Shown here: positions 1 to 63,878 of the stretch, one piece after another
Position numbering within the stretch: the stretch's first letter is position 1
Layout: each line of letters opens with the position of its first letter
Origin: Bacillota bacterium
GTDB lineage: Bacteria > Bacillota > Sulfobacillia > Sulfobacillales > JAIMBI01
Direction of reading: 5' to 3'
DNA: 63,878 bases
NCBI GenBank assembly: GCA_021846565.1
Contig: JAJZWS010000012.1
Location: 1 to 63,878 of the forward strand
Notes under the pieces: model-generated
What the model saw: the letters and a program-made list of their open reading frames with translations, nothing else
Told to the model about the DNA's origin: nothing
The model's database searches: none
Position numbers and translations under genes: made by a program

Positions 1-230
1 TCGAGGCCCTGAATGCGAAGAACGAGAAGCGCGTGATTCGCACCTGGTCCCGGGCATCGACCATCCTGCCCGAGATGGTGGGGCACACGATTGCCGTGCA
101 CAATGGCCGGCAGCACGTCCCGGTGTATCTGACAGAAGATATGGTGGGTCACAAGTTGGGGGAATTTGCCCCCACGCGCACCTTCAAGGGTCATGGCGAC
201 CGCACTGAGCGGTCCAGTGCCCTCAAGTAA
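1..230 (+). CDS. rpsS: 30S ribosomal protein S19, 3' part
   Basis: This is the C-terminal 75 residues of S19, a small-subunit head protein that forms a complex with S13. The reading frame is open from base 3 and the start lies outside the window. The block [20 protein letters not shown] followed by [15 protein letters not shown] is the classic S19 C-terminal signature. About 17-20 N-terminal residues are missing compared with the usual length. It is followed after 13 bases by rplV, the normal S10-operon order. Confidence 0.97.
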
Positions 231-243
231 GGCGGGGATAGGC

Positions 244-609
244 GTGGCGGAACGATTGGAGACCGAGGACACGACGGCGCGGGCGACGGTGCGGCATGTG
301 CGCATCAGCCCCCGCAAGGTGCGGATCGTGGTGGATCTGGTGCGGGGCAAGTCGGTGGCCGATGCGGTCGCCATCTTGCGGCACACCCCCAAACACGCCT
401 CGCGCAGTGTCTTGAAGCTGATCGAGAGTGCGGCAGCCAATGCGGAAAACAATCACGCGATGGACGCCCGGAGCCTCTACGTCTCAGAAATCTGGGCGGA
501 CGGGGGACCCACGCTGAAGCGAATGCATCCGCGCTCGCGCGGGCAGGCGTTTCAGATCTTGAAGCGGACCAGTCATATTTCGGTGGTGCTGCGCGAGCGG
601 AACCGCTAA
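244..609 (+). CDS. rplV: 50S ribosomal protein L22
   Basis: L22 (121 aa) lines the peptide exit tunnel and binds 23S rRNA. The frame stays open upstream into rpsS, but the GTG at 244 follows an AAGGCGGGG ribosome binding site and gives the expected length after a short acidic N-terminal tail. Recognisable blocks are [20 protein letters not shown] near residues 20-40 and the C-terminal loop with [19 protein letters not shown]. It sits between rpsS and rpsC, as in other S10 operons. Confidence 0.95.
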
Positions 610-625
610 GGAAAGGAGGTTACCT

Positions 626-1312
626 GTGGGCCAGAAGGTTCATCCGAAGGGATTTCGCCTCGGCATCGTGAAGGAGTGGGATTCGCGCTGGTATGGCACG
701 CGGAAAACCACGCCTGATCTGTTGGTGGAGGATCGCGCCATTCGCCAACACATCAAGGCGCGCCACAAGAACGCAGGCATCAGCCGGGTGGAGATTGAGC
801 GGGGTGCGTCTAACCGGTTGCGGGTGACGGTGCACACCGGCAAACCCGGCATGGTGATCGGCAAAGGCGGCGTCGGCGTGGAGGCGCTGCGCAAGCAGCT
901 GGAGGCGTTGAGCCAGAAGCAGGTCAACCTGAACGTCGTGGAAGTTCGCAACATCGAGACCGATGCGCAGCTGGTGGCCGAGAGCGTGGCCTCGCAGCTG
1001 GAGAAGCGCATCGCGTTTCGGCGGGCGATGCGCCAATCCCTGCAGCGGGCCATGCGGCAGAACGCCAAAGGGATCAAGATTGCGGTCGCCGGTCGGCTGG
1101 GTGGCGCGGACATCGCGCGGCGGGAGTGGCAGTGGGACGGATCGATTCCGCTGCACACGCTTAGGGCGGACATCGACTACGGATTCGCCGAGGCGCACAC
1201 CACGTACGGGATCATCGGCGTGAAAGTGTGGATCTACAAGGGTCAGGTACTGCCGGGCCAAGTGCGGCGCCGGCCGGCCCCGGACCTGGGCAGCGGAGGA
1301 GGCGGACGCTAG
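626..1312 (+). CDS. rpsC: 30S ribosomal protein S3
   Basis: S3 (228 aa) sits at the mRNA entry site of the 30S head. It starts [14 protein letters not shown], typical of the family, from a GTG preceded by AAGGAGGTTACCT. A KH-type RNA-binding domain with the GMVIGKGG loop lies at about residues 70-80. The C-terminal domain holds the [13 protein letters not shown] block. The gene ends one base before rplP, which suggests translational coupling. Confidence 0.97.
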
Positions 1313-1747
1313 ATGCTGGCACCGAAGCGGACCAAGTTCCGAAAGCAGCACCGGGGCAATCGCCGCGGCAAGGCTCTCCGGGGCAATAAGGTCGCGTTTG
1401 GCGAGTATGGGTTGCGCGCATTGGAAAACGCGTGGATCTCAGACCGCCAGATCGAGGCCGCCCGCGTGGCCATGACACGGCACGTGCGCCGCGGCGGTCA
1501 GGTGTGGATCACGATTTTTCCCGACAAGCCGGTGACGAAGAAGCCGGCCGAAACCCGGATGGGCAGCGGGAAGGGCAACCCGGAATACTGGGTGGCGGTG
1601 GTGAAGCCCGGCCGGATCATGTTTGAGATGGCCGGGGTTTCGGAAGAGACGGCCAAAGAGGCCATGCGGCTCGCGGGGCACAAACTGCCGATTCGCACAG
1701 AGTTCGTGGTGCGGCCGGCGCCGGAGGTGGCGGCCGATGAAGCCTAG
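1313..1747 (+). CDS. rplP: 50S ribosomal protein L16
   Basis: L16 (144 aa) contacts the A-site tRNA elbow and 5S rRNA. The N-terminus [15 protein letters not shown] and the internal block [20 protein letters not shown] are diagnostic. The ATG immediately follows the rpsC stop codon. Length is normal, with a short acidic tail. Its last 11 bases overlap the start of rpmC. Confidence 0.97.
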
Positions 1748-1934
1748 CGAAGTGCGGGGCTTGTCGGATGCGGAACTGCACGACAAGCTGAAGGAGCTTA
1801 AGAGCGAGCTTTTCAACCTGCGGTTTCAGATTGCCACCATGAAGCTCGAGAACCCGATGCGGGTGCGCCAAGTCAAGAAAGACATCGCGCGGGTTCACAC
1901 GATTCTGACCGAGCGGGCCCAGGGGATTCGGTGA
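1737..1934 (+). CDS. rpmC: 50S ribosomal protein L29
   Basis: L29 (65 aa) is a small helical-hairpin protein near the exit tunnel that docks SRP and trigger factor. The start is the ATG inside the end of rplP, giving [20 protein letters not shown]. The conserved [20 protein letters not shown] block follows. The frame is open further upstream inside rplP, but the internal ATG gives the family's usual start and length. The overlap with rplP points to coupled translation. Confidence 0.95.
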
Positions 1935-1959
1935 GCGACAAGGAGGTGGCAAGAAACTC

Positions 1960-2253
1960 GTGGCGGAAGAAGAGGCAGCCAAGCCCACGGCGGCGCGCCC
2001 CTACGGGGGCCGGAAGGTGCGGGTGGGACGCGTGGTGAGCGACAAGATGGACAAAACCGTCGTGGTCGCGGTGGAGCGGCTGACGCCGCACCCGTTGTAT
2101 AAGCGGAGGATTCGGCGCACGACCCGGCTGAAGGCGCATGACGCCGAGAATGCCTGTCGGGTGGGGGATCAGGTGCGGGTGGTGGAAACCCGGCCCCTGT
2201 CCAAGGACAAACACTGGCGCGTGGTCGAAATTATCTCGCGGACCGACGACTAA
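1960..2253 (+). CDS. rpsQ: 30S ribosomal protein S17
   Basis: S17 (97 aa) is an early-assembly OB-fold protein of the 30S body. It starts at a GTG behind AAGGAGGTGGC. A lysine/alanine-rich N-terminal extension of about 20 residues precedes the core [18 protein letters not shown] and [18 protein letters not shown]. Order rpmC-rpsQ-rplN is standard. Confidence 0.96.
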
Positions 2254-2282
2254 CGGGTGAATAACGGGAGAGGAGGGGCGAG

Positions 2283-2651
2283 GTGATTCAACCGCAAACG
2301 CGGCTGGCCGTGGCAGACAACACCGGAGCCAAAGAGATCATGTGCATTCGCGTGCTGGGGGGCTCGTTTCGGCGCTACGGCAACATCGGCGATGTGATCG
2401 TGGCGTCGGTCAAGTCCGCCAGCCCGCATGGCATGGTCAAGAAGGGCGACGTGGTGAAGGCCGTCATTGTGCGCACCAAGACCGGCGCCCACCGGACGGA
2501 CGGCTCGCGCATCCGGTTCGATGAGAACGCGGCCGTCATCCTGCGTGATGAGCATGAGCCGCGCGGGACCCGCATCTTTGGCCCGGTAGCGCGCGAACTG
2601 CGCGAACGCGAGTTCATGAAGATTATTTCGTTGGCACCCGAGGTGCTATAG
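2283..2651 (+). CDS. rplN: 50S ribosomal protein L14
   Basis: L14 (122 aa) forms an intersubunit bridge. It begins [20 protein letters not shown] from a GTG behind GGAGAGGAGGGG. It keeps the conserved [11 protein letters not shown] and [16 protein letters not shown] segments and is full length. It is the first gene of the classical spc block, with no promoter or terminator visible between it and rpsQ. Confidence 0.97.
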
Positions 2652-2662
2652 GAGGGGTCGTT

Positions 2663-2956
2663 GTGCGAGTGAAGCGAGGCGACACCGTCCAAGTCATCGC
2701 GGGCAAGGACCGGGGCAAGCGCGGGAAGATTGTCAAAAGCATCCCGAAGGAACAACGCGTGGTCGTAGAGAAAGTCGCCATGATCAAGCGTCACACCAAG
2801 GGGCAGGGCATTGTGACGCGCGAGGCCCCGATTCACGTCTCGAACGTGATGATCGTGTGTCGGCACTGCAAGAAGCCGACGCGGGTGGGCATGACATTCA
2901 CCGCGGAGGGCAAGAAGCAGCGCACCTGCAAACGGTGCGGCAAAGAACTGGATTGA
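2663..2956 (+). CDS. rplX: 50S ribosomal protein L24, with zinc-ribbon tail
   Basis: L24 (97 aa) nucleates 50S assembly. The KOW motif is at residues 2-30 (RVKRGDTVQVIAGKDRGKRG), and a GTG start follows GGAGGGGTCG. The C-terminal half has four cysteines in two CxxC pairs at residues 66/69 and 89/92, consistent with a zinc-ribbon form of L24. S14, S4 and L36 in this operon also retain zinc ligands. Confidence 0.96.
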   Translation: MRVKRGDTVQVIAGKDRGKRGKIVKSIPKEQRVVVEKVAMIKRHTKGQGIVTREAPIHVSNVMIVCRHCKKPTRVGMTFTAEGKKQRTCKRCGKELD

Positions 2957-3008
2957 GCAACCCGGCGCTGCGGTGGCGGGTGACGGGTGACAGGAGGGAA
3001 TCGGGGAC

Positions 3009-3560
3009 ATGGGCGTGGAATCGGCGCTGAAATCGGCATACGACACGGACGTCACGCCGGCCCTACAGGAGCGCTTTCACTACAAGAACGCACTCGAGGT
3101 GCCGCGTCTGGTGAAGGTCGTCATCAACATGGGCGTCGGGGACGCCATCGGCAACCCCAAGCTGTTGGATGCCGCCGTGGCGGATCTCACGGCGATTGCC
3201 GGCCAACGGCCGGTGGTGACGCGGGCCAAGAAGTCGGTGGCGTCGTTCAAGCTGCGCAAGGGCATGGCCATCGGATGCAAGGTGACTTTGCGAGGCCAGC
3301 GGATGTATGACTTCGTGGAGCGCTTGTTTTTTACAGCGCTGCCTCGGGTACGGGACTTTCGGGGGGTGTCGACGGCCGGGCTGGATGGGCGGGGGAACTT
3401 CACTTTGGGCCTCAAGGAACAGCTCATCTTTCCCGAGATCGACTACGACAAGGTGGAGAAAGTGCGCGGCATGGACGTGACGATCGTGACGTCTGCGGCG
3501 ACCGACGAGGAGGCCGAAGAGCTGCTGCGGCGGCTCGGCATGCCGTTTGCCCAGAGCTGA
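3009..3560 (+). CDS. rplE: 50S ribosomal protein L5
   Basis: L5 (183 aa) binds 5S rRNA and contacts P-site tRNA. Family blocks seen include [41 protein letters not shown] and the C-terminal [20 protein letters not shown]. The ATG at 3009 lies behind AGGAGGGAATCGGGGAC. Length is that of the family. Confidence 0.97.
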
Positions 3561-3594
3561 CGGTTTCCACGATTGATTGCGGAGGAGGAACAGC

Positions 3595-3780
3595 GTGGCA
3601 AAAAAGTCCCTTATTGCCAAGGCCAAGCGGACCCCGAAGTTCAAGGTGCGGGGCTACCATCGGTGCCGTCTGTGCGGCCGGCCCCGCGGCTACCTGCGCG
3701 ACTTTGGGCTGTGTCGACTGTGCTTTAGGGAGCTGGCTCACCGCGGCGAGATTCCCGGCGTCAGAAAGGCAAGTTGGTGA
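3595..3780 (+). CDS. rpsZ: 30S ribosomal protein S14 type Z (zinc-binding)
   Basis: This is the short (61 aa) zinc-binding form of S14, with ligands C24, C27, C40 and C43 (CRLCGRP and LCRLC). The start is the GTG behind GGAGGAGGAACAGC. An upstream in-frame start would add a non-family extension. The short Zn form is the usual type in Gram-positive bacteria, where zinc-free paralogs can replace it under zinc limitation. Confidence 0.97.
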
Positions 3781-3785
3781 TTCAC

Positions 3786-4199
3786 ATGGCAAGACGAGGA
3801 ACAGTGGTCAACGACCCGATTGCCGACATGCTGACGCGGATTCGGAATGCCAACACGGTGTACCGGGACTACGTCGACGTGCCATCGTCTCGGGTGAAGA
3901 AGGCGGTCGCGCAGATCCTGAAGTCCGAGGGGTTCATTCGCGAAGTGGAACTGTTGGCCAACGACCACCAGGGCACGCTCAGGCTGTACCTGAAGTATGG
4001 GGCGAAGCGTGAGCGCGTCATCACCGGACTCCGGCGCATTTCGAAGCCGGGACTCCGGGTGTATGCCCCGCACGACGAGCTGCCGCGGGTGCTGGGGGGA
4101 CTGGGGATCGCGCTGGTTTCCACGTCACATGGCATCATGACGGACCGGACGGCGCGCCAGCAGCATGTGGGCGGTGAGGTGCTGGCCTACGTCTGGTAG
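3786..4199 (+). CDS. rpsH: 30S ribosomal protein S8
   Basis: S8 (137 aa) is a primary 16S rRNA binder and, in other bacteria, a translational repressor of this operon. The N-terminal block is [15 protein letters not shown] and the C-terminus has [20 protein letters not shown]. The ATG at 3786 is chosen because it leaves only a short basic leader before the family core. TTG and GTG codons 9-12 bases upstream are alternatives. Confidence 0.95.
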
Positions 4200-4245
4200 C
4201 GATGGGGCGGCAGTGATTCGGTCCACGATGGGAAGGAGCAACAAC

Positions 4246-4791
4246 ATGTCACGGGTGGGAAAGCTGCCGATTGCCATCCCGGCTGGGGTGAGCATCAAGC
4301 TGGACGGACGCACTGTGTCGGTCAGCGGGCCGGGCGGTGAGCTGGCCCGCACCCTGAACCCCGAGGTGGCAGTGGTGGTTGAGGCTGACCAGGTGCTGGT
4401 GAAGCCAGTCGGCGACCCCGAGGAAAAGCGGGTGCGATCCCAGTGGGGGTTGTCCCGGTCGCTGGTGGCCAACATGGTCCAGGGCGTCTCGAGTGGGTTT
4501 CAAAAGACCCTGGAGCTGTCGGGCGTCGGGTACCGCGCCTCGCGCCAGGGGGCAGACCTGGTGCTGACGGTGGGATTCTCTCACCCGGTGCGTATCACGC
4601 CCCCCTCCGGGCTGGAGGTGGAGGTGCCCTCGCCCACGGTGGTCGTGGTCAAGGGGCGCGACAAGGAAGCGGTGGGGGCGCTGTCGGCGCGCATTCGCGC
4701 AGTCCGTCCGCCGGAGCCGTACAAGGGCAAGGGAATTCGGTACCAGGGCGAGCAGGTCCGCCGCAAGGTGGGCAAGACCGGCAAGAAGTAG
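4246..4791 (+). CDS. rplF: 50S ribosomal protein L6
   Basis: L6 (181 aa) has two homologous domains near the sarcin-ricin loop and factor-binding site. It begins [15 protein letters not shown] from an ATG behind GGAAGGAGCAACAAC. The C-terminal signature is [20 protein letters not shown]. The frame is open further upstream, but no good start is found there. Order rpsH-rplF-rplR is standard. Confidence 0.96.
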
Positions 4792-4809
4792 CAGCGAAGA
4801 GGGGTAAAC

Positions 4810-5175
4810 GTGTACAAGCGCATTGACAGGAACGCGGCCAGAAAGCGCCGCCATCTGCGAGTTCGCTCCAAGGTGGCGGGAACGCCGGTGCGTCCGCGCC
4901 TTAATGTCTTCCGTTCCAATCAACACATTTACGCTCAGGTGATTGACGACGCCGCAGGGGTGACGCTGGCCGCTGCCAGCACGCTGGACGAGGCCATCAA
5001 GGCCCTGGACGGCGGACTCACGGTGGCCAAGGCGTCCGCCGTGGGCCGGTTGGTGGGCGAGCGGGCCAAGGCCCGAGGCGTGGCTCAGGTGGTGTTTGAC
5101 CGGGGCGGCTATTTGTATCATGGTCGCGTCAAAGCCCTGGCCGATGGCGCGCGCGAGGCCGGACTCGAGTTCTAG
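4810..5175 (+). CDS. rplR: 50S ribosomal protein L18
   Basis: L18 (121 aa) binds 5S rRNA together with L5. Features are a basic N-terminus ([19 protein letters not shown]), the [19 protein letters not shown] block and the C-terminal [20 protein letters not shown]. The GTG start follows AAGAGGGGTAAAC. Length is normal. Confidence 0.97.
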
Positions 5176-5193
5176 CTTAGACAAGGAGGCATC

Positions 5194-5739
5194 ATGGCGA
5201 GACAGGACGGGCCGCGGCGCGACCGCGGAGAGCGCGCCGAGAACGAGTTCAAGGAGCGCGTGGTGTCCATCAATCGCGTGGCCAAGGTGGTCATGGGCGG
5301 GCGTCGTTTCAGTTTCAGCGTCGTGGTTGTGGTTGGCGACACCCAGGGCCGCGTGGGAGCGGGGCTGGGCAAGGCCGCCGAGATTCCGGAGGCTATTCGG
5401 AAGGGCATCGAGGACGCGAAGAAGCATTTGGTCACCGTGCCCCGCATCGGCAGCACCATTCCGCATTTGGTGGTAGGGCAGTTTGGCGCGGGCCGCGTGC
5501 TGCTGAAGCCGGCGGCTCCAGGCACCGGGGTCATTGCGGGCGGTGCGGTGCGGGCCGTCGTGGAGATGGCCGGGATTGAAGATATTTTGTCCAAGTCACT
5601 GGGCTCGAAGAACCCCAACAACGTGGTGGGGGCGACGATGGAGGCCTTGAGGATGCTGAAGGACGTACGCACCGTTGCCCGCCTGCGCGGGAAGACGGTT
5701 GAGGAAGTGGGGGGCCGACGGCATGCCCAATCGAATTAG
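5194..5739 (+). CDS. rpsE: 30S ribosomal protein S5
   Basis: S5 (181 aa) shapes the mRNA entry channel and decoding fidelity. It has the double-stranded RNA-binding-like N domain ([20 protein letters not shown]) and the [20 protein letters not shown] loop, then the [16 protein letters not shown] tail. The ATG is behind AAGGAGGCATC. The last 17 bases overlap rpmD. Confidence 0.97.
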
Positions 5740-5968
5740 GATCACGTTGGTGAAAAGCCCCATTGGGTACCACCACGAGCAGAAGGACACGGTGAAGGCA
5801 CTCGGGCTGGGCAAAATGTGGCGTACCGTGGAAAAAGACGATACGCCCGACATTCGAGGCATGGTGCACAAGGTCCGGCACTTGGTGTCCGTGGAGGCCG
5901 TTGACGCGGCCGCGGCGGTCGAGCCGTCCGCCAAACGGCTGCGCCGCCAGGAAGGAGATTCGGTATGA
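5723..5968 (+). CDS. rpmD: 50S ribosomal protein L30, C-terminally extended
   Basis: L30 is normally about 60 residues. This copy has 81. The core ([20 protein letters not shown], then [20 protein letters not shown]) matches the bacterial family, and about 20 Ala/Arg/Glu-rich residues follow. The ATG lies inside the end of rpsE and the stop overlaps the rplO start (ATGA), so it is embedded in a translationally coupled chain. The tail could be lineage-specific rRNA contact or dispensable. Confidence 0.93.
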
Positions 5969-6402
5969 GACTGCACGATTTGAAAGCGACGCCGGGGGCG
6001 CGGGTGCGCCGCACGCGCCGCGGTCGTGGCATCGGGTCCGGCTTGGGCAAAACCTCGGGCCGTGGGTCCAAGGGACAAAACGCCCGCAGCGGCGGGGGGG
6101 TGCGCCCCGGCTTTGAGGGCGGCCAGATGCCCCTCATTCGGCGCCTGCCGATGCGCGGGTTCCAGAACCCCTTTCGGGTAGAATATGAGGTGGTGAATGT
6201 GGGGCAGCTGAACGTGTTTCCGGCGGGGACCGACGTGACCACGGAGTTGCTGCGCGAACGCCGGCTGGTGCGGCGCCCGCTGCCGGTGAAGATCTTGGGG
6301 GAGGGCGACATCGACCGCGCGCTGGTGGTACACGCCCAGAAGTTCTCCGGAACCGCCCGGGAGAAGATTGAAGCGGCCCAAGGCCGCGCCGAGGTGGAAT
6401 AA
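5965..6402 (+). CDS. rplO: 50S ribosomal protein L15
   Basis: L15 (145 aa) is a late-assembly 50S protein. The glycine/arginine-rich N-terminus ([20 protein letters not shown]) and the block [18 protein letters not shown] are diagnostic. It starts within the rpmD stop and ends at the first base of the secY ATG. Confidence 0.97.
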
Positions 6403-7700
6403 TGGCCACGCGGCCCATGCCCGCCGCCGGGGTGTTGCGCGCGCTGCGCCAGAGTCAGCTGGGGCGGCGCCTGTTGGTGACGCTCCTCGCGCTGGTCATC
6501 TTTCGGCTGGGCGCGCATGTCGCCCTGCCGGGCGTGCATGCCTCGGTCATCCAAACGCTGTTCAACAGCAACACGACGATTTTTGCCCTGTTGAATCTGT
6601 TCTCGGGAGGCGCCACGGCCACCCTGTCGCTGTTTGCCCTGAGCATCATCCCGTATATTGACGCGTCGATCATCATGCAGCTGATGACGGTCGTGATTCC
6701 GAAGGTGGAAGAGTGGTCGAAAGAAGGCGAGGAGGGGCAGCGACACATTACGCTGTACACTCGCTGGGGTACGCTGGTGTTGGGCATCCTGCAGTCGGCG
6801 GGCGTGGCGTACTATCTTTCGCACTACAGTTCCGGCGGGGTGCCCGCGTTTGCGCATCCCGGCCTCGGCGATCCCATCTTGACGGCCGCGCTGCTGACCG
6901 TGGGCACGCTGATCTTGATGTGGATTGGGGAGCAAATCACCGACAAGGGCATTGGCAACGGCATTTCGCTGCTCGTGTTTTTTGGCATCATTTCGCGCCT
7001 GCCGTTCACTGTGAGCCAGGTGCGGGCGTACCTGTCGGCCGGGGTTACGCCCACGGTCGTGATTATCCTGTTCCTGGTGGCGGCGGTCGTCATCACCGGG
7101 GGCGTCATTTTCATCAGCGAAGGGTATCGGCGCATCACCATCCAGTATCCCAAGCGGGTGGTGGGCCGCCGCATGTACCAGGGCGGCAGCACGCACCTCC
7201 CGATTCGGGTGAACCAGGCCGGGGTGATTCCGGTCATCTTTGCCATCTCGCTGCTGTTTCTGCCGACGACCGTCGGACAGTTTGTCAACAAGTCCTGGCT
7301 CGCGTTTCTGCAGACGAACTTCAGCTTTGTGTCGGCCCCGTATATCATCGTGGAGTTTCTCCTGGTGGTGGTGTTTACGTTCTTCTACACCCAGGTCATG
7401 TTTAAGCCAGATGATGTGGCGGACAACCTGAAGAAGGCGGGCGGGTTCATTCCCGGGATTCGGCCGGGCAAGGCCACCGCCGAGTACCTGGCACGGATCA
7501 GCTACCGCTTGACCTGGGTCGGCGCGCTGTTTCTGGCCACCCTGTCTGTGATGCCCAGTTTCGTCACGATGGTGATTCCGGTGCAGTCGCTGTACTTTGG
7601 CGGCACGTCGCTCCTGATCATCGTGATGGTGGCGTTGGATACGCTCAAACAGATGCGCTCGCATCTTTTGATGCAGAACTACCGGGGGTTCATGGGATGA
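6402..7700 (+). CDS. secY: Preprotein translocase subunit SecY
   Basis: SecY (432 aa) is the ten-helix channel of the Sec translocon in the cytoplasmic membrane. It works with SecE/SecG and SecA. The plug/helix-2 region (LFSGGATATLSLFALSIIPY), the cytoplasmic loop with RRITIQYPKRVVGRRMYQGG and the KPDDVADNLKKAGGFIPGIR block are all present and the length is normal. The start overlaps the rplO stop, so translocon synthesis is coupled to ribosomal protein synthesis. Confidence 0.97.
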   Translation: MATRPMPAAGVLRALRQSQLGRRLLVTLLALVIFRLGAHVALPGVHASVIQTLFNSNTTIFALLNLFSGGATATLSLFALSIIPYIDASIIMQLMTVVIPKVEEWSKEGEEGQRHITLYTRWGTLVLGILQSAGVAYYLSHYSSGGVPAFAHPGLGDPILTAALLTVGTLILMWIGEQITDKGIGNGISLLVFFGIISRLPFTVSQVRAYLSAGVTPTVVIILFLVAAVVITGGVIFISEGYRRITIQYPKRVVGRRMYQGGSTHLPIRVNQAGVIPVIFAISLLFLPTTVGQFVNKSWLAFLQTNFSFVSAPYIIVEFLLVVVFTFFYTQVMFKPDDVADNLKKAGGFIPGIRPGKATAEYLARISYRLTWVGALFLATLSVMPSFVTMVIPVQSLYFGGTSLLIIVMVALDTLKQMRSHLLMQNYRGFMG

Positions 7701-8356
7701 GCAGGCGTACACGGATCGTGATGCTCGGCCCCCCGGGTGCGGGCAAGGGGACTCAGGCCGCACGCTTGGCCACCCGACTGGGTGTGCCCCATGTGTCCAC
7801 GGGCGAGTTGTTTCGGCACCATGTGGGGACCGACACGGCGCTGGGCCGCGAGGCGGACGCCTATATGCGGCGCGGCGACTTGGTGCCCGACGGGGTGACC
7901 CTGTCGATGGTGGCCGAGCGGCTCACGGCCCCTGATGCGGCCGCCGGCGCCGTCTTCGACGGCTTTCCGCGCACGGTGGCACAGGCGATTGCGTTGGACC
8001 AGCAGCTGGCGGCGAATGGACACGCGCTGGACGGGGCGGTGCTGTTGGAGGTGCCGCGGGACACGCTGGTTGCGCGGATCACGGGCCGTCGCTTTTGTGC
8101 CCAGTGCCAAGCCACGTATCACCTGGAGTGGAGCCCCCCGGCGGTTGCCGACCATTGTGACCGGTGCGGCGGGGATCTGCGGTGGCGGGCGGACGACGAC
8201 GAAGCCACCGTAGCCCGCCGCCTCACGGTGTACGAAACCGAGACGTTTCCCTTGGTGGCGTTCTATGAAACGGATCACCGGCTTTGGCGCATGGACGGGC
8301 TGGGATCGGTGGACGCGGTGGCGGCCCGGCTGGAGGAGGTGCTGGCTCGTGATTGA
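7697..8356 (+). CDS. adk: Adenylate kinase (zinc-lid form)
   Basis: Adenylate kinase (219 aa) interconverts ATP+AMP and 2 ADP. The P-loop GPPGAGKGTQ is at residues 11-20 and FDGFPRT lies at about 88-93. The LID domain has two CxxC pairs (C134/C137 and C154/C157), the structural zinc site typical of Gram-positive enzymes. The ATG overlaps the secY stop by four bases. Order secY-adk-map-infA is the Firmicute arrangement. Confidence 0.97.
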   Translation: MSRRTRIVMLGPPGAGKGTQAARLATRLGVPHVSTGELFRHHVGTDTALGREADAYMRRGDLVPDGVTLSMVAERLTAPDAAAGAVFDGFPRTVAQAIALDQQLAANGHALDGAVLLEVPRDTLVARITGRRFCAQCQATYHLEWSPPAVADHCDRCGGDLRWRADDDEATVARRLTVYETETFPLVAFYETDHRLWRMDGLGSVDAVAARLEEVLARD

Positions 8357-9155
8357 GTTGAAGTCGCCGTCCGAACGCGATGGGCTCATCGAGGCGGGGC
8401 GCATCGTCGCGGAGGTGCTGGCCCTCCTGCAGGAGGCCGTGCGTCCAGGCCTCGCCACGCGCGAGCTGGACCGGCTGGCCGAGGCCGAGATTCGCCGGCG
8501 CGGCGCCGAGCCGGTATTCAAGGGATACCAGGCTCATCCGAGTCAGCCGGCCTATCCGGCTAGTGTCTGTGTCTCGGTGAACGACGAGGTGGTGCACGGG
8601 ATTCCCGGCACCCGTCGCCTAAACCCGGGGGATCTGGTGAGTCTGGATCTGGGCGCCCGCATTCAGGGCATGGTGGGGGACGCGGCCGTCTCCGTGTTTT
8701 GTGAGGCGCCGCCCAGTGAGGCGGCGGCGCGGCTGTTGGACGTCACCGCCCACGCGCTCGCAGCCGGCATTGCGGCGGCGGTGGCGGGCGGGCACATCGG
8801 GGACATTGGGGCTGCGGTGTCCGGCGTGGTGGAGCCTGCGGGATTTTCCGTCGTCCGGGACTTCGTCGGGCACGGGGTCGGACGCGCCATGCACGAAGAT
8901 CCGCAGGTGCCGAACTACGGGGTGGCTGGCCGCGGCCCACTGATCAAGCCGGGGATGGCGCTGGCCATTGAACCGATGGTCAACATCGGGGGCTGGCATG
9001 TTGCGGTGCGGGATGACGGCTGGACGGTGGTGACGGCCGACCAGAGCCTTTCGTGCCACTTTGAGCACAGCGTGTTTATCGATCCCGACGGAACCCGAGT
9101 GCTGACACGAGTAGCCGAACGTGGGTCAAACGCGGTACAATCAGCGAATGGGTAG
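8349..9155 (+). CDS. map: Methionine aminopeptidase, type I
   Basis: This dinuclear-metal enzyme (268 aa) removes N-terminal methionine from nascent proteins. Metal-site motifs are visible: [17 protein letters not shown] (two Asp), the His block [26 protein letters not shown] (Glu) and CHFEHSVFI (Glu). The GTG start at 8349 overlaps the end of adk and gives the standard N-terminus. The protein has a slightly long C-terminal tail. Confidence 0.95.
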
Positions 9156-9250
9156 CGCCGGCCGTCGCGCCACGGACGGCTGGTTCAATCACGCTGATCG
9201 AGGGCATATTTGGTAGAGCGGCGATTGTCGACGCGAGGGGGGGGACCAGG

Positions 9251-9469
9251 TTGGGAAAGGACGATTCCATTGAAGTGGAGGGCACCGTCATTGAGCCGTT
9301 GCCCAACGCGATGTTTCGCGTGGAGTTGGCCAATGGGCACAAGGTGTTGGCCCATGTCTCCGGCAAGATTCGGATGCACTTCATCCGCATTTTGGCGGGC
9401 GACAAGGTGACAGTCCAGCTGTCGCCGTACGACTTGACGCGGGGCCGCATCACCTATCGGTTTAAGTAG
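9251..9469 (+). CDS. infA: Translation initiation factor IF-1
   Basis: IF-1 (72 aa, the exact family length) is an OB-fold protein that blocks the 30S A site during initiation. Core blocks are [20 protein letters not shown] and the C-terminal [19 protein letters not shown]. The start is a rare TTG behind GAGGGGGGGACCAGG. A leading methionine-glycine-lysine gives the normal N-terminus. No KOW-domain gene separates map and infA here, unlike in some Firmicutes. Confidence 0.96.
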
Positions 9470-9516
9470 GCGCGGCCCGACGCATCCGGGAGGTCCGGGA
9501 GAAAGGAGGGCGGATC

Positions 9517-9630
9517 ATGAAGGTCCGAGCATCAGTGAAGCCGATGTGCGAGAAGTGCAAAGTGCTGAAGCGACACGGACGGGTGATCGTGATTTGTCCG
9601 AACCCGAAGCACAAGCAGGCCCAGGGTTAG
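9517..9630 (+). CDS. rpmJ: 50S ribosomal protein L36
   Basis: L36 is 37 residues. Its reading is [20 protein letters not shown], then [17 protein letters not shown]. The zinc ligands C11, C14, C27 and H32 are intact, so this is the zinc-dependent form. The ATG lies behind AGAAAGGAGGGCGGATC. Position between infA and rpsM is canonical. Confidence 0.97.
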
Positions 9631-9667
9631 CATCGCAACCGGGAGACCGAGAGCAGGGGGAAAGAAC

Positions 9668-10036
9668 ATGGCCCGCATTGCAGGAATTGATCTGCCGCGC
9701 GACAAGCGGATCGAGGCCGCCTTGCCTTACATCTACGGCATTGGATGGTCCAACGGCCGCAAGATTATTCTTGCGGCGGGCGTCGACCCCAACACACGGG
9801 TGCGCGACCTGACGGAGGATGAGGAGCGCCGGCTGCGCGAGCAGACCGATGCGTACCGGGTGGAGGGAGATCTGCGCCGTGAGGTGCAGCTGTCGGTGAA
9901 GCGGTTGCAGGATATCGGGAGCTACCGGGGGATTCGCCACCGGCGCGGACTGCCGGTGCGGGGCCAGCGCACCAAAACCAATGCGCGGACCCGCAAGGGC
10001 CCTAAGCGCACCGTGGGCGTGCGGCGCAAGCGCTGA
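9668..10036 (+). CDS. rpsM: 30S ribosomal protein S13
   Basis: S13 (122 aa) contacts P-site tRNA and pairs with S19. It begins [20 protein letters not shown] and ends with the basic tail [14 protein letters not shown]. The [24 protein letters not shown] block is present as [20 protein letters not shown]. The length is normal and the ATG lies behind AGGGGGAAAGAAC. Confidence 0.97.
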
Positions 10037-10098
10037 GGCGGGGACCGCAGGCCACCAGGGCGGTCCCCCGACCAGAAAGTTTTCGGAGGAGGAGTCCC

Positions 10099-10491
10099 AT
10101 GCCGATTCGCCGGTCCAACAAAACCAAGCGGCGTGACCGTCGCCACATTGAGCGGGGTGTGGCGCACATCCGATCGACCTTTAACAACACCATCGTGACC
10201 ATCGCGGACCCGCAGGGCAACGCGCTCTCGTGGGCCTCGTCGGGACAAGCCGGATTCAAGGGATCCCGCAAGAGCACCCCGTTTGCCGCCCAGTTGGCGG
10301 CCGAAGCGGCCGCTAAAGGCGCCATGGAGTACGGACTGCGCGAGGTCGAGGTGTTCGTGAAGGGCCCGGGTGCCGGGCGCGAGGCGGCCATTCGCTCGCT
10401 GCAGGCTGCAGGGCTCGAGGTGAGCATGATCAAAGACGTCACCCCGATTCCGCACAATGGATGTCGGCCGCCCAAGCGGCGCCGCGTCTAA
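10099..10491 (+). CDS. rpsK: 30S ribosomal protein S11
   Basis: S11 (130 aa) forms the platform near the E site. Signatures seen are [39 protein letters not shown] and [19 protein letters not shown]. The ATG is behind CGGAGGAGGAGTCCC. It is followed by rpsD after a short purine-rich leader. Confidence 0.97.
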
Positions 10492-10519
10492 TACGAGCAA
10501 GCGCAAGAAGGAGGAGAGC

Positions 10520-11152
10520 ATGGCCCGTTACACAGGACCCGTGTGCAAGCTTTGCCGGCGAGAAGGCACGAAGTTGTTTCTCAAGGGCGACAAGTGTTTT
10601 ACGGAAAAGTGCCCCGTGGTGCGCCGGCCATTTCCGCCGGGTCAGCATGGCCAGGGACGGCGTGCCAAAATGTCGGAGTACGGCGTGCAGCTGCGCGAGA
10701 AGCAGAAGGTGCGCCGCACCTACGGCGTGATGGAGGGCCCGTTCCGCCGCTACTTCCGCATGGCCAGCCGTAAGCGCGGCGTGACCGGCGCCACCCTGCT
10801 GCAGTTGTTGGAGCGTCGGCTGGACAACGTGGTGTATCGCATGGGCTTGGCGGCGTCGCGGCCCGAGGCGCGTCAGCTGGTGCGGCATGGACACTTTGAG
10901 GTCAATGGCCACAAGGTGGACATTCCGTCGTACCAAACGCGCCCGGACGACCTGATTGCCGTGCGGGCGTCCAGCAAGCCGAAGTCACGTTTCCCCATCA
11001 TCAAGGAGACCGCCCCGCGGGGCGTGCCGCCATGGCTGGAAGTGGATGCCCCCGAGCTGAAGGGCAAGGTCCTGCGGTTGCCCACCCGTGAAGAGGTGGA
11101 AGTGCCGGTCCAGGAGCGGCTCATTGTGGAGTGGTATTCGCGGCGCGGGTAG
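10520..11152 (+). CDS. rpsD: 30S ribosomal protein S4 (zinc-knuckle form)
   Basis: S4 (210 aa) initiates 30S assembly. The N-terminus contains four cysteines, C9, C12, C26 and C31, in the C-x2-C-x13-C-x4-C spacing of zinc-binding S4. The S4 RNA-binding domain ([20 protein letters not shown], then [11 protein letters not shown]) follows. The ATG at 10520 behind AAGGAGGAGAGC is chosen over an open upstream extension inside rpsK. Confidence 0.96.
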
Positions 11153-11200
11153 GCGCTCTGGGTGAAGCAAGAAGGGGGGCAAGGCCCTTTGGGGCTGGCC

Positions 11201-12154
11201 ATGACCGAGATTGAAAAGCAGCGCCCCGACATTCGCCGGGTCGACAACGGGGAACAGTTTCAATATGGGCAGTTTCATGTCGAGCCCCTGGATCGGGGCT
11301 ACGGCATCACGCTGGGCAATGCGCTGCGCCGCGTGCTGTTGTCTTCGCTGCCGGGCAGTGCGGTGACGTCGGTCCGCATCGAGGGCGTTCTGCACGAGTT
11401 TTCCACCGTTCCCGGCGTGGTCGAGGATGTGACGGAGATTGTGCTGAACATCAAACAGCTGGCGCTTCGGATGTACGGGGACGAGCCACGCCTGGTGCGC
11501 GTGGACGTGACCGGTCCCGCCACCGTGACGGCGGCCGACATTTTGAGCGACGCGGACGTGGAGGTGGTCAACGGGCGGCATGTGTTGGCGCACGTCGACG
11601 AGGGCGGCCGCTTGTCCATGGAAATGACGGTGGAGCGGGGTCGTGGCTACGTCCCAGCCGACAAGAACAAGAAGGTGGACCAGGCGCTGGGCGTCGTGCC
11701 CGTCGATGCCCTGTTCAGTCCCGTGCGTCGGGTGAACTGGCACGTGGAAAACACGCGGGTGGGACACATCACAGACTATGACCGGCTGTCGCTGGAAGTG
11801 TGGACGGACGGCACCATGAGTCCCGAGGAAGCGGTGTCGGTGGGCGCCAAAATCTTGGCGGACCATCTGCGTCTCTTCGTGAGCCTGTCGGACGTCGGTG
11901 GGGACGTGGAGCTGGGCATGGGCCGTGATGACGACCGGCGCGACCGGCTGATGGAAATGCCGATCGACGAGTTGGACCTGTCGGTGCGCTCGTTCAACTG
12001 TCTGAAGCGGGCCGGCATCAACACGGTGCGCGAGCTCACGAACAAGACCGACGAAGACATGATGAAGGTGCGCAACCTGGGAAAGAAGTCTCTGGAAGAG
12101 GTCAAAGAGAAGTTGGGGCATTTGGGCCTGGGGCTTCGGCCGTCGGAAGAATAG
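11201..12154 (+). CDS. rpoA: RNA polymerase alpha subunit
   Basis: RpoA (317 aa) dimerises to seed RNA polymerase. The N domain ([20 protein letters not shown] at about residues 28-47) and the C-terminal domain that binds UP elements and activators ([20 protein letters not shown], then [16 protein letters not shown]) are complete. The ATG at 11201 gives the family N-terminus [14 protein letters not shown] 11162 and TTG 11189 are in frame and sit nearer the purine-rich stretch, so the true start could be up to 13 codons earlier. Confidence 0.95.
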
Positions 12155-12232
12155 CTGGGCCCGGTGAGGATACTGATGAGCCAAGGATGAACCCATGGTG
12201 AGGCAACGACGACGGACGAAGGAGCAATCGGC

Positions 12233-12574
12233 GTGGCAAGCTTTCGAAAACTGGGAAAACCGGCGGACCAGCGGCGCGCACTCTTGCGCGGGTTGGTGAC
12301 GTCACTGCTGCGGCATGGCCGCATTCAAACCACGGTGCCTCGTGCGAAAGAGGCGCGGGTGATGGCCGAACACATGATCACGCTGGCCAAGCGCGGCGAC
12401 CTGCACGCCCGCCGCCAGGCGCTGGCGTATGTGCTGGACCCGGCCGTGGTGCGCGAATTGTTTCAGACCATCGGGCCCCGCTACCAGGAGCGGCAGGGCG
12501 GATACACCCGCATCCTCCGCGTGGGAGTCCGCCAGGGGGATGCGGCCCCGATGGCGATCTTGGAACTGGTCTAG
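12233..12574 (+). CDS. rplQ: 50S ribosomal protein L17
   Basis: L17 (113 aa) lies near the exit tunnel. It reads [20 protein letters not shown] near the N-terminus and [20 protein letters not shown] at the C-terminus, where the usual GPRxGDAAPM block is conserved. The GTG is behind GAAGGAGCAATCGGC. It is the last ribosomal gene of the alpha block, and ecfA1 begins one base after its stop. Confidence 0.96.
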
Positions 12575-12575
12575 G

Positions 12576-13358
12576 GTGCTGGGCCTGGAACTGGCCGGGG
12601 TCACGGTGTGGTATCCGCCGCGCCCACCAGTTTTGGCCGACGTGAACCTAGCGGTGCCCTCGGGCCAGTGCGTGGCGGTTCTGGGCGCCAATGGCTCGGG
12701 CAAGTCGTTGCTGTTGAAGTTGGTGGCTGGGGCGCTTCCACCGAGCCGGGGGACCGTCCGTGTCGGCCCGGGGTCCGCCAGAGCGCTGCCCGGCGGCACG
12801 GTGGCGTGGGTGTCATCCGACGTGGACGGCGGCCTGGTGGGGGCGACCGTCCGCGATCATGTGAATTTTTACCGTCCGCCGCCCGGTCGTGTGGCCACGG
12901 CGTGTGCGCGCTTTGGGCTGGGCTCGCTCATGGACCGTGAGGTGGATACACTGTCGCCGGGCGAAAAGCAGCGGGTGGCTTTGGCCGGGTGGTTTGCCAG
13001 CGGCGCGGCCGTATGGCTGTTGGATGAACCCACGGGACCGCTGGACCCCGAGGCCGCCAGAGACGTGCGCCAACTCATCCGTGAGCTGGCCACCGACGGG
13101 GCCACCATCCTGCTGGCCACCCACGAGGCTGCGGAGGTGGCGCTCGCGCACCGCGTGCTGGTGCTTGAGGCCGGCCAGGTCGTGTTTGATGGGACGCCCG
13201 AGGCCTTGGTGGCGTGCGAACCCCATTGTTGGGCCATTCCCCGATCCACCGTGGCAGACACCGGGCGCGCGCTGCGCCGTCATCGCGGCGGTGACAGCGC
13301 GCCGGTGACGTTTGACCCCACGGGCCTGGTGGCATGGGTCGCGCACGCCTGGCGCTGA
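12576..13358 (+). CDS. ecfA1: ECF transporter ATPase EcfA1
   Basis: This is an ATPase (260 aa) of the shared energy-coupling module used by vitamin/metal ECF importers. The Walker A is GANGSGKS at about residues 37-44, the ABC signature LSPGEKQRVALAG, the Walker B AVWLLDEPTG and the switch His in LATHEA. The GTG at 12576 follows the rplQ stop directly. The order rplQ-ecfA1-ecfA2-ecfT-truA is the usual Firmicute one, which supports this over another ABC family. Confidence 0.93.
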   Translation: MLGLELAGVTVWYPPRPPVLADVNLAVPSGQCVAVLGANGSGKSLLLKLVAGALPPSRGTVRVGPGSARALPGGTVAWVSSDVDGGLVGATVRDHVNFYRPPPGRVATACARFGLGSLMDREVDTLSPGEKQRVALAGWFASGAAVWLLDEPTGPLDPEAARDVRQLIRELATDGATILLATHEAAEVALAHRVLVLEAGQVVFDGTPEALVACEPHCWAIPRSTVADTGRALRRHRGGDSAPVTFDPTGLVAWVAHAWR

Positions 13359-14056
13359 GCGGCGTGGTGTTTCGCACCCCCGCGGGGCTGGTGGAGGCGG
13401 GGACGCGGACGCTCGCGAGCCCGGGACTGGTGGGCGTGGTGGGGTCGACGGGCAGCGGCAAAAGCACCCTGCTGCGGGGCCTGGCAGGCTTGCACCCGCT
13501 GGCCGATGGCCGCCTGACGGCGGATCTCTCGCCCGCCCGGCGGCGTCTCGTGCTGCAGCCGCCCGAGTGGCAGCTGGTGGGCGCCACCGTGGCAGATGTG
13601 ATGGGGCCCGGGGGACGTGCAGGGTTGGAACGGCTCGGGGTGGGGCATCTAGCCGATCAGGCACCGTATCAGCTGTCCACCGGGGAGCGCCGCCGGGTCG
13701 CGCTGGCATCATTGGTGCAGTCCGATGCCCCGCTGGTGCTGCTGGACGAGCCGACGGCGGGCGTGGATGAGCCGGGGGCCCGCCTCACCTACGCGATTCT
13801 CTCCGAGTTGGCGGCCACGCGGCTGGTGGTGGTGGCCAGCCACGACTGGGCGTGGCTGATGCGGGTGGTGCCACGGGTGTGGTGGATGGAGGGTCTTCGG
13901 GTGGTGGCCGACGGTCCGCCCGCGTCGCTGGCCGACCGCCTCAAGGCCGGGCCGGAGCTGTTTGAGGTGGTCCAGGCGCTCGCGGCGCGGCAACTGCCGG
14001 GCACTTGTTGGTGGGATGCGGACCAGCTGGCGCGAGAAATCCTGGTGGGCCGATGA
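13334..14056 (+). CDS. ecfA2: ECF transporter ATPase EcfA2
   Basis: This is the second ATPase (240 aa) of the ECF module. The Walker A is GSTGSGKS, the signature LSTGERRRVALAS, the Walker B LVLLDEPTAG and the switch His in VVASHD. The ATG lies 25 bases inside the end of ecfA1, and its stop overlaps the ecfT ATG. Both ATPases are somewhat shorter than typical EcfA proteins but all catalytic motifs are present. Confidence 0.93.
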   Translation: MGRARLALSGVVFRTPAGLVEAGTRTLASPGLVGVVGSTGSGKSTLLRGLAGLHPLADGRLTADLSPARRRLVLQPPEWQLVGATVADVMGPGGRAGLERLGVGHLADQAPYQLSTGERRRVALASLVQSDAPLVLLDEPTAGVDEPGARLTYAILSELAATRLVVVASHDWAWLMRVVPRVWWMEGLRVVADGPPASLADRLKAGPELFEVVQALAARQLPGTCWWDADQLAREILVGR

Positions 14057-14772
14057 CGGTCGCGGCCGGGCCGCGCCATGCTGCGGCGCGGCTGCTGGTT
14101 TTGGTGCTTTGGACCACCGCCGGATTTGTGGCCCCGGTCACCGGGATGGTGGGGATGGGGCTGGGCGCCGGGCTACTGACGGTGCGGCAGCCGCCGCCCG
14201 CACGACGGAGATGGATTCGGGCCGTAGCGCGCTTCACCCCGTGGGCGCTTTTTTGGGGAGCGTCCGCTTGGTGGGCGGCCGGGTTCAGCGCCGGTGGCGC
14301 GGCGGGCGCCGTTCAAACGGCGGCGGGCGCCTGGCTCGCGGTGGCGGCCGCTGAGCACCTGCTGCCGGGGCTGTTGCCGGGTGAAGTGTATGGCGTGGTG
14401 TACGAAGCGTTGGCCGCTTTCGGCCAGCGCCTTGCCGAGGACGCGGCACTGGCCGCCGCGATGATGGTAAGGTTCATCCCTCTGCTGCGAGCGGAGTGGC
14501 GGGGGCTCCAGTGGGGGCTGGAGGCCCAGGCGCCCGGACGAAGCTTTCGGGCCCGCGTGGGCCGGGCGGCTCGCGCCTTGGTGCCGCTGTTGGCTCGCTC
14601 ACTCGCGCGGACGGAGGAGATGGCGCTGGTGCTGTGGCTGAAGCGGCCCGCCGTCCCGGCAGCCCCGGCGCGCTGGCGGGCGGCCGACTGGCGGTGGGTG
14701 GTGGCCTGCGGGCTCTGGGTGGGCCTCATGGCGACTGCGGGTAGGGGGGGGTGGCTGTGGCCCTGGCGATGA
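14053..14772 (+). CDS. ecfT: ECF transporter membrane subunit EcfT
   Basis: EcfT (239 aa) is the membrane scaffold that couples the ATPases to exchangeable S components. Several hydrophobic segments are visible (about residues 10-40, 60-85 and near the C-terminus), with a conserved cytoplasmic region. The coupling-helix motif expected as Ala-Arg-Gly appears changed to EAQAPGRSF. The ATG overlaps the ecfA2 stop. The last 22 bases overlap the truA frame. Confidence 0.88.
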   Translation: MTVAAGPRHAAARLLVLVLWTTAGFVAPVTGMVGMGLGAGLLTVRQPPPARRRWIRAVARFTPWALFWGASAWWAAGFSAGGAAGAVQTAAGAWLAVAAAEHLLPGLLPGEVYGVVYEALAAFGQRLAEDAALAAAMMVRFIPLLRAEWRGLQWGLEAQAPGRSFRARVGRAARALVPLLARSLARTEEMALVLWLKRPAVPAAPARWRAADWRWVVACGLWVGLMATAGRGGWLWPWR

Positions 14773-15494
14773 CCGTGGCTTACGATGGCAGTGCCTTTGC
14801 GGGATTTCAGTACCAGCCCCGCGGCGTCACGGTGCAGGGAGTGCTGGAGGATGCGCTGGCAAGCGCCACCGGCGTGCGCGCCCGGGTGCAGGGTGCGTCG
14901 CGCACGGACAGCGGCGTGCACGCCCGGGGGCAGGTGGCGGTGTGGCGCACGGAGGCCATGCCGGTGCCCCCGGACCGGGTGGCGGTCGTCCTGAACCGGC
15001 GTCTGCCCCCGCAGATCCGCGTTCGGGATGTCCGGGTCGTCCCGGCGTCGTTCGATCCCCGGCGGAGCCGCGCTAAGGCTTACTCGTACCGGGTGGTGGC
15101 CGCGCCCTCGCTGGACCCCTTTTGGGTGCCGCGCGTAGCGGTGGCGCCCACCCCGCTTGCGCTGGCACCACTGAACGCTTGGGCGGCCCTCTACCTCGGC
15201 CGCCACGACTTCGGGGCCTTTCGGCACCAGGGATCATCCGCCCGCACCACCGTGCGGGAGGTGTTTGCGTCGCATTGGGGTCTAGCTCCCGCGGGGTCGC
15301 CGGGCTGGGTGTATTGGGTCACGGGGGACGGCTTCCTGTATCATATGGTGCGTTTGATGGTAGGCGCGATGTGGGCGGCCGCGGCGGCGGGATGTGCGGA
15401 CCCGATAACCCAGGCGCTGGAGCACCCGGAGCGCGTGGGTGCCTTTCAGGCAGCCCCCGCCGCGGGGCTCTGTCTCGAGCAAGTTTGGTTCTAG
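14751..15494 (+). CDS. truA: tRNA pseudouridine(38-40) synthase TruA
   Basis: TruA (247 aa) isomerises uridines 38-40 in the tRNA anticodon arm. The N-terminal AYDGSAFAGFQ and the catalytic loop GASRTDSGVHARGQ (nucleophile Asp about residue 53) are intact. The C-terminal block FLYHMVRLMVG is also present. GTG 14751 gives the longest product. GTG 14757, at a better distance from the GGGGGGG stretch, or ATG 14769 may be the real start. Unlike in many Firmicutes, rplM does not follow. Confidence 0.94.
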   Translation: MAVALAMTVAYDGSAFAGFQYQPRGVTVQGVLEDALASATGVRARVQGASRTDSGVHARGQVAVWRTEAMPVPPDRVAVVLNRRLPPQIRVRDVRVVPASFDPRRSRAKAYSYRVVAAPSLDPFWVPRVAVAPTPLALAPLNAWAALYLGRHDFGAFRHQGSSARTTVREVFASHWGLAPAGSPGWVYWVTGDGFLYHMVRLMVGAMWAAAAAGCADPITQALEHPERVGAFQAAPAAGLCLEQVWF

Positions 15495-15504
15495 GAGGCG
15501 GAGG

Positions 15505-16437
15505 ATGTTCCGCGAGTTGATTCTTACGGTGGCAGACAACCCGCTGGTGTCGAGCACAGTCAAACGCTATGGCCTCCACATGGGGGCCGGGCGCTTTGTG
15601 GCGGGGGAGCACCTCACGGATGCCGTCGCGGTCACGCGCCAGCTGCAACAGGAAGGCATTGGGGTGACGCTGGACCACCTCGGTGAAGGCGTCCGAGATG
15701 CGGCCAGTGCCGAGGGGGCGTGCCAAAGCTACCTGGATCTGTTGGAGGCCTTGGACCGTGAGCACCTGCCGGGCAATGTGTCGGTGAAGCTCACGATGAT
15801 GGGGCTCGCGGTGGACAGGGCGCTCGGGTTGGAAAACACGCGCCGGGTGGTGGAGCGCGCCGCCGCCATGCAGGGGCCCGACGGACCCAGGGGGTTTGTT
15901 CGCATCGACATGGAAGACACGCCGTATACCATCGACACCATTGATGTGTACCGTCGTCTCGCCGACGAATGGTCTTCGGACCGCGTGGGCTTGGTGCTGC
16001 AGGCGTATTTGTACCGCAGCCGCGATGACCTGGCCGCGCTGTCGGACCGGCCGCGGCGCCTGCGCCTTGTCAAGGGGGCGTACAGCGAGCCGGCCGAGCT
16101 GGCGTATCCCAGTAAAGCGGATGTTGACGCCAACTATGTTCGACTGGTGGAGCAGGCTGTGGAGGCGGGCCACCACGTGGCTGTGGCGACGCACGACGAG
16201 GCCATTATTCGCGACGTCCTGCAGTATTTTCAGCGCGTTCGATTGCCGCGCGATCGCTATGAGTTTCAAATGCTGTACGGCATCAAGTTGTCGGTGCTGC
16301 GGGAACTGGCGCGGGCGGGCCATGCCACCCGAGTGTATGTCCCCTATGGCGAGGACTGGTACGCGTACTTTAGCCGGCGCTTGGCCGAGCGCCCCGCCAA
16401 TATCTTGTTTTTTGGCCGCGCGCTGCTGAGACGATGA
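15505..16437 (+). CDS. Proline dehydrogenase
   Basis: This 310-residue FAD-dependent enzyme oxidises L-proline to pyrroline-5-carboxylate. It is the short monofunctional Gram-positive form, with no aldehyde dehydrogenase domain. The C-terminal barrel blocks YEFQMLYGIKLSVLRELAR, VYVPYGEDWYAYFSRRLAER and NILFF are characteristic, as is LRLVKGAYSEP. The ATG follows GGAGGCGGAGG, ten bases after truA. No P5C dehydrogenase is seen nearby, so the partner must be elsewhere. Its stop overlaps the next gene by four bases. Confidence 0.93.
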   Translation: MFRELILTVADNPLVSSTVKRYGLHMGAGRFVAGEHLTDAVAVTRQLQQEGIGVTLDHLGEGVRDAASAEGACQSYLDLLEALDREHLPGNVSVKLTMMGLAVDRALGLENTRRVVERAAAMQGPDGPRGFVRIDMEDTPYTIDTIDVYRRLADEWSSDRVGLVLQAYLYRSRDDLAALSDRPRRLRLVKGAYSEPAELAYPSKADVDANYVRLVEQAVEAGHHVAVATHDEAIIRDVLQYFQRVRLPRDRYEFQMLYGIKLSVLRELARAGHATRVYVPYGEDWYAYFSRRLAERPANILFFGRALLRR

Positions 16438-16964
16438 CCAGCGAAAGCTCTGGCCGCCTCTTGGACCGCGCAGCGTTTCGGCAGTTCGTCAACACCGTGG
16501 GCGTCCTCGTGGCGGCGGCCGACGGCCAGTGGGCGGCGATGAGTGCCGAATGGTGCACCCCGGTGTCGATTGAGCCCCGCCTGCTGGGCGTATACGTCGG
16601 CGACACCCGGTTCACCTGGTCCGTGGTCGAGCACGCCGACAGCTTTGGCCTGTCGCTCCTGTCCGAGGCGCAGGCGGCGCTGTCCAAGCAACTGGGCAAC
16701 GTGTCCGGCCGGGACGTGGACAAGCGGCCCTGGTGGTGGGCCCAAAGCGAACCGGGACAGACGTTGCCCGTGCGCTTGATTGGCGGTGCTGCGAGCTGGT
16801 ACGAGTGTCGCATTGTGGACCGCATCCAGGTGGGCGACCACTGGCTGGTGGTGGGCGAACCGATGGCGGCTCGCGTGTTTGCCGACCGACGGCCCCTCGT
16901 GTATCGCGGCGGCCGCTACCACCAGCTGGGACCGGTGTTGGAGAAGCCGCAACCCTTTCCGTGA
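16434..16964 (+). CDS. Flavin reductase-like domain protein
   Basis: This is a 176-residue protein of the flavin reductase/FMN-binding split-barrel type. Visible features are the N-terminal FRQFVNTVGVLVAAADGQWA, the typical alternation seen around MSAEWCTPVSIEPRLLGVYV, and the late GDHWLVVGEPMA strand. Such proteins bind FMN and may pass reduced flavin to a monooxygenase. It overlaps the proline dehydrogenase stop by four bases, suggesting co-translation, but no oxygenase partner is seen. Confidence 0.85.
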   Translation: MTSESSGRLLDRAAFRQFVNTVGVLVAAADGQWAAMSAEWCTPVSIEPRLLGVYVGDTRFTWSVVEHADSFGLSLLSEAQAALSKQLGNVSGRDVDKRPWWWAQSEPGQTLPVRLIGGAASWYECRIVDRIQVGDHWLVVGEPMAARVFADRRPLVYRGGRYHQLGPVLEKPQPFP

Positions 16965-17037
16965 GCCCGGGCGGTGCCGGTCGCCGGACCCACAGCGCCA
17001 CGCGCCGCACGAGGCGGAGCCCTCACGGCAGGCGCCT

Positions 17038-17200
17038 TCAGTCCACGCCGTCCACCAGGCCGCCGTAGCCTTTCAATAGGTGGTCAGCGGTCAATAGGAC
17101 ATCGGTGGTTCGAAGCCTGCGCCATCAGCAGTCGGTCAAACCTTAGCTGAGCTAGACGCCGACTGTCAGGGTAGCGACCTGCGGAGGTCGGGACGGCCGT
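17038..17200 (-). pseudogene. VapC-type PIN toxin remnant
   Basis: Read on the minus strand, one frame gives RLAQLRFDRLLMAQA, a hallmark of PIN-domain ribonuclease toxins. A second frame then gives TTDVLLTADHLLKGYGGL before a stop. A frameshift separates the two pieces and there is no intact start, so only the C-terminal half of a dead toxin gene remains. The rest of the space between flavin reductase and mscS shows nothing recognisable. Confidence 0.6.
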
Positions 17201-17275
17201 CACAATCGGTCACCGCGCGAACGTGCCGCGCCAGGACGTCCAACCCGCGCCGGCTCAGGACGCGGCGCCTGCGGG

Positions 17276-18163
17276 TTAGCCTGTCGGGGGGGCCGGGCCC
17301 GCCTCCGGCGCGCGGCTGCGGGCCAAGGCCGCCCAGGCGGCGCGCAGCACCCGATGGCGCATGGCGTCGTCTGTCCCCGGGTGATCGAGAATCACCACCA
17401 CCGAATACGTGGTGGGGCTGACATCTACCATCAGGGCCTCGACGCCGGGCACGGAGGGCTTGAGCTGCTGTTCAATGTCGGCGGCCAACGCGTCCGGATC
17501 GACGCGCTGGTCCACCTCAAATCGCACACGCAACCGATGCACCTCCCCGCGGTTGCGGTTGGTGATGGCGGCCTGCACCAAAATGCCGTTGGGGATGCTC
17601 ATGGGCAGCCCCGTGTCCGTCGCCATCTGCGTGTACATCAGGGACACGTCGGTGATGGTGCCGATGTAGCTGGGCTTTAGGGCCTCGTGGGCATACGACG
17701 GCATCAGCAGCGGATACTGCCACGTGATAATCTCCACCCGATCCCCCACCTCAAAGGGGTGAAACATCACCAGCCAAATGCCACCCAGCATGTTGGCCAG
17801 GAGGGTTTGCCCCGCGAGCCCCAGCACCACCGTCAGAAAGGCACCGCCAAACACGACGGATGGCACGCCCACGCCAAACGCGGCCAGCACGCCCACCGCC
17901 ACCGCCATATACAGCACCAGGCGAATCACAAACCGCAGCGTGGTCACCTGCCGAGCGGGCAACGGGCCGCGCCCCGGCTGCCCCCGTCCGAACCAGTAGC
18001 GCTCCAAGAGCCAGGACAAGAGTGCCCCGAACGCCAGCACCAGGACCGCCCGAACCGGGTCCTGCAGCACCGGAGGCACCAGATGCATGAGCCCCGCCCG
18101 CGGGTTCAGCAGAATCGCTACGATCAGTACGACGATAAACACGCCCGTGATGGGGAGCACCAA
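17276..18163 (-). CDS. MscS-family mechanosensitive channel
   Basis: This is a small-conductance mechanosensitive channel (295 aa) of the inner membrane that opens on hypo-osmotic shock. Three to four hydrophobic helices occupy the first 130 residues. The pore-lining helix and following beta domain read VLGLAGQTLLANMLGGIWLV, then HPFEVGDRVEI, followed by the IPNGILVQAAITN-type block. The start is TTG 18163 or GTG 18160, both behind GAGGAAGAGG. It is convergent with the proline operon. Confidence 0.92.
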   Translation of the reverse strand: MVLPITGVFIVVLIVAILLNPRAGLMHLVPPVLQDPVRAVLVLAFGALLSWLLERYWFGRGQPGRGPLPARQVTTLRFVIRLVLYMAVAVGVLAAFGVGVPSVVFGGAFLTVVLGLAGQTLLANMLGGIWLVMFHPFEVGDRVEIITWQYPLLMPSYAHEALKPSYIGTITDVSLMYTQMATDTGLPMSIPNGILVQAAITNRNRGEVHRLRVRFEVDQRVDPDALAADIEQQLKPSVPGVEALMVDVSPTTYSVVVILDHPGTDDAMRHRVLRAAWAALARSRAPEAGPAPPTG

Positions 18164-18368
18164 TCCTCTTCCTCGCCGTTGCGGTCCCGTAGCGATCTCC
18201 TCCTCGCGTGTCTCTGCATCTCATCACAGGGCGATCGGGCGGCTGGGCCACCCGTGCCGTGCGCCGCCGCGGGGCGGTGCCCTCTCTACGGTATCAAACC
18301 GGCGCAAGTCTACCGGCGATCGGACGGACCGACCCGTGTCCCGACCATGCGGACGGCGGTAGCCGCGC

Positions 18369-18398
18369 AAAAAAAGAAAAAAGGGGCCGTATGGCCCC
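18369..18398 (-). terminator. Intrinsic terminator of the small zinc-ribbon gene
   Basis: On the minus strand a GGGGCC-ATAC-GGCCCC hairpin is followed by a long T-rich run (TTTTTTCTTTTTTT). It lies 13 bases after the stop of the 54-residue protein and before mscS, so the small gene is a separate transcription unit. Confidence 0.85.
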
Positions 18399-18411
18399 TG
18401 GCCGACGGGTG

Positions 18412-18576
18412 TTAGCAAGCCCGGGGCGGCATGGTCAGCCAGAGACGGGTTTCCGCACGCCGACGCGCCGCACAACTGTTGCACAAACCGGCGGATCCGG
18501 GGCCCAGTCGCGAAGCCATCGTCATCCAGTGGGTACCCCACGTCCGGCGGCAGTCGGTGCACTCCCGAAGCATCAT
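18412..18576 (-). CDS. Small two-CxxC zinc-ribbon protein
   Basis: This is a 54-residue protein starting MMLRECTDCRRTWGTHW. Two CxxC pairs (CTDC and CNSC) about 25 residues apart predict one bound zinc. The ATG pair lies eight bases behind a perfect AGGAGG. A dedicated terminator follows, and an AT-rich candidate promoter precedes it. The ribosome binding site and terminator support a real gene. Function is unknown: it could be a treble-clef regulator or an RNA-binding protein. Confidence 0.75.
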   Translation of the reverse strand: MMLRECTDCRRTWGTHWMTMASRLGPGSAGLCNSCAARRRAETRLWLTMPPRAC

Positions 18577-18656
18577 CGCTCTTCCTCCTCGCATCATCTC
18601 GTATCGACTCGTATCTTGGTCCCGTATCCGGATGCAGCCCCCGGGGGGATGAACAA

Positions 18657-18687
18657 ATTGTAACCCGGCATGGACCTAATTGGGTAA
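18657..18687 (-). promoter_or_regulatory. Candidate promoter for the zinc-ribbon gene
   Basis: Minus-strand TTACCC (18682-18687) and TACAAT (18657-18662) are 19 bases apart in a locally AT-rich patch, about 80 bases before the start codon. The spacer is longer than ideal. Confidence 0.3.
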
Positions 18688-18897
18688 TAATTTTGGTTAA
18701 GATTGTGTTAAGAACATAGGCTCGTGGTGGGCAACTCGTCTGGACATTCATCAGAGCTCGCTTGGCTGACACCTGCCGATCGCATCTGACGCAAGTCACG
18801 GCGGTCGCTCCCGGTGTCATTAGGTGTTTGGTGGACGGGGTTGGGCGGCACCAGGTTCATTCCCGGTCCCACACGGGCACCGCTCCCGATGTGTTGA

Positions 18898-18925
18898 TTG
18901 TGATTGCGATCACGTTCGCTAGTAT
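18898..18925 (+). promoter_or_regulatory. Candidate sigma-A promoter for the oligopeptidase gene
   Basis: TTGTGA and TAGTAT are separated by 16 bases, about 145 bases before the prolyl oligopeptidase ATG. The interval 18577-19070 holds this and the opposing candidate promoter. No further gene is convincing there. Confidence 0.4.
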
Positions 18926-19070
18926 GCCTGAGCCCGGAAAAGTGACAAACAATTTGTAGGGGTGTCCTGGCAGGCGGGAATCGGCGACGGGATGGCGAAC
19001 TTACTCAGGGAGGCGGTTGCGCTCCGAATCGGGCGAAGCCGGCGACGCGGGCGACAGGAGATGAGGCAAC

Positions 19071-21152
19071 ATGATTAGGGTAGAGCGGGACGAGGATGCC
19101 ACGTTCCCACCAGTTCCCCCCACGCGCGCGGCGCCGACGGTCGACCGCTGGTACAACACGGCGGTGCCCGACCCCTACCAATGGCTGGAGCAGGGGGATG
19201 ACCCTGAGACACGTGCATGGACGGCCCAACAAAATGACCGCACCGACGCGGTGCTGGGGAGCCGGCCCGAGACGGCCGCGCTCAGGGCCCAGTGGTTGGC
19301 CGAAGCGTCGGTGGGTGGTGTTTCGGGGCTCCGTCGCGCCGGGCGCTATCTGTTTTACGAGCGGCGCGCCGCGGGAGCCGCACAGCCCATCCTGTATCGG
19401 CGCGGGGTGTTTGACGACCGCGAGGAGGTGGCGGTGGACCCGGTCCTGGAGGCTGGGTCGGATCTGGCGTCGCTGGACTGGTACCAGCCGTCCCTGGACG
19501 GACGCTTCGTGGCATACGGTCTCTCGACAGAGGGCGACGAGTGGAGCACGCTGTATGCGCGCGATCTGGAGATGGGCACGGGTGTGGACGTTGCCATTCC
19601 CCGCGCCCGTGGGTCTTCGGTGGCGTGGGAGCCCGACGGGCGTGGGTTCTACTACACCCGTTATCCCGAGCCGGGCACCATGCCGCCCGGCGAAGAGTTT
19701 TACAACGTCCGCGTCTTCTTTCACAGCGTGGAGGGGCCGGGGCCCGATCCGGAAGTGTTCGGGTCGGCCATCGGGCGTGACGACTTTGCGGGCGTTCAGC
19801 TCTCGGACGAAGGACGCTTTCTCTTGGTGTCGGTCCACCACGGGTGGAACGCGGGGGAACTGTGGTTTGCCGACCGCGAGCGGGGCACCCAGCTGACGCA
19901 ACTGGCAGCCGAGCCGAACACCCAGTATGCCGGGCTTTTGGCTGGCCATGCCTACTATGTGCTTACCACGCTCCGCGCTCCGCGCGGCCGCATTATGCGG
20001 GTGCCGCTCGACACCACGGTCACGTGGTCCGACGCGCGGCAGGTGGTGCCGGAGCGGCCGGACGCGACCCTGTTGGACTTTGCCGTCAGCCGAGGGATGC
20101 TGTGGCTGCACTACCTGGTGGATGCCCATTCCGAGCTGATTCGATGGGACCTGGCCACCGGCCACGGGGAGCCGGTCGCGCTGCCGGGCCTGGGGACGGT
20201 GAGTGGCGTGGAGGCATCGCCCACCGACGCGCGCGTTTACTTCGTCTTCGAGTCGTTCGTGGTCAAGCCGGGGGTGTACACGGTGTTGGACGGATGCGTG
20301 CTGCCCCTGGTGGTCGCGGACCATGAGCCGGTGGCTGCGGTGGTGCGCCAGGAATGGGCCACTTCGTGCGATGGCACCCGGCTGCCGCTTTTTGTGGTTG
20401 ACCCGGTGAACGTGGCCCCGGGGCCCGTGCCCACCGTCCTCACCGGGTACGGCGGGTTCAACGTCGCTGCCACGCCCACGTACTCTCCGGACGTCGCGGT
20501 CTGGGTGGCCGCCGGCGGTCGGTGGGCATCGGCAGTGCTGCGGGGCGGCAGCGAGTATGGAGAGGCATGGCATCGGGCGGGGATGCGCGAGTACAAGCAG
20601 AACGTGTTTGACGACTTTCTGGCGGCCGCCAGGCGTCTCATCGAGGCGGGTCTCACAGACGCGGCCCATCTGGGCATCACCGGGCGCAGCAACGGGGGGC
20701 TCCTGATGGGCGCGGCCCTCACTCAGCGGCCGGAGTTGTTTGCCGCCGTGGTGGTGGGGGTGCCCTTGCTGGACATGCTGCGCTATCCTCGGTTTCTCAT
20801 CGCCCACATCTGGGCGAGCGAATACGGATCGGCCGACGCCGACCGGACGCAGTTTGCCTACCTCTACCAGTACTCGCCCTATCATCACGTCAAGGCGGGA
20901 ACCGAATACCCGGCGACGCTGCTCTGGGCGGCGCACAAAGACAGCCGCGTCGATCCGCTGCACGCGCGCAAGATGACGGCGCGGTTGCAGGCGGCCCAGG
21001 GGGGGTCGGCGCCCATTCTGTATCGGGAGGAAGGGCAGGTGGGGCATGGCATGGGCAAGCCGCTCGGCTGGCAGGCGGCGTCGCAGGGCGATCAGCTGGG
21101 GTTTTTGGCGTGGCGTCTTGGCCTTGGCGTCTCCGACCCCGTGAGCCCGTGA
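19071..21152 (+). CDS. Prolyl oligopeptidase family serine peptidase (S9A)
   Basis: This 693-residue cytoplasmic peptidase cleaves short peptides after proline. An N-terminal segment (YNTAVPDPYQWLEQGDDPET) and beta-propeller precede the alpha/beta-hydrolase domain. The nucleophile motif GRSNGGLLMG places Ser at about residue 540, the acid is in HKDSRVDP (about 624) and His in GQVGHGMGK (about 659). The ATG follows GACAGGAGATGAGGCAAC. It has no signal peptide. The next gene starts within its stop codon. Confidence 0.95.
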   Translation: MIRVERDEDATFPPVPPTRAAPTVDRWYNTAVPDPYQWLEQGDDPETRAWTAQQNDRTDAVLGSRPETAALRAQWLAEASVGGVSGLRRAGRYLFYERRAAGAAQPILYRRGVFDDREEVAVDPVLEAGSDLASLDWYQPSLDGRFVAYGLSTEGDEWSTLYARDLEMGTGVDVAIPRARGSSVAWEPDGRGFYYTRYPEPGTMPPGEEFYNVRVFFHSVEGPGPDPEVFGSAIGRDDFAGVQLSDEGRFLLVSVHHGWNAGELWFADRERGTQLTQLAAEPNTQYAGLLAGHAYYVLTTLRAPRGRIMRVPLDTTVTWSDARQVVPERPDATLLDFAVSRGMLWLHYLVDAHSELIRWDLATGHGEPVALPGLGTVSGVEASPTDARVYFVFESFVVKPGVYTVLDGCVLPLVVADHEPVAAVVRQEWATSCDGTRLPLFVVDPVNVAPGPVPTVLTGYGGFNVAATPTYSPDVAVWVAAGGRWASAVLRGGSEYGEAWHRAGMREYKQNVFDDFLAAARRLIEAGLTDAAHLGITGRSNGGLLMGAALTQRPELFAAVVVGVPLLDMLRYPRFLIAHIWASEYGSADADRTQFAYLYQYSPYHHVKAGTEYPATLLWAAHKDSRVDPLHARKMTARLQAAQGGSAPILYREEGQVGHGMGKPLGWQAASQGDQLGFLAWRLGLGVSDPVSP

Positions 21153-21535
21153 AGCAGCTCGGGTTCGTGGACGCCACGGGGGAGGCGCTGTCCCCCATGG
21201 CGGCGGCGCTCGCGAAGGCCATGCTGGGCGCGGGCTGGCAGGTGGAGGCCTGGGCGTTGGCGCCCGCCCAGCACGTAGACCCGCAGGCACGGCAGTCGCT
21301 GGCCGAATGGGGATTGGAGGTGGATGCCGTGCCGCCGCGGCGCTTCGTCCGAGAAAATCTTCCGCGGCCCAGCATCGTGATCGCGCTGGGTCCGGTGCCA
21401 GCCCCGGCCCCGGCTCCCGACATTACGTGGCTTCACTGGCCGCTCCCCAATCGGGGCAGCGGCCTCGTGGCCCGGCGTTCACAGCGCGATCGGATCCGGC
21501 ATCGGCTTGAAACGTGGGGCGCCGAATTCGGATAG
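21149..21535 (+). CDS. Low-molecular-weight phosphatase-fold protein lacking catalytic residues
   Basis: This 128-residue protein starts at a GTG overlapping the peptidase stop (GTGA). Its layout follows low-molecular-weight protein tyrosine phosphatase/ArsC: a first strand, a P-loop position, SPMAAALAKAM helix, and a late TWLHWPLPN segment equivalent to the LHWPFPDP block. The P-loop position reads DATGEALSPMA where active enzymes have CTGNSARSPMA, so both the nucleophilic Cys and the Arg are gone. It is probably a pseudoenzyme or binding protein. Assignment rests on motif layout. Confidence 0.65.
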   Translation: MKQLGFVDATGEALSPMAAALAKAMLGAGWQVEAWALAPAQHVDPQARQSLAEWGLEVDAVPPRRFVRENLPRPSIVIALGPVPAPAPAPDITWLHWPLPNRGSGLVARRSQRDRIRHRLETWGAEFG

Positions 21536-22010
21536 CGCGGTGGGGGCGGCGCTGAGCTTGGCGCGTGCGGGACGGGGCCCACGGGGGCGCCGCCGCTAGC
21601 GTTGTCGCCCAGCCACGCACCGGTGCCATCCTGGACCACGGTGTCGGCCATGAGTCGCCACGGGCCCGATGGTCCCCGCGTTTGTGACTTTGAAGCCTCA
21701 CGCTGGACAGCAGATCAGCGCCACCCATCCTATCCACCGCCCGGTCGGCAGACGCTGACCGTGCGGCGGGGACGGGCATCGCGGCCCATCACAGGGCAGG
21801 GGTCGCTTGGCGCGCCACCGGCTTTGCCATCCTCTGAGCGCCTCCGCTGCCACAAGTTGACGGCAGCGGGCCGGCAGGGATTTGGCCTGCGGGGTCAAAT
21901 ACAGAGGTGCTCGGCGTGAGGGCCGGCACCGCCGTGAGACCCAACATATCACCGCGCCACAGGGACATCGGAGATCGAGCGAAGTCATCGGAGGGGGCGC
22001 ATCATCAGCC
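21536..22010 (+). other. Intergenic stretch without recognised gene
   Basis: Several open frames exist on both strands but none shows a ribosome binding site together with a recognisable protein. A GGAGGGGGCGC stretch near the right end serves the following asparaginase gene. Confidence 0.5.
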
Positions 22011-22948
<938 letters not shown>

Positions 22949-22952
<4 letters not shown>

Positions 22953-23752
22953 CGGACCCGAGCCGCCTGGTGGCCTGGCTGGATGCGCTGCCCTTTGCTG
23001 CGATGTCCACCTGCGGGGTCCCGGACGTCGGGGTTCCCGGCGTGCGCGGAGTCAAAAGCGGCGTGCCGGTGCCGCAGGCCAACCTGGTGGGGCGGGCGCG
23101 GCTCGCCCGTGCCGACGTGGAACCAGCCATTCGGGCGGTTCAGCAGGTGTTCGATGGCCTGCCCTACACGTGGGTGGTGGGCCCTCTGAGCCAGCCGCCC
23201 GACTTGGGAGATCGGCTCCTGCTGCACGGACTCCAGTTGGGCGAATCCTTGGAGGGATTGGCCTATCGGGACTGGGATCGACCCCTGATGCGCCCCTCCA
23301 CGGTGAGGGTGCGCTCCGCGTCGGCTGACGAGCTGACGGCCCATGCCGCGCCGCTGGCGGCCGCCTACGGCATGGGGATGACTGCCGACGCGCTTGCGTC
23401 CAGCATGCGGGGGGTCCTGGCGCCGACGGGGGGCGCGGGCCCGGCCACCGTGGGGTATCTGGCGTGGGAAGCGGGATCCGAGGAGCCAGTGGGGTGGGGA
23501 ACGCTCACGTGGCTGCAGACCGACACGGCGCTCTTAAATGGGTCGGCCACGGTGCCGGCCGCACGGGGGCGAGGGGTTTATCGGGCGCTCACGGCCGCCC
23601 GGCTGGAGGACGCTCACCATGCGGGGGCCGCCGTGGTGCTGGTGTCGGCTGTGGCCGATACGTCCGCCCCCATCTGCCGAAGGCTGGGCTTTCAGCCCGT
23701 GTGTCACCTTCAGCACTATCTGGGGAATGTGGCCGCCCGGCCGGTCGGCTAG
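22949..23752 (+). CDS. GNAT family acetyltransferase
   Basis: This 267-residue protein has an N-terminal half of unknown fold. A C-terminal GNAT domain contains ATVPAARGRGVYRALTAARL, an acetyl-CoA pyrophosphate loop of the R-G-x-G-x-Y type, and the late strand SAPICRRLGFQPVCHLQHYL. The ATG overlaps the asparaginase stop by four bases, suggesting a shared peptide or amino-acid salvage context with the oligopeptidase and asparaginase. The substrate cannot be told. Confidence 0.82.
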
Positions 23753-24810
23753 CGCAGTCGCCGGCCCGTGCGGTGTTTCAGGCGCCAGACGACCTTCACG
23801 AGGCGACCGTCCTGCATCACCCTGTCGATGTGAGTCAGAGGATTCGCGGGCGTGAGCACGAGGTCTGCCCGGTTCCCCGGTCCCCGGTTCTTGTTCCAGA
23901 CCCATCCATTCCCCCGCACTCAGGGTGCCCGTGCGGCTCGCCGCCATCGGGGTGAAGGGCATCGCCAACAGCTGCGCCAGTTCGCGCAGGTTGGTGTCAG
24001 GCGGCCCACACCGGAGTCGGTGCCCCATGGCGATCGTGACACCAGCGCGGTGGGCGCGGGGCCACGCTCCCGATGCGCCTCGACGACCATGGTGGCCTTG
24101 GCCTCAGTCCAGGGGGGCACCGGCTCTCCGGCGTCCGCCGCTTCCAGGACGGCCGTCGGGGCCACGAGCGTCGGCACCAGGATCGTGCTGTGAGCCAGCA
24201 TACGGTCGATGGCCTCGTCATCCAGGTCGATGCCGTGTTCAATCGAGGTGAATCCGGCCCGCATCGCATTCTTGATACCCTCGGCGTCCTGGGCGTGCGC
24301 AACCAGTCTCGGTCATGGCGCTTGGCCTCCGCGGCGATGACCGACAGTTCCTCGGGCGAGAAGCGGCTGTGACGGGGATGGTCGTGGGGGCTCAGCACGT
24401 CCCTGGTCGGCCCACCTTCCCCACGGCGGCGCCCGTGTAAATGACCCGGCGCTCCGCCAGCACGTCCGCTACCCCGTTGACCACCTCGAACCATGGGCTG
24501 GCCCCAGCGGCAGGGCCGATTCTGGGGGTTGACGGGTCTCCCTGCCCCCCGGTGATGGACAGTCGGCTCACGGCCATCTGCAGCCGCAGGCCAGCCACGA
24601 GACGTTCCTCCGGCGCCATCTTGAGGCCGTGGCTTCCCGGCCAAGGCCCGCGCGGCCGTGGCGCCCGCTGGCCGGGCGCTGCCCCTCTGTGAGAATGTCC
24701 GGGCCCTCGGTGCGGAAGTGGACGTGGACGTCAAAGAACCCGGGCAACGGAAAGCTTCCCGACGGTCGAGGGATGCCGCAGTATGCCGCCGCCGAGGCGC
24801 CACCCGGAGG
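23749..24810 (-). pseudogene. Decayed amidohydrolase (imidazolonepropionase/prolidase-like)
   Basis: Pieces of one amidohydrolase lie in order on the minus strand but in different frames. They are the metal-site start GFFDVHVHF, then RLSITGGQGDPSTPRIG, FSPEELSVIAAEAKRHDRDW, GFTSIEHGIDLDDEAIDRML, WGTDSGVG, NLRELAQLLAMPFTPMAASR and the C-terminal ADLVLTPANPLTHIDRVMQD. At least four frame changes and a missing N-terminus make it non-functional. Its stop shares the palindrome CTAG with the GNAT stop. Confidence 0.82.
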
Positions 24811-25050
24811 GGTGGAGGGCGCGCGCCGCTGCGGGTGGCGGGTTTCCTTCCTCCGCCCGGTGTGAGCCGGTGAGAGGGCGGCACGGTCCTCATCCTGGCC
24901 GCGTGCGACGTTCACCATCCAGGTGGGTAACACATTTACATATAAGACATATAGTGCCGATGACGGAAGATGATGCTTCCGCAACGTCCCGGGCCGCCGA
25001 GGCGCGATTGAAACCCGGCAACAACCTGTGATAAGCAAGGAGGGTGCATC

Positions 25051-25605
25051 ATGGCCGTGACTCCGGGCCCCTGTCCCACCACAGGGTGTCCTCCACCGAC
25101 CGAAATCGACTGCATCGTGGTCGACAAGGTTTATGCATCGTGTGTGCAGACGGTGACCACCTCTGAGACCTTCACCATCGTCGGCTGTCTCGCGCCCATC
25201 ACCTGCAGTGTCGACCTCGCCGCGTCGAGCTGTACGGTGGGTGCCATCACGCCCAGCGGCACGCCCGACATCAACAACGTCACGTTTGTTGTTACCACCG
25301 CGCTGACGGTCACCTGCGCGGCAGGCATCTCCAGCAGCGAAACGATTGTGACCACGGTGACGGTGCCCCTGTACAACCCGAGCGGCACGACCCCCTCGTG
25401 TACGCTGCTGTCCGCTTCATGCGTCTGCGTGCTGACTGGCACGTCCACCGTCAACTGCACGATCTCGGTGTGCGTGTTGGCCCAAACGACCGCTACGGTT
25501 CAGCTCCTGATTCCGACGTACGGATTCTGCGTGCCGGGGCCCTGCGAGGCGGGACCGGTGCTGCCATGCCCCCCCGTGCCGTTGTTTCCCCCCCAGCAAA
25601 CCTGA
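25051..25605 (+). CDS. Cys/Thr-rich spore-coat-like protein
   Basis: This 184-residue protein starts MAVTPGPCPTTGCPPPTEID and continues CIVVDKVYASCVQTVT. The CIVVDKVYxSC motif recurs in Firmicute proteins linked to the spore coat (SPOCS/DUF3794-like), but that link is from memory of the motif. It has many cysteines, Thr/Ser/Val-rich beta-prone repeats and a proline-rich tail, with no charged helical regions. The ATG is behind AAGGAGGGTGCATC and a strong terminator follows. A TATAGT box lies about 95 bases upstream (24950-24955). It is probably an extracellular or spore surface protein. Confidence 0.72.
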   Translation: MAVTPGPCPTTGCPPPTEIDCIVVDKVYASCVQTVTTSETFTIVGCLAPITCSVDLAASSCTVGAITPSGTPDINNVTFVVTTALTVTCAAGISSSETIVTTVTVPLYNPSGTTPSCTLLSASCVCVLTGTSTVNCTISVCVLAQTTATVQLLIPTYGFCVPGPCEAGPVLPCPPVPLFPPQQT

Positions 25606-25620
25606 GGGCGGTTGCAGAGT

Positions 25621-25661
25621 CGGCGAGAGCCCCGGCCTCCAGCCAGGGCTCTCGCCGTTGT
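25621..25661 (+). terminator. Intrinsic terminator after the Cys-rich gene
   Basis: A perfect 12-bp stem (CGGCGAGAGCCC with GGGCTCTCGCCG) with a 13-base loop is followed by TTGTT, 16 bases after the stop codon. The T run is short but the stem is strong. It could also serve as a partial barrier for leftward transcription. Confidence 0.75.
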
Positions 25662-25775
25662 TGGACGTATTTCATAAAAAAGGCAGGAAGCGGCACAAAT
25701 ACAGGCGGCAGGCGGAGCCACAGTCCATCACTGCGGCTCCGTGGGCGCGCTCCCGGCGCGGTTGGGCGGCGGGTG

Positions 25776-26378
25776 TCACCCAAATCCCACGCGGCTGCCG
25801 GACGAGACGGGCAAGGGCGTCGCGGCGGGCCGAGCCGCGTTTAGCGGATTTGGGACGGCCGCGTAACTGTATGCCGCGGTGGCCGCCGGCGGTGCATAGG
25901 AAGGCGGCCGGGGTCCGGCGGAGGCCACGCGGACGGCTGTGGCCGCACCGAGGGCCCTCCCGTCGCCGGGCATCGGGTGCGAGGGGGCTGGCTGAACGCC
26001 TGGCGCGGTTTTTGGGTCGGGCTCCGATACCATGACCGCCGCCAGCTTCTGGGCCCGTAGGGCGTCGATGTCATCCGTGGGCCAGTTCAGGATGAGGGTA
26101 AGGGGATGGGATCCAAACAAGGGCCAGGGGGAGACAGGCACGCCCAATGCGTCAGCCACCGGGCTAATCCACCGACCTAGGTGAGCAGGGGCGGGCCAAG
26201 GCCTCCGCAGTTCGGCTGGCGACCCCGGCCGCACCTCCAGCGCCCAGGCGGGCATCGCCTCGCCGGCGGGCGCCACGCGGCCGGACTGGCGTTGCAGCCG
26301 GCGCACGTGGAGCCGCAGTTGTTCCGTTGCACGGGGACGTCCCCCGCCGTCCATGACGAAAGGCCAGCCGTATTGCAT
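25776..26378 (-). CDS. Hypothetical protein with Pro/Ala-rich tail
   Basis: This 200-residue protein starts MQYGWPFVMDGGGRPRATEQ behind an excellent GGAGGGACGACG-ATG. The first 140 residues look folded, with hydrophobic strands near ISPVADALGVPVSPW and LTLILNWPTDD. The last 60 are rich in Pro and Ala. It has no signal peptide and no recognised family. It lies 87 bases downstream of the CAP-domain gene on the same strand and may share its transcript. Confidence 0.6.
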   Translation of the reverse strand: MQYGWPFVMDGGGRPRATEQLRLHVRRLQRQSGRVAPAGEAMPAWALEVRPGSPAELRRPWPAPAHLGRWISPVADALGVPVSPWPLFGSHPLTLILNWPTDDIDALRAQKLAAVMVSEPDPKTAPGVQPAPSHPMPGDGRALGAATAVRVASAGPRPPSYAPPAATAAYSYAAVPNPLNAARPAATPLPVSSGSRVGFG

Positions 26379-26465
26379 CGTCGTCCCTCCGATGCCAATG
26401 TATGGGCCGATCCGAGCAACGTGCGGGCGACGGCCCCACTTGATCAAGTGCGGCCGATGCCGCCC

Positions 26466-27122
26466 CTAACTATTGGGCCCGATGAACAGTTCGGACACCG
26501 CCACGCCATTGCTGAGCCGGGCCACCCCCACGCCCACCTGGGTCTCGTAGGGATTCAGGATATTGGATCGATGCGGCGGTGACGCCATGAGCAACTCAAA
26601 TGCGGCGGCGACGCTGGACGCCTCAGCGATGTTTTCCGCGCCCATGCCCAGGGCGGATATCCCCGCAGCTTGTTCCATCTGAATCGGCCAACCGAGCGTT
26701 GGCAAGTCGGATGTGAACACGCCGTCAGTCGCCAGAGCCTGTGCACGAGTCTGCGCGAGATGCATCAGCGTGGCATTCACCGTGTACGGGGCCAGCCCGC
26801 TCTGGATCCGCGCCTGGTTGATGAGCTGGATTAGGGTATCGGCGCCCGCTGACGTGCTGGCGGCGGTCTGTCCGACCGTGGTTCCGGCGGTGCCGGCCAA
26901 AGAGGACGGCTGGCTCGGCACCGACGAACCGGGGGCGGTGTGAAGGACCGGCTGGTGATCCCTCATGACGCGATACGCCTGGCTGACGGTGGCCACACTG
27001 GGCATGGTCCACGATGCCACGGTGGCCGGGTTGGCCATCCCCGGTTCCTTCGCCCCGGAAAGACCCCAATGGGGCGTTCCGAGGAGTCCCGCTGCCAAGA
27101 GGAGGCTGGCAAAATAGTTCAT
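26466..27122 (-). CDS. Secreted CAP/SCP-domain protein
   Basis: This 218-residue protein begins with a signal-peptide-like segment (MNYFASLLLAAGLLGTPHWG). A linker rich in Ser/Thr/Ala leads to a C-terminal CAP domain at about residues 95-215: LIQLINQARIQSGLAPYTVN, GAENIAEASS, then PPHRSNILNPYETQVGVGVA. CAP proteins are extracellular and several Bacillus members are spore- or cell-wall-associated. The ATG lacks a strong ribosome binding site and the frame is open upstream, so the start could be earlier. Confidence 0.83.
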   Translation of the reverse strand: MNYFASLLLAAGLLGTPHWGLSGAKEPGMANPATVASWTMPSVATVSQAYRVMRDHQPVLHTAPGSSVPSQPSSLAGTAGTTVGQTAASTSAGADTLIQLINQARIQSGLAPYTVNATLMHLAQTRAQALATDGVFTSDLPTLGWPIQMEQAAGISALGMGAENIAEASSVAAAFELLMASPPHRSNILNPYETQVGVGVARLSNGVAVSELFIGPNS

Positions 27123-27580
27123 CCCGAGTTCGCGGCGCCATCCTGGGAGAGGACCCTGCGCCGCTACCCCCTTCCGCGTGTCTGCTGACCCGGCTGTGAA
27201 CCCGAAAGCTTTCGCCCATCCGGGAGTCCGGGTGCCCAATGACAGTACGGGGATGGGCGCCCCCTGGCGATCCACCCCAGGGCGCGCTCGTGGCCCTGAA
27301 TGGCAGCCAGACCCGGTTCCGTCCCTTATCCGCCTGCACGTCCACAAAATGCGGCAAGTGCCATCGCCATCCATATTTAGTCATTGGTCGCCCTGCTCCC
27401 CACCCCGGCGGCAGGGTCGTCACAGGGGAAGACCGCCCCATCCATGCGGGAACCCCCTTGTCTGCTTTAACGCCCGGTCCGCGGTGATGGGGTGTCTCAG
27501 CCCGAAACCTTGAGCTGAAACCTGAGGGCCCGGTGGGGCGTCACGTGTCCGACAACAGCCGGAGAGGAGGGGAACGGGAC
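27123..27580 (+). other. Intergenic stretch without recognised gene
   Basis: This is the divergent space between the CAP-domain gene and the ABC transporter operon. Short open frames exist, including a minus-strand one reading MTKYGWRWHLPHFVDVQADK, but none has both a good start signal and a recognisable fold. A GGAGAGGAGGGG ribosome binding site for the ATPase lies at the right end. Confidence 0.5.
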
Positions 27581-28327
27581 GTGACGACGAGATCGGGCCA
27601 CCTCAGCGCCCCGGTCAGCTTGGAGCTGGACCGGGTGGACAAAGCCAAGCGGCACCCCATTTTGCAGGAGGTATCGCTGGCCATTCGTCCCGGAGAGGCC
27701 GTGGGGCTGGTGGGTCCCAACGGAGTGGGCAAGACCACGCTGTTCAAGGTGGCGGTGGGGCTGTGGCAACCCGACCGAGGACAGGTGCGGTGGGAGGGCC
27801 GCGCGGACCCGGTCGCCGCCCGGGCCCGCCGCCGTTCCATCGGCGTCGTGGGGGAGCTGGCGCCGCTATACCCGTATCTGTCGGCGCGCGACCACCTCGA
27901 AATGAAGCGGCGCGTGACCCCGGGGGTTCATGCGGATCGCGTCACGGTGCTGCGTTCGGCGCTGGGGCTGGATGCCTTTTGGACGGTGCCCACCCAGAAG
28001 CTGTCGCAGGGCCAGCGCCAGCGGGTGGCGCTGGCCACGGCTCTGCTGCCGGATCCTCCCCTGCTGCTGCTGGATGAGGCCACCAATGGCTTGGACCCGG
28101 ACGCGGTGCGCTGGCTGCGCGAGACCATCGCCAATGTGACACAGCGCGGCACGGCCGTCTGTGTATCCAGCCACGTGCTGGGTGACCTGGTGAGGATGGT
28201 GACCCGCGTGCTGTTCCTGAAGGACGGCACGGTGGTGGCGGATGAGGACGTGGCGGGCCGATCGGCGGAGTGGATGGAGGACCGCTACCAAGCGGTGATG
28301 GGGAGCGTCCTCACGCCGCTCGCGTAG
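27581..28327 (+). CDS. ABC transporter ATP-binding protein
   Basis: This is a 248-residue ATPase of the DrrA/CcmA exporter type. The Walker A is GPNGVGKTT, the signature LSQGQRQRVALATALL, the Walker B LLLLDEATNGLDPDA and the switch His in VSSHVLGDL. The GTG at 27581 is chosen for its GGAGAGGAGGGG leader. Upstream GTGs would add a non-family tail. Two permease genes follow on the same strand, so this ATPase likely energises a heteromeric or alternative exporter. Confidence 0.92.
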   Translation: MTTRSGHLSAPVSLELDRVDKAKRHPILQEVSLAIRPGEAVGLVGPNGVGKTTLFKVAVGLWQPDRGQVRWEGRADPVAARARRRSIGVVGELAPLYPYLSARDHLEMKRRVTPGVHADRVTVLRSALGLDAFWTVPTQKLSQGQRQRVALATALLPDPPLLLLDEATNGLDPDAVRWLRETIANVTQRGTAVCVSSHVLGDLVRMVTRVLFLKDGTVVADEDVAGRSAEWMEDRYQAVMGSVLTPLA

Positions 28328-28386
28328 CGACGGTCCTCTGAATACGTGCGCCACAGAAATGTCAGGACGGGGAGGACGGACGCAGG

Positions 28387-29547
28387 ATGGCAGTCTGGTG
28401 GGGTTTGGTGCAAAACGAATGGCTGAAGTTTCGCAGGCGCCGCCGGGTGTGGCTGGGCGTGGGGGGTCTCGTGCTCCTGACGGGGCTTGTCACGATGTCC
28501 CAAGTGGGCAACATCCAGAACGGCAGCGCCGCATTCTTTGCCAAAAGCGACCGGGCGCAGATTCCGCAGCTTCAGGGCAGTCTGAAGCATGATCACGGGG
28601 CTCAGCGGGTGTCCGACCGGGTGATCCTGCTGCAGACGCGCTACGACCTGGCGGCGGTGACGGGGAGACCCCTGCCGCCGCTGACCCCTATCGTGCGGGC
28701 CACACGGAGCTGGGTGGCGGCGACCGCGAAGGGACCGCGCGGTGCCAACGGGTACGGCATGGCGGTGACCGCCTATAAAGACGCGCTGTACGCGCGCGCC
28801 CATCACCTGGAGCTGCCACCCAGCGCCATGCCGAAAAGCGGATGGTGGCTTGTAAACCAGGTGTTTACGGGGACGCTGTTGGTGCTGTTGGTGCTGCTGG
28901 TGGTCCTGCTCACGGCCGACATGCTGGGCATGGAAGCGGCTACCAACACCTGGAACCGGCTGTGGTTGGATCCGCCGCCGCGCCTGCCGCTCCTGCTAGC
29001 GAAACTGGCGCTGGCGCTTGGGGTTGCCATAGGCGTTCTGGGCGGCGCGGGGATCCTGCTGTTTGTGTCGGGTACGCTGGTGTTCGGTCCCCATGCTACG
29101 TGGGTGGTGAGCGAAATCACCTACACGACGGTCCTGGTGCACTACCCGTCGGGGGCCGTGCTGCAGCCCGTCATTCTGCATGCACGCGATGTCACGGCCA
29201 CCAGCCTGCAAAACCTGGACGTGCTGTCCGTGGTGGGGAGCTTCCTCCCGATGGCGGCCGTCGTGTCGGTGGCCGCCGCCCTGGGCTACCTGATTCACCA
29301 GGGCACCGTGGCTACAATTTTGGCAGCGGCCTTTGCCGCCACCCCCATCCTGGTGCTGGCCGGCAACGTCCCGCCGTGGATCGCGTGGCTGCCCGGCACC
29401 TACCTGGAGTTTGGACGGTGGCTCCAAGGGACCGTCCTCGGCTTGACTCCCACATTCAGCCCGGCGGCGGCGCTGGGCACAGCGCTCGCCTGGCTGGTGC
29501 TGGCGTGGCTCCTGGTGGCGTGGCATCAGCGGCGGGTGGAAGTGTAG
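28387..29547 (+). CDS. ABC-2 type permease, paralog 1
   Basis: This 386-residue membrane protein has the ABC-2 layout: a short basic cytoplasmic start (QNEWLKFRRRRRVW), one helix, a large extracytoplasmic loop to about residue 155, then five to six helices. It is clearly paralogous to the next gene: WWLVNQVFTGTLL and TWNRLWLDPPPRL match WWLVSQVFSGPLV and TWNRAWLDPPGRL. The ATG is behind GGGGAGGACGGACGCAGG. The substrate is unknown. Confidence 0.87.
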   Translation: MAVWWGLVQNEWLKFRRRRRVWLGVGGLVLLTGLVTMSQVGNIQNGSAAFFAKSDRAQIPQLQGSLKHDHGAQRVSDRVILLQTRYDLAAVTGRPLPPLTPIVRATRSWVAATAKGPRGANGYGMAVTAYKDALYARAHHLELPPSAMPKSGWWLVNQVFTGTLLVLLVLLVVLLTADMLGMEAATNTWNRLWLDPPPRLPLLLAKLALALGVAIGVLGGAGILLFVSGTLVFGPHATWVVSEITYTTVLVHYPSGAVLQPVILHARDVTATSLQNLDVLSVVGSFLPMAAVVSVAAALGYLIHQGTVATILAAAFAATPILVLAGNVPPWIAWLPGTYLEFGRWLQGTVLGLTPTFSPAAALGTALAWLVLAWLLVAWHQRRVEV

Positions 29548-29575
29548 CGGTCCCGAGCGGGGAGGGTGCGTGCGC

Positions 29576-30757
29576 ATGGGGATTGCGTGGGGCGCTCTGC
29601 ATAACGAGTGGCTGAAGTTTCGCCGACGGCGGCGGCTGGCGCTGGGCGTGGTGGTGCTGCTGGGGATCACGGTGACGGTGACGGTGGTGAAGGCCCAGCC
29701 GCTGGGACCTTTCTATAGTGCCCGCGCTCGGGCGGTATCCGCACGGCAGGAGGTCCAGTACCTGCGGGCAAGCATCGGCCACGACCGGGGAAGTGGAAAG
29801 CTGTTGGACCGCATGGATTTGCTGTCGGCCCAGTACGCGCTCGCCCGAGCCACCGGAGAGACGCCGGCGCCGCTCGGCCCCCTGGTGCAGGCCGCCCACC
29901 GCGTGATGCAGGCGGCCCACGGCCACAACGTGGCCTGGGCGCACTACGCCCAAGCCGTGACCGCGTGGAAGGATGCGCGGTTCGCCATTGCCCACCAGGT
30001 GGCGCTGGGTCCCGGACGCGACCCGCGCAGCGGCTGGTGGCTGGTGAGCCAGGTGTTCAGCGGTCCGCTGGTGGTGCTGTATGCCCTGCTGGCGCTCATG
30101 CTGGCCAGCGACGTGCTGGGGATGGAATTTTACACCCATACCTGGAATCGGGCCTGGCTCGACCCCCCGGGGCGCCTCGGGGTGATGGCCGCCAAGGGCG
30201 CGCTGGCCCTGGGAGTGGCGGCCGGCGTGCTGGTGGTCGGCGCGGTGCTTCTGTATGGCGCCGGCACCGCCGCCTTTGGCGCGGGCCACATCTGGGTGGT
30301 TTCCGAAGTGACTTACCTGCCGGTCCAGCTGCACTCCTACGAGGGCGTCGCCGTCGCGCCGTTCGCCTTTCCCGCGGTGCTCCACCCGAGCCAGGTGGTG
30401 CCCGCCACACTGTCCAGCTTTGACGTGACGGCGGTGCTGGGCACCATTTTGCCGCTGGCCGCGATCCTGGCGGCGGCCGCGCTTCTGGGTTGGCTGGTGC
30501 ATCAGCCGGCGGTAGTGGCACTCGTGGCCGCCGCGTTTGCGGCCGCCCCCAATATGACGCTGAACTATGCGGGCCAACCGTGGCTCAGGTGGGTCCCGGG
30601 CACGTATCTGCCGTTTGGCCTGTGGATGCACCAGGGAGCTGGCTTGGCGTCCACTTTGCCGGGCGCTACGCCTACGGAGGGGCTCTGGGTGTCCGCGGGG
30701 TGGATCGCGGCCTGCGCGGCCCTCGTGATGTGGCATGCGCGCCGCGTGGAGCTGTAG
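29576..30757 (+). CDS. ABC-2 type permease, paralog 2
   Basis: This is a 393-residue sister of the preceding permease with the same N-terminus (MGIAWGALHNEWLKFRRRRR), large loop and C-terminal helices. The ATG at 29576 aligns exactly with the start of paralog 1. A GTG two codons upstream is possible. The tandem pair behind one ATPase suggests a heterodimeric exporter produced by a duplication. Its stop faces the decayed toxin locus. Confidence 0.87.
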   Translation: MGIAWGALHNEWLKFRRRRRLALGVVVLLGITVTVTVVKAQPLGPFYSARARAVSARQEVQYLRASIGHDRGSGKLLDRMDLLSAQYALARATGETPAPLGPLVQAAHRVMQAAHGHNVAWAHYAQAVTAWKDARFAIAHQVALGPGRDPRSGWWLVSQVFSGPLVVLYALLALMLASDVLGMEFYTHTWNRAWLDPPGRLGVMAAKGALALGVAAGVLVVGAVLLYGAGTAAFGAGHIWVVSEVTYLPVQLHSYEGVAVAPFAFPAVLHPSQVVPATLSSFDVTAVLGTILPLAAILAAAALLGWLVHQPAVVALVAAAFAAAPNMTLNYAGQPWLRWVPGTYLPFGLWMHQGAGLASTLPGATPTEGLWVSAGWIAACAALVMWHARRVEL

Positions 30758-30772
30758 CGGGCCTTCCGCCTG

Positions 30773-31179
30773 TCAATAGGCCGCGGGCTCCACCGGCAGA
30801 CCCATCCCGCGAGGTCGGGGTCAAAGGCGAACTCCGCTGTGATGCCGGAGGTGCGGCGGCACCCCAACAGGCTTGCCCCGTCGGTCCACGACCAGCGCTC
30901 ACCGGCGAAGCGTGGCGCAGGTTTTGGACGCCGGGACCCAGTCCGGCCCACCCCCGATGACCTCTTGGAGACGCGGGGTCCACGGCCAGAGTCATGGCGT
31001 CGTGGAACGGGAGGGCCGCAAGGCCCATGCGGTCGCGGAGCAGGATGCAGCTTCCTACACCAGTGACCGGGCGCGACCCGCGATAGGTGCCAATATGCGA
31101 CGGGCTCTTGATGATGCTGGGCACGCGCAGGCAGGCGCGCCAGAAACGCGCGGGTGTCGATAAAGAGCCGCTGGCTCAC
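30773..31179 (-). pseudogene. Decayed VapC-type PIN toxin
   Basis: On the minus strand the locus starts SQRLFIDTRAFLARL, with the first PIN aspartate. It ends with WSWTDGASLLGCRRTSGITA and EFAFDPDLAG, the C-terminal PIN signature. Another frame closes with LPVEPAAY and a stop. Between them the sequence changes frame and loses the middle motifs, so the toxin is dead. Confidence 0.65.
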
Positions 31180-31189
31180 GGTCTGAAAG

Positions 31190-31449
31190 GGCGTGCGTCT
31201 CGAAGGCCGCCTTCGGCCGCCACCCAGTAATCATCATGACGGCCGGACCCTCGGATACTAGGCCGATGAGCTGGTCCATCGGGCCTGGGGCGACTTCCTG
31301 CGCCACCAGGCAAGACGCCCAAGCTTGCGGACCAACTCGGCTTGGGACACGTCCCGGCGCTGGCTCGCCTCGCTCAGCAACGTTTCCAACTCCTCCGTGA
31401 GATACGTCTGCTTCCGGACGAGGTGCATGAGAAGATCCCATGAGAACAT
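31190..31449 (-). pseudogene. Decayed antitoxin partner of the dead PIN toxin
   Basis: One frame reads MHLVRKQTYLTEELETLLSE and ASQRRDVSQAELVRKLG, like a ribbon-helix-helix antitoxin. After a one-base shift the neighbouring frame continues CLVAQEVAPGPMDQLIGLVS. It lies directly upstream of the toxin remnant in the usual antitoxin-toxin order. Confidence 0.6.
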
Positions 31450-31539
31450 TTGCGTGACAGCAAGCTGTTGTACGGGGACGTTGTCGACGGGGGAACAATA
31501 CGCCCGGTGCCGTGGCGATCCGCGCGAACTTCGCGCGGG

Positions 31540-31953
31540 TCAGGCGTCGGGAGTCTCCTGGCCCGGAGAACACGCGATGTGCGGCGCTGTCTGGAGGATC
31601 AGGGCGTCGGCAGTGATGAGGCGGATCTCTTCGGTTTCCGCCAAGGCCACGTACTCTGCATCGTACGCCGTGAGGCCAAGGAATAACCAGGGCACGATGG
31701 CCGTCAGCGGAGGCGCCTGCCACGTGAAGCCCATGCGATGGAGCTTGAGCGCCAAATCGGCCAGCGCCGCCGCAGGCCAGTGCCACCGACGGCCCGCCAC
31801 ATTCAGCATTTCGAGTTGGAGCAAAGGCGGTGCAATCACGACGAGACGACCGGCTTCAAAGGCGCGCCGCCAAGTGATGGCGTCGGCGGCGTCGGGTTGG
31901 TTGGGCTGAAACCAGTCCAAGACGACGGATGCGTCCAACACAGCTTCGATCAC
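31540..31953 (-). CDS. vapC: VapC family PIN-domain toxin
   Basis: This 137-residue PIN ribonuclease is typical of toxins that cleave tRNA or rRNA. Acidic residues of the site are visible in VLDASVVLDWF, LLQLEMLNVAG, LTAYDAEYVALAE and ITADALIL. It overlaps the upstream antitoxin by four bases (GTGA-type), which couples their translation. No frameshift is seen, so it should be active. Confidence 0.88.
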   Translation of the reverse strand: MIEAVLDASVVLDWFQPNQPDAADAITWRRAFEAGRLVVIAPPLLQLEMLNVAGRRWHWPAAALADLALKLHRMGFTWQAPPLTAIVPWLFLGLTAYDAEYVALAETEEIRLITADALILQTAPHIACSPGQETPDA

Positions 31954-32177
31954 CCGGTGTCCCGCATGGCCCGGGCCGCGTCGCCCGACCCGTATTGCGC
32001 AAATAGCTGATCGATCCGGACCAGGGTCTCCTTAACGTCCGGGTCCGAGCCCGCTCCCTCGGATTGAGCCACGTCGTGCTCTGCCAAAGCCTGCAGATAG
32101 GCGCTCCGCGACAGACGGAGAACAGCGGCCCGTCGGTCGACCTGCCGCAACACACGGGAATCCAGAGAAAGCAACAC
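31950..32177 (-). CDS. vapB: Ribbon-helix-helix-like VapB antitoxin
   Basis: This is a 75-residue protein. LSLDSRVLRQVDRRAAVLRL and SRSAYLQALAE fit a ribbon-helix-helix DNA-binding N-terminus, and the acidic C-terminal part should wrap the PIN toxin. It starts at a GTG with a weak ribosome binding site. An inverted repeat lies about 20 bases upstream and may be its autoregulatory operator. Confidence 0.75.
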   Translation of the reverse strand: MLLSLDSRVLRQVDRRAAVLRLSRSAYLQALAEHDVAQSEGAGSDPDVKETLVRIDQLFAQYGSGDAARAMRDTG

Positions 32178-32196
32178 TTTCAGGATAGCCAGCAGT

Positions 32197-32209
32197 ATAT
32201 CTTAGATAT
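32197..32209. promoter_or_regulatory. Inverted repeat upstream of vapBC
   Basis: ATATC-TTA-GATAT is a perfect 5-bp inverted repeat placed about 20 bases before the antitoxin start. Toxin-antitoxin operons are usually autorepressed at such sites. Binding is inferred only. Confidence 0.45.
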
Positions 32210-32299
32210 CCGACGTGCGCCAGCTGCACGGCCGCCTCCTCATGAGAAGCCGCCGGAAAAGACGCGTGGTCTCGCCCGGCGGCTGGTGCTGGGGTTCCC

Positions 32300-33925
32300 C
32301 TACGCGGGGGCGCCGGGCGGCAACACCGTCACCAGCGTGCCGTAGTGCACGTCGTGGTAAATTGTCGACGCGACCGCCGGCGGCACCTCGACACACCCCA
32401 GGCTCTGGGGGAAACCGTACGAAGCCCGGACAAATCCGTGCACGGCTTCCCCGCCCTTGAAGTAGTTGATCCAGTACACCGGGTCCGCGTACTTGCTGCC
32501 GTTGGGGTTGGTGCCCCGCATGATTTGGAACGGCAGGCGCTCGTAAATCGGGAACGTGCCCAGCGTTGTCGGCGTCAGGGGAATGCCGGTGTTGGTGGGG
32601 GTGGTCATGACGCGCTGACCGTTGACCCACACCTGGAGGGTTTCGGGCAGCGTCTCCGACGCCAGGATGTAGCTGTAGCCGTCGGGGCTCATCTGCTTAT
32701 TGAGCCAGGCGTGCTCTAAGGCGTACCACACTTTGCCCGTGGCCACCCCGGTGACCGCAAAGCCATTCACGCGCTGGAACTGCATCAGGGCCCCCTGGGT
32801 CATGGCATTGAAGACGCCGGGCTGCCAAAGCGCCGTGAGTGGGGCGGGCAGCGTGGTCCACCGCCAGCTGAAGCTGCCGGCGCCCGCCTGCCAGATGGCG
32901 GGCGAGTTGGGGTTCGGCGTGGAACCGGACTGCGGGGTCCATGTGACCGGCAGGTAGCCCAGCGCGGCGAGCCACTGTTGCATGCGGGTCACCGAACCCG
33001 GAGTGACCGTAGACTGGCCCTGCCATGATTTGGCCAGGTAGGTCCCACTCTTCGTGCGCGCTCCACGCGGTCCCCCGGGCACCGTCACACTCACGTGGGA
33101 TCCTGGCGGGAACCCCGACCCCGACGGCGTGAATTGGTACTGCGTGGGGCTCAGCGTCTTCCAGGCACCCGGCACGTTGGGGGTGACGGTCCACTGCGAC
33201 GGATGGGCATTGACCAAAGGCTGACTGAACTGCACCACCACGGACCCGGTGGGCGTAATGGTGGTGGCGTTGGTGGCGCTGGCGGTCAGATAGGCGGGGC
33301 TCTGCCACCGCACGGACAGCGTGGTCGTGGACTGCTCCCACGTCCGCGTGAGAGCTTCCAGCGTGATGCGTCCCGTTTGGCCGGGCTTTAAGCTCGCGTT
33401 GGACAGCGTGACCGGGCCGGTGTGCCACGTCTGCCAGCCCGTGGTGCCGCGCATCCGCCAGCGGGCCACCCTACCCCCCAAGGGTACCACCGTGTGCGCG
33501 CTGGTCAGGGCGCGCATCACGGCATATCGGGGGGCGGTGGGGGCACTGGGGGTGGTCACGGTCCATTGGACCGGCTGCTGGTAGCCGGGCAGCCACGAGA
33601 GCAGCGCCGGACCCGCCACCGTGGCGGTGACCGTCACCGACCGGTGGGCGGGCACCCGGCCGTCGGGCCAGATCCGTCCCGCCGTTTCGTGTGCAGCCAC
33701 CCCGCCCCCGGCCCAACTGAGCCGCACGTTGTTCACCGTGGCGCCCAAGCTGCCACTGTTGACACGGGCCAGTGCCTGGCCGCTGGCCGCAAGGCCCACC
33801 CTTGGGTAGCATGCGGCTCCTACGAGGACCACCACGGCGCCCGCGGCCACATAGGGCCACGGCCGCGACGATCCGCCGCGTACGCGCGCATGCCGCGCAC
33901 CCCACACCTGACTTCCACCTGCCAT
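32300..33925 (-). CDS. L,D-transpeptidase (YkuD) with beta-rich N-terminal region
   Basis: This is a 541-residue envelope protein starting at an ATG behind GGGAGGTTGGACG. A membrane anchor (PYVAAGAVVVLVGAACY) follows about 25 residues. Next come Ig-like/Big-type beta domains to about residue 300, then a peptidoglycan-binding-like segment (VTRMQQWLAALGYLP; GALMQFQRVNGFAVTG). The YkuD catalytic domain comes last, with the motif HGFVRASYGFPQSLGC (His about 496, Cys about 511). It should form 3-3 peptidoglycan cross-links outside the membrane. It neighbours a beta-lactamase-fold protein. Confidence 0.92.
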   Translation of the reverse strand: MAGGSQVWGARHARVRGGSSRPWPYVAAGAVVVLVGAACYPRVGLAASGQALARVNSGSLGATVNNVRLSWAGGGVAAHETAGRIWPDGRVPAHRSVTVTATVAGPALLSWLPGYQQPVQWTVTTPSAPTAPRYAVMRALTSAHTVVPLGGRVARWRMRGTTGWQTWHTGPVTLSNASLKPGQTGRITLEALTRTWEQSTTTLSVRWQSPAYLTASATNATTITPTGSVVVQFSQPLVNAHPSQWTVTPNVPGAWKTLSPTQYQFTPSGSGFPPGSHVSVTVPGGPRGARTKSGTYLAKSWQGQSTVTPGSVTRMQQWLAALGYLPVTWTPQSGSTPNPNSPAIWQAGAGSFSWRWTTLPAPLTALWQPGVFNAMTQGALMQFQRVNGFAVTGVATGKVWYALEHAWLNKQMSPDGYSYILASETLPETLQVWVNGQRVMTTPTNTGIPLTPTTLGTFPIYERLPFQIMRGTNPNGSKYADPVYWINYFKGGEAVHGFVRASYGFPQSLGCVEVPPAVASTIYHDVHYGTLVTVLPPGAPA

Positions 33926-34030
33926 CGTCCAACCTCCCATCCGAAACGACCCGGGAGCCTCCACAGCACGACACCCGACTCGGTAACACCTAAATTATAC
34001 CAGCCGTCCCATCGGGCTCTCAGCTTAACA

Positions 34031-35491
34031 CTAGTCGGGCGAGAGTGCGTTCCAAATCAGACCCGACACGGTATTGGCGGTATCAATTCCGTACTGCTCG
34101 CCCGGATCCTGATTCGAGAGGATCGCAATTACGTAGTTGCGACCCTGGCCGTCGACCCACCCGATGCTGTTGATGACCCACCCCGACGGACGCGGCAACC
34201 ACCCATTCTTTAACGCCACCGTGACCCCGTTGGGTACACCTCCAGTCACGCCCCACGCTTCCCAGCTCGTCACATTTTCCATAAGCGACAGCTCGTAGTT
34301 TCGCGAGGCGGCCGAAAGCTCCGGAGTACCATACGCCAGTGCCGACACCAGCTTCACCTGATCCGCGGCCGTAGTTTTGGTGAGCCCCCAGTACACGCTG
34401 GGGGTGGTGCTGTTCATCCCCAGCGCATGCACAAAAGACGCCACGGCCGGGGCGCCCCCCTCGGCGTTCCAGAGGGCCGTGGCGTCATTGTTGTTGCTGT
34501 CCTCGATCATAGGGACGGCGAGATTCTGTTGGGCGGTGGTAAGGGTGGTCTGCTTCGCCTGGGTCTGCTGGAGCAGCGTGCCCAGGATGGATGCCTTGAT
34601 GATGCTCGCGGTGTCAAACTGGGCGCCTCCGTTTATGGTGAAGCTTTGCTGGGTGACCGCATCGTACACCGACACGGCCACATCGCCCTGCCGACCGTCC
34701 AGGTAGTGCTGGATGGCGGCAGGCAGCGCCCCCATGCCCTGCGGGTCCAACAGCGCCTGGGCCGCCGTCACGGCGCTCTGCAGTTGGGTTTGGGCGTCCG
34801 TGAGCTGGCTTTCCAGGCCGGAGAGTTGGCTCAACTGGACCGCCGGCGGCTGTCCGCGGAAGGTTTTGACGGCATCCAGCGCGGTGTCCGCCGCGCTGGT
34901 GGACACCCCCAGTTCTTGCGCCTGGGCTGTGACGCCGCTTAAGGTCGCCACGCGGCTCGCCACGTCGGCTGGCACGCCGTCCTGCTCCGGACCGCCCGCG
35001 GCGGCCAGCGCCTCCACCTGGCTTTGGAACTGCGCCGCCTCTGCACTCCACCGGCTGGTCAGTTTGGCCAGCGCCGTGGGTGTGGTCGCCTGGTGCAACT
35101 CCTGTTGCCGGGACGTGCTCCGGCTGGCGCCAAATTGTCCCTCCACCTGGTTCAGATGCGCCAGCGCGGCGGTGGTCTCGGTCCGGGCGGCACTGGTGTA
35201 GTGGGCCATGACGGTGGTGGTTTCCGTGTCCAGATCCTTTATGGGTGCCGCCAAGTAATTGGGGATCCACCGACCGGGCACGGGGCCCCAGTGCTGAGCG
35301 GCCAGCGCTGCCAGGTGAGCCGTGACGGGCAGAAGGTCCTTGGCCGGCAGCCCTGCTTGGACGTCCCGATGCCACGTGGCCTCGAGGCGGGCGCGCTGAG
35401 CGTCGAAACTGGACGAGCTTTGGTGAGCGACTTCCGCGCCCACGGACCCCAAGAGCAGGACCGATGCCACTGCGCCGTAGCCCCAATGCAT
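34031..35491 (-). CDS. Beta-lactamase-fold serine hydrolase with coiled-coil N-terminus
   Basis: This 486-residue protein has a signal/anchor start (MHWGYGAVASVLLLGSVGAE). About 250 Gln/Ala-rich helical residues follow, probably a coiled coil. The C-terminal domain is of the class A beta-lactamase/DD-peptidase type. Motif 1 is TASIIK (Ser about 296, Lys about 299), motif 2 EDSNNNDA and motif 3 KNG in place of KTG. The ATG is behind GGGGGAAGCGGCT. It could be a peptidoglycan hydrolase or a beta-lactamase. The long helical arm suggests a wall or septal scaffold role. Confidence 0.85.
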   Translation of the reverse strand: MHWGYGAVASVLLLGSVGAEVAHQSSSSFDAQRARLEATWHRDVQAGLPAKDLLPVTAHLAALAAQHWGPVPGRWIPNYLAAPIKDLDTETTTVMAHYTSAARTETTAALAHLNQVEGQFGASRSTSRQQELHQATTPTALAKLTSRWSAEAAQFQSQVEALAAAGGPEQDGVPADVASRVATLSGVTAQAQELGVSTSAADTALDAVKTFRGQPPAVQLSQLSGLESQLTDAQTQLQSAVTAAQALLDPQGMGALPAAIQHYLDGRQGDVAVSVYDAVTQQSFTINGGAQFDTASIIKASILGTLLQQTQAKQTTLTTAQQNLAVPMIEDSNNNDATALWNAEGGAPAVASFVHALGMNSTTPSVYWGLTKTTAADQVKLVSALAYGTPELSAASRNYELSLMENVTSWEAWGVTGGVPNGVTVALKNGWLPRPSGWVINSIGWVDGQGRNYVIAILSNQDPGEQYGIDTANTVSGLIWNALSPD

Positions 35492-35517
35492 AGCCGCTTC
35501 CCCCGGTAGGATCAAGA

Positions 35518-35536
35518 ATTAGTACTTCGTACTAAT
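35518..35536. promoter_or_regulatory. Perfect 8-bp palindrome upstream of the beta-lactamase-fold gene
   Basis: ATTAGTAC-TTC-GTACTAAT is a perfect inverted repeat with a 3-base spacer, centred about 36 bases before the start codon. Such AT-rich dyads in an otherwise GC-rich region typify operators of TetR/MarR-like repressors. No regulator gene is adjacent. Confidence 0.6.
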
Positions 35537-35625
35537 CAACGTGGGGGGGAGGCGCCAGGTTGCGCGTGGGCGGGCGCGAGGTGAGGGAATCCAGCAAAAA
35601 CCCTGCCCATTGGACAAGCTGGGGG

Positions 35626-36384
35626 CTACACCATGGTGAGCCCCCCCGACGCCGATAAGACCTGTCCCGTGATGTACGCGGCCTCGGGCCCGGCCAGGAA
35701 GCACACCACACCGGCAATGTCGTCGGGCTCTGCCACGCGGCGCAGCGGGATGCGGCGAATCATGCGGTCGATGCGGGCCGCGGCGTCGGGGCCGGCCATG
35801 TTGTCCGCCAGCACGCGCGTGTTGGTGGGGCCCGGCGCGACGGCGTTCACGCGGATGGCGTGCCGGGCCATCTCCTGCGCCAGCGACTTCGTGAGGGCGA
35901 TGACGCCCCCCTTGGCCGCCGCGTATACGGCCTCGCCGGCCATGCCCACCCGGCCGGCGTCCGACACCACATTGACGATGGCGCCGCCGGTTCCCTGCGC
36001 CACCATGGCGCGGAGCACCACCTGCGTACTCACCACGACCGCGCGGAGATTGACCGCCAGCACGCGGTCCCAGTAGTCCGGTGCTTCATCCAGAAACGGA
36101 GTGGTGCGGGTCCACCCCGCGTTGTTGATCAGGACGTCCACCCCCCCCAGGTGGCGGAGCGCGTCCTCCATCAGGCCCCGGTTCGTCGCGGCATCGGCCA
36201 AGTCACCTGAGAGCGGTACGGCGGCCGCGCCCAAGAGAGCGGCGGCCGCCGCGGCACTTTCGGGGTTCAGCGCCAGCACAGCCACCCGTGCTCCGGTGGC
36301 CATGAGCCGCCGGGCCACGGCAAGACCGATCCCGTGCCCCGCGCCGGTGACGATGGCCCGCAGGGGATTGGGCGGTCTGCTCAC
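35626..36384 (-). CDS. Short-chain dehydrogenase/reductase (SDR 1)
   Basis: This 252-residue SDR is the last gene of the leftward catabolic operon. The cofactor loop TGAGHGIG, the NNAG motif and the YAAAK catalytic pair (with the preceding Ser in VVSDAG) are intact. The C-terminal ITGQVLSASGGLTMV is typical of FabG-like reductases. The GTG start overlaps the stop of the preceding CoA-transferase-like gene. It likely oxidises or reduces a hydroxy/keto-acyl-CoA. Confidence 0.88.
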   Translation of the reverse strand: MSRPPNPLRAIVTGAGHGIGLAVARRLMATGARVAVLALNPESAAAAAALLGAAAVPLSGDLADAATNRGLMEDALRHLGGVDVLINNAGWTRTTPFLDEAPDYWDRVLAVNLRAVVVSTQVVLRAMVAQGTGGAIVNVVSDAGRVGMAGEAVYAAAKGGVIALTKSLAQEMARHAIRVNAVAPGPTNTRVLADNMAGPDAAARIDRMIRRIPLRRVAEPDDIAGVVCFLAGPEAAYITGQVLSASGGLTMV

Positions 36385-37328
36385 CGGGACCGGCGGTGCG
36401 GCCAGACGGCGGCATGCAGCGCCTGCCGTTCCCGCTCGTAGATGTTCACCAACCCCTCCGCCGCAGCACGCCCGGACAGAAACTCCAGCTTGCGCACGTC
36501 CAAGGGGTCGGCCGCCCGAATCAGGGCCAGCTCGGCGGCCGTCGGCTCGGTGGTGGTGGGCACCGGATCGGGCAACGCCACGGGAAACGGCGTGGCCTCG
36601 GCCACCGTGGCGGCGGTGACGCCGGGATGGAGACTCACCACCGCGAGCGTGTGCTCCGGACCGTTCCAGTCAAACACCCCTAGGTTGGTCACCAGCAGGG
36701 TGGGGGATCCCGGTTGCCCCAACTCCCGCATCCGGTCTGGCCCGTACCCAGCGCCGCTTCGGAAGTCCACCTGCGCCACCACGGACCGGGGGGTGTGGCT
36801 GGTGACGTAGTACAAAATTTGCGACAGGTGGCTGGTGTCTTCGGGAATCCCCCGCGACCCCACTAATGCCACTTTGGGGTGGTCCCAGGGGCCAATCGCG
36901 GTGATGTTCACGTGGCCGTGCCGGTCCACCTGAGCGGGGTTGATCCAGATCCGAAACCGGTCCAAAAAGATGGCGTCGAAAATGTCCTCCATCGTGAGGG
37001 GAATGCCCTGTTGCGCGTCCGTGAGAAATTGGCCCAGCGTGAGCGTGGGAATGGGCGCCACCTCCATCCCGGATTCGGGCGTGGACAGCACCGCCAAATC
37101 CGGCGCGTGGGTGCGCTTGGCCAGGTGAGCGGCCAGCGCCCCCAGCGCGGTGACGGAACTCACCAGCACTTCGCCGTGCAGTTGGCGGGCCATGACCGTG
37201 ATCATGAGCTCGTCCATGGTATAGCTGGTGTCCTTGGTGGGGGTGGGGCTTAGCTGCGTCGACGCCCCGAGCGGGCCGCCAGCCGCGGCAGTCGTCCCCG
37301 GACGCTCTTGGGAACTCCGGTCTGACAT
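36381..37328 (-). CDS. CoA-transferase-family beta subunit, IpdB-like
   Basis: This 315-residue CoA transferase family I beta subunit is most like IpdB of the steroid CD-ring pathway. Conserved blocks are INPAQVDRHGHVNITAIGPW, VGSRGIPEDTSHLSQI, LLVTNLGVFDW and VVSLHPGVTAATVAEATPFP. IpdAB acts as a ring-opening hydrolase on a bicyclic acyl-CoA in actinobacteria. Here the substrate is unproven. The ATG is behind GAGGAGGAGTCACGGG. It sits next to its alpha partner and shows a Pro/Thr-rich N-terminal extension of about 35 residues. Confidence 0.85.
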   Translation of the reverse strand: MSDRSSQERPGTTAAAGGPLGASTQLSPTPTKDTSYTMDELMITVMARQLHGEVLVSSVTALGALAAHLAKRTHAPDLAVLSTPESGMEVAPIPTLTLGQFLTDAQQGIPLTMEDIFDAIFLDRFRIWINPAQVDRHGHVNITAIGPWDHPKVALVGSRGIPEDTSHLSQILYYVTSHTPRSVVAQVDFRSGAGYGPDRMRELGQPGSPTLLVTNLGVFDWNGPEHTLAVVSLHPGVTAATVAEATPFPVALPDPVPTTTEPTAAELALIRAADPLDVRKLEFLSGRAAAEGLVNIYERERQALHAAVWPHRRSR

Positions 37329-37397
37329 CCCGTGACTCCTCCTCTTAACTGGTCGCGCCCTCCGCGAGTGGTCGCCGTGCGAGCGGGCGCGGCCCGT

Positions 37398-38261
37398 TCA
37401 AACTTCCAGCCGTCCGATGAGCGCTTCCGCGCCGCCTACTGCGGCAATGTAGTCGGCATGTCGGTCACCGATGAACCGGTCCACGTACGCCGCCCAGCTG
37501 GCGGGGTCGCGTGCGGCCGTCAGGTAGTCCTGCACGTGCCGCAGGTCGGCGCGATAGTACGGCGCACAGCCCGTGAAGTGGGCTCCCCACTGCGCCTCGA
37601 CGACACCGTCGACGTGAATGCGGTGAATCTGCACGTCGCGTCCGTAGCGCTGCAGCTCCTCGGCCGACACGACCCGCTCGGCGGACAGGATCGTCCGCTT
37701 GGCGGCTTTGGCGCACAGCACGTCGACGTGCCCGTCACCAAGGATCACGCCGTTGCCCTGGGGATCCGCCAGGTTCACGTGAATCAGGGCAAAGTCCGGA
37801 GCCAGGGCGGGCACCGCCACCAGCGTCTCGCCGCCAAAGGGATCCGGAAAGCGGCGAAAGGCGTCGTTCACTGCCAGCACGTCGGTCCCCAGGCCCACGT
37901 GCGTGGGCAAAAACGGCACGCGTTTGACGGTGGCGTCCAAGCCCGCCATCACGGTGAACTCGGTCCACTCCTGGAAAGCGACGCTGCCGGATTCGCGCGC
38001 GCGTCGAAAGTGCGGCGCCAGTCCCATGATTTCAAAGCCCACGAAGGCATAAACCACCTGGCGGACCTTTTCGGTGCCCAGCAACAGATCCACCTCGGGA
38101 CCGCCCACGTCCACGATGAGCCGAAAGTCCCCGCGGCCCCGCGCTGCCAGCGCCCGCACCAGGCTCATGGGCTTGCGGGACAGGGATGAGCCGCCCACCG
38201 CGATGGTGGCGCCCGCCGGAATGGCGTCCACCACCTCATCGATGCGCATCAATTTGTTCAT
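37398..38261 (-). CDS. CoA-transferase-family alpha subunit, IpdA-like
   Basis: This 287-residue alpha partner has the glycine-rich start AIPAGATIAVGGSSLSRKPM, then DVGGPEVDLLLGTEKVRQVV, YAFVGFE, RVPFLPTHVGLGTDVLAVND and LIHVNLADPQGNGVI. These follow the order of IpdA rather than that of acetate or 3-oxoacid CoA transferases. The ATG lies behind AGGAGGTTCAC. With the beta gene, enoyl-CoA hydratase and three SDRs it forms one leftward operon. Confidence 0.86.
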   Translation of the reverse strand: MNKLMRIDEVVDAIPAGATIAVGGSSLSRKPMSLVRALAARGRGDFRLIVDVGGPEVDLLLGTEKVRQVVYAFVGFEIMGLAPHFRRARESGSVAFQEWTEFTVMAGLDATVKRVPFLPTHVGLGTDVLAVNDAFRRFPDPFGGETLVAVPALAPDFALIHVNLADPQGNGVILGDGHVDVLCAKAAKRTILSAERVVSAEELQRYGRDVQIHRIHVDGVVEAQWGAHFTGCAPYYRADLRHVQDYLTAARDPASWAAYVDRFIGDRHADYIAAVGGAEALIGRLEV

Positions 38262-38333
38262 GTGAACCTCCTCGCTGGCCTTTTCGGTCGCTCGGGCCGC
38301 TGCTCCTGGGCCGCCCGCGGGTGCGGAGGCGCC

Positions 38334-39122
38334 CTATCGGATGTCCTCAAACGGGCCGGAGGCCAAAGACAGCCCCCCGTCCACGCGAATGACCTGGCCG
38401 GTGACAAAGCGGGCCAGATCACTCGCCAGCCAGACGGCCGCGCCGGCGACATCCTCCGGCTCGCCCATGCGGCCCAAGGGCGTGTCTCGCCGCACGGCCT
38501 GGTCCAACCGGTCGTACGTGTCCCGGAGATAATAGCGAGCCGAGTCGGTCGCGATGACTCCGGGTGAGATGCAGTTGGCGGTGATGCCGTCCGCTCCCAG
38601 CTCGTACGCCAAGTAGCGGGTCCACGTTTCCACCGCGCCTTTGGCCGACCCCAGTGCGGCGTAGTTGGCCAGCGTGAACTGGGTGCCGTGGCCCGACACG
38701 GTGATGATGCGGCCCGGACGGCCCGCCATGAGCGGGGCCGCCTCTTGGACCGCCAGCATCAGGCTCCGGACGATGAGATTAAATGTCCGCTCAAAGTGGT
38801 GGGGCCGCATCGCCACGGTGGGCTTGAACGCGGTGGCGGCCGCGTTGGCCACGTAGATGTCGAGGCCGCCCACAGCGTCGCGCACCGTGCGGAACAGCGC
38901 GGCAATCTCCCCGGGCTCCTCCAGATTGGCCCCCACCACCCAAGCCCGCCGGCCGCGGGTCCGAACGCCCAGGGCCGTCTCCTCCGCCAGGTCCTGCGCC
39001 TGGTGGTAGTGCACCACCACGTCCGCCCCCTGGTCCGCCATCGCCCAGGCGGTGGCGCGCCCGATGCCGCGCGAGCTGCCGGTGATGAGCGCCACCCGTC
39101 CAGCCAGCAGGGGGCCGCTCAT
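38334..39122 (-). CDS. Short-chain dehydrogenase/reductase (SDR 2)
   Basis: This 262-residue SDR has the cofactor loop TGSSRGIG, the segment VANAAATAF in place of the usual NNAG and the late motif ISPGVIATDS. The Tyr-Lys pair is present as YAALGSAKGAV, with a longer spacing than YxxxK, which is atypical and resembles enoyl-reductase-like members. The ATG overlaps the preceding SDR stop by four bases. It is probably an acyl-CoA reductase of the same pathway. Confidence 0.85.
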   Translation of the reverse strand: MSGPLLAGRVALITGSSRGIGRATAWAMADQGADVVVHYHQAQDLAEETALGVRTRGRRAWVVGANLEEPGEIAALFRTVRDAVGGLDIYVANAAATAFKPTVAMRPHHFERTFNLIVRSLMLAVQEAAPLMAGRPGRIITVSGHGTQFTLANYAALGSAKGAVETWTRYLAYELGADGITANCISPGVIATDSARYYLRDTYDRLDQAVRRDTPLGRMGEPEDVAGAAVWLASDLARFVTGQVIRVDGGLSLASGPFEDIR

Positions 39123-39901
39123 GAGGAGAGCCCCTTGCCCAGCCACTCGCCGCCGTCAATCACCAGCACCTCGCCGGTGATGAAGTCGGCATACGGCGAC
39201 AGGAGATACCCAGCCGCGTTGGCCACTTCTTCGACCGTGCCAAAGCGGCCGCGGGGAATTTTGGCCAGCAGCCGCGCTGCCGACGCGTCGTCGGGCCAGA
39301 GACCGGCCCGGGCGCCCTCGGTGTCGGTCGGGCCGGGGCAGACCGCATTGACGCGAATGCCTTTTTCGGCCCACTCCACGGCCAGCGTGCGCGTGAGCGT
39401 GACCACGCCCGCCTTGGCCACGGCCGAATGCAGGTTTTTGGGCCCCCCCATCCAGGCGTAGCTGGCGACGATGCTGACAATGCTGCCGCCGTGGCCGGCG
39501 GCCATCATCGCTAGGCCGGCCGCGCGGGTACAATAAAATGTCCCGTGCAGCACGCTGGCGACGACGGCGTTGAAGCCATTGACCGACAACTTCTCCGCGT
39601 CCACGGTGAAGTTGCCCGCAGCCGCGTTGACCAGCAGGTGCAGTCCGCCAAACTTGGCTTGGGCCTGCTGCATGAGCTGGTCCACCTGGTCGGGCTGGCG
39701 CACGTCGGTAGGTACCCCAATGGCGGAAATTCCTTCCGCCTGAAGCCGCTCGGCCGCCGGGTGCACATGTTCGGGATTTCGGCCGGCCAACACCACCCGC
39801 GCGCCGTGGCGCCCCAGCATCTCGGCGATGCCGAACCCAATCCCGGTCCCTCCGCCAGTGACGACGGCCACTTGGCCGGCAAACGTTTCTTCTGGCAACA
39901 C
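39119..39901 (-). CDS. SDR related to 2,4-dienoyl-CoA reductase (SDR 3)
   Basis: This is a 260-residue protein starting at a GTG behind GAGGAGGGCTTGGC. The cofactor loop is TGGGTGIG. NAAAGNF and HSAVAKAGVVTLTRTLAVEW replace NNAG and YxxxK, the pattern of FadH/YkuF-type 2,4-dienoyl-CoA reductases. The C-terminus is ITGEVLVIDGGEWLG. Family enzymes reduce dienoyl-CoA intermediates with NADPH. It sits between the enoyl-CoA hydratase and SDR 2. Confidence 0.87.
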   Translation of the reverse strand: MLPEETFAGQVAVVTGGGTGIGFGIAEMLGRHGARVVLAGRNPEHVHPAAERLQAEGISAIGVPTDVRQPDQVDQLMQQAQAKFGGLHLLVNAAAGNFTVDAEKLSVNGFNAVVASVLHGTFYCTRAAGLAMMAAGHGGSIVSIVASYAWMGGPKNLHSAVAKAGVVTLTRTLAVEWAEKGIRVNAVCPGPTDTEGARAGLWPDDASAARLLAKIPRGRFGTVEEVANAAGYLLSPYADFITGEVLVIDGGEWLGKGLSS

Positions 39902-39982
39902 GCCAAGCCCTCCTCGCGAAACCATCAATTAGAACCAGGTCACAATTTTTGTCGAACCGCAGACCACGGTCGGGCATCGGGG

Positions 39983-40855
39983 CTACTGGCCGCGAAATGT
40001 GGGAGCGCGCTTGGACAAAAAAGCGTTCAGCGCCTCGCGGTGGTCCTGGGTGGCCCCCAAGCGATCCTGCCACTCCGCCTCCAACGCCACCACCTCCTCG
40101 AACGAGGCATCAGCCGCGGCCTGAAGAATGGCCTTGATGCCGGCCTGAGCCATCGGGGCCCCGATGGCCAAGCGGGCGGCGTAGGCCGACGCTGCGGCCG
40201 CCAGGGCCGCAGCGTCCTCGCTGACGCGGGCCACGAGACCCAAGGCCAGCGCCTCCGCCGCGTCCAGCGGCTGACCGGTTAGGCTGAGCTCCATGGCTTT
40301 GGAGAAGCCCAGGAGACGCACCAGGTGATGGGACGCCCCCGAGTCCGGAACCAGGCCCACGCCCACAAACGCCGCGATGAAGCGGGTGCGGGCCTCCGCC
40401 AGACGAATGTCCGCCGCCAGCGCCAGCGACAGTCCGCCGCCCGCGGCCGCGCCGTTGACGGCCGCCACCACCGGCTTGGGCAGCTTGCGCACCGCCTCGA
40501 CCAGCGGGGCCCATTCGTCGTAAATCAGGCGCGCCAGAGCCGGCGGCGCCGCCTCATAGTCGCTGACCAGTTCCGCCACGTCCTGCCCGACCGAGAATGC
40601 CCGCCCGGCCCCCGTGAGCAACACGACCCGGACGGCGTCGTCATCGCGCGCCCGGTCCAGTGCCTCACTGAGCGCGTGGCGGGCGGGGCGGTTTAAGGCA
40701 TTTAAGGCCGCGGGTCGGTTCAGCGTGATCGTAGCCACGTGGTCTGCGACGGCGTAGCGTACCAATTCCTCTGATTCTGGGACATCCTGCGCGTCGATGA
40801 CGATCCCTCCCCGAGGCCAGCAACGATTTGGCGGGTCCACGCATACAATTCTCAA
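39983..40855 (-). CDS. Enoyl-CoA hydratase/isomerase (crotonase family)
   Basis: This crotonase-fold protein of up to 290 residues heads the operon. The core begins VRYAVADHVATITLNRPAAL and includes the oxyanion-hole segments GRAFSVGQDVAEL and VNGAAAGGGLSLALAADIRL. The place of the first catalytic Glu reads IAAFVGVGLVPDSGASHHL. The start is unclear: TTG 40855 and GTG 40840 lack ribosome binding sites, while GGGGAGGG lies next to a non-canonical ATC near 40804. It may hydrate or hydrolyse a cyclic acyl-CoA. Confidence 0.88.
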   Translation of the reverse strand: MRIVCVDPPNRCWPRGGIVIDAQDVPESEELVRYAVADHVATITLNRPAALNALNRPARHALSEALDRARDDDAVRVVLLTGAGRAFSVGQDVAELVSDYEAAPPALARLIYDEWAPLVEAVRKLPKPVVAAVNGAAAGGGLSLALAADIRLAEARTRFIAAFVGVGLVPDSGASHHLVRLLGFSKAMELSLTGQPLDAAEALALGLVARVSEDAAALAAAASAYAARLAIGAPMAQAGIKAILQAAADASFEEVVALEAEWQDRLGATQDHREALNAFLSKRAPTFRGQ

Positions 40856-40961
40856 TGCCTGGCCGATTTCCTGCCCGCCCGCGGTGTTGCCGCCGAATAT
40901 CGCATGACCAATTTCCGCACGCCGGCCGCTGGTGGCGCATCACGGAGAATCCGCCGTGAGG

Positions 40962-41825
40962 CTACCAGTCGTGGCCGGGCGGGGTGGGCTCTGGCACCCA
41001 CGTGTGCCACCGGGCGTCGTCCGTGATGTTGGGGACGTTCAGCATGCGCAGCTGATCGGTTGTGAGCGGGAACGCCGGGACGCGCTCGCCCAGGGACACC
41101 AGAGGGCGCATGAGCCCGAGCGGCATGTGCAGCTTGGGCACCGGCGGCCGGCGGCCGGCCACCTCCGCCACCCAGTCGATCATGGCGTCCAGCGTCATGC
41201 GCACCGGGCCCCCAATTTCGTAGACCTGGCCCGCGACGTCCTGGGCGGGAGCAGACAGCAGGGACGCCAGCACGGTGGCGAGGTTGCCGCGAAACACGGG
41301 GTCAAACAGCGCGTGCCCGTCACCGGGCACCGGCACTACCGGGTTTTTCGCCAGGCCCGACAGCGTGGCGAAAAAGTCGGCGTGCCCGCCGAACACCAGC
41401 GAGGGCCGCACGACGACGGCCTGGGGCAGCCGCTCACGCACCAGCTGCTCCGCCTCCCACTTGGTTTCGAAGTAGCGGCTCCCGCCACGCGGGCTCACCC
41501 CGAGGGCGGACATCTGCACGTAGCGGGGGGTGCCGGCCTTCAGCGCCGCCTCCACCAGTTTGGCGGTAGCATCCACGTGCAGTGCCTGGTACGTGATGCC
41601 TTCAGCGGGCGTCTCGCGAATAATCCCCACCAGGTTCAGCACACCGTCGACGCCATCCAACAAGGACCCCACCGGATCGCGCTGCATGTTCAGCGCCACC
41701 CCGTGGGCGCCGGTTGCCGCGCGGCCGTGCCGGCTCACGGCCACCACACTGTGTCCCTGCGCACGGATGGCCCCCTGCACCGCCTCACCGATGTACCCGC
41801 TGGCCCCCAGCACGACAAACCGCAT
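40962..41825 (-). CDS. NAD(P)-binding epimerase/NDUFA9-like protein
   Basis: This 287-residue protein has a Rossmann start MRFVVLGASGYIGEAVQGAI, then YVQMSALGVS, FETKWEAEQLVRE and VVRPSLVFGG. These resemble atypical SDRs of the NmrA/NDUFA9 class. The catalytic Tyr is absent from the usual position (RYFETKWEAE gives Y-F-E-T-K, so the YxxxK spacing is retained one residue off). The ATG is behind GGAGAGGTGCATCCC. It is separate from the operon on its left by about 100 bases. Role unknown. Confidence 0.85.
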   Translation of the reverse strand: MRFVVLGASGYIGEAVQGAIRAQGHSVVAVSRHGRAATGAHGVALNMQRDPVGSLLDGVDGVLNLVGIIRETPAEGITYQALHVDATAKLVEAALKAGTPRYVQMSALGVSPRGGSRYFETKWEAEQLVRERLPQAVVVRPSLVFGGHADFFATLSGLAKNPVVPVPGDGHALFDPVFRGNLATVLASLLSAPAQDVAGQVYEIGGPVRMTLDAMIDWVAEVAGRRPPVPKLHMPLGLMRPLVSLGERVPAFPLTTDQLRMLNVPNITDDARWHTWVPEPTPPGHDW

Positions 41826-42008
41826 GGGATGCACCTCTCCTTCGCCCATCGCTGGCCGCCCCACCACCAACTTCCAGCCACCCTCTCATGCTACCAGTTT
41901 ACTGGCTGGGAACCCCGGAAAAGGCGCCACGTTGTGTAGGCCGGTGGCGTTTTGCCAAGAGACGCCGGCGCCCGTCGGCGCAAGTGGGGCACAGAGGGGT
42001 CGCGTCGG

Positions 42009-42880
42009 GTGGTTGGGGGATTGAAGCGCTGGCGATGGGCCGCCGCGGCGGTGGCCGGCGTACTTGGGGCGACCGCCGCGCTGGTGGTGGCGCACGCGCC
42101 GCCCTCGGTGCCCGCAGTGGTCGAGACGCGCGCCGCCGCGTTGCCGGCGCCTCCGGCGGGCTGGAACACCACTCGCACGGGGGGGGCGGGCGCTCGAGCA
42201 GGCCAACCAGGCGTGTGCGTTCCAGGAGCCGTACACGCTGTGGGAACGGGCTCGGGGCGGCGGATGGCGGCCCGTCGTTCGAGGCCCGAGCGCCTGCACT
42301 CCTGCGGGGGGGCCGCAGGCGCGGCTCGGACCGTCGGGATATCCCCGGGCGCTGGCGGTCGGGCCCCAGGGTAGTCCCTGCTGGCGGTGTGGAGCCCAGC
42401 GGGCGGATACCTGCGTGTGGTGCAGGTGAGCGCCTCCGGCTCCATCAGGACGGTGGCCAGCCTGCCCGCCCTCGGGACCGGCATGGCATCGGTCGAGCTG
42501 GGGCCGGCCCCGAGGTCCGGCCACTGGACGCTGAGCTACACCGTCCAGAATGGATCCCAGTCTACGGTGTGGACCGTCACCCTGATCCACACCACCAGCG
42601 GCGCCTGGCACACCGTTCCCCACGCGCGAGGGCGCGGGTGAGCAACTGGCCCTGCCGAGCGGCGTGCTGTGGACCGCGGGTGGGACCCCTGGGCAGTGGC
42701 AGGGCGATGCGGTGTCACTCCAGGTGGTGGGCACGCCGGCTGGGCATCCCTACGGGACCAGCCTGGTCGGCAACCACGCCGAGATTCTGCAACAGGGATT
42801 TCGACACGTCGCGGGCCACCGGGTATATACGGTTCTGGTGAAGCAAACGCCGCGGCCGCCAGCCATCAGCCGTCCTAGGA
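42009..42880 (+). pseudogene. Decayed membrane-anchored protein of unknown function
   Basis: Consecutive fragments in different frames form one broken protein. An anchor helix (WRWAAAAVAGVLGATAALVV) is followed by ALEQANQACAFQEPYTLWER, then GGYLRVVQVSASGSIRTVAS, SGHWTLSYTVQNGSQSTVWT and AVSLQVVGTPAGHPYGTSLV. At least three frame changes are needed to join them. The pieces look like a secreted beta-rich protein. No family is recognised. No intact gene is seen up to the toxin gene at 43114. Confidence 0.55.
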
Positions 42881-43113
42881 GTGGTGGGTCGTGCCGTGGC
42901 GGCCGCTGGCCGGAGCCGAGGACTGGGCTTACGCGGTGGTCATCACGGTGCCCACGGGAGAAGCGGCCTGGCCCCCCTGGGCGTCCCGGATAAGAGCCAG
43001 AAACACCGCCACCATGGGCGCTCCGCCTCCTGGCGCGCATTCCCTCGGGGACGATCCGACGGCCGGACCCGCTGCAGATATAGGCGCGGGATACCGTCCA
43101 GCAACCGCGTGGC

Positions 43114-43509
43114 CTAGCGGCACAGCCGGACACGCACTCCAGGAACGGCCGTCCAGGCGCGGTCCGCCGTCAGCGCGACCGCGGACGCGCGCATGGCCAG
43201 AGCCAGACACGCTCGGTCGCCCAGCGACAGGCCCAGACGGCGCGTATCCACCCATAACCGTGCGGCGAGCACCGCTTGGTCCATGTCGAACGGCACGAGC
43301 GTGATGGCGTCGAGTAAGCCCACGCCCTTCATGCGGTCGACGGCCATTGTGGGGTCGATGCCACGGGCGTGCAGGCGAGTGAGCACCTCAGCCCAGTTGA
43401 CGGCAGACACGGCACATTGGCCGTCTAAATGTTCACGCACCGCGTCGGCCCCTGGTTCATCGAAGAAGAGAGCGAGGAGGGCAGACGCGTCCAGGACCGT
43501 GTCAATCAC
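43114..43509 (-). CDS. vapC: VapC family PIN-domain toxin
   Basis: This 131-residue PIN ribonuclease has the acidic site residues in TVLDASALLALFFDEP, NWAEVLTRL, LSLGDRACLALAM and LTADRAW. It starts at a GTG that overlaps the end of the AbrB-type antitoxin by four bases. It appears intact, so it should be toxic without its partner. Confidence 0.9.
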   Translation of the reverse strand: MIDTVLDASALLALFFDEPGADAVREHLDGQCAVSAVNWAEVLTRLHARGIDPTMAVDRMKGVGLLDAITLVPFDMDQAVLAARLWVDTRRLGLSLGDRACLALAMRASAVALTADRAWTAVPGVRVRLCR

Positions 43510-43769
43510 TCGTCGACCGTGTCCTCGCGCCGTGCCTCGGCGCGCCGCTCCGCCAGCAACTCATCCACCGCGCTGTCCCCCTCGCGGCGGTAGTCGCTGA
43601 ACAACCCCCGGGCCGCCTGGAGCTGGTCGCGGAGCGATGCCACGCGCAGATGGCCTTGGGCGGTCACTTCCAGGCTGACACGGTCTCCGGGCCGAAGGCC
43701 GAGACGCCGACGCAGGTCGGCAGGCACCTGAATGCGGGCACGCTGGTCCATCCGGACAACCACGGCCAT
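43506..43769 (-). CDS. AbrB/MazE-type antitoxin
   Basis: This 87-residue protein has a swapped-hairpin AbrB DNA-binding domain at residues 1-48 (MDQRARIQVPADLRRRLGLR, PGDRVSLEVTAQG) and a charged C-terminal tail that should bind the PIN toxin. The ATG lies behind CAAGGGGGCGAGTGGG. Antitoxins of this type usually repress their own operon. Confidence 0.88.
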   Translation of the reverse strand: MAVVVRMDQRARIQVPADLRRRLGLRPGDRVSLEVTAQGHLRVASLRDQLQAARGLFSDYRREGDSAVDELLAERRAEARREDTVDE

Positions 43770-44545
43770 CCCACTCGCCCCCTTGTGCCCACTATTGTAT
43801 CACGGAGCATTTCTGAAAATATGGGCCATCGCGGACACGCCCACAACGAGGTCAAGGAATCGGCGCGGCCGCAGGCGGCACCCGGGCGAGGCCCTCGACG
43901 GCGCTATCCGCCGTGGAGGGCGCTCAGGCCGCCGCGGGTCGCGACGCTGGTAGTTCAGCGCCCGTTGGGTATGGGGGATCGGCTGACGGAGGAGACCGAT
44001 CGTGGTGTGCCGCCACCGATCCCTCGCCCGCGGGCGGTGACCCGTCCGCATTGGCAGCCGATCCCCGTCGCACAGCCCATCACATTCCCCCGGTGGACGC
44101 GCGCAGTGGGTGAAACCGCAGCCCACTTCGGTGCGAGCGTGGGGTCCCTCCCACGCGCCACCCGGCGGTCAAGGGGGAGAGGGTGCCAGCAATGGCAATA
44201 CGCGTGCCCAGCGGTCGTCGTGCACCCGTGCATGTGGCGATTTGCCCGTGGCCCCGATCGATCCGTGGCGCTGCAGGGGCAACCGTCCGCGAGAGCGGGG
44301 CCGCGCAGGTATCCGGGAGCATGGGGAAGTGCCACTGGCTCTCCCGCGCATCATGAGTGCGTCTCTCCTCGACGACGAACCGGGCCGTGCGGATTGCGCA
44401 GCGCGCGCGGATGGCGATGCGCGCCCCCCGATACGCCGGGAGCCAAGACGCTTATCGGCTGGGGCACGTCGACGAGGGGCCGCTGGCGCGGGAGGAGTCC
44501 TGGCCCACGCCCGATGGGACGTCGGCCGCGTGAGCCGGTCGCGAA
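43770..44545 (+). other. Unassigned stretch, possibly decayed coding DNA
   Basis: Open frames occur on both strands but none combines a start signal with a recognisable fold. One plus-strand frame ends with GSQDAYRLGHVDEGPLAREE near 44440-44500, which looks protein-like. The region is flanked by a toxin-antitoxin pair and a transporter and may be a decayed insertion. Confidence 0.4.
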
Positions 44546-46669
44546 TCACGGGTCATGGGATCGCGTCCCCATCGGGTTGGGGCATGGCCCCCAGGGCCAA
44601 AAGGCCCACCGTCCCAACCACACGGTGGAGGACGGCACCAACAGCGTGCGCACCAGCCACGTGTCCAGGAGGATGGCCGCGGTCATGCCGATGGCCAGCG
44701 TCTTCATGATTTCCAGCGGACTCAGGATCAGGGCCAGAAATACCGCCACCATGATCATGCCCGCGCCGGTGATCATGGCGCCGGTTTCCCGCACGCCGGC
44801 GGCGGCCGCTGCGGCCGTGCCGTGGCGGGCCACCATCTCTTCCATGCGGTGCAGCAGGATCACCTCATAGTCCATCGAGAGCCCAAACAGCAGCACAAAC
44901 ACCAGTGGCGTGATGCTGCTGTCGGGAGACAGGGGCAAAAGGCCCAGGCTGCCGCGCTGCACCGTGGCCACCATCACCCCGGCCGTGGCGAGCGCCACCA
45001 GCCCGTCGAACGCGACCCCCAGGAGGGCCTGCCACAGCGACCCGGTGGCCACCAGCAGCACGATGAACGCCACCGCGGCCACCGCCCCGATGATAAACGG
45101 CAGTCGCTGCGCGGTCAGCCGATTGAATCCGTGCAGCAGCGCCGTAACGCCGCCCACCCCGGTGGTGAGGCCGGGCAGCCAGTGGGGGAGCTGGCGGTCC
45201 AGGCGCTGCACCAACGCCAGCGTGGCGGCCGAGTCGGGTCCCTGGCGCGACGTCACGTACAGCACCGCCAGATGAGGCTGGGAGACGGGCGCGGCAAAGC
45301 TGGCCAGCGCGGTGGTGAGCGTCGACGGCACGCCTGGCGTCCGGCGCGCGGCCAGGGCCAGGGCGCGTGGGGACGCGAGCGCGGTGGGCGACTGCACGCT
45401 CTTCACGGTGGGATCGTGGGCGATCAGGGTCGCAATCTGCTGGACGCGGGTCCAGGCGGCCGGCGTGGTCACCCGTTCCGGAAGCTCCATGACAACCGCC
45501 ACGGGCGCGGCAGACCCGGGCCCCAGCACCCGCTGGGCTTCAAACACCGCTTCGCGGAGCGGGTCGTGGGCGGGCAGCAGGACCGCCAGGTTGGCGGGCG
45601 TGCTCATGCGGATGGCCGGGCCCTGGCTCGCCGGTACGCCCAGCAGGACCGCGGCGGCGAGAAAGGCCCACCCGGGATGGCGGCGCACGAAGCCGGCGAG
45701 GCGCTCCCAGAAGCGCGCCGCGCCCCGGACGGGCACGCGCCCCCAGTGAATGCGGGGTCCCAGGGCACTCAGGACGGCTGGCAGCAGCGTGTGCGTGCAG
45801 ACGAGTACCACCGCCACGGTGATAGCCCCGCCCACGGCAATGCCTCGCCAATAGGCGTTGCCGCCCAAAGCCAGCGTGGCCAACGCCAATGCCACCGCGA
45901 GGCCCGAGAACAGCACCGAGCGCCCGGCCTGTCCCATGGCCTCGTGCAGCGCCGTGACCGCGTCCGCGCCAGCGCGTCCCAGGGCTTGCCGGTAGCGCAC
46001 GCTGATGAAGAGCGCATAGTCCACGCCCACGCCCAGGGCCAAAAAGCTCACAATGTCGGTCAGATAGGCCGAGAGCGTCATGCTGTTCTCCAACAGGTCG
46101 ATGACCGCCAGCGCCACCACCGTGCCTACGGCCGCCACGCCCAGCGGCAGCGTGGCGGATGCCACCGTGCCAAACACCAGCAGCAGCAGGACCAGCAGAA
46201 GGGGCAACGCTACCGGCAAACTGGTCGCCAGCGTGGATTTGGTATCGCGAATCACCCGCTGGCCCACGGATAACTGGTTCACCGCCACAAGCGTGGCGCC
46301 CCGGTGGGTGGCGTACGCCGAAAACGCATGCACCGCCGTCCCGGGCACGTGGGTGGGAAAAACGACGGCATTGCCGTCCGACAGTTGGCGGACGTTGGCG
46401 GTCGGGATATGAAAACGACTGGCCCAGGCCTGCACCCGCGCGTACGGCGCGCGTTCCACCAAGAGCGGCGAGGCGGCCGGGGGACCGTGCAGATGGGCCA
46501 GCTGATTGTCGGCCCACACCGCCCGACTGCCGGGGGCGTCGAGTCCGGTGGTGGTCAGGTGGTGGGTGACGTTTTTGGCCAGCGGAGCCGCCGCAAACAG
46601 GACCAATACCCACAGGCCGATAACCCACCAGCGGTGGCGGCCCATGAACACGCCCAACCGTCCCAGCAT
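44546..46669 (-). CDS. MMPL/RND superfamily transporter
   Basis: This 707-residue inner-membrane protein has the duplicated MMPL layout: one N-terminal helix, an extracytoplasmic domain, five helices, then a second copy. Charged transmembrane motifs typical of proton-driven members are visible: FLALGVGVDYALFI in the first half and LFGLSMDYEVILLHR in the second. The ATG lies behind AGGAGGGAGTGC. Such proteins export lipids or drugs. No regulator is adjacent, and a decayed IS lies upstream. Confidence 0.92.
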   Translation of the reverse strand: MLGRLGVFMGRHRWWVIGLWVLVLFAAAPLAKNVTHHLTTTGLDAPGSRAVWADNQLAHLHGPPAASPLLVERAPYARVQAWASRFHIPTANVRQLSDGNAVVFPTHVPGTAVHAFSAYATHRGATLVAVNQLSVGQRVIRDTKSTLATSLPVALPLLLVLLLLVFGTVASATLPLGVAAVGTVVALAVIDLLENSMTLSAYLTDIVSFLALGVGVDYALFISVRYRQALGRAGADAVTALHEAMGQAGRSVLFSGLAVALALATLALGGNAYWRGIAVGGAITVAVVLVCTHTLLPAVLSALGPRIHWGRVPVRGAARFWERLAGFVRRHPGWAFLAAAVLLGVPASQGPAIRMSTPANLAVLLPAHDPLREAVFEAQRVLGPGSAAPVAVVMELPERVTTPAAWTRVQQIATLIAHDPTVKSVQSPTALASPRALALAARRTPGVPSTLTTALASFAAPVSQPHLAVLYVTSRQGPDSAATLALVQRLDRQLPHWLPGLTTGVGGVTALLHGFNRLTAQRLPFIIGAVAAVAFIVLLVATGSLWQALLGVAFDGLVALATAGVMVATVQRGSLGLLPLSPDSSITPLVFVLLFGLSMDYEVILLHRMEEMVARHGTAAAAAAGVRETGAMITGAGMIMVAVFLALILSPLEIMKTLAIGMTAAILLDTWLVRTLLVPSSTVWLGRWAFWPWGPCPNPMGTRSHDP

Positions 46670-46859
46670 GCACTCCCTCCTCTGACTCCCAAGGGCAGAG
46701 CCGGCCTGCCGCCCATGATACCCCCACCCAGGGGGCGGCTCGGCGCCGTGGCACGTTGAGGCCGATGACTGCGCCCCCGTGTGAGCTTCCGCGGCCGGAC
46801 CGATGCGGTGGGCGTCGGGTGGGTGGGCCAGACGGTGGCCGTGGTCTATGCCCCTCGGA

Positions 46860-47811
46860 AATTGTCGACGGGGGAGGACCCCGCATGCCCGCTATGTGGA
46901 AGATGGCATCTCGTTGAAGGATGCGGAGTCGGGGGCGTTCATGGAGCGGGTCTGTCCAGCGGCGCTGGCCGGGCGGTCGGTCGGCGAGCGACCCGACGCC
47001 TGGTACGGCGCGGCGCAGGTCGTTCCCAATCAGTGGGGGCCATTCGCCAGACGGCGCGGGAGATCCGGGCGGACCGGCGAGCCGTAGGGAAAACAGCGGG
47101 GTCCGGGGCCCGAGGGCATCCACCCAGACGGCCCCCCACCACTGGACCAGCGGGTACGTTTGGGCCCGTTGTGAGTCGAAGTCGCGCAAGGCGTCCAGGG
47201 GGAGCAAACTTTTCAGGCGCTTAACGGCGCATGCGGTCTGCCACCGCAAGCGATACCGCTCCAGCACGGCGGCGGCCGCGGGCGCCTGGCGGAGCGCCAC
47301 GAGTTGCAAGGGTGGGGGCCGGCCGGCGGCGCCCGGGATCTGCACCGCCCCGTCGCCCGGCGTGGCCGCGGGCAGCGTCCGCACGGCGTCCAAGACCGAC
47401 CCGGGATGCCCGTCCCGGGTTGGCCAACGTACCGCATTCCCCCGACGCGCACCCCGACGTCGGCGCCGGGGGCGATCCCATGGGCCAGCGCCCGGGGTTT
47501 CGGATCATGCCGACCCCCAGCACCACCTCGGGCGGGCGCAGCCGGAGCCGGGTGAGCGACTCCGCGCCGTGCGCGTCGGTCAGCGCGAGCTGCTCAGCAC
47601 CCCGTGGGCGTGGAGGCGCCTGGTGGTCCCCGGACTCCCGGGCCGTTGCATGGTACTCGCCCACGGGGCGGTCCTGCCAAGAACCCGTCATTCTCGGTCC
47701 CCCCGGCCCCCAGCCGGCCTGCCGTGCCGCACTCGCCGTGGCCGCCGCTCCCAGCAACGCCCGGACGCCAGAGCCCGCCAGGATTCGGTCAGATAGGGGC
47801 GGCAGCTGCAC
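46860..47811 (-). pseudogene. Decayed IS4-family transposase
   Basis: Minus-strand fragments match the C-terminal DDE region of IS4-type transposases: LTDAHGAESLTRLRLRPPEV, then TLPAATPGDGAVQIPGAAG and VLERYRLRWQTACAVKRLKS, which is the Y-(2)-R-(3)-E-(6)-K region with Glu replaced by Ala. A further piece reads LQRDAIFHIAG. Several frame changes and the lost catalytic Glu show it is inactive. No terminal inverted repeats were identified. Confidence 0.7.
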
Positions 47812-47928
47812 CTAAGTGTGGCCGGCGCATCCGCAAGCCCCATGCATTCCCTCAGGCTGGCCGCAGTGCCCGGCGCAGCCCCGTGCGACGCCGTCCTGTT
47901 CGTTGGCAGGCGTGTCACCGCGGCCGCC

Positions 47929-48345
47929 CTACGACTCACCGAAGACCGCGAGGCCCAGGTGGCGCGCCGCCCTGGCCATGGCCTGATCCTGGGTAGCCAG
48001 CGCCAGCCCTGACCGCATGGCCATATCAACATAAGCGGCATCATAACTGCTGAGCTGGCAGTCTTGGGCTAGCGCTAAGACGCGCGCGGTGTCGCGCACG
48101 GCCATGGCGGTGCCGAGTCGAATGGGCAGATCCAAGAGCCCGTCCAGAAGCGCGCGAGCCTTAGGGGCCGAGATCCGTCCGCGCTTGGTGGCCGTGAGCA
48201 GGGCATTAGACGCCTCCAGGAGCCACAGCGCTGGCACGATCGCGTAGGTTTCGTCCAGATGATCGAGGACGCGGTCCGTGTAGGCGGTGCCCTCGTCCTC
48301 AAAGCACCAGGCCATGCTGACGGAGTTATCCAGCACGAAGGCCAC
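47929..48345 (-). CDS. vapC: PIN-domain toxin
   Basis: This 138-residue PIN ribonuclease has acidic site residues in FVLDNSVSMAWCFEDE, WLLEASNALL, LSSYDAAYVDMAM and ALATQDQAM. It starts at a GTG one base after the antitoxin stop. It belongs to a different PIN subgroup from the two other intact copies, as judged by its N-terminus. Confidence 0.89.
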   Translation of the reverse strand: MAFVLDNSVSMAWCFEDEGTAYTDRVLDHLDETYAIVPALWLLEASNALLTATKRGRISAPKARALLDGLLDLPIRLGTAMAVRDTARVLALAQDCQLSSYDAAYVDMAMRSGLALATQDQAMARAARHLGLAVFGES

Positions 48346-48588
48346 TTACGCGCGTCCCTCCTCAATCAGGTCACGAATGGAGCCCCGGAGAGTTACTCCG
48401 GCTCGCAAGTTTTTCAGCGCTTGAATAGCCTGGCGCGGGTCGCGCTCTGCGATGCCCGGTGCGGGAGAGATGACTGCAATGGCTCGACCGTGGCGGCGGA
48501 TAGTGATCACTTCGCCAGCCTCCACTCGGTCCAACAGGTCGGCGAAATGCGTCTTGGCTTCGTAGGTTCCCACTTCGGTCACGACCAT
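48346..48588 (-). CDS. Phd/YefM-type antitoxin
   Basis: This 80-residue Phd/YefM antitoxin reads VGTYEAKTHFADLLDRVEAG, then EVITIRRHGRAIAVISPA, the family DNA-binding core. An acidic C-terminus follows that should occupy the toxin. ATG 48588 abuts a GGGGG stretch. GTG two codons later has better spacing and may be the true start. Confidence 0.9.
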   Translation of the reverse strand: MVVTEVGTYEAKTHFADLLDRVEAGEVITIRRHGRAIAVISPAPGIAERDPRQAIQALKNLRAGVTLRGSIRDLIEEGRA

Positions 48589-48849
48589 CCCCCAATTCGT
48601 TTGCGACCAGTCTTGACCAGTCTACAAGATGCAGTCCGTGCCGTCAAATGGCAGCGGCCCTGCTTCACGAGGCGGTGGAGACCGTGGACGCCCGACGGCA
48701 ACACGCGGGAAGGGCCCCCTCGCGTTGGCCGCTGGCATCAGCGACTGCATGGATCCCGCCGGTTCACGTCTCGACGTTCTGGCGTGGTGGGCGCGATAGG
48801 CCGCGGTCGCAACCATGCTGGGCGCTAAGCGACTCGTTCCCCTTTTCGG

Positions 48850-49665
48850 GTGGTATCGTTCGTGCCCCGCGCCCGATGACGGACGACCAGGTGGAGGCGG
48901 TGATCGCCAAAACCTTGGAGGAGACGCTTCCCAACGCGACCCACTGGTGGACCCGCCGCATGACCCATACCGCCGTGCGGTCGCAAACCGCTGTGAGCCG
49001 GATCTGGCGCGCGTTTGGACGGCAACCCCACCGGACCGAGTCGTTCAGGCGGTCCACGGACCCCCTGTTCGTGGACAAGGGCCGCGATGTGGTAGGCCCC
49101 GACCTCGACCCGCCCGAGCGGGCGGTCGTGTTCTGAAGGGACGAGAAGACACAGATCCCGGCCCTCGACTGGATGCCGCCCCTTCTCCCGGTACTGCCGG
49201 GGACGCCAGAACGCCGCAGCCATGACTACCAGCGACATGGGACCCCGAGCGGGTTTGCGGCGCTCAACCTCCCGATGGGCGAGATCGTCGGGGGCCTCCC
49301 TCGCCGTCGCCACACGCAGGAATTCAACGAACCGGACCGGCGCCGAGGTGCCGGCGGACTGTACGGGGCATCGGGTGTTGGACAACGATGCGACCCACAA
49401 GGCGCCCCCGATTCCGCGCAGCTGGCGAAACACCGGCGGTTTGCCCTGCACTGTACGCCGACGCGTGCGTCCTGGCTGAACCTCGTGGAGCGGTGGTTTG
49501 CGGAAGACCACCAAGACGGTGCAGCGGTCGGCCCATCGGCGCGTGGCGGACCTGGAGGCGGCATTCGGGCGTGGATCGCGGCGTGGAATGCCGGCCGACC
49601 CAATCCTCGCGGCCCTGGCAACCTATTGCAAGCGCATGACGGACTCAGGACCATAGCGCCTCCCG
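48850..49665 (+). pseudogene. Decayed IS630-family transposase
   Basis: Plus-strand pieces in changing frames spell out an IS630 transposase: DDQVEAVIAKTLEETLPNAT, THWWTRRMTHT, SQTAVSRIWRAFGRQPHRTE, a stop where CVDEKTQ is expected, GTPERRSHDYQRHGT, VLDNDATHKAPP, and CTPTRASWLNLVERWFAE. The N-terminal helix-turn-helix is unrecognisable. The gene is inactive. Confidence 0.82.
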
Positions 49666-49905
49666 CCGCCCGGGAGTCCCCGCCGTCCCAGGACTGGCGC
49701 TCCACCCGCTGGCGGCAGGTCGAGGCGGGTGTCCCCTACGCGCTCGGGGACCGGCGGGTGCCAGGGCATCCCCGCCCGTCCGCCTCCGCGATGTGAAGGA
49801 CGTCACAACCATGGTGCCCGGACAGACGTGGGGGAGCCCCCTAGGCGCGGGCGTCACCGCCATGGTCCGGAGTCACGGCGCAAACGGGCTCCTGTCATTC
49901 CGCCC
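49666..49905 (+). other. Intergenic DNA between IS remnant and promoter
   Basis: No gene or clear structure is recognised. It separates the IS630 remnant from the promoter of the leader-peptide/ABC operon. Confidence 0.4.
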
Positions 49906-49934
49906 TTGATCCCGCGTCGGCGTCCTGCTATAGT
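49906..49934 (+). promoter_or_regulatory. Promoter of the leader-peptide/ABC operon
   Basis: TTGATC (49906-49911) and TATAGT (49929-49934) are separated by 17 bases, a good sigma-A type promoter. The following bases GACGCGCGGCCTCAA nearly match those after the rplM promoter at 61768. The start codon of the leader ORF is about 60 bases downstream. Confidence 0.7.
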
Positions 49935-49998
49935 GACGCGCGGCCTCAACTGGGGCGCTTATTCAACCCACAGGTCCTGAACGAAGGAGGTACTCCCG

Positions 49999-50070
49999 AT
50001 GACAGTGGCTCGGCGGATTCAGCCGGTTGGCGGCATCGGTGTGTCTTCAGTTCGGGGTCCGACCCCTTAG
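49999..50070 (+). CDS. 23-residue leader peptide
   Basis: This short frame encodes MTVARRIQPVGGIGVSSVRG plus PTP. Its ATG lies behind an excellent AAGGAGGTACTCCCG and it ends 16 bases before a strong intrinsic terminator. The ABC transporter genes lie beyond that terminator. Position and ribosome binding site suggest an attenuation leader, sensed through ribosome stalling. No codon run for one amino acid is present, so an antibiotic or peptide signal is more likely than amino-acid starvation. Confidence 0.6.
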   Translation: MTVARRIQPVGGIGVSSVRGPTP

Positions 50071-50086
50071 GCCGTCACCTTTAGAC

Positions 50087-50118
50087 GCGCCGGTCGGCCA
50101 ACCCGACCGGCGCTTTTT
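50087..50118 (+). terminator. Intrinsic terminator / attenuator before the ABC genes
   Basis: A perfect 11-bp GC-rich stem (GCGCCGGTCGG with CCGACCGGCGC), a CCAAC loop and TTTTT form a textbook terminator. It lies between the leader peptide and the ATPase gene. The loop-side GCCAACC (50097-50103) can pair with GGTTGGC inside the leader ORF (50025-50031), which offers a possible antiterminator. Confidence 0.85.
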
Positions 50119-50194
50119 CTGTGTGGTGGGTGGAGCCGCGAGGGCGAAAGCGATGGCCGGGGATCCGGAGCAGGGAGTGCAAGGAGGCAACGAC

Positions 50195-51043
50195 GTGGCG
50201 ACGGTTCCGGATGTGTTGACACCGCTGAACATCAGCGCGGATACCCCGGCCCTCCGGGTGATGGGCGTGGCCAAAACGTTTCGCGAGAAGGACCCGGATA
50301 CCGGCCGGTGGCGGCCTGTGCCGGCCGTGGCGGGCCTGGACCTGGACGTGCCGCGCGGGGAGATTCTGGGCATCTTGGGCCCCAACGGGTCGGGGAAGTC
50401 CACCCTGATTCGCCTGGTGGCTACGCTGCTGTTGGTCGACGAGGGCCGCGTGGAGGTGTTTGGCTTTGACGTGGAGCGCCATCGGATGCTGGTGCGTCGG
50501 CTCATCAACCGGGTGTCGGTCGAGGCCAGCTTCTTCAAGAAGCTGACGGCGGCCGAGAACCTGGCTTACGCCACCGGTCTTTATGGGGTGCCCAACCGCG
50601 TGGCGCAGGTGCGGGCCCGTGAGATTCTGGAGCGCCTGGGTCTGCCGGCGAAAAAGCTCATCGTGCCGTTGGAGCAGCTGTCGCGCGGCCAACAACAAAA
50701 AGTGGCCATCGCGCGGGCGCTGCTGACATCGCCCACGCTGATGCTGCTGGACGAGCCGACGACCGGACTTGACCCCAAGTCCCGGCGCGAGGTGCAGGAG
50801 TTTGTGCTGGAGGTGCGGGCCACGCACGACGCCACCATTGTGATTTCTACGCACGACATGGACGAGGCGGACCGCATCTGCGACCGGGTGGCCATCATCA
50901 ACGCCGGGCAGTTTGCTGCCATCGACCGCTCGGATCGGTTGAAGGCCCGGTACGGGGGTCACGCCGGCACCATGGAGCAGGTGTTTTTTACGCTCATCGG
51001 AGAGCAGCTGGGCGAGGCCGACCAGGAAGAAGGAAGGGCATAG
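50195..51043 (+). CDS. ABC transporter ATP-binding protein
   Basis: This 282-residue ATPase of the DrrA-type exporter class has Walker A GPNGSGKST, signature LSRGQQQKVAIARALL, Walker B LMLLDEPTTGLDP and switch His in VISTHDMDEA. The GTG at 50195 has a strong AAGGAGGCAACGAC. Upstream in-frame codons run through the terminator and are excluded. The next gene, a permease, overlaps by one base. Confidence 0.93.
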   Translation: MATVPDVLTPLNISADTPALRVMGVAKTFREKDPDTGRWRPVPAVAGLDLDVPRGEILGILGPNGSGKSTLIRLVATLLLVDEGRVEVFGFDVERHRMLVRRLINRVSVEASFFKKLTAAENLAYATGLYGVPNRVAQVRAREILERLGLPAKKLIVPLEQLSRGQQQKVAIARALLTSPTLMLLDEPTTGLDPKSRREVQEFVLEVRATHDATIVISTHDMDEADRICDRVAIINAGQFAAIDRSDRLKARYGGHAGTMEQVFFTLIGEQLGEADQEEGRA

Positions 51044-51894
51044 TGGCATCCACCGACGTGCCGGCAGCCCGGCGAAGACCGCTGTCCACCCTGGAGCGCG
51101 AGCTGAGGGGGGTGTGGGCGCTGGTGCGCCGCAACTTTCATCTCATCCGCCGCTATCTGGGGTGGGAGATCGTGTTTCTGTTTTACAACGTGGTGAACAC
51201 CTTGACGATTGGGCTCATTGGGCTGGCGCTGCCGGCCGGGGCGGCCCGCAACCGCGAGGTGGTGTACCTCGCCATCGGGGCGCTCTTGTGGAACTTCCTG
51301 TCCATCCTGTTTCAGGAGGTGTCCAACTCCGTTCAGTGGGAGCGGTGGGAGGGCACCATCGAGTACAGCTTCATGGCCCCGATTCACCGCCTCACGTATC
51401 TGCTCGGGGTCTGTGTGTGGGCCGTCCTGTACGGTTTGGTGCGCACGCTGGTGGTGCTGGTGGGCGTGGCGCTGTTTTTCCACGTCAGCATTGCGCGGGC
51501 CGACCTGGCAGGCGCGGGCCTGGTGCTCCTGGCCTCCAGCGTGCCGTTCATTGGGCTGGGTCTGGTGGCGGCGATTCTGCCGCTCTTGTCCACCGAGCGC
51601 GGCGCCCAGGCCACCCAGGTGATCCAGGGAGTGCTGCTGCTAATTTCCGGCGTGTACTATCCGGTGGCGGTGCTGCCGGGGTGGATCTCCTGGGCGTCGG
51701 TGCTGTCGCCTGCCACGTACACTCTGGAGTATGTCCGCAGCGCCGTGCTGAACGGAGCCAGCGTGAGTGCGGTGCTGCCCATCTCCGGGATGCTGCTCCT
51801 GTGGGGGCTGGTCCTCATTCCGGTGGGTCTGGGCCTCTTCATGCTGGCGGAGCGCCACGCGCTGCGCGTGGGGGCACTGAAACGCAATGGATAA
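51043..51894 (+). CDS. ABC-2 type permease
   Basis: This 283-residue membrane protein has six hydrophobic segments, an amphipathic N-terminus (RELRGVWALVRRNFHLIRRY) and the ABC-2 C-terminal block LPGWISWASVLSPATYTLEY. The GTG start overlaps the ATPase stop. With the ATPase it forms a two-component exporter whose expression is probably set by the upstream leader. The substrate is unknown, drugs or lipids being usual. Confidence 0.9.
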   Translation: MASTDVPAARRRPLSTLERELRGVWALVRRNFHLIRRYLGWEIVFLFYNVVNTLTIGLIGLALPAGAARNREVVYLAIGALLWNFLSILFQEVSNSVQWERWEGTIEYSFMAPIHRLTYLLGVCVWAVLYGLVRTLVVLVGVALFFHVSIARADLAGAGLVLLASSVPFIGLGLVAAILPLLSTERGAQATQVIQGVLLLISGVYYPVAVLPGWISWASVLSPATYTLEYVRSAVLNGASVSAVLPISGMLLLWGLVLIPVGLGLFMLAERHALRVGALKRNG

Positions 51895-51903
51895 GCCACC
51901 GGG

Positions 51904-52815
51904 TCAGGCTTGTGCGGCGATCACCCGATCGGGCAGCAGTTCGGCGACGACCGGTGGGAGGGCGAACGCCGCTGCGTGGATCCGGGGGGTGTACCAGCGG
52001 GTGGGCGCTTCGTCGGGGAGCCGCCGGATGGGAATGAGCGGCTCGGGACCCAGGGATCCCACGGTGAACGTGAACAAGCTGCCGGGATAGGTGGGCACGG
52101 TGCACCAGTACACGCGGCAGGCGGGAAACTCTTGGTCCACGTCGCGCGCCACCCGCGTCAGTACGTCCGGGTTGTAGATCGGGGTGCCACTCTGCTGGGC
52201 GTACAGACCCTCGGGCAGCAGCGCGGCGCGAATGGCGCGGTGAAACTCAGTCGTGTACAGCACCTGGCCAGGGCCGTCGCCTTCGGGATCCGTGGCATCC
52301 ACGAGGATGACGTCAAATGCCTCGGCCGCGTCCAAGGCGGTCACATACTGCACGCCGTCCTCGTAGCGAATGGTGAGCCGCGGGTCGTTGAGCGCGGACG
52401 TGTGGCCGGGAAGAAACTGCCGGGCCACATCGACGACCGCCCGATCGATCTCCACCATCACTACGTGTTCAACGCCCGGGACGCGCAGCACCTCGCGTGC
52501 AAGCCCGCCGTCGCCCCCGCCGATGATCAGTACGCGGGCCGGGTGCGGGTGCGACAGGAGCGGCACCAGTGCGAGCATCTCGTGGTAGATGTACTCGTCC
52601 GCCGCCGTGGTTTGCAGGATGCCGTCCAGCACCAGCGCCACTCCGAACTGCTCAGTCTCCAGCACCTCGATGTGCTGGTACGGCGAATCGCCGACGAAAA
52701 GGGTCCTGGCTACCTGCCACTGGAGCCGGTGGTGCGGAGAGCCCGCTTCGGTGAACCATGCGGTCCGGGAGCTCGACGGGCTTACACGGTTGCTGTGGGT
52801 GATTTCGTTGTCCAT
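51904..52815 (-). CDS. speE: Spermidine synthase
   Basis: This 303-residue aminopropyltransferase makes spermidine from putrescine and decarboxylated SAM. Motifs are SPYQHIEVLE, the nucleotide loop VLIIGGGDGGLAREVL, VEIDRAVVDVARQF and the catalytic VDATDPEGDG. The ATG is behind GGAGAGGAGGAGGACTCGCCC. No speD or speB is adjacent, though an arginase-family gene lies at the right edge. It is convergent with the ABC permease, nine bases apart. Confidence 0.95.
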   Translation of the reverse strand: MDNEITHSNRVSPSSSRTAWFTEAGSPHHRLQWQVARTLFVGDSPYQHIEVLETEQFGVALVLDGILQTTAADEYIYHEMLALVPLLSHPHPARVLIIGGGDGGLAREVLRVPGVEHVVMVEIDRAVVDVARQFLPGHTSALNDPRLTIRYEDGVQYVTALDAAEAFDVILVDATDPEGDGPGQVLYTTEFHRAIRAALLPEGLYAQQSGTPIYNPDVLTRVARDVDQEFPACRVYWCTVPTYPGSLFTFTVGSLGPEPLIPIRRLPDEAPTRWYTPRIHAAAFALPPVVAELLPDRVIAAQA

Positions 52816-53015
52816 GGGCGAGTCCTCCTCCTCTCCTGGTGTGGGAGTGATGCCGGCTAAGGGCCTGGTTTCACTCCCTCGACCTTAGCACGGGGAGCCC
52901 GGGCGCGCCAAATGGCTCAGGGCAGGGCTAGCCCAAAGTCGGGCGGAAGGCGGCGGACGGGTCCATTAACGCCGCGGGGCTGACGTGTTCGCGGCGGCTG
53001 TGATAAGCCGGGACC

Positions 53016-53330
53016 ATGACACCCAACGAAGTCGCGCGGCCCCGCCCACGCACGGCGCCCGAGACGGTGCGCAGCGTGGAAATTCATCTCGTCGAGGGGC
53101 GCCGATGCGCACGCGTGGGACGCCCGGTTGGCCCGCCCCGTGATTGCGGCCGGTCCCGGCTCGTCGGCGACGCGCTCTGCCATGTCACCGTGGTGGACGG
53201 CGAACCGGTCGCCCTCGTGGGGCTTCCCGTGCGGCGCTGAAGGGAGGGGTCCCGGACGCCGCGATGGGTTGGAGGCCGGAGCAACGCGACGACCGGCTCC
53301 TAAGCCCCGGCGCCCGGGGTTCGCGTGGCG
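53016..53330 (+). pseudogene. Remnant of a DUF4338 (DruA-type) transposase N-terminus
   Basis: One frame gives MTPNEVARPRPRTAPETVRS, then VEIHLVEGRRC and LVGDALCHVTVVDGEPVALV. A second frame continues ALKGGVPDAAMGWRPEQRDD. This order resembles the DUF4338 domain found at the N-terminus of some transposases (loss of the HYLG block, then A-W-K-x-x-x-R-D-x-x-I-G-W-like). It is frameshifted and lacks a catalytic part. The family call is tentative. Confidence 0.4.
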
Positions 53331-54682
53331 GAGGCCCTCCCCGCCATGGCGCCGATCACGGCATACACCACCGCCGCCCCGAGCAACCCTACCAGGAGCG
53401 CCCCGTCTCCGGACGGCGGTCGCGCGAGCGCCCAGCCCCCGCCGTCGAGGCGCAACGCCTGGTGGACGGCGAGGCCCGGCAGGATGGCGTGCAACCAAGG
53501 CCCGCCGGCCCAGCGGTTCCACCCGGTGATGGCGGGCGCGGACATGACGAGCCCCGCTGCCCAGGCCAGCACCATGCTCCCAGTCGATGCCGGGGGATGC
53601 CGAAGCACCGCGCGAACCGCGAGGACGCCGAGCCAGGGTGCAATGAGATAGCTCACCGCCAGCGCGCCCACGTCGGCGTTGGCCAGCCGGCCCGAGGACA
53701 GCGGCCAGTTGAAGAGCCAGAGCCCGGCCGCGAGCGTCGCCGCGATGCCGAGCAGGATGACGCCCGCCTGGCGGTTGGCCCCCGTTATCGCGCCCGCGGC
53801 GCGCCCCCACGCGACGCCCAGCAGCAGCGCCGTGCCGCCGCCGAAGGCCACCAGCACCGCGACGAACCCGGTCAACGCGTTGACCGACGCCACGAGGGAC
53901 GGGCCCGGCTCGTAAAACATGGAGCCCAGCTCGGTGCCCACCACCAAGAGCCCCAGCACCATCGCACTGGCGACGAGGACAGTCGCGAGCGGTCGGGCGG
54001 CGTGCCGGGGTCGCCCGGTGTCCAGGATCCAGGGCATGATGAGCAGCATGGCGGCAAAACCCAGACTGGCCACGTCCACGATCCCGCCGAATCCCGGAGC
54101 GGGAAGGGTGAGGTAGGGGATGCGGCAAAAGGGACAGACAAAGGCGATGGACCGGTTGAACGTGAGGGGGTCGCGCAACGACCAGGGGAAGCGGGCCACG
54201 ACGAGGATCCATGCCAACAGCACCACCAAGCCGCTGGTCACCACCAGCGCCGCCCGGCTCCGCAGGACAGCCCGGGCCACCAGGCCCGCCAGCCCCAAGA
54301 CACCGAGCATTCCCGCCACCGTGACGGCGGCGGCATGGGACCCCAAGTAGAGCCCCCAGGCACTGAGGGATTGGCCCGTCCACACCGCCCCCACCGCGCC
54401 CACGAGGGCGGCGACACTCAGCCAGAGCGCGCGACCGGTCCAGGAGGTTGGCGACAGACCCGACGCCGTCCCGGACCCCGTCCGGGCAAGCACCAGCCAC
54501 ATAAGCGCGCCGCCGCTGGCCACCCCTACGCCGAGGCTGAGGAGCACCGGGCCCTCCGGGAGAAACGACAAGCTCGGCCCGGCCAGCATGCCCACCCACA
54601 CCGCGAGGGGGGACCACGCCGCAACCAGCGGCCACGTCCAGACGAAGGCGTTCATCACCCAGGTGCCACGGTCCTCTGACAT
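53300..54682 (-). CDS. Polytopic membrane transporter-like protein
   Basis: This 460-residue protein has twelve predicted membrane helices and short loops. The order of helices and the late segment ADVGALAVSYLIAPWLGVLA suggest a nucleobase/allantoin permease (NCS1-like), but key residues are not recognised. The ATG at 54682 has GGAG only two bases away. An ATG 22 codons later (MNAFVWTWPLVAAW), before the first helix, is the alternative. It is flanked by IS remnants; no operon partner is seen. Confidence 0.65.
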   Translation of the reverse strand: MSEDRGTWVMNAFVWTWPLVAAWSPLAVWVGMLAGPSLSFLPEGPVLLSLGVGVASGGALMWLVLARTGSGTASGLSPTSWTGRALWLSVAALVGAVGAVWTGQSLSAWGLYLGSHAAAVTVAGMLGVLGLAGLVARAVLRSRAALVVTSGLVVLLAWILVVARFPWSLRDPLTFNRSIAFVCPFCRIPYLTLPAPGFGGIVDVASLGFAAMLLIMPWILDTGRPRHAARPLATVLVASAMVLGLLVVGTELGSMFYEPGPSLVASVNALTGFVAVLVAFGGGTALLLGVAWGRAAGAITGANRQAGVILLGIAATLAAGLWLFNWPLSSGRLANADVGALAVSYLIAPWLGVLAVRAVLRHPPASTGSMVLAWAAGLVMSAPAITGWNRWAGGPWLHAILPGLAVHQALRLDGGGWALARPPSGDGALLVGLLGAAVVYAVIGAMAGRASATRTPGAGA

Positions 54683-54794
54683 CTCTCCGGTGGGCGGCGT
54701 TCCGCAACCTCCCTTAAACAATAAGGGGGACGTACTACCGCGAGTGACGTCCCGACCTCCGATACACGACCGGTGGCAACGCCGGTTGACCCGA

Positions 54795-55566
54795 TTAGCC
54801 GGCCGCCGGGGCCAAGGGTCCGACGGTCACGCGATACCCCAACGCCTCCAACCGCCGGGTTTCGCGCCGCACCACGGCTGCACGGTCCCGCGCGTCGAAG
54901 TAGTTCGCACCCCGGTCCTGGTACACGACGTCCGCGCTCCGGAGAACGTGGCGTCCCGTCGCCACCGCCGCCTGGGGCTTGCCCCGGCGCCCGGCCACGC
55001 GGTGATACACGGATCCCCCGTACGTCCGCGTGCGCCCCGCCACCTGGCCGGCTTTCCCCACGACGGTCCGCAGCGTCGTAGTCCCCTTGCGGACGGGGGC
55101 GGCGTGCGCGTGCCCGCCGCTCTGGCGCTGGCCCGGACTAAACCCGGCCTCCGACACACACGGCGCCGCCGACGGGAAACCGTGGCATGGCGGTCCCGCA
55201 TTCGGCGACCATGGTCTCGGCGACCCGACGCCCCACCCCCGGAATCGTCGCCAGGCGGGCGAGGGCGTCCTCAACATTTGCGAGCCGCTGAGCGATTTCC
55301 CGGCTGAGCGCCGCGACTCATCCACATCGTCAAGGGTACTGCACCTGAGGAGTGAGGGGAACCCGTACTCGGCGAGTTGTGCGGCCGAGGCTGTGAGCGG
55401 GTTGAACCCTGTGGGCTGGCGAATCACGGGGGTGCAGTCGACAGGCTGGGTGAAACTGCGTGAGCGAGGCACCGTTGGCGAGGAGGGCAGCGGCGGCGCC
55501 TCGATCCGAGGTCACGACAGCGTTCACACCGCGGGGCGGCACCCCGACCCATGCTTCGTCTACCAA
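54795..55566 (-). pseudogene. Decayed IS110-family transposase
   Basis: An N-terminal piece reads GVNAVVTSDRGAAAALLANG with LTQF (RuvC-like part). The middle is deleted. The C-terminal Tnp_20 part then appears in two frames: LATIPGVGRRVAETMVAECG, then SEAGFSPGQRQSGGHAHAAP, YHRVAGRRGKPQAAVA and TRRLEALGYRVTVGPLAPAA. Internal deletion and frameshifts make it inactive. IS110 elements have no clear terminal repeats, so borders cannot be fixed. Confidence 0.8.
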
Positions 55567-55586
55567 CTATGGGTCAGTCCGGTGGC

Positions 55587-56555
55587 TTAGGGGACGAGGT
55601 TGTAGCCCAGCCGCCGACAGAACTCGTGGACAAAGCGTGGCGCGTCGACGGTGAGCGCCACCTCCACCGGGTGGGCCGGGGCCGGGGCGTGTCCACGCGC
55701 GTCCACCACGGTCATGCCGCGCGTGACGGGATCCTGCAGCGCCACGCGGACCGAATACGGTTTGGTCGTGACGATGGTGGGGTCTTCGGCCACGGCCACC
55801 GCCAGTGGGTCGTGCAGCGGACACGTACGATCCCCTGCCGGTGTCCCGGGATTGTAGGCCCGCATGTAAAATTCGGTGGCCGTGGCCAGCACGTCGGCGT
55901 AGGCCCGTTCCGGATCCGGGCCGCCCGTCCGGAGATGCCGGTCCGTCAGGCACGCCTGGTGGGTGACGTCCAGCCCCACCATTGTCACGGGGATGCCGCT
56001 TTGGAACACCAGGTCGGCAGCTTCCGGATCGCCCCAGATGTTGGCTTCGGCCACCGGGGTGACGTTGCCGGGGCAGAAGGCGGCGCCCCCCATCACGACG
56101 ACCCGTGGAATGCGCCGGGCCAGCTCGGGATGCAGGGCCAGCGCCAGCGCCAAGTTGGTCAGGCGCGCCGTGGCCACCAACGTGGTGTCGCCCCCCGCCA
56201 GCGCTGATGCCAGATACTCGGCGGCCGGCTCGGGCTCGGCGTGGCCGCGAACCGGCGGCAGGACCGCCTCCCCCAGCCCGTTGGCACCGTGAAAGGCCTC
56301 GGCCGTATCCACCACGCCTGAGGCGAGCGGGTGGGCAGCCCCTTGGTACACGGGCACCGACCGCCCGGACAGCTCGACGGCCAACAGCGTGTTCTGGGTG
56401 GTAACCTCGATTCCGCCGTTGCCGAAGCAGCTGGTTATCCCGCGGACGTCCAGCCGGGGAGACTCCAAGGCATACCATATTGCCATGGCATCGTCGATGC
56501 CGGTGTCCACATCGAGAATGACCGGGATTCGGTCTTCATCTCCTACGAGGTTCAT
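55587..56555 (-). CDS. Inosine-uridine preferring nucleoside hydrolase
   Basis: This 322-residue enzyme cleaves N-ribosyl bonds of nucleosides. The calcium-binding motif ILDVDTGIDDAMAIWYAL is at the N-terminus, followed by VVVMGGAAFCPGNVTPVAEA and the late LHDPLAVAVAE. The ATG lies behind AAAGGTGGGCGTCT, ahead of which an inverted repeat occurs. It may act with the nearby NCS1-like permease in nucleobase/nucleoside salvage, although a dead IS separates them. Confidence 0.93.
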   Translation of the reverse strand: MNLVGDEDRIPVILDVDTGIDDAMAIWYALESPRLDVRGITSCFGNGGIEVTTQNTLLAVELSGRSVPVYQGAAHPLASGVVDTAEAFHGANGLGEAVLPPVRGHAEPEPAAEYLASALAGGDTTLVATARLTNLALALALHPELARRIPRVVVMGGAAFCPGNVTPVAEANIWGDPEAADLVFQSGIPVTMVGLDVTHQACLTDRHLRTGGPDPERAYADVLATATEFYMRAYNPGTPAGDRTCPLHDPLAVAVAEDPTIVTTKPYSVRVALQDPVTRGMTVVDARGHAPAPAHPVEVALTVDAPRFVHEFCRRLGYNLVP

Positions 56556-56579
56556 AGACGCCCACCTTTGCCACAAGCT

Positions 56580-56600
56580 ACATGATCGAGGAAATCATGT
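56580..56600. promoter_or_regulatory. Inverted repeat upstream of the nucleoside hydrolase gene
   Basis: ACATGAT-(7)-ATCATGT is a perfect 7-bp inverted repeat centred about 35 bases before the start codon, where a repressor operator is expected. It could also form a weak hairpin. Confidence 0.45.
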
Positions 56601-56683
56601 GGACAGTGCCCGTACCGGATCTGGTGCGCGGACAACGCTCACATGGCGCCATGATAGGCGAAGCGCCCGCGGCCCGCCACTGG

Positions 56684-57913
56684 TTATGCCCGCAGCACGA
56701 TCCGCGCGGCGGTGTCCGCACCGTCCTCCGCCGCCAGGGCGACGGTCAGGGCCGTGGGAAACGGTTGGTCCAGGGCCGCCGCCACGGCGGCCGCGAGACT
56801 GTCGGCTGTGAGGCGGCGCCGTGCCACCGAGACACCCGCGCCCAACTGCTCCACGCGCTCGGCCCAGAACCACTGGTCACCAAAGTGCGGCACCACCACC
56901 GACGGGACGCCAGCCGCCAGCGCGGCGGCTGTGGTGCCGGCGCCGCCATGGTGCACCACGGCACCCATGCGCGGGAACAGCCAAGCGTGCGGAACGTCGT
57001 CGACCACCTGAATCGTGGACGACCCCACCCCGGCAATGCCGTTCCAGCCGGAGTGGACCACACCCCGGCGACCCACGCGCGCGAGCGCCGCCTCCACCAG
57101 GCTCCGCACGGCTGCGGGATCTGGTTGGGCCAGGCTGCCGAATCCCACGTAGATGGGTGGGGGGCCCTCCTCCAAAAACGTCGCCAACGCGGGCGGGGGC
57201 GTGAAGTGGGGCGGGGGCGCAAGGCGCCAGTAGCCCGTCAGATGCGCGTTGGGCGGCCAGTCGCCAGGCCGCGGCACCACGGTCGGGCTCACCGCCACCA
57301 CGCACTCCTCGTCGCGCAGCGCATGGGCGAACGGGACGTCGCGAGGGACCACGAGGCCCGGCACCCGTGCGGTCAGACGCACTGCCCCCGGGCGCGCCTG
57401 CTGCCAAAACATGCGGAGCGCGGCATCGTGAGACCAGCGCTTCAGCAGGCGGCCGGGGACGGGAAACGGCAGGGCCGGGCTGGCGAATGCGCCGGTGGGC
57501 AGCAGCGGCTGCAGGTGGGCGGCCACGGCGCGCAGGCCCAGGTGCTGTGCCAGGTAGTGCCCTTGAAACGCAAATGTTGAGTACACCAGCACGTCGCGGT
57601 CCTGCATGGCGGCTTCGGCGGCGTCCCACGTGGGGAGCGCCAGGTGCTCGGTGAGCTGCCGAAACGCGGTAAGAAAGCGCCCCACATTTTTGCCGGAGGT
57701 GAGCGCACGGCGGCCCGCCGGCGTGGCCATGAGCTCGGCCGGATCGCCCGGCAGGGGTGCAAACGCCACCTGATAGCGGTCCGCCAGCGGACGAAAGCGC
57801 TCGTGGGTGGCCAGCCGCACGTCGGCCCCCTGCCGCTTAAGCGCCAGCGCCAGCGCCACAAATGGCTCCACATCCCCTCGACTGCCGACCGTCAAGAGCC
57901 CCACCCGGGTCAT
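56684..57913 (-). CDS. UGT-type glycosyltransferase (GT1 family)
   Basis: This 409-residue GT-B enzyme resembles bacterial sterol/macrolide glycosyltransferases. The N-terminus VGLLTVGSRGDVEPFVALAL is the lipid/sterol-GT type. The donor site contains VVHHGGAGTTAAALAAGVPS followed by VVPHFGDQWFWAERV. The ATG lies behind GGAGGTTGGCGC. It transfers a sugar from UDP/dTDP donors to a small lipophilic acceptor. It is divergent from the acyl-CoA synthetase. Confidence 0.92.
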   Translation of the reverse strand: MTRVGLLTVGSRGDVEPFVALALALKRQGADVRLATHERFRPLADRYQVAFAPLPGDPAELMATPAGRRALTSGKNVGRFLTAFRQLTEHLALPTWDAAEAAMQDRDVLVYSTFAFQGHYLAQHLGLRAVAAHLQPLLPTGAFASPALPFPVPGRLLKRWSHDAALRMFWQQARPGAVRLTARVPGLVVPRDVPFAHALRDEECVVAVSPTVVPRPGDWPPNAHLTGYWRLAPPPHFTPPPALATFLEEGPPPIYVGFGSLAQPDPAAVRSLVEAALARVGRRGVVHSGWNGIAGVGSSTIQVVDDVPHAWLFPRMGAVVHHGGAGTTAAALAAGVPSVVVPHFGDQWFWAERVEQLGAGVSVARRRLTADSLAAAVAAALDQPFPTALTVALAAEDGADTAARIVLRA

Positions 57914-57983
57914 GCGCCAACCTCCATTCGTCCACTCGGTGCCCGTCCTTGGTCTCTTCTTCAGGGTAATGGATTGTCTCCAT

Positions 57984-58011
57984 GGCGCCGAGGGCGCCCC
58001 ATTTGTATACT
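57984..58011 (+). promoter_or_regulatory. Operator-like dyad and -10 box in the divergent region
   Basis: GGCGCC-GAG-GGCGCC (57984-57998) is followed eight bases later by TATACT (58006-58011), ahead of the acyl-CoA synthetase gene. The dyad would cover the -35 position, so a repressor bound there could block transcription. It could also act on the divergent glycosyltransferase gene. Confidence 0.5.
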
Positions 58012-58091
58012 GAGCGCAACCCGTGCAGGGAGAGGGCGTCCGGTCACCCGGCCCCGTCCTAGATCACCAGAAGGATGTGAGGTGCGCAAGG

Positions 58092-59576
58092 ATGCTCACG
58101 ATTGGTGAAGCGCTGCGCTCGGCGAGCCAGCGGCATCGGAACAAGACCGCCCTGGTGTTTGGCGCCGAGACGCTGACGTATGGCGAGCTGGACCGGCGGG
58201 TGAATCAGTTTGCCAACGCGCTCGCGGCCTGGGGGGTGGCGGCGGGGGATCGGGTGGGGCTCTTGTTGCCCAACGGCCTGTGGATGGCCGTGGCCTATTT
58301 CGGGGCAGCGCGGGCTGGAGCCGTCGCGGTGCCGGTGAATCTCCGATGGGCCGCTCCGGAAGTCCAATACGTGCTGGCGGACGCCCAGGTGCGACTGGTG
58401 CTGGCCGACGAAGACTTTCGGGCCCTGCTGCCGCCCGCCCCGCACATCCACGTGGGACGCGCGTGGCAGGATGCCGTGCTGGCGGCCAGCGCTCTGGATC
58501 CCCAGGTGGTGGTGCAGGAGACTGACCCGTGGGTGATCGTGTACACGTCGGGCACCACGGGCCGGCCCAAGGGGGCGGTGCGGGACCACCGGTCCAACCT
58601 CATGATTGCGCTGGTGCTGCTGGCTGAGCTGTCCATCACCACCGAGGACGTGGGGATGGCGCTCTTGCCCATGTTTCACGTCAACTCCATGTGGTTTGTG
58701 ACGCTCTCGCTGATTATCGGGACCACGTGCGTGATTTACCCGCACCGGACGTTCCATCCCGGCCATATTGTCGAGGCGTTCAACACGCACCAGGTGACGT
58801 ATTCGATGTTTGTGCCCAGCATGCTGGCCATGCTGGCCGATGCGGCCGAGCGCGGCGCGCTGGAGCCGTCGCACCTCCGCGTTGCGCTGACGTCCTCGGC
58901 GCCCTTGGACCTGGCGTTGCGCGACCGCCTGTTGCGCGTGTTTCCGCACGCACGGCTTTATGACATCTATGGGGCGACCGAGTACGGCGGCGTGACCCTG
59001 ATGCAGCATGCGCCCGATGAGGCGGTGGGCAGCGTGGGCTGGCCGGTGGTGGGCGCGTCGGTGCGCATCATGGGCGAGGAGGGCCATCCCGTCGCGCCCG
59101 GCGCGGTGGGGGAAGTCTACGTCCAAGCGCCGAGCCTCATGCGGGAATACTGGCAAAATCCCGAGGCGACCCGGGCCGCCCGGGACGATGACGGGTACCT
59201 GACGCTCGGGGACATGGGATACCAGGATGAGGCCGGGCGGCTGTGGCTGGTGGACCGCAAGCAGGACATGATGATCGTGGCCGGCGAAAACGTGTACCCG
59301 CGCGAAGTGGAAGACGTGCTGCTGGAAAACCCGGACGTGTTGATGGCCGCCGCCGTGGGCCTCCCCGACCCCAAGCGGGGGCAGGTGGTGGTGGCGGCGG
59401 TCGTGCCCCACGCCGGCCGCACCCCGGACGTCGAGGCGCTGCGCGACGCCTGCCGGGCCAAGCTGGCCGACTACAAGCGGCCGCGGGACATTCGGGTGAT
59501 GGCCGAACTTCCGACGGGTCCCACAGGCAAGGTGGTGCGCCGTCTGGTGCGGGAGGGGTGGGACGGGGCCCACTGA
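58092..59576 (+). CDS. Acyl-CoA synthetase (AMP-forming)
   Basis: This 494-residue ANL-superfamily ligase activates a carboxylic acid to its CoA thioester. The AMP-binding loop is IVYTSGTTGRPKGAVRDH, the A5 region YDIYGATEYGGV, the hinge LVDRKQDMMIVAGENVYPRE and the catalytic Lys in PTGPTGKVVRRLV. The ATG at 58092 follows GAGGTGCGCAAGG. It is close in organisation to FadD3/medium-chain and aromatic-acid ligases. The specificity cannot be read from the sequence. Confidence 0.93.
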   Translation: MLTIGEALRSASQRHRNKTALVFGAETLTYGELDRRVNQFANALAAWGVAAGDRVGLLLPNGLWMAVAYFGAARAGAVAVPVNLRWAAPEVQYVLADAQVRLVLADEDFRALLPPAPHIHVGRAWQDAVLAASALDPQVVVQETDPWVIVYTSGTTGRPKGAVRDHRSNLMIALVLLAELSITTEDVGMALLPMFHVNSMWFVTLSLIIGTTCVIYPHRTFHPGHIVEAFNTHQVTYSMFVPSMLAMLADAAERGALEPSHLRVALTSSAPLDLALRDRLLRVFPHARLYDIYGATEYGGVTLMQHAPDEAVGSVGWPVVGASVRIMGEEGHPVAPGAVGEVYVQAPSLMREYWQNPEATRAARDDDGYLTLGDMGYQDEAGRLWLVDRKQDMMIVAGENVYPREVEDVLLENPDVLMAAAVGLPDPKRGQVVVAAVVPHAGRTPDVEALRDACRAKLADYKRPRDIRVMAELPTGPTGKVVRRLVREGWDGAH

Positions 59577-59670
59577 AGTCAGCCTGGCGTATCGTGCAGG
59601 TATCTCTTGGCCGAGGACTACGATGGCGGCGCTGGTCGCACACCGAAACAAGCGAGCGACGGGCCGCCGG

Positions 59671-60540
59671 TTAAGGGCGCTGAAATTGATACTCCTCGAC
59701 GTCGGTGACGGGCCGGTACCCAATCCGCTGATACAGTCGGTTGGACGTGGGATTGGCCAAGTCGGTGAAGAGAAAGCAACGCTGGCGCCCGCTGGCCAAC
59801 AGGGCCTGGCTTAAGTCGGCCACCAGTGCCGACGCGTATCCGTGTCCCCGCGCTGTCGGGGGGGTATACACCGGACCCAGGCGAATCCCGGTGGGCGTCG
59901 GCCCACCATAACCCGCCAGCGACACCGGGTCCCCGTCCTCCCAAAGGTCGAGGCCGCCGTCAGCGCTGGTCAGACGCTGTCGCAGTGTCGCGGCCGCTAC
60001 CGTCCGGGCATCCCCGCGAGTGCCGCCGGCGCCGGACTCCGCGAAAAACGCCGTCAGCCACTCCATAAGGAGTCCTTGGTCCTGAAGGGTGGCGGTGCGA
60101 CGGCGACCGGAAACCGCGGGGGGCGGAATTACCCGGGACAACTCGTAGATACGTTCGGCCATGGTCCGCAGCGAAACCTGGCTGGTGCGCCGCGCCCATC
60201 CGTCGGCCGCCCCCTCCGCCACCGCCCGCGGGCCCAAGAGACCGGGCAGGTCCGGGTACAGGGCCCAGACGTCGTCCAACAGCGCATTGGGGGCGCCCAG
60301 GTCCTCGCTGCGGGAAAGCACCAGGAAGCGGGGCGGTGTCCGAATGGCGGCCATCACCACGTCGCCGTCGGCGCGTTCCACGGTCGCCAGATAGGCAGGC
60401 AGGCTGTAGGCGTCCGGTTGGGTGTCAAGCGTGTGGGCCAAACCGAACAAGAGGTTCTCGGCGGCTTCGTGGCGCGCGAGAAATGGGCCCGCCCGCCCCA
60501 AGAATTCGGTGGGCCGATGCCGCAGGACCGTAAGTCGCAT
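59671..60540 (-). CDS. GNAT family acetyltransferase
   Basis: This 289-residue protein has an N-terminal half of unknown role and a C-terminal GNAT domain. The loop RLGPVYTPPTARGHGYASAL contains the R-G-x-G-x-A acetyl-CoA site, and TDLANPTSNRLYQRIGYRPV is the typical closing block. The ATG at 60540 lies behind GGGAGGGGAGGCGTCGGAGG. It is convergent with the acyl-CoA synthetase. Its layout (extra N-domain plus GNAT) matches the GNAT at 22949. Confidence 0.88.
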   Translation of the reverse strand: MRLTVLRHRPTEFLGRAGPFLARHEAAENLLFGLAHTLDTQPDAYSLPAYLATVERADGDVVMAAIRTPPRFLVLSRSEDLGAPNALLDDVWALYPDLPGLLGPRAVAEGAADGWARRTSQVSLRTMAERIYELSRVIPPPAVSGRRRTATLQDQGLLMEWLTAFFAESGAGGTRGDARTVAAATLRQRLTSADGGLDLWEDGDPVSLAGYGGPTPTGIRLGPVYTPPTARGHGYASALVADLSQALLASGRQRCFLFTDLANPTSNRLYQRIGYRPVTDVEEYQFQRP

Positions 60541-60884
60541 CCTCCGACGCCTCCCCTCCCGGTGGGTTTGCCTCTCCAAGCGCCGTGCTTCCGTGTGGTA
60601 CTTCCGTAGCGTCCGTATGGACCGTCCCCGCTAGCCTCGACAAGAACGCAGGGTGGGTGGCCGGGCGCCCCACGAACTCAACGGAGGTCCCGTCGATGGC
60701 GTATGATACCACGGGGCGCGCGTGGGTGCCTTCTCAGCATCCGGGTCGTCATCGGTCATGAGGCCCACTGTCGTGGCCAGGGCCGCACCCCGATCGCCGC
60801 GCCGGCAACCCATGGTCCGTCCGAGGCGTTTGACGTGCAGAGACGTTGGGCATCGGGTCACCGCGACGGCAGGGGGCATTGTCG
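60541..60884 (+). other. Divergent intergenic region
   Basis: This lies between the leftward GNAT gene and the rightward secreted protein. A TATGAT near 60699-60704 might be a -10 box for rightward transcription but lacks a clear -35. No small gene is recognised. Confidence 0.35.
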
Positions 60885-61736
60885 ATGCGACGGCGTACGA
60901 AGAGGTTGGCCATCGCCGCCAGCTTGGGGGCAGTCTTGGTGGTGGCGGGCGGTTCGAGCTTCCTACCCCCCGGTTCCACGGTGCACGTCGCGCTGCACCC
61001 GGGATGGTGGCCCACGCCCGCCGTCGCTTGGGCGCCGTCCACGATGACGACCGGCGTCCCGGTCCCACCCGGGGCTCGGAAAAGCGTGGCGGCTTTTCCC
61101 TTGCCGATCGATCCCCTCCCGAGCGCAGCCCACGTCATGGTGGGGGAGGCCGAGTACCGCGTCCCGATGGCGAGCGGAATCGGGGCCTGGTATGACCGGG
61201 CGTTTGCCCGGCGGGACTGGGCGTCGTCGGGTTCCGCGCAGTCCGGGAATGCCTCCGGCATCGCCAGTCAGATGGAGTCCTTCACGCCCTCTCTGCAGGC
61301 GACGGGGCTGACGGTGAATGTGTCCTGGGCGCCTGACGGCGCAGGGTCGAGCCTAGTGCAGTACTGGATCACCGATGTGCTGCTCCCGCCGCGGCCGGCG
61401 TCGACCCACCTGCCCAGCAACATCGTGAAGGTGGTCCTGCATCCCATCGACAACGTCTCGGCGCGCTCGCTCTCCCGCACCGAGACCAATCCCGCGTGGA
61501 TCCGGCGGCTGGTGCGACTCGTCAACGCCCTGCCCACCTCGGCCGGTGGTGTGAGCCATGGGTGTCCGCCCACCGGTGGGGTGAGGCTCACCCTGTATCC
61601 CCAGAACGGGCCACCGATCGCGCTGACCGCCAGTTGCGACACGGTGGCGGTGAAGGGCACGCTCCTCGCCGACTCGCATTTCGCGGTGGGAAAAATGGTG
61701 GAGGCGCAATTTCCCGCCTCCACCTTCGGGGGCTGA
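60885..61736 (+). CDS. Secreted protein of unknown function
   Basis: This 283-residue protein has an N-terminal basic region and signal-peptide/anchor helix (MRRRTKRLAIAASLGAVLVV). A linker leads to a folded part with ASGIGAWYDRAFARRDWASS and a C-terminal beta-rich part with two cysteines (VSHGCPPTGGVRLTLY and LTASCDTV), possibly disulfide-linked. The ATG follows GGCAGGGGGCATTGTCG. It is the last accessory gene before the rplM promoter. Confidence 0.72.
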   Translation: MRRRTKRLAIAASLGAVLVVAGGSSFLPPGSTVHVALHPGWWPTPAVAWAPSTMTTGVPVPPGARKSVAAFPLPIDPLPSAAHVMVGEAEYRVPMASGIGAWYDRAFARRDWASSGSAQSGNASGIASQMESFTPSLQATGLTVNVSWAPDGAGSSLVQYWITDVLLPPRPASTHLPSNIVKVVLHPIDNVSARSLSRTETNPAWIRRLVRLVNALPTSAGGVSHGCPPTGGVRLTLYPQNGPPIALTASCDTVAVKGTLLADSHFAVGKMVEAQFPASTFGG

Positions 61737-61743
61737 CCGCCGC

Positions 61744-61773
61744 TTGACGCCGGAGTTGCCCTATTGCTACACT
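61744..61773 (+). promoter_or_regulatory. rplM-rpsI promoter
   Basis: TTGACG (61744-61749) and TACACT (61768-61773) are 18 bases apart, a good sigma-A promoter about 65 bases before rplM. It starts eight bases after the stop of the secreted-protein gene, so the ribosomal genes have their own transcript. The bases after the -10 (GACACGCGGCTTCAA) resemble those at 49935. Confidence 0.75.
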
Positions 61774-61837
61774 GACACGCGGCTTCAATGCGGGTGTACC
61801 AACTCCCGCCAGATGACCAAGACGACGGAGGGATCTC

Positions 61838-62272
61838 GTGTCGACCTACATGGCTCGTCCTGCGGAAATCACGCGGACGTGGTACGTGATTGACGCAGCG
61901 GGCAAGCCATTGGGCCGGGTGGCCACCGAGGTGGCCACGCTCTTGCGCGGCAAACACAAGCCCATTTACACCCCGCATCTGGACACCGGTGATCACGTGA
62001 TTATCGTGAACGCTGAAAAAGTTGTCCTGACGGGACGGAAGCTTCAGCAAAAGATTTACTTTCATTACTCGGGCTACCCCGGTGGCGGCAAGCGCGAGGT
62101 GTACAGCCGACTCATGAAGCGTCGGCCGGAATTTGCGGTGGAGAAGGCGATCCGCGGGATGCTACCCAAGAACAGCTTGGGTCGCGACATGTTCCGGAAG
62201 CTCCGCGTCTACCGGGGCCCGGAACATCCGCATGCGGGTCAGCAGCCGACCGTGTGGGAGGTCAGAGGCTAA
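61838..62272 (+). CDS. rplM: 50S ribosomal protein L13
   Basis: L13 (144 aa) is an early 23S rRNA binder. The core runs [20 protein letters not shown], then [20 protein letters not shown] and the C-terminal [17 protein letters not shown]. The GTG is behind ACGGAGGGATCTC. In many Firmicutes truA precedes it directly; here truA is about 46 kb away. Confidence 0.97.
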
Positions 62273-62273
62273 C

Positions 62274-62669
62274 ATGGCGGATGTCGTACAAGTGTGGGGC
62301 ACCGGCCGCCGCAAGAACGCGGTGGCCCGGGTGCGCATCATGCCCGGTACGGGCGAGTTTCGGGTGAACGGGCGCACGGTCGAGCAGTACTTCCCCACCA
62401 ACAACCAGCGGCTGGTGATTTTTCAGCCGTTGAAGGCGCTGTCGGCTGACGGGCGCTTTGACGTCATTGTGAAGGTGCACGGGGGCGGGGTGTCGGGTCA
62501 GGCGGGCGCGGTGCGTCATGGCTTGGCGCGCGCGCTGGTGAGCCTGGACCACAATTTTCGGGCCCAGCTGAAGCGCGAAGGCTATCTCACCCGCGACGCC
62601 CGCATGAAGGAACGCCGCAAGTACGGCTTGAAGAAGGCTCGCAAGCGGCCGCAGTTTTCCAAGCGCTGA
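62274..62669 (+). CDS. rpsI: 30S ribosomal protein S9
   Basis: S9 (131 aa) reaches the P site with its C-terminal tail [12 protein letters not shown], which is intact. Its block [20 protein letters not shown] is diagnostic. The ATG comes one base after the rplM stop. The frame is open upstream within rplM, but this start gives the family length. Confidence 0.97.
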
Positions 62670-62674
62670 TCGCA

Positions 62675-62698
62675 CGCCGCCCACCGGGCGGCGTTTTT
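62675..62698 (+). terminator. Intrinsic terminator of rplM-rpsI
   Basis: CGCCGCCC-ACC-GGGCGGCG is a perfect 8-bp stem followed by TTTTT, beginning six bases after the rpsI stop codon. It ends the ribosomal transcript before cwlD. Confidence 0.93.
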
Positions 62699-62762
62699 CC
62701 TGGGCACGGGATGCATACCCTGTCTGGAGTCGTCCGAGAAGCGACAGGGTGGAGGCGGCGCG

Positions 62763-63485
62763 TTGCGCAACTTCTGGCGTGCCATGGCCGCCGTGGGGCT
62801 GGCGCTGGCGGCGCTCGGCGTGGGCGCCCGCGTTTGGTCGGCCGGCGGCGGGGCGCCCCGCGCCGTGGCGCCCTACGTCGGCATGCTGGCGGGGCGTACC
62901 ATCGTCATCGATCCCGGCCACGGCGGCTGGGATCCGGGCGCTGTCAATCGCCGGGCTCGCGAAGCCGACATCAACCTGGCGGTGGCCGAAATGCTGCGCG
63001 GCCTGCTGGAGGACGCCGGCGCCCGGGTCCTCCTCACGTGGTCGGCGGCGCATCCCATCCCGGCCCATCGCAAGTATCGGGTGCAGGCCCGCTCACTGTG
63101 GATCAACCGCCAGCAGGCAGACGTGCTTATCGATATTCATACGAACATCGGGTCCGGCGGGGTTGGGCCCCAGGTGTTTTACTGGGATGGCATCGCGTCG
63201 CGCGTGTTGGCCGATGCGATCCAAGAAGAGCTGTCGGGGTTCACCGGAACGCATCGGCGGGTGACGCGCATCAACCAGTACGTGTTGCGCTACAGCGCCA
63301 TTCCGGCGGTGAACGTCGAGGTGGGTTTTTTGTCGCATGCCCAGGAAGCTTTACGACTGACGACCGCCCAGTACCAGCGAGACCTGGCGTGGTGCATCTT
63401 TGTGGGGCTGCTCAGGTGGTTCGTGGGCGGCAGCGCCCCGCCGGAGTATCTCGCACCGCCGCGTCCCGCGGAGCTGCTCCGGTAG
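62763..63485 (+). CDS. cwlD: N-acetylmuramoyl-L-alanine amidase CwlD
   Basis: This 240-residue zinc amidase has a leading anchor helix (MRNFWRAMAAVGLALAALGV) and the Amidase_3 domain. TIVIDPGHGGWDPGAVN carries the first His, ADINLAVAEML the Glu, IDIHTNIG the second His and VNVEVGFLSH the last Glu. CwlD starts muramic-lactam formation in the spore cortex, and the rpsI-cwlD neighbourhood is typical of spore formers. It starts at a TTG with GGTGGAGGCGGCG upstream. The family assignment is firm, the sporulation role is inferred. Confidence 0.9.
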   Translation: MRNFWRAMAAVGLALAALGVGARVWSAGGGAPRAVAPYVGMLAGRTIVIDPGHGGWDPGAVNRRAREADINLAVAEMLRGLLEDAGARVLLTWSAAHPIPAHRKYRVQARSLWINRQQADVLIDIHTNIGSGGVGPQVFYWDGIASRVLADAIQEELSGFTGTHRRVTRINQYVLRYSAIPAVNVEVGFLSHAQEALRLTTAQYQRDLAWCIFVGLLRWFVGGSAPPEYLAPPRPAELLR

Positions 63486-63554
63486 GGACCCGGCGGCCGC
63501 AGACTTCGAGCCGCCAGACGGTATACTACCGCTGGAGGGAGGCGGCCAACCACC

Positions 63555-63878
63555 ATGCATGGCCCAGCAGAGGCAAAAAATGTTCGTGTGATCGGGGTGC
63601 CCCTGGACTATGGCGCAGACCGCCGAGGGGTGGACATGGGTCCCAGCGCCATTCGGTATGCGGATTTGCATGAACGCTTGAAGCGCATCGGCCACACGGT
63701 CTCAGATGTGGGCAACATTCCCGTGCCAGTGCCCGAGAGCCGCGACCGCCAAGACCAGCATCTGAAATTTCTGCCAGAGATCGTCAAGGTCAACCGGGTG
63801 TTGGCGCGGGCTGTGGAACGGGCATTCCAAGAGGGGGACTTTCCCCTGGTCCTGGGCGGCGACCACTCGCTGGCCATG
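63555..63878 (+). CDS. rocF: Arginase/agmatinase family protein, 5' part
   Basis: The first 108 residues of an arginase are seen before the window ends. VRVIGVPLDYGADRRGVDMG, PSAIRYADLHERL and the metal-binding LVLGGDHSLAM are diagnostic and closer to arginase than to agmatinase. The ATG lies behind GGAGGGAGGCGGCC. A TATACT box sits about 30 bases upstream (63522-63527). Arginase yields ornithine and urea; with the proline dehydrogenase and spermidine synthase in this window it would belong to arginine/proline/polyamine metabolism. Confidence 0.9.
   Translation, partial: MHGPAEAKNVRVIGVPLDYGADRRGVDMGPSAIRYADLHERLKRIGHTVSDVGNIPVPVPESRDRQDQHLKFLPEIVKVNRVLARAVERAFQEGDFPLVLGGDHSLAM

Follow-up and report, generated by a model that had tools for sequence, protein, structure and literature searches.

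The operon and its neighbours

The window analysed here, 63,878 nucleotides long, comes from a bacterium of the lineage Bacillota, order Sulfobacillales, in agreement with an earlier note on this DNA, which took the host for an apparent Firmicute. Sulfobacillales are acid-loving. By ORF check of the window, the six leftward genes described in that note were all found in their places and in the order claimed, in an operon-like arrangement. On the minus strand there are Ech (39983..40855), a member of the crotonase superfamily of the PaaG-like (isomerase) type; SDR1 (39119..39928), of the 2,4-dienoyl-CoA reductase type; SDR2 (38334..39146), of the FabL enoyl reductase type; an IpdA-like alpha subunit (37398..38261); an IpdB-like beta subunit (36381..37328) with an N-terminal extension of ~33 residues; and SDR3 (35626..36384), a classical Y-x3-K SDR. 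SDR1 and SDR2 overlap by 28 bp, and the IpdB-like gene and SDR3 by 4 bp. Considering that third-position GC was high in all six ORFs and that syntenic homologues of all six are conserved, these genes are not chance reading frames. The window's own genome was examined through sequence searches and the order through a panel of 42 Sulfobacillales genomes; about two dozen genomes of the order conserve the six-gene cassette.

Two further genes were considered. A gene for an NAD-dependent epimerase/dehydratase-like protein (PF01370; 40962..41870, minus strand) adjoins the cassette here and in all loci of family f1, on the opposite strand in the f1 genera g2 and g3; its membership is uncertain. An AMP-forming acyl-CoA ligase (58023..59576, plus strand; PRK06187, 424 bits, cut-off 476) is possibly associated with the cassette. 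It is 65-69% identical to the cassette-adjoining ligase of three other loci (L049, L007, and L008) and 54-58% to the one adjoining paaABCD in two more (L117 and L118), and scored 303 bits against the FadD3 model (cut-off 657). No gene of the core cassette or of its conserved neighbours was recognised as an acyl-CoA dehydrogenase or a thiolase. The extended operons of S. acidophilus relatives have an added NUDIX protein, an MBL-fold hydrolase, and a MaoC/FAS1-DH pair.

The first two genes had been read as an enoyl-CoA hydratase and a dienoyl-reductase-like SDR. The best NCBIfam match of Ech was PaaG (TIGR02280, 229.9 bits), below the cut-off of 345, which no genome of the order passed, and its top PDB matches included 3hrx/6sla and E. 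coli PaaG (4fzw_C). The active site, AF..GLVPDSG, is as in E. coli PaaG: the PaaG Asp is present in PD(S/T)G, and the hydratase Glu, which PaaF and EchA20 carry in "PE", is lost. The best PaaG-family match of the genome lies elsewhere (252 bits, against 230 for Ech), and the idea that Ech is its main PaaG was dropped for this reason. SDR1 (PRK07677, 262.6 bits, cut-off 318) matched human DECR (1w6u, 2e-51) and 4fc6 in the PDB; S-x3-K (SAVAK) replaces Y-x3-K in it, as in 28/28 cassette members of the SDR1 type. SDR2 was closest to FabL (PRK08063, 224.9 bits, cut-off 328), with a conserved Y-x6-K signature (YAALGSAK). It had seemed complementary to FabK-like genes as the cell's enoyl-ACP reductase, a role dropped because FabI was found in 37 of the 42 genomes, the window's included; by the same count, the cassette is not a housekeeping route. 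SDR3 scored 222.9 bits against BadH (TIGR03206, cut-off 431.2), just behind the generic PRK07231 (225), and its motif S(D/E)AGRVGM.GE(A/S).YA is nearly invariant. BadH is an alicyclic hydroxyacyl-CoA dehydrogenase; judged by its score, below the equivalog cut-off, SDR3 resembles it and can be called BadH-like only.

Placement and active site of the IpdAB-like pair

In phmmer searches the IpdA-like subunit matched solved IpdA (6co6) at 1e-49 and glutaconate CoA-transferase at 8e-25, and the IpdB-like subunit matched solved IpdB (6con_B) at 2e-31 and glutaconate CoA-transferase at 5e-17; Pfam and NCBIfam profiles assigned no family to the latter subunit. In the tree, a check proposed in the earlier note, the IpdA-like sequence fell inside a clade of 33 rows with steroid IpdA (100/99 support), with GctA and AibA outside, and the Sulfobacillia IpdA sequences formed their own clade beside all steroid IpdAs. 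Residue E101 is the equivalent of Glu105 of RHA1 IpdA, which was kept in the alignment in 20/20 Sulfobacillia and 10/10 steroid IpdA sequences, against 3/24 of the outgroup. With a model of mean pLDDT 66, the best Foldseek matches of the IpdA-like subunit were 6con, 6coj, 6co6, and 6co9.

In the beta subunit the position of the transferase Glu, which is Gly57 in RHA1, is T/S in an ungapped reading. All 16 transferase-type relatives in the alignment have Glu exactly six residues past a conserved D/N position, where Sulfobacillia IpdB has T/S. A gapped alignment with a two-residue insertion, however, sets the Glu of the TPESG/SPESG motif, invariant in Sulfobacillia IpdB, on that position, and could make it the transferase Glu; the IpdB model is poor (pLDDT 46). 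The check on catalytic residues proposed in the earlier note was thus clear for the IpdAB-specific Glu and divided for the beta subunit. The pair could instead be a CoA-transferase whose nucleophile is the TPESG Glu and which charges an unusual acid for the reductases next to it. This would agree with the gapped alignment and with the invariant E-S-G of Sulfobacillia IpdB, which resembles the ESG of GCT. The spacing in the 16 relatives and the IpdAB-specific Glu kept in IpdA stand against it, and we consider it unlikely.

Since the searches and the tree agree, E101 is kept, and the beta position is T/S when ungapped, the resemblance is confirmed: the pair belongs to the IpdAB superclade, beside steroid IpdA, and not to glutaconate CoA-transferase. 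The claim that it matches IpdA/IpdB rather than GctAB or ScoAB was therefore upheld. IpdAB is known to hydrolyse a cyclic oxo-enoyl-CoA in a retro-aldol reaction (PMC5380842).

Metabolic setting of the cassette

The earlier note compared the locus with the echA20/ipdA/ipdB/SDR neighbourhood of M. tuberculosis (Rv3548c-Rv3553) and proposed steroid CD-ring degradation. The grouping of echA, ipdA, ipdB, and SDR genes is superficially alike, and membership in the IpdAB superclade would suit HIP degradation as in Mycobacterium, but the window has no ipdC, the crotonase is PaaG-like and not of the EchA20 type, and the Sulfobacillia IpdA clade stands apart from the steroid IpdAs. The search for ipdC homologs suggested in the note gave no IpdC/FabK-family match in the window's genome, yet it was positive in 33 of 42 relatives and in seven controls. 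None of the 42 Sulfobacillales genomes exceeded the EchA20 cut-off (NF005925, 260), while true orthologues (L016 and L018) scored 320-394. No KstD family member was found in the window's genome and no HsaC in the 42 genomes, the control for the HsaC search being silent. Steroid degradation is contradicted by this gene content, and we set it aside as highly improbable.

The surroundings of the related genes point to the making or recycling of ring-tipped membrane fatty acids. Related IpdAB genes were found in three genomes within fatty-acid operons that contain fabF or fabH and, in two of the three, plsX: the orders are fabF-SDR2-ipdA-ipdB-SDR3-plsX (L009), ipdA-ipdB-ech-fabH-fabG-SDR2-plsX (L071), and ipdA-ipdB-fabH-SDR3-like-SDR2-like (L070). 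The window's own cassette has no adjacent fatty-acid genes. Among Sulfobacillus species, PMC8489842 reports 11-cycloheptyl-undecanoate in S. acidophilus and S. harzensis only; for S. benefaciens no cycloheptyl acid is reported. S. acidophilus (G032) carries the full cassette, as does a genome that matches S. harzensis (G148), an agreement with the phenotype that comes from two positive species and is not phylogenetically independent. S. thermotolerans (G117) does not carry it, and S. benefaciens AMDSBA4 retains ipdAB alone, without the cassette reductases. The phenylacetyl-CoA epoxidase PaaA was present in 22 of the 23 full-cassette genomes of the order versus 8/15 others. A strict dependence of the cassette on PaaA was weakened by counter-examples: the cassette occurs without PaaA in G033 and G141, and PaaA without the cassette in G007, a congener of G033. 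In the literature examined no genes were found assigned to omega-cycloheptyl fatty-acid biosynthesis, and no gene-level work on omega-cyclohexyl fatty acids from shikimate; this last possibility is retained within the term omega-alicyclic.

Taking these data together, we tentatively propose, with a probability of about 40%, that the operon is a module acting on alicyclic acyl-CoA thioesters and supplying the synthesis of omega-alicyclic fatty acids. The proposal is based on the superclade placement of the pair, with Glu105 kept and the transferase Glu off its place when ungapped; the ketoreductase, enoyl-reductase, and isomerase signatures of the companion genes; the three fatty-acid operons; the distribution of the full cassette among the phenotyped species; and the PaaA counts. 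In this reading the alpha/beta enzyme would use (retro-)aldol chemistry to form or cleave a cyclic 2-oxocycloalkene-carboxyl-CoA, and reduction of the ring would fall to the PaaG-like isomerase together with the three SDRs, of dienoyl-reductase, enoyl-reductase, and BadH-like type. The module would most likely serve to provide cycloalkane-carboxyl-CoA as a starter of omega-alicyclic fatty acids, which are cycloheptyl in the two phenotyped species. The substrate, the direction of the IpdAB-like reaction, and the starter role of the product are inferred. A narrower version, in which the pair is a dedicated ring-closing enzyme that reverses the retro-aldol step by an intramolecular Knoevenagel reaction, giving a seven-membered cycloalkene-carboxyl-CoA for the companions to reduce to the cycloheptyl starter, seems improbable.

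Ring opening is the known direction of IpdAB, and a catabolic module acting on an alicyclic acid, or on a reduced aromatic one, is a possible, though doubtful, alternative. Ech would hydrate or isomerise, the BadH-like SDR3 would oxidise to a cyclic 2-oxoacyl-CoA, and IpdAB, in place of BadI, would open the ring by hydrolysis; or the cassette could salvage cycloheptatriene-carboxyl-CoA, a side product of phenylacetate degradation. The resemblance of SDR3 to BadH, the co-occurrence of PaaA, and the genes added in S. acidophilus relatives, as in CoA-ester catabolism, favour it; the unrecognised thiolase and acyl-CoA dehydrogenase, the reductase type of two of the three SDRs, a crotonase without hydratase Glu, and the fabF, fabH, and plsX neighbours argue against it. 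The fallback claim of the earlier note, degradation of another alicyclic acid, came close to our preferred reading, in which the context is fatty-acid synthesis and not degradation. Rather unlikely, too, is another reductive role on acyl-CoA/ACP, for instance in making unsaturated or branched chains, with no connection to rings: it would account for the ketoreductase/isomerase/enoyl-reductase set, its fabF, fabH, and plsX neighbours in some genomes, and the cassettes without PaaA, but leaves the IpdAB-type ring enzyme and the match with cycloheptyl producers unexplained, and FabI is widespread.

IpdAB opens the last ring of cholesterol in M. tuberculosis, where it is a virulence determinant, and to our knowledge it is known only from steroid degradation. 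The sister clade in acidophilic Bacillota that lack the steroid pathway means that enzymes of this type have a wider range and that IpdAB genes are not safe markers of steroid metabolism. If the lipid link is true, the cassette would give omega-cycloheptyl fatty-acid biosynthesis its first gene-level handle, and this in S. acidophilus, a type strain whose genome is complete; if the ring-closing version is true, the pair would be the first enzyme known to catalyse that step, as well as the first IpdAB with an anabolic role.

Comparison with known systems

The closest system is IpdAB itself, a COCHEA-CoA hydrolase with structures from R. jostii RHA1 (6co6/6co9/6coj) and M. tuberculosis (6con). 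The Sulfobacillales pair shares with it the sister-clade position, the alpha Glu, the two-gene order, the best Foldseek matches of the IpdA model, and a beta transferase position that is not Glu when ungapped. It differs in being ~40% identical, in the beta motif (TPESG versus TDGEA), in its host, in lacking IpdC, EchA20, FadE30-33, and FadA6 neighbours, and in lying inside fatty-acid operons in some genomes. GctAB (1poi) and the AibAB decarboxylase (5mzw) likewise have the type I CoA-transferase fold and are organised as pairs, but they are outside the IpdA superclade, lack the Glu105 equivalent, and have Glu (Gct) or Cys (Aib) where the Sulfobacillales beta subunit has T/S, ungapped. With BadK-BadH-BadI of R. 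palustris the cassette shares the BadH-like SDR3 and a similar overall chemistry on cyclic acyl-CoAs; it differs in having no BadI-type hydrolase, an SDR3 below the BadH cut-off, a PaaG-like crotonase, and, in addition, the IpdAB pair and enoyl reductases. The cycloheptatriene-CoA shunt of the phenylacetate pathway is the proposed source of omega-cycloheptyl fatty acids, and its ring closure is elsewhere described as spontaneous. The paa genes lie outside the cassette and two cassette genomes have no PaaA, but Ech is PaaG-like, PaaA is present in nearly every genome of the order that has the cassette, and the chemistry of IpdAB is formally the reverse of the ring-closing Knoevenagel step of the shunt.

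Layout and family of the IpdAB-like pair

The six leftward genes described in the earlier note were all found as open reading frames at 35626-40855, in the order Ech (a crotonase), SDR1, SDR2, IpdA-like, IpdB-like and SDR3, with short overlaps between SDR1 and SDR2 and between IpdB and SDR3. Independent genomes repeat the order Ech-SDR1-(SDR2)-IpdA-IpdB-SDR3. The genome (3.4 Mb, 96% complete, the window being its contig 69) has Bacillota MAGs, including Sulfobacillus, as close relatives among public genomes. A class A beta-lactamase-fold protein lies downstream of the cassette (34031-35515) and keeps this position in the same-genus loci L003-L005, where the large RND/MMPL-like membrane protein of 44546-46669, which could be a lipid transporter, also stays nearby. 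PIN-domain-like ORFs of toxin-antitoxin style are dispersed in the window (31540-31953, 43114-43769 and 47929-48345).

By structure-sequence search, IpdA-like matched the solved IpdA at 1e-49 versus 8e-25 for GctA, and IpdB-like matched 6con_B at 2e-31 versus 5e-17 for GctB; profile searches left this ranking unchanged for both subunits. In a tree of 57 sequences, a single clade (support 100/99) holds the steroid IpdAs together with those of Sulfobacillia; GctA, AibA and the genome's second pair, the GCT-like L002, fall outside it. This confirms the proposed kinship with IpdAB. The beta subunit of that second pair (L002/L077, G000:C63:31206-32611) has the usual Glu, and the longer ORF directly upstream is possibly an aldehyde/P5C dehydrogenase. 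An IpdAB-like pair from another Bacillota family (L157, G428:C25, ipdA-like 8588-9412) groups with the steroid IpdAs in the tree; it lies beside genes for a radical SAM protein and a nitroreductase-like product. At L072 (G035:C266), a 559-residue ORF resembling a thiamine-diphosphate enzyme lies between two GCT/IpdAB-like pairs.

E101 of IpdA-like lines up with Glu105 of RHA1 IpdA, which is changed to Ala (E105A) in PDB entry 6coj, and Glu is found there in 20/20 Sulfobacillia, 10/10 steroid IpdA, 3/3 divergent and 3/24 outgroup sequences. In GCT-type beta subunits the transferase nucleophile is six residues past a conserved D/N position; IpdB-like has T or S at this place, then P, then an invariant E-S-G. 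From the alignment, loss of the nucleophile is likely, short of proof because a gapped alignment can place the E-S-G Glu on the catalytic position, and the AlphaFold model of IpdB-like is of too low quality to settle its placement. The IpdAB-specific Glu is kept, and the absence of the transferase Glu holds for the ungapped alignment.

Companion enzymes and the steroid reading

The active site of Ech, AF..GLVPDSG, is similar to AF..GLIPDCG of E. coli PaaG, and the Glu of PaaF and EchA20 is missing. SDR1 is of the dienoyl-CoA reductase type (S-x3-K), SDR2 of the FabL type (Y-x6-K), and SDR3 (Y-x3-K) has the BadH model among its best matches. These labels describe types rather than assignments, since all four proteins score under the equivalog cut-offs.

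The earlier note had suggested degradation of steroid CD-ring products or of another bicyclic/alicyclic acid. Plasmid records of Actinobacteria and Proteobacteria carry ipdAB together with ipdC and steroid genes, and we searched for the markers IpdC, EchA20, KstD and HsaC. The genome gave no match to the IpdC/FabK family, the same search being positive in 33/42 relatives and in the controls, and no KstD. With NF005925, which scores true EchA20 orthologues (L016, L018) at 320-394 bits, 0/42 Sulfobacillales genomes passed the cut-off. The HsaC search had no match, its control being equally silent. The IpdC, KstD and EchA20 results argue against steroid degradation. The pair belongs to a sister clade of IpdAB, placed in a conserved non-steroid cassette.

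Gene context and omega-cycloheptyl fatty acids

In relatives of S. acidophilus the operon is extended by NUDIX, an MBL-fold hydrolase, a second dienoyl-reductase-type SDR, a TauE-like protein and a FAS1-DH/MaoC pair. Other related loci show fabF-SDR2, the ipdAB pair and SDR3-plsX (L009), the pair followed by ech-fabH-fabG-SDR2-plsX (L071), or ipdAB-fabH-SDR3-like-SDR2-like (L070); PlsX scores slightly under its family cut-off. In the genera to which S. benefaciens and relatives belong, ipdAB occurs without the rest of the cassette. In S. benefaciens and a relative (L052, L056) the lone ipdAB is directly next to genes for a CsoR-like regulator and a P-ATPase of the copper type.

PMC8489842 reports 11-cycloheptyl-undecanoate for two Sulfobacillus species, S. 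harzensis and S. acidophilus, and for no other species of the genus. The full cassette is present in S. acidophilus NAL and in G148, a genome inferred to be S. harzensis; ipdAB is missing from S. thermotolerans (G117), and in S. benefaciens AMDSBA4 it stands without the other cassette genes. The comparison is small, with two positives and two checked negatives. In openly available literature we found no assignment of genes for these fatty acids, and earlier work is possible.

Within the order, PaaA was present in 22 of the 23 full-cassette genomes and in 8 of the 15 remaining ones; Fisher's test gave p 0.003 without correction for kinship. G033 and G141 are exceptions to this rule, and G007 has PaaA and no cassette. 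The paaABCD operons (L109 at G000:C96, and L110-L122) comprise two PaaA clades, one nearly restricted to lineages with the cassette.

Proposed ring chemistry

We give a probability of roughly 0.4 to the cassette being a module for alicyclic acyl-CoA that is linked with fatty-acid synthesis. That the pair itself is a ring cyclase seems unlikely; the broader claim is favoured because G033, G141 and G007 break the link with PaaA. According to the tropone review, a spontaneous Knoevenagel condensation in the phenylacetate shunt gives the seven-membered hydroxycycloheptatriene-carboxyl-CoA, from which omega-cycloheptyl fatty acids are likely to be derived. Known IpdAB hydrolyses a six-membered oxo-cycloalkene-carboxyl-CoA via a retro-aldol reaction (PMC5380842), formally the opposite of that ring closure, and it is on this opposition that the Sulfobacillales pair is proposed to close, or reopen, such a seven-membered acyl-CoA ring, which the companion enzymes would saturate.
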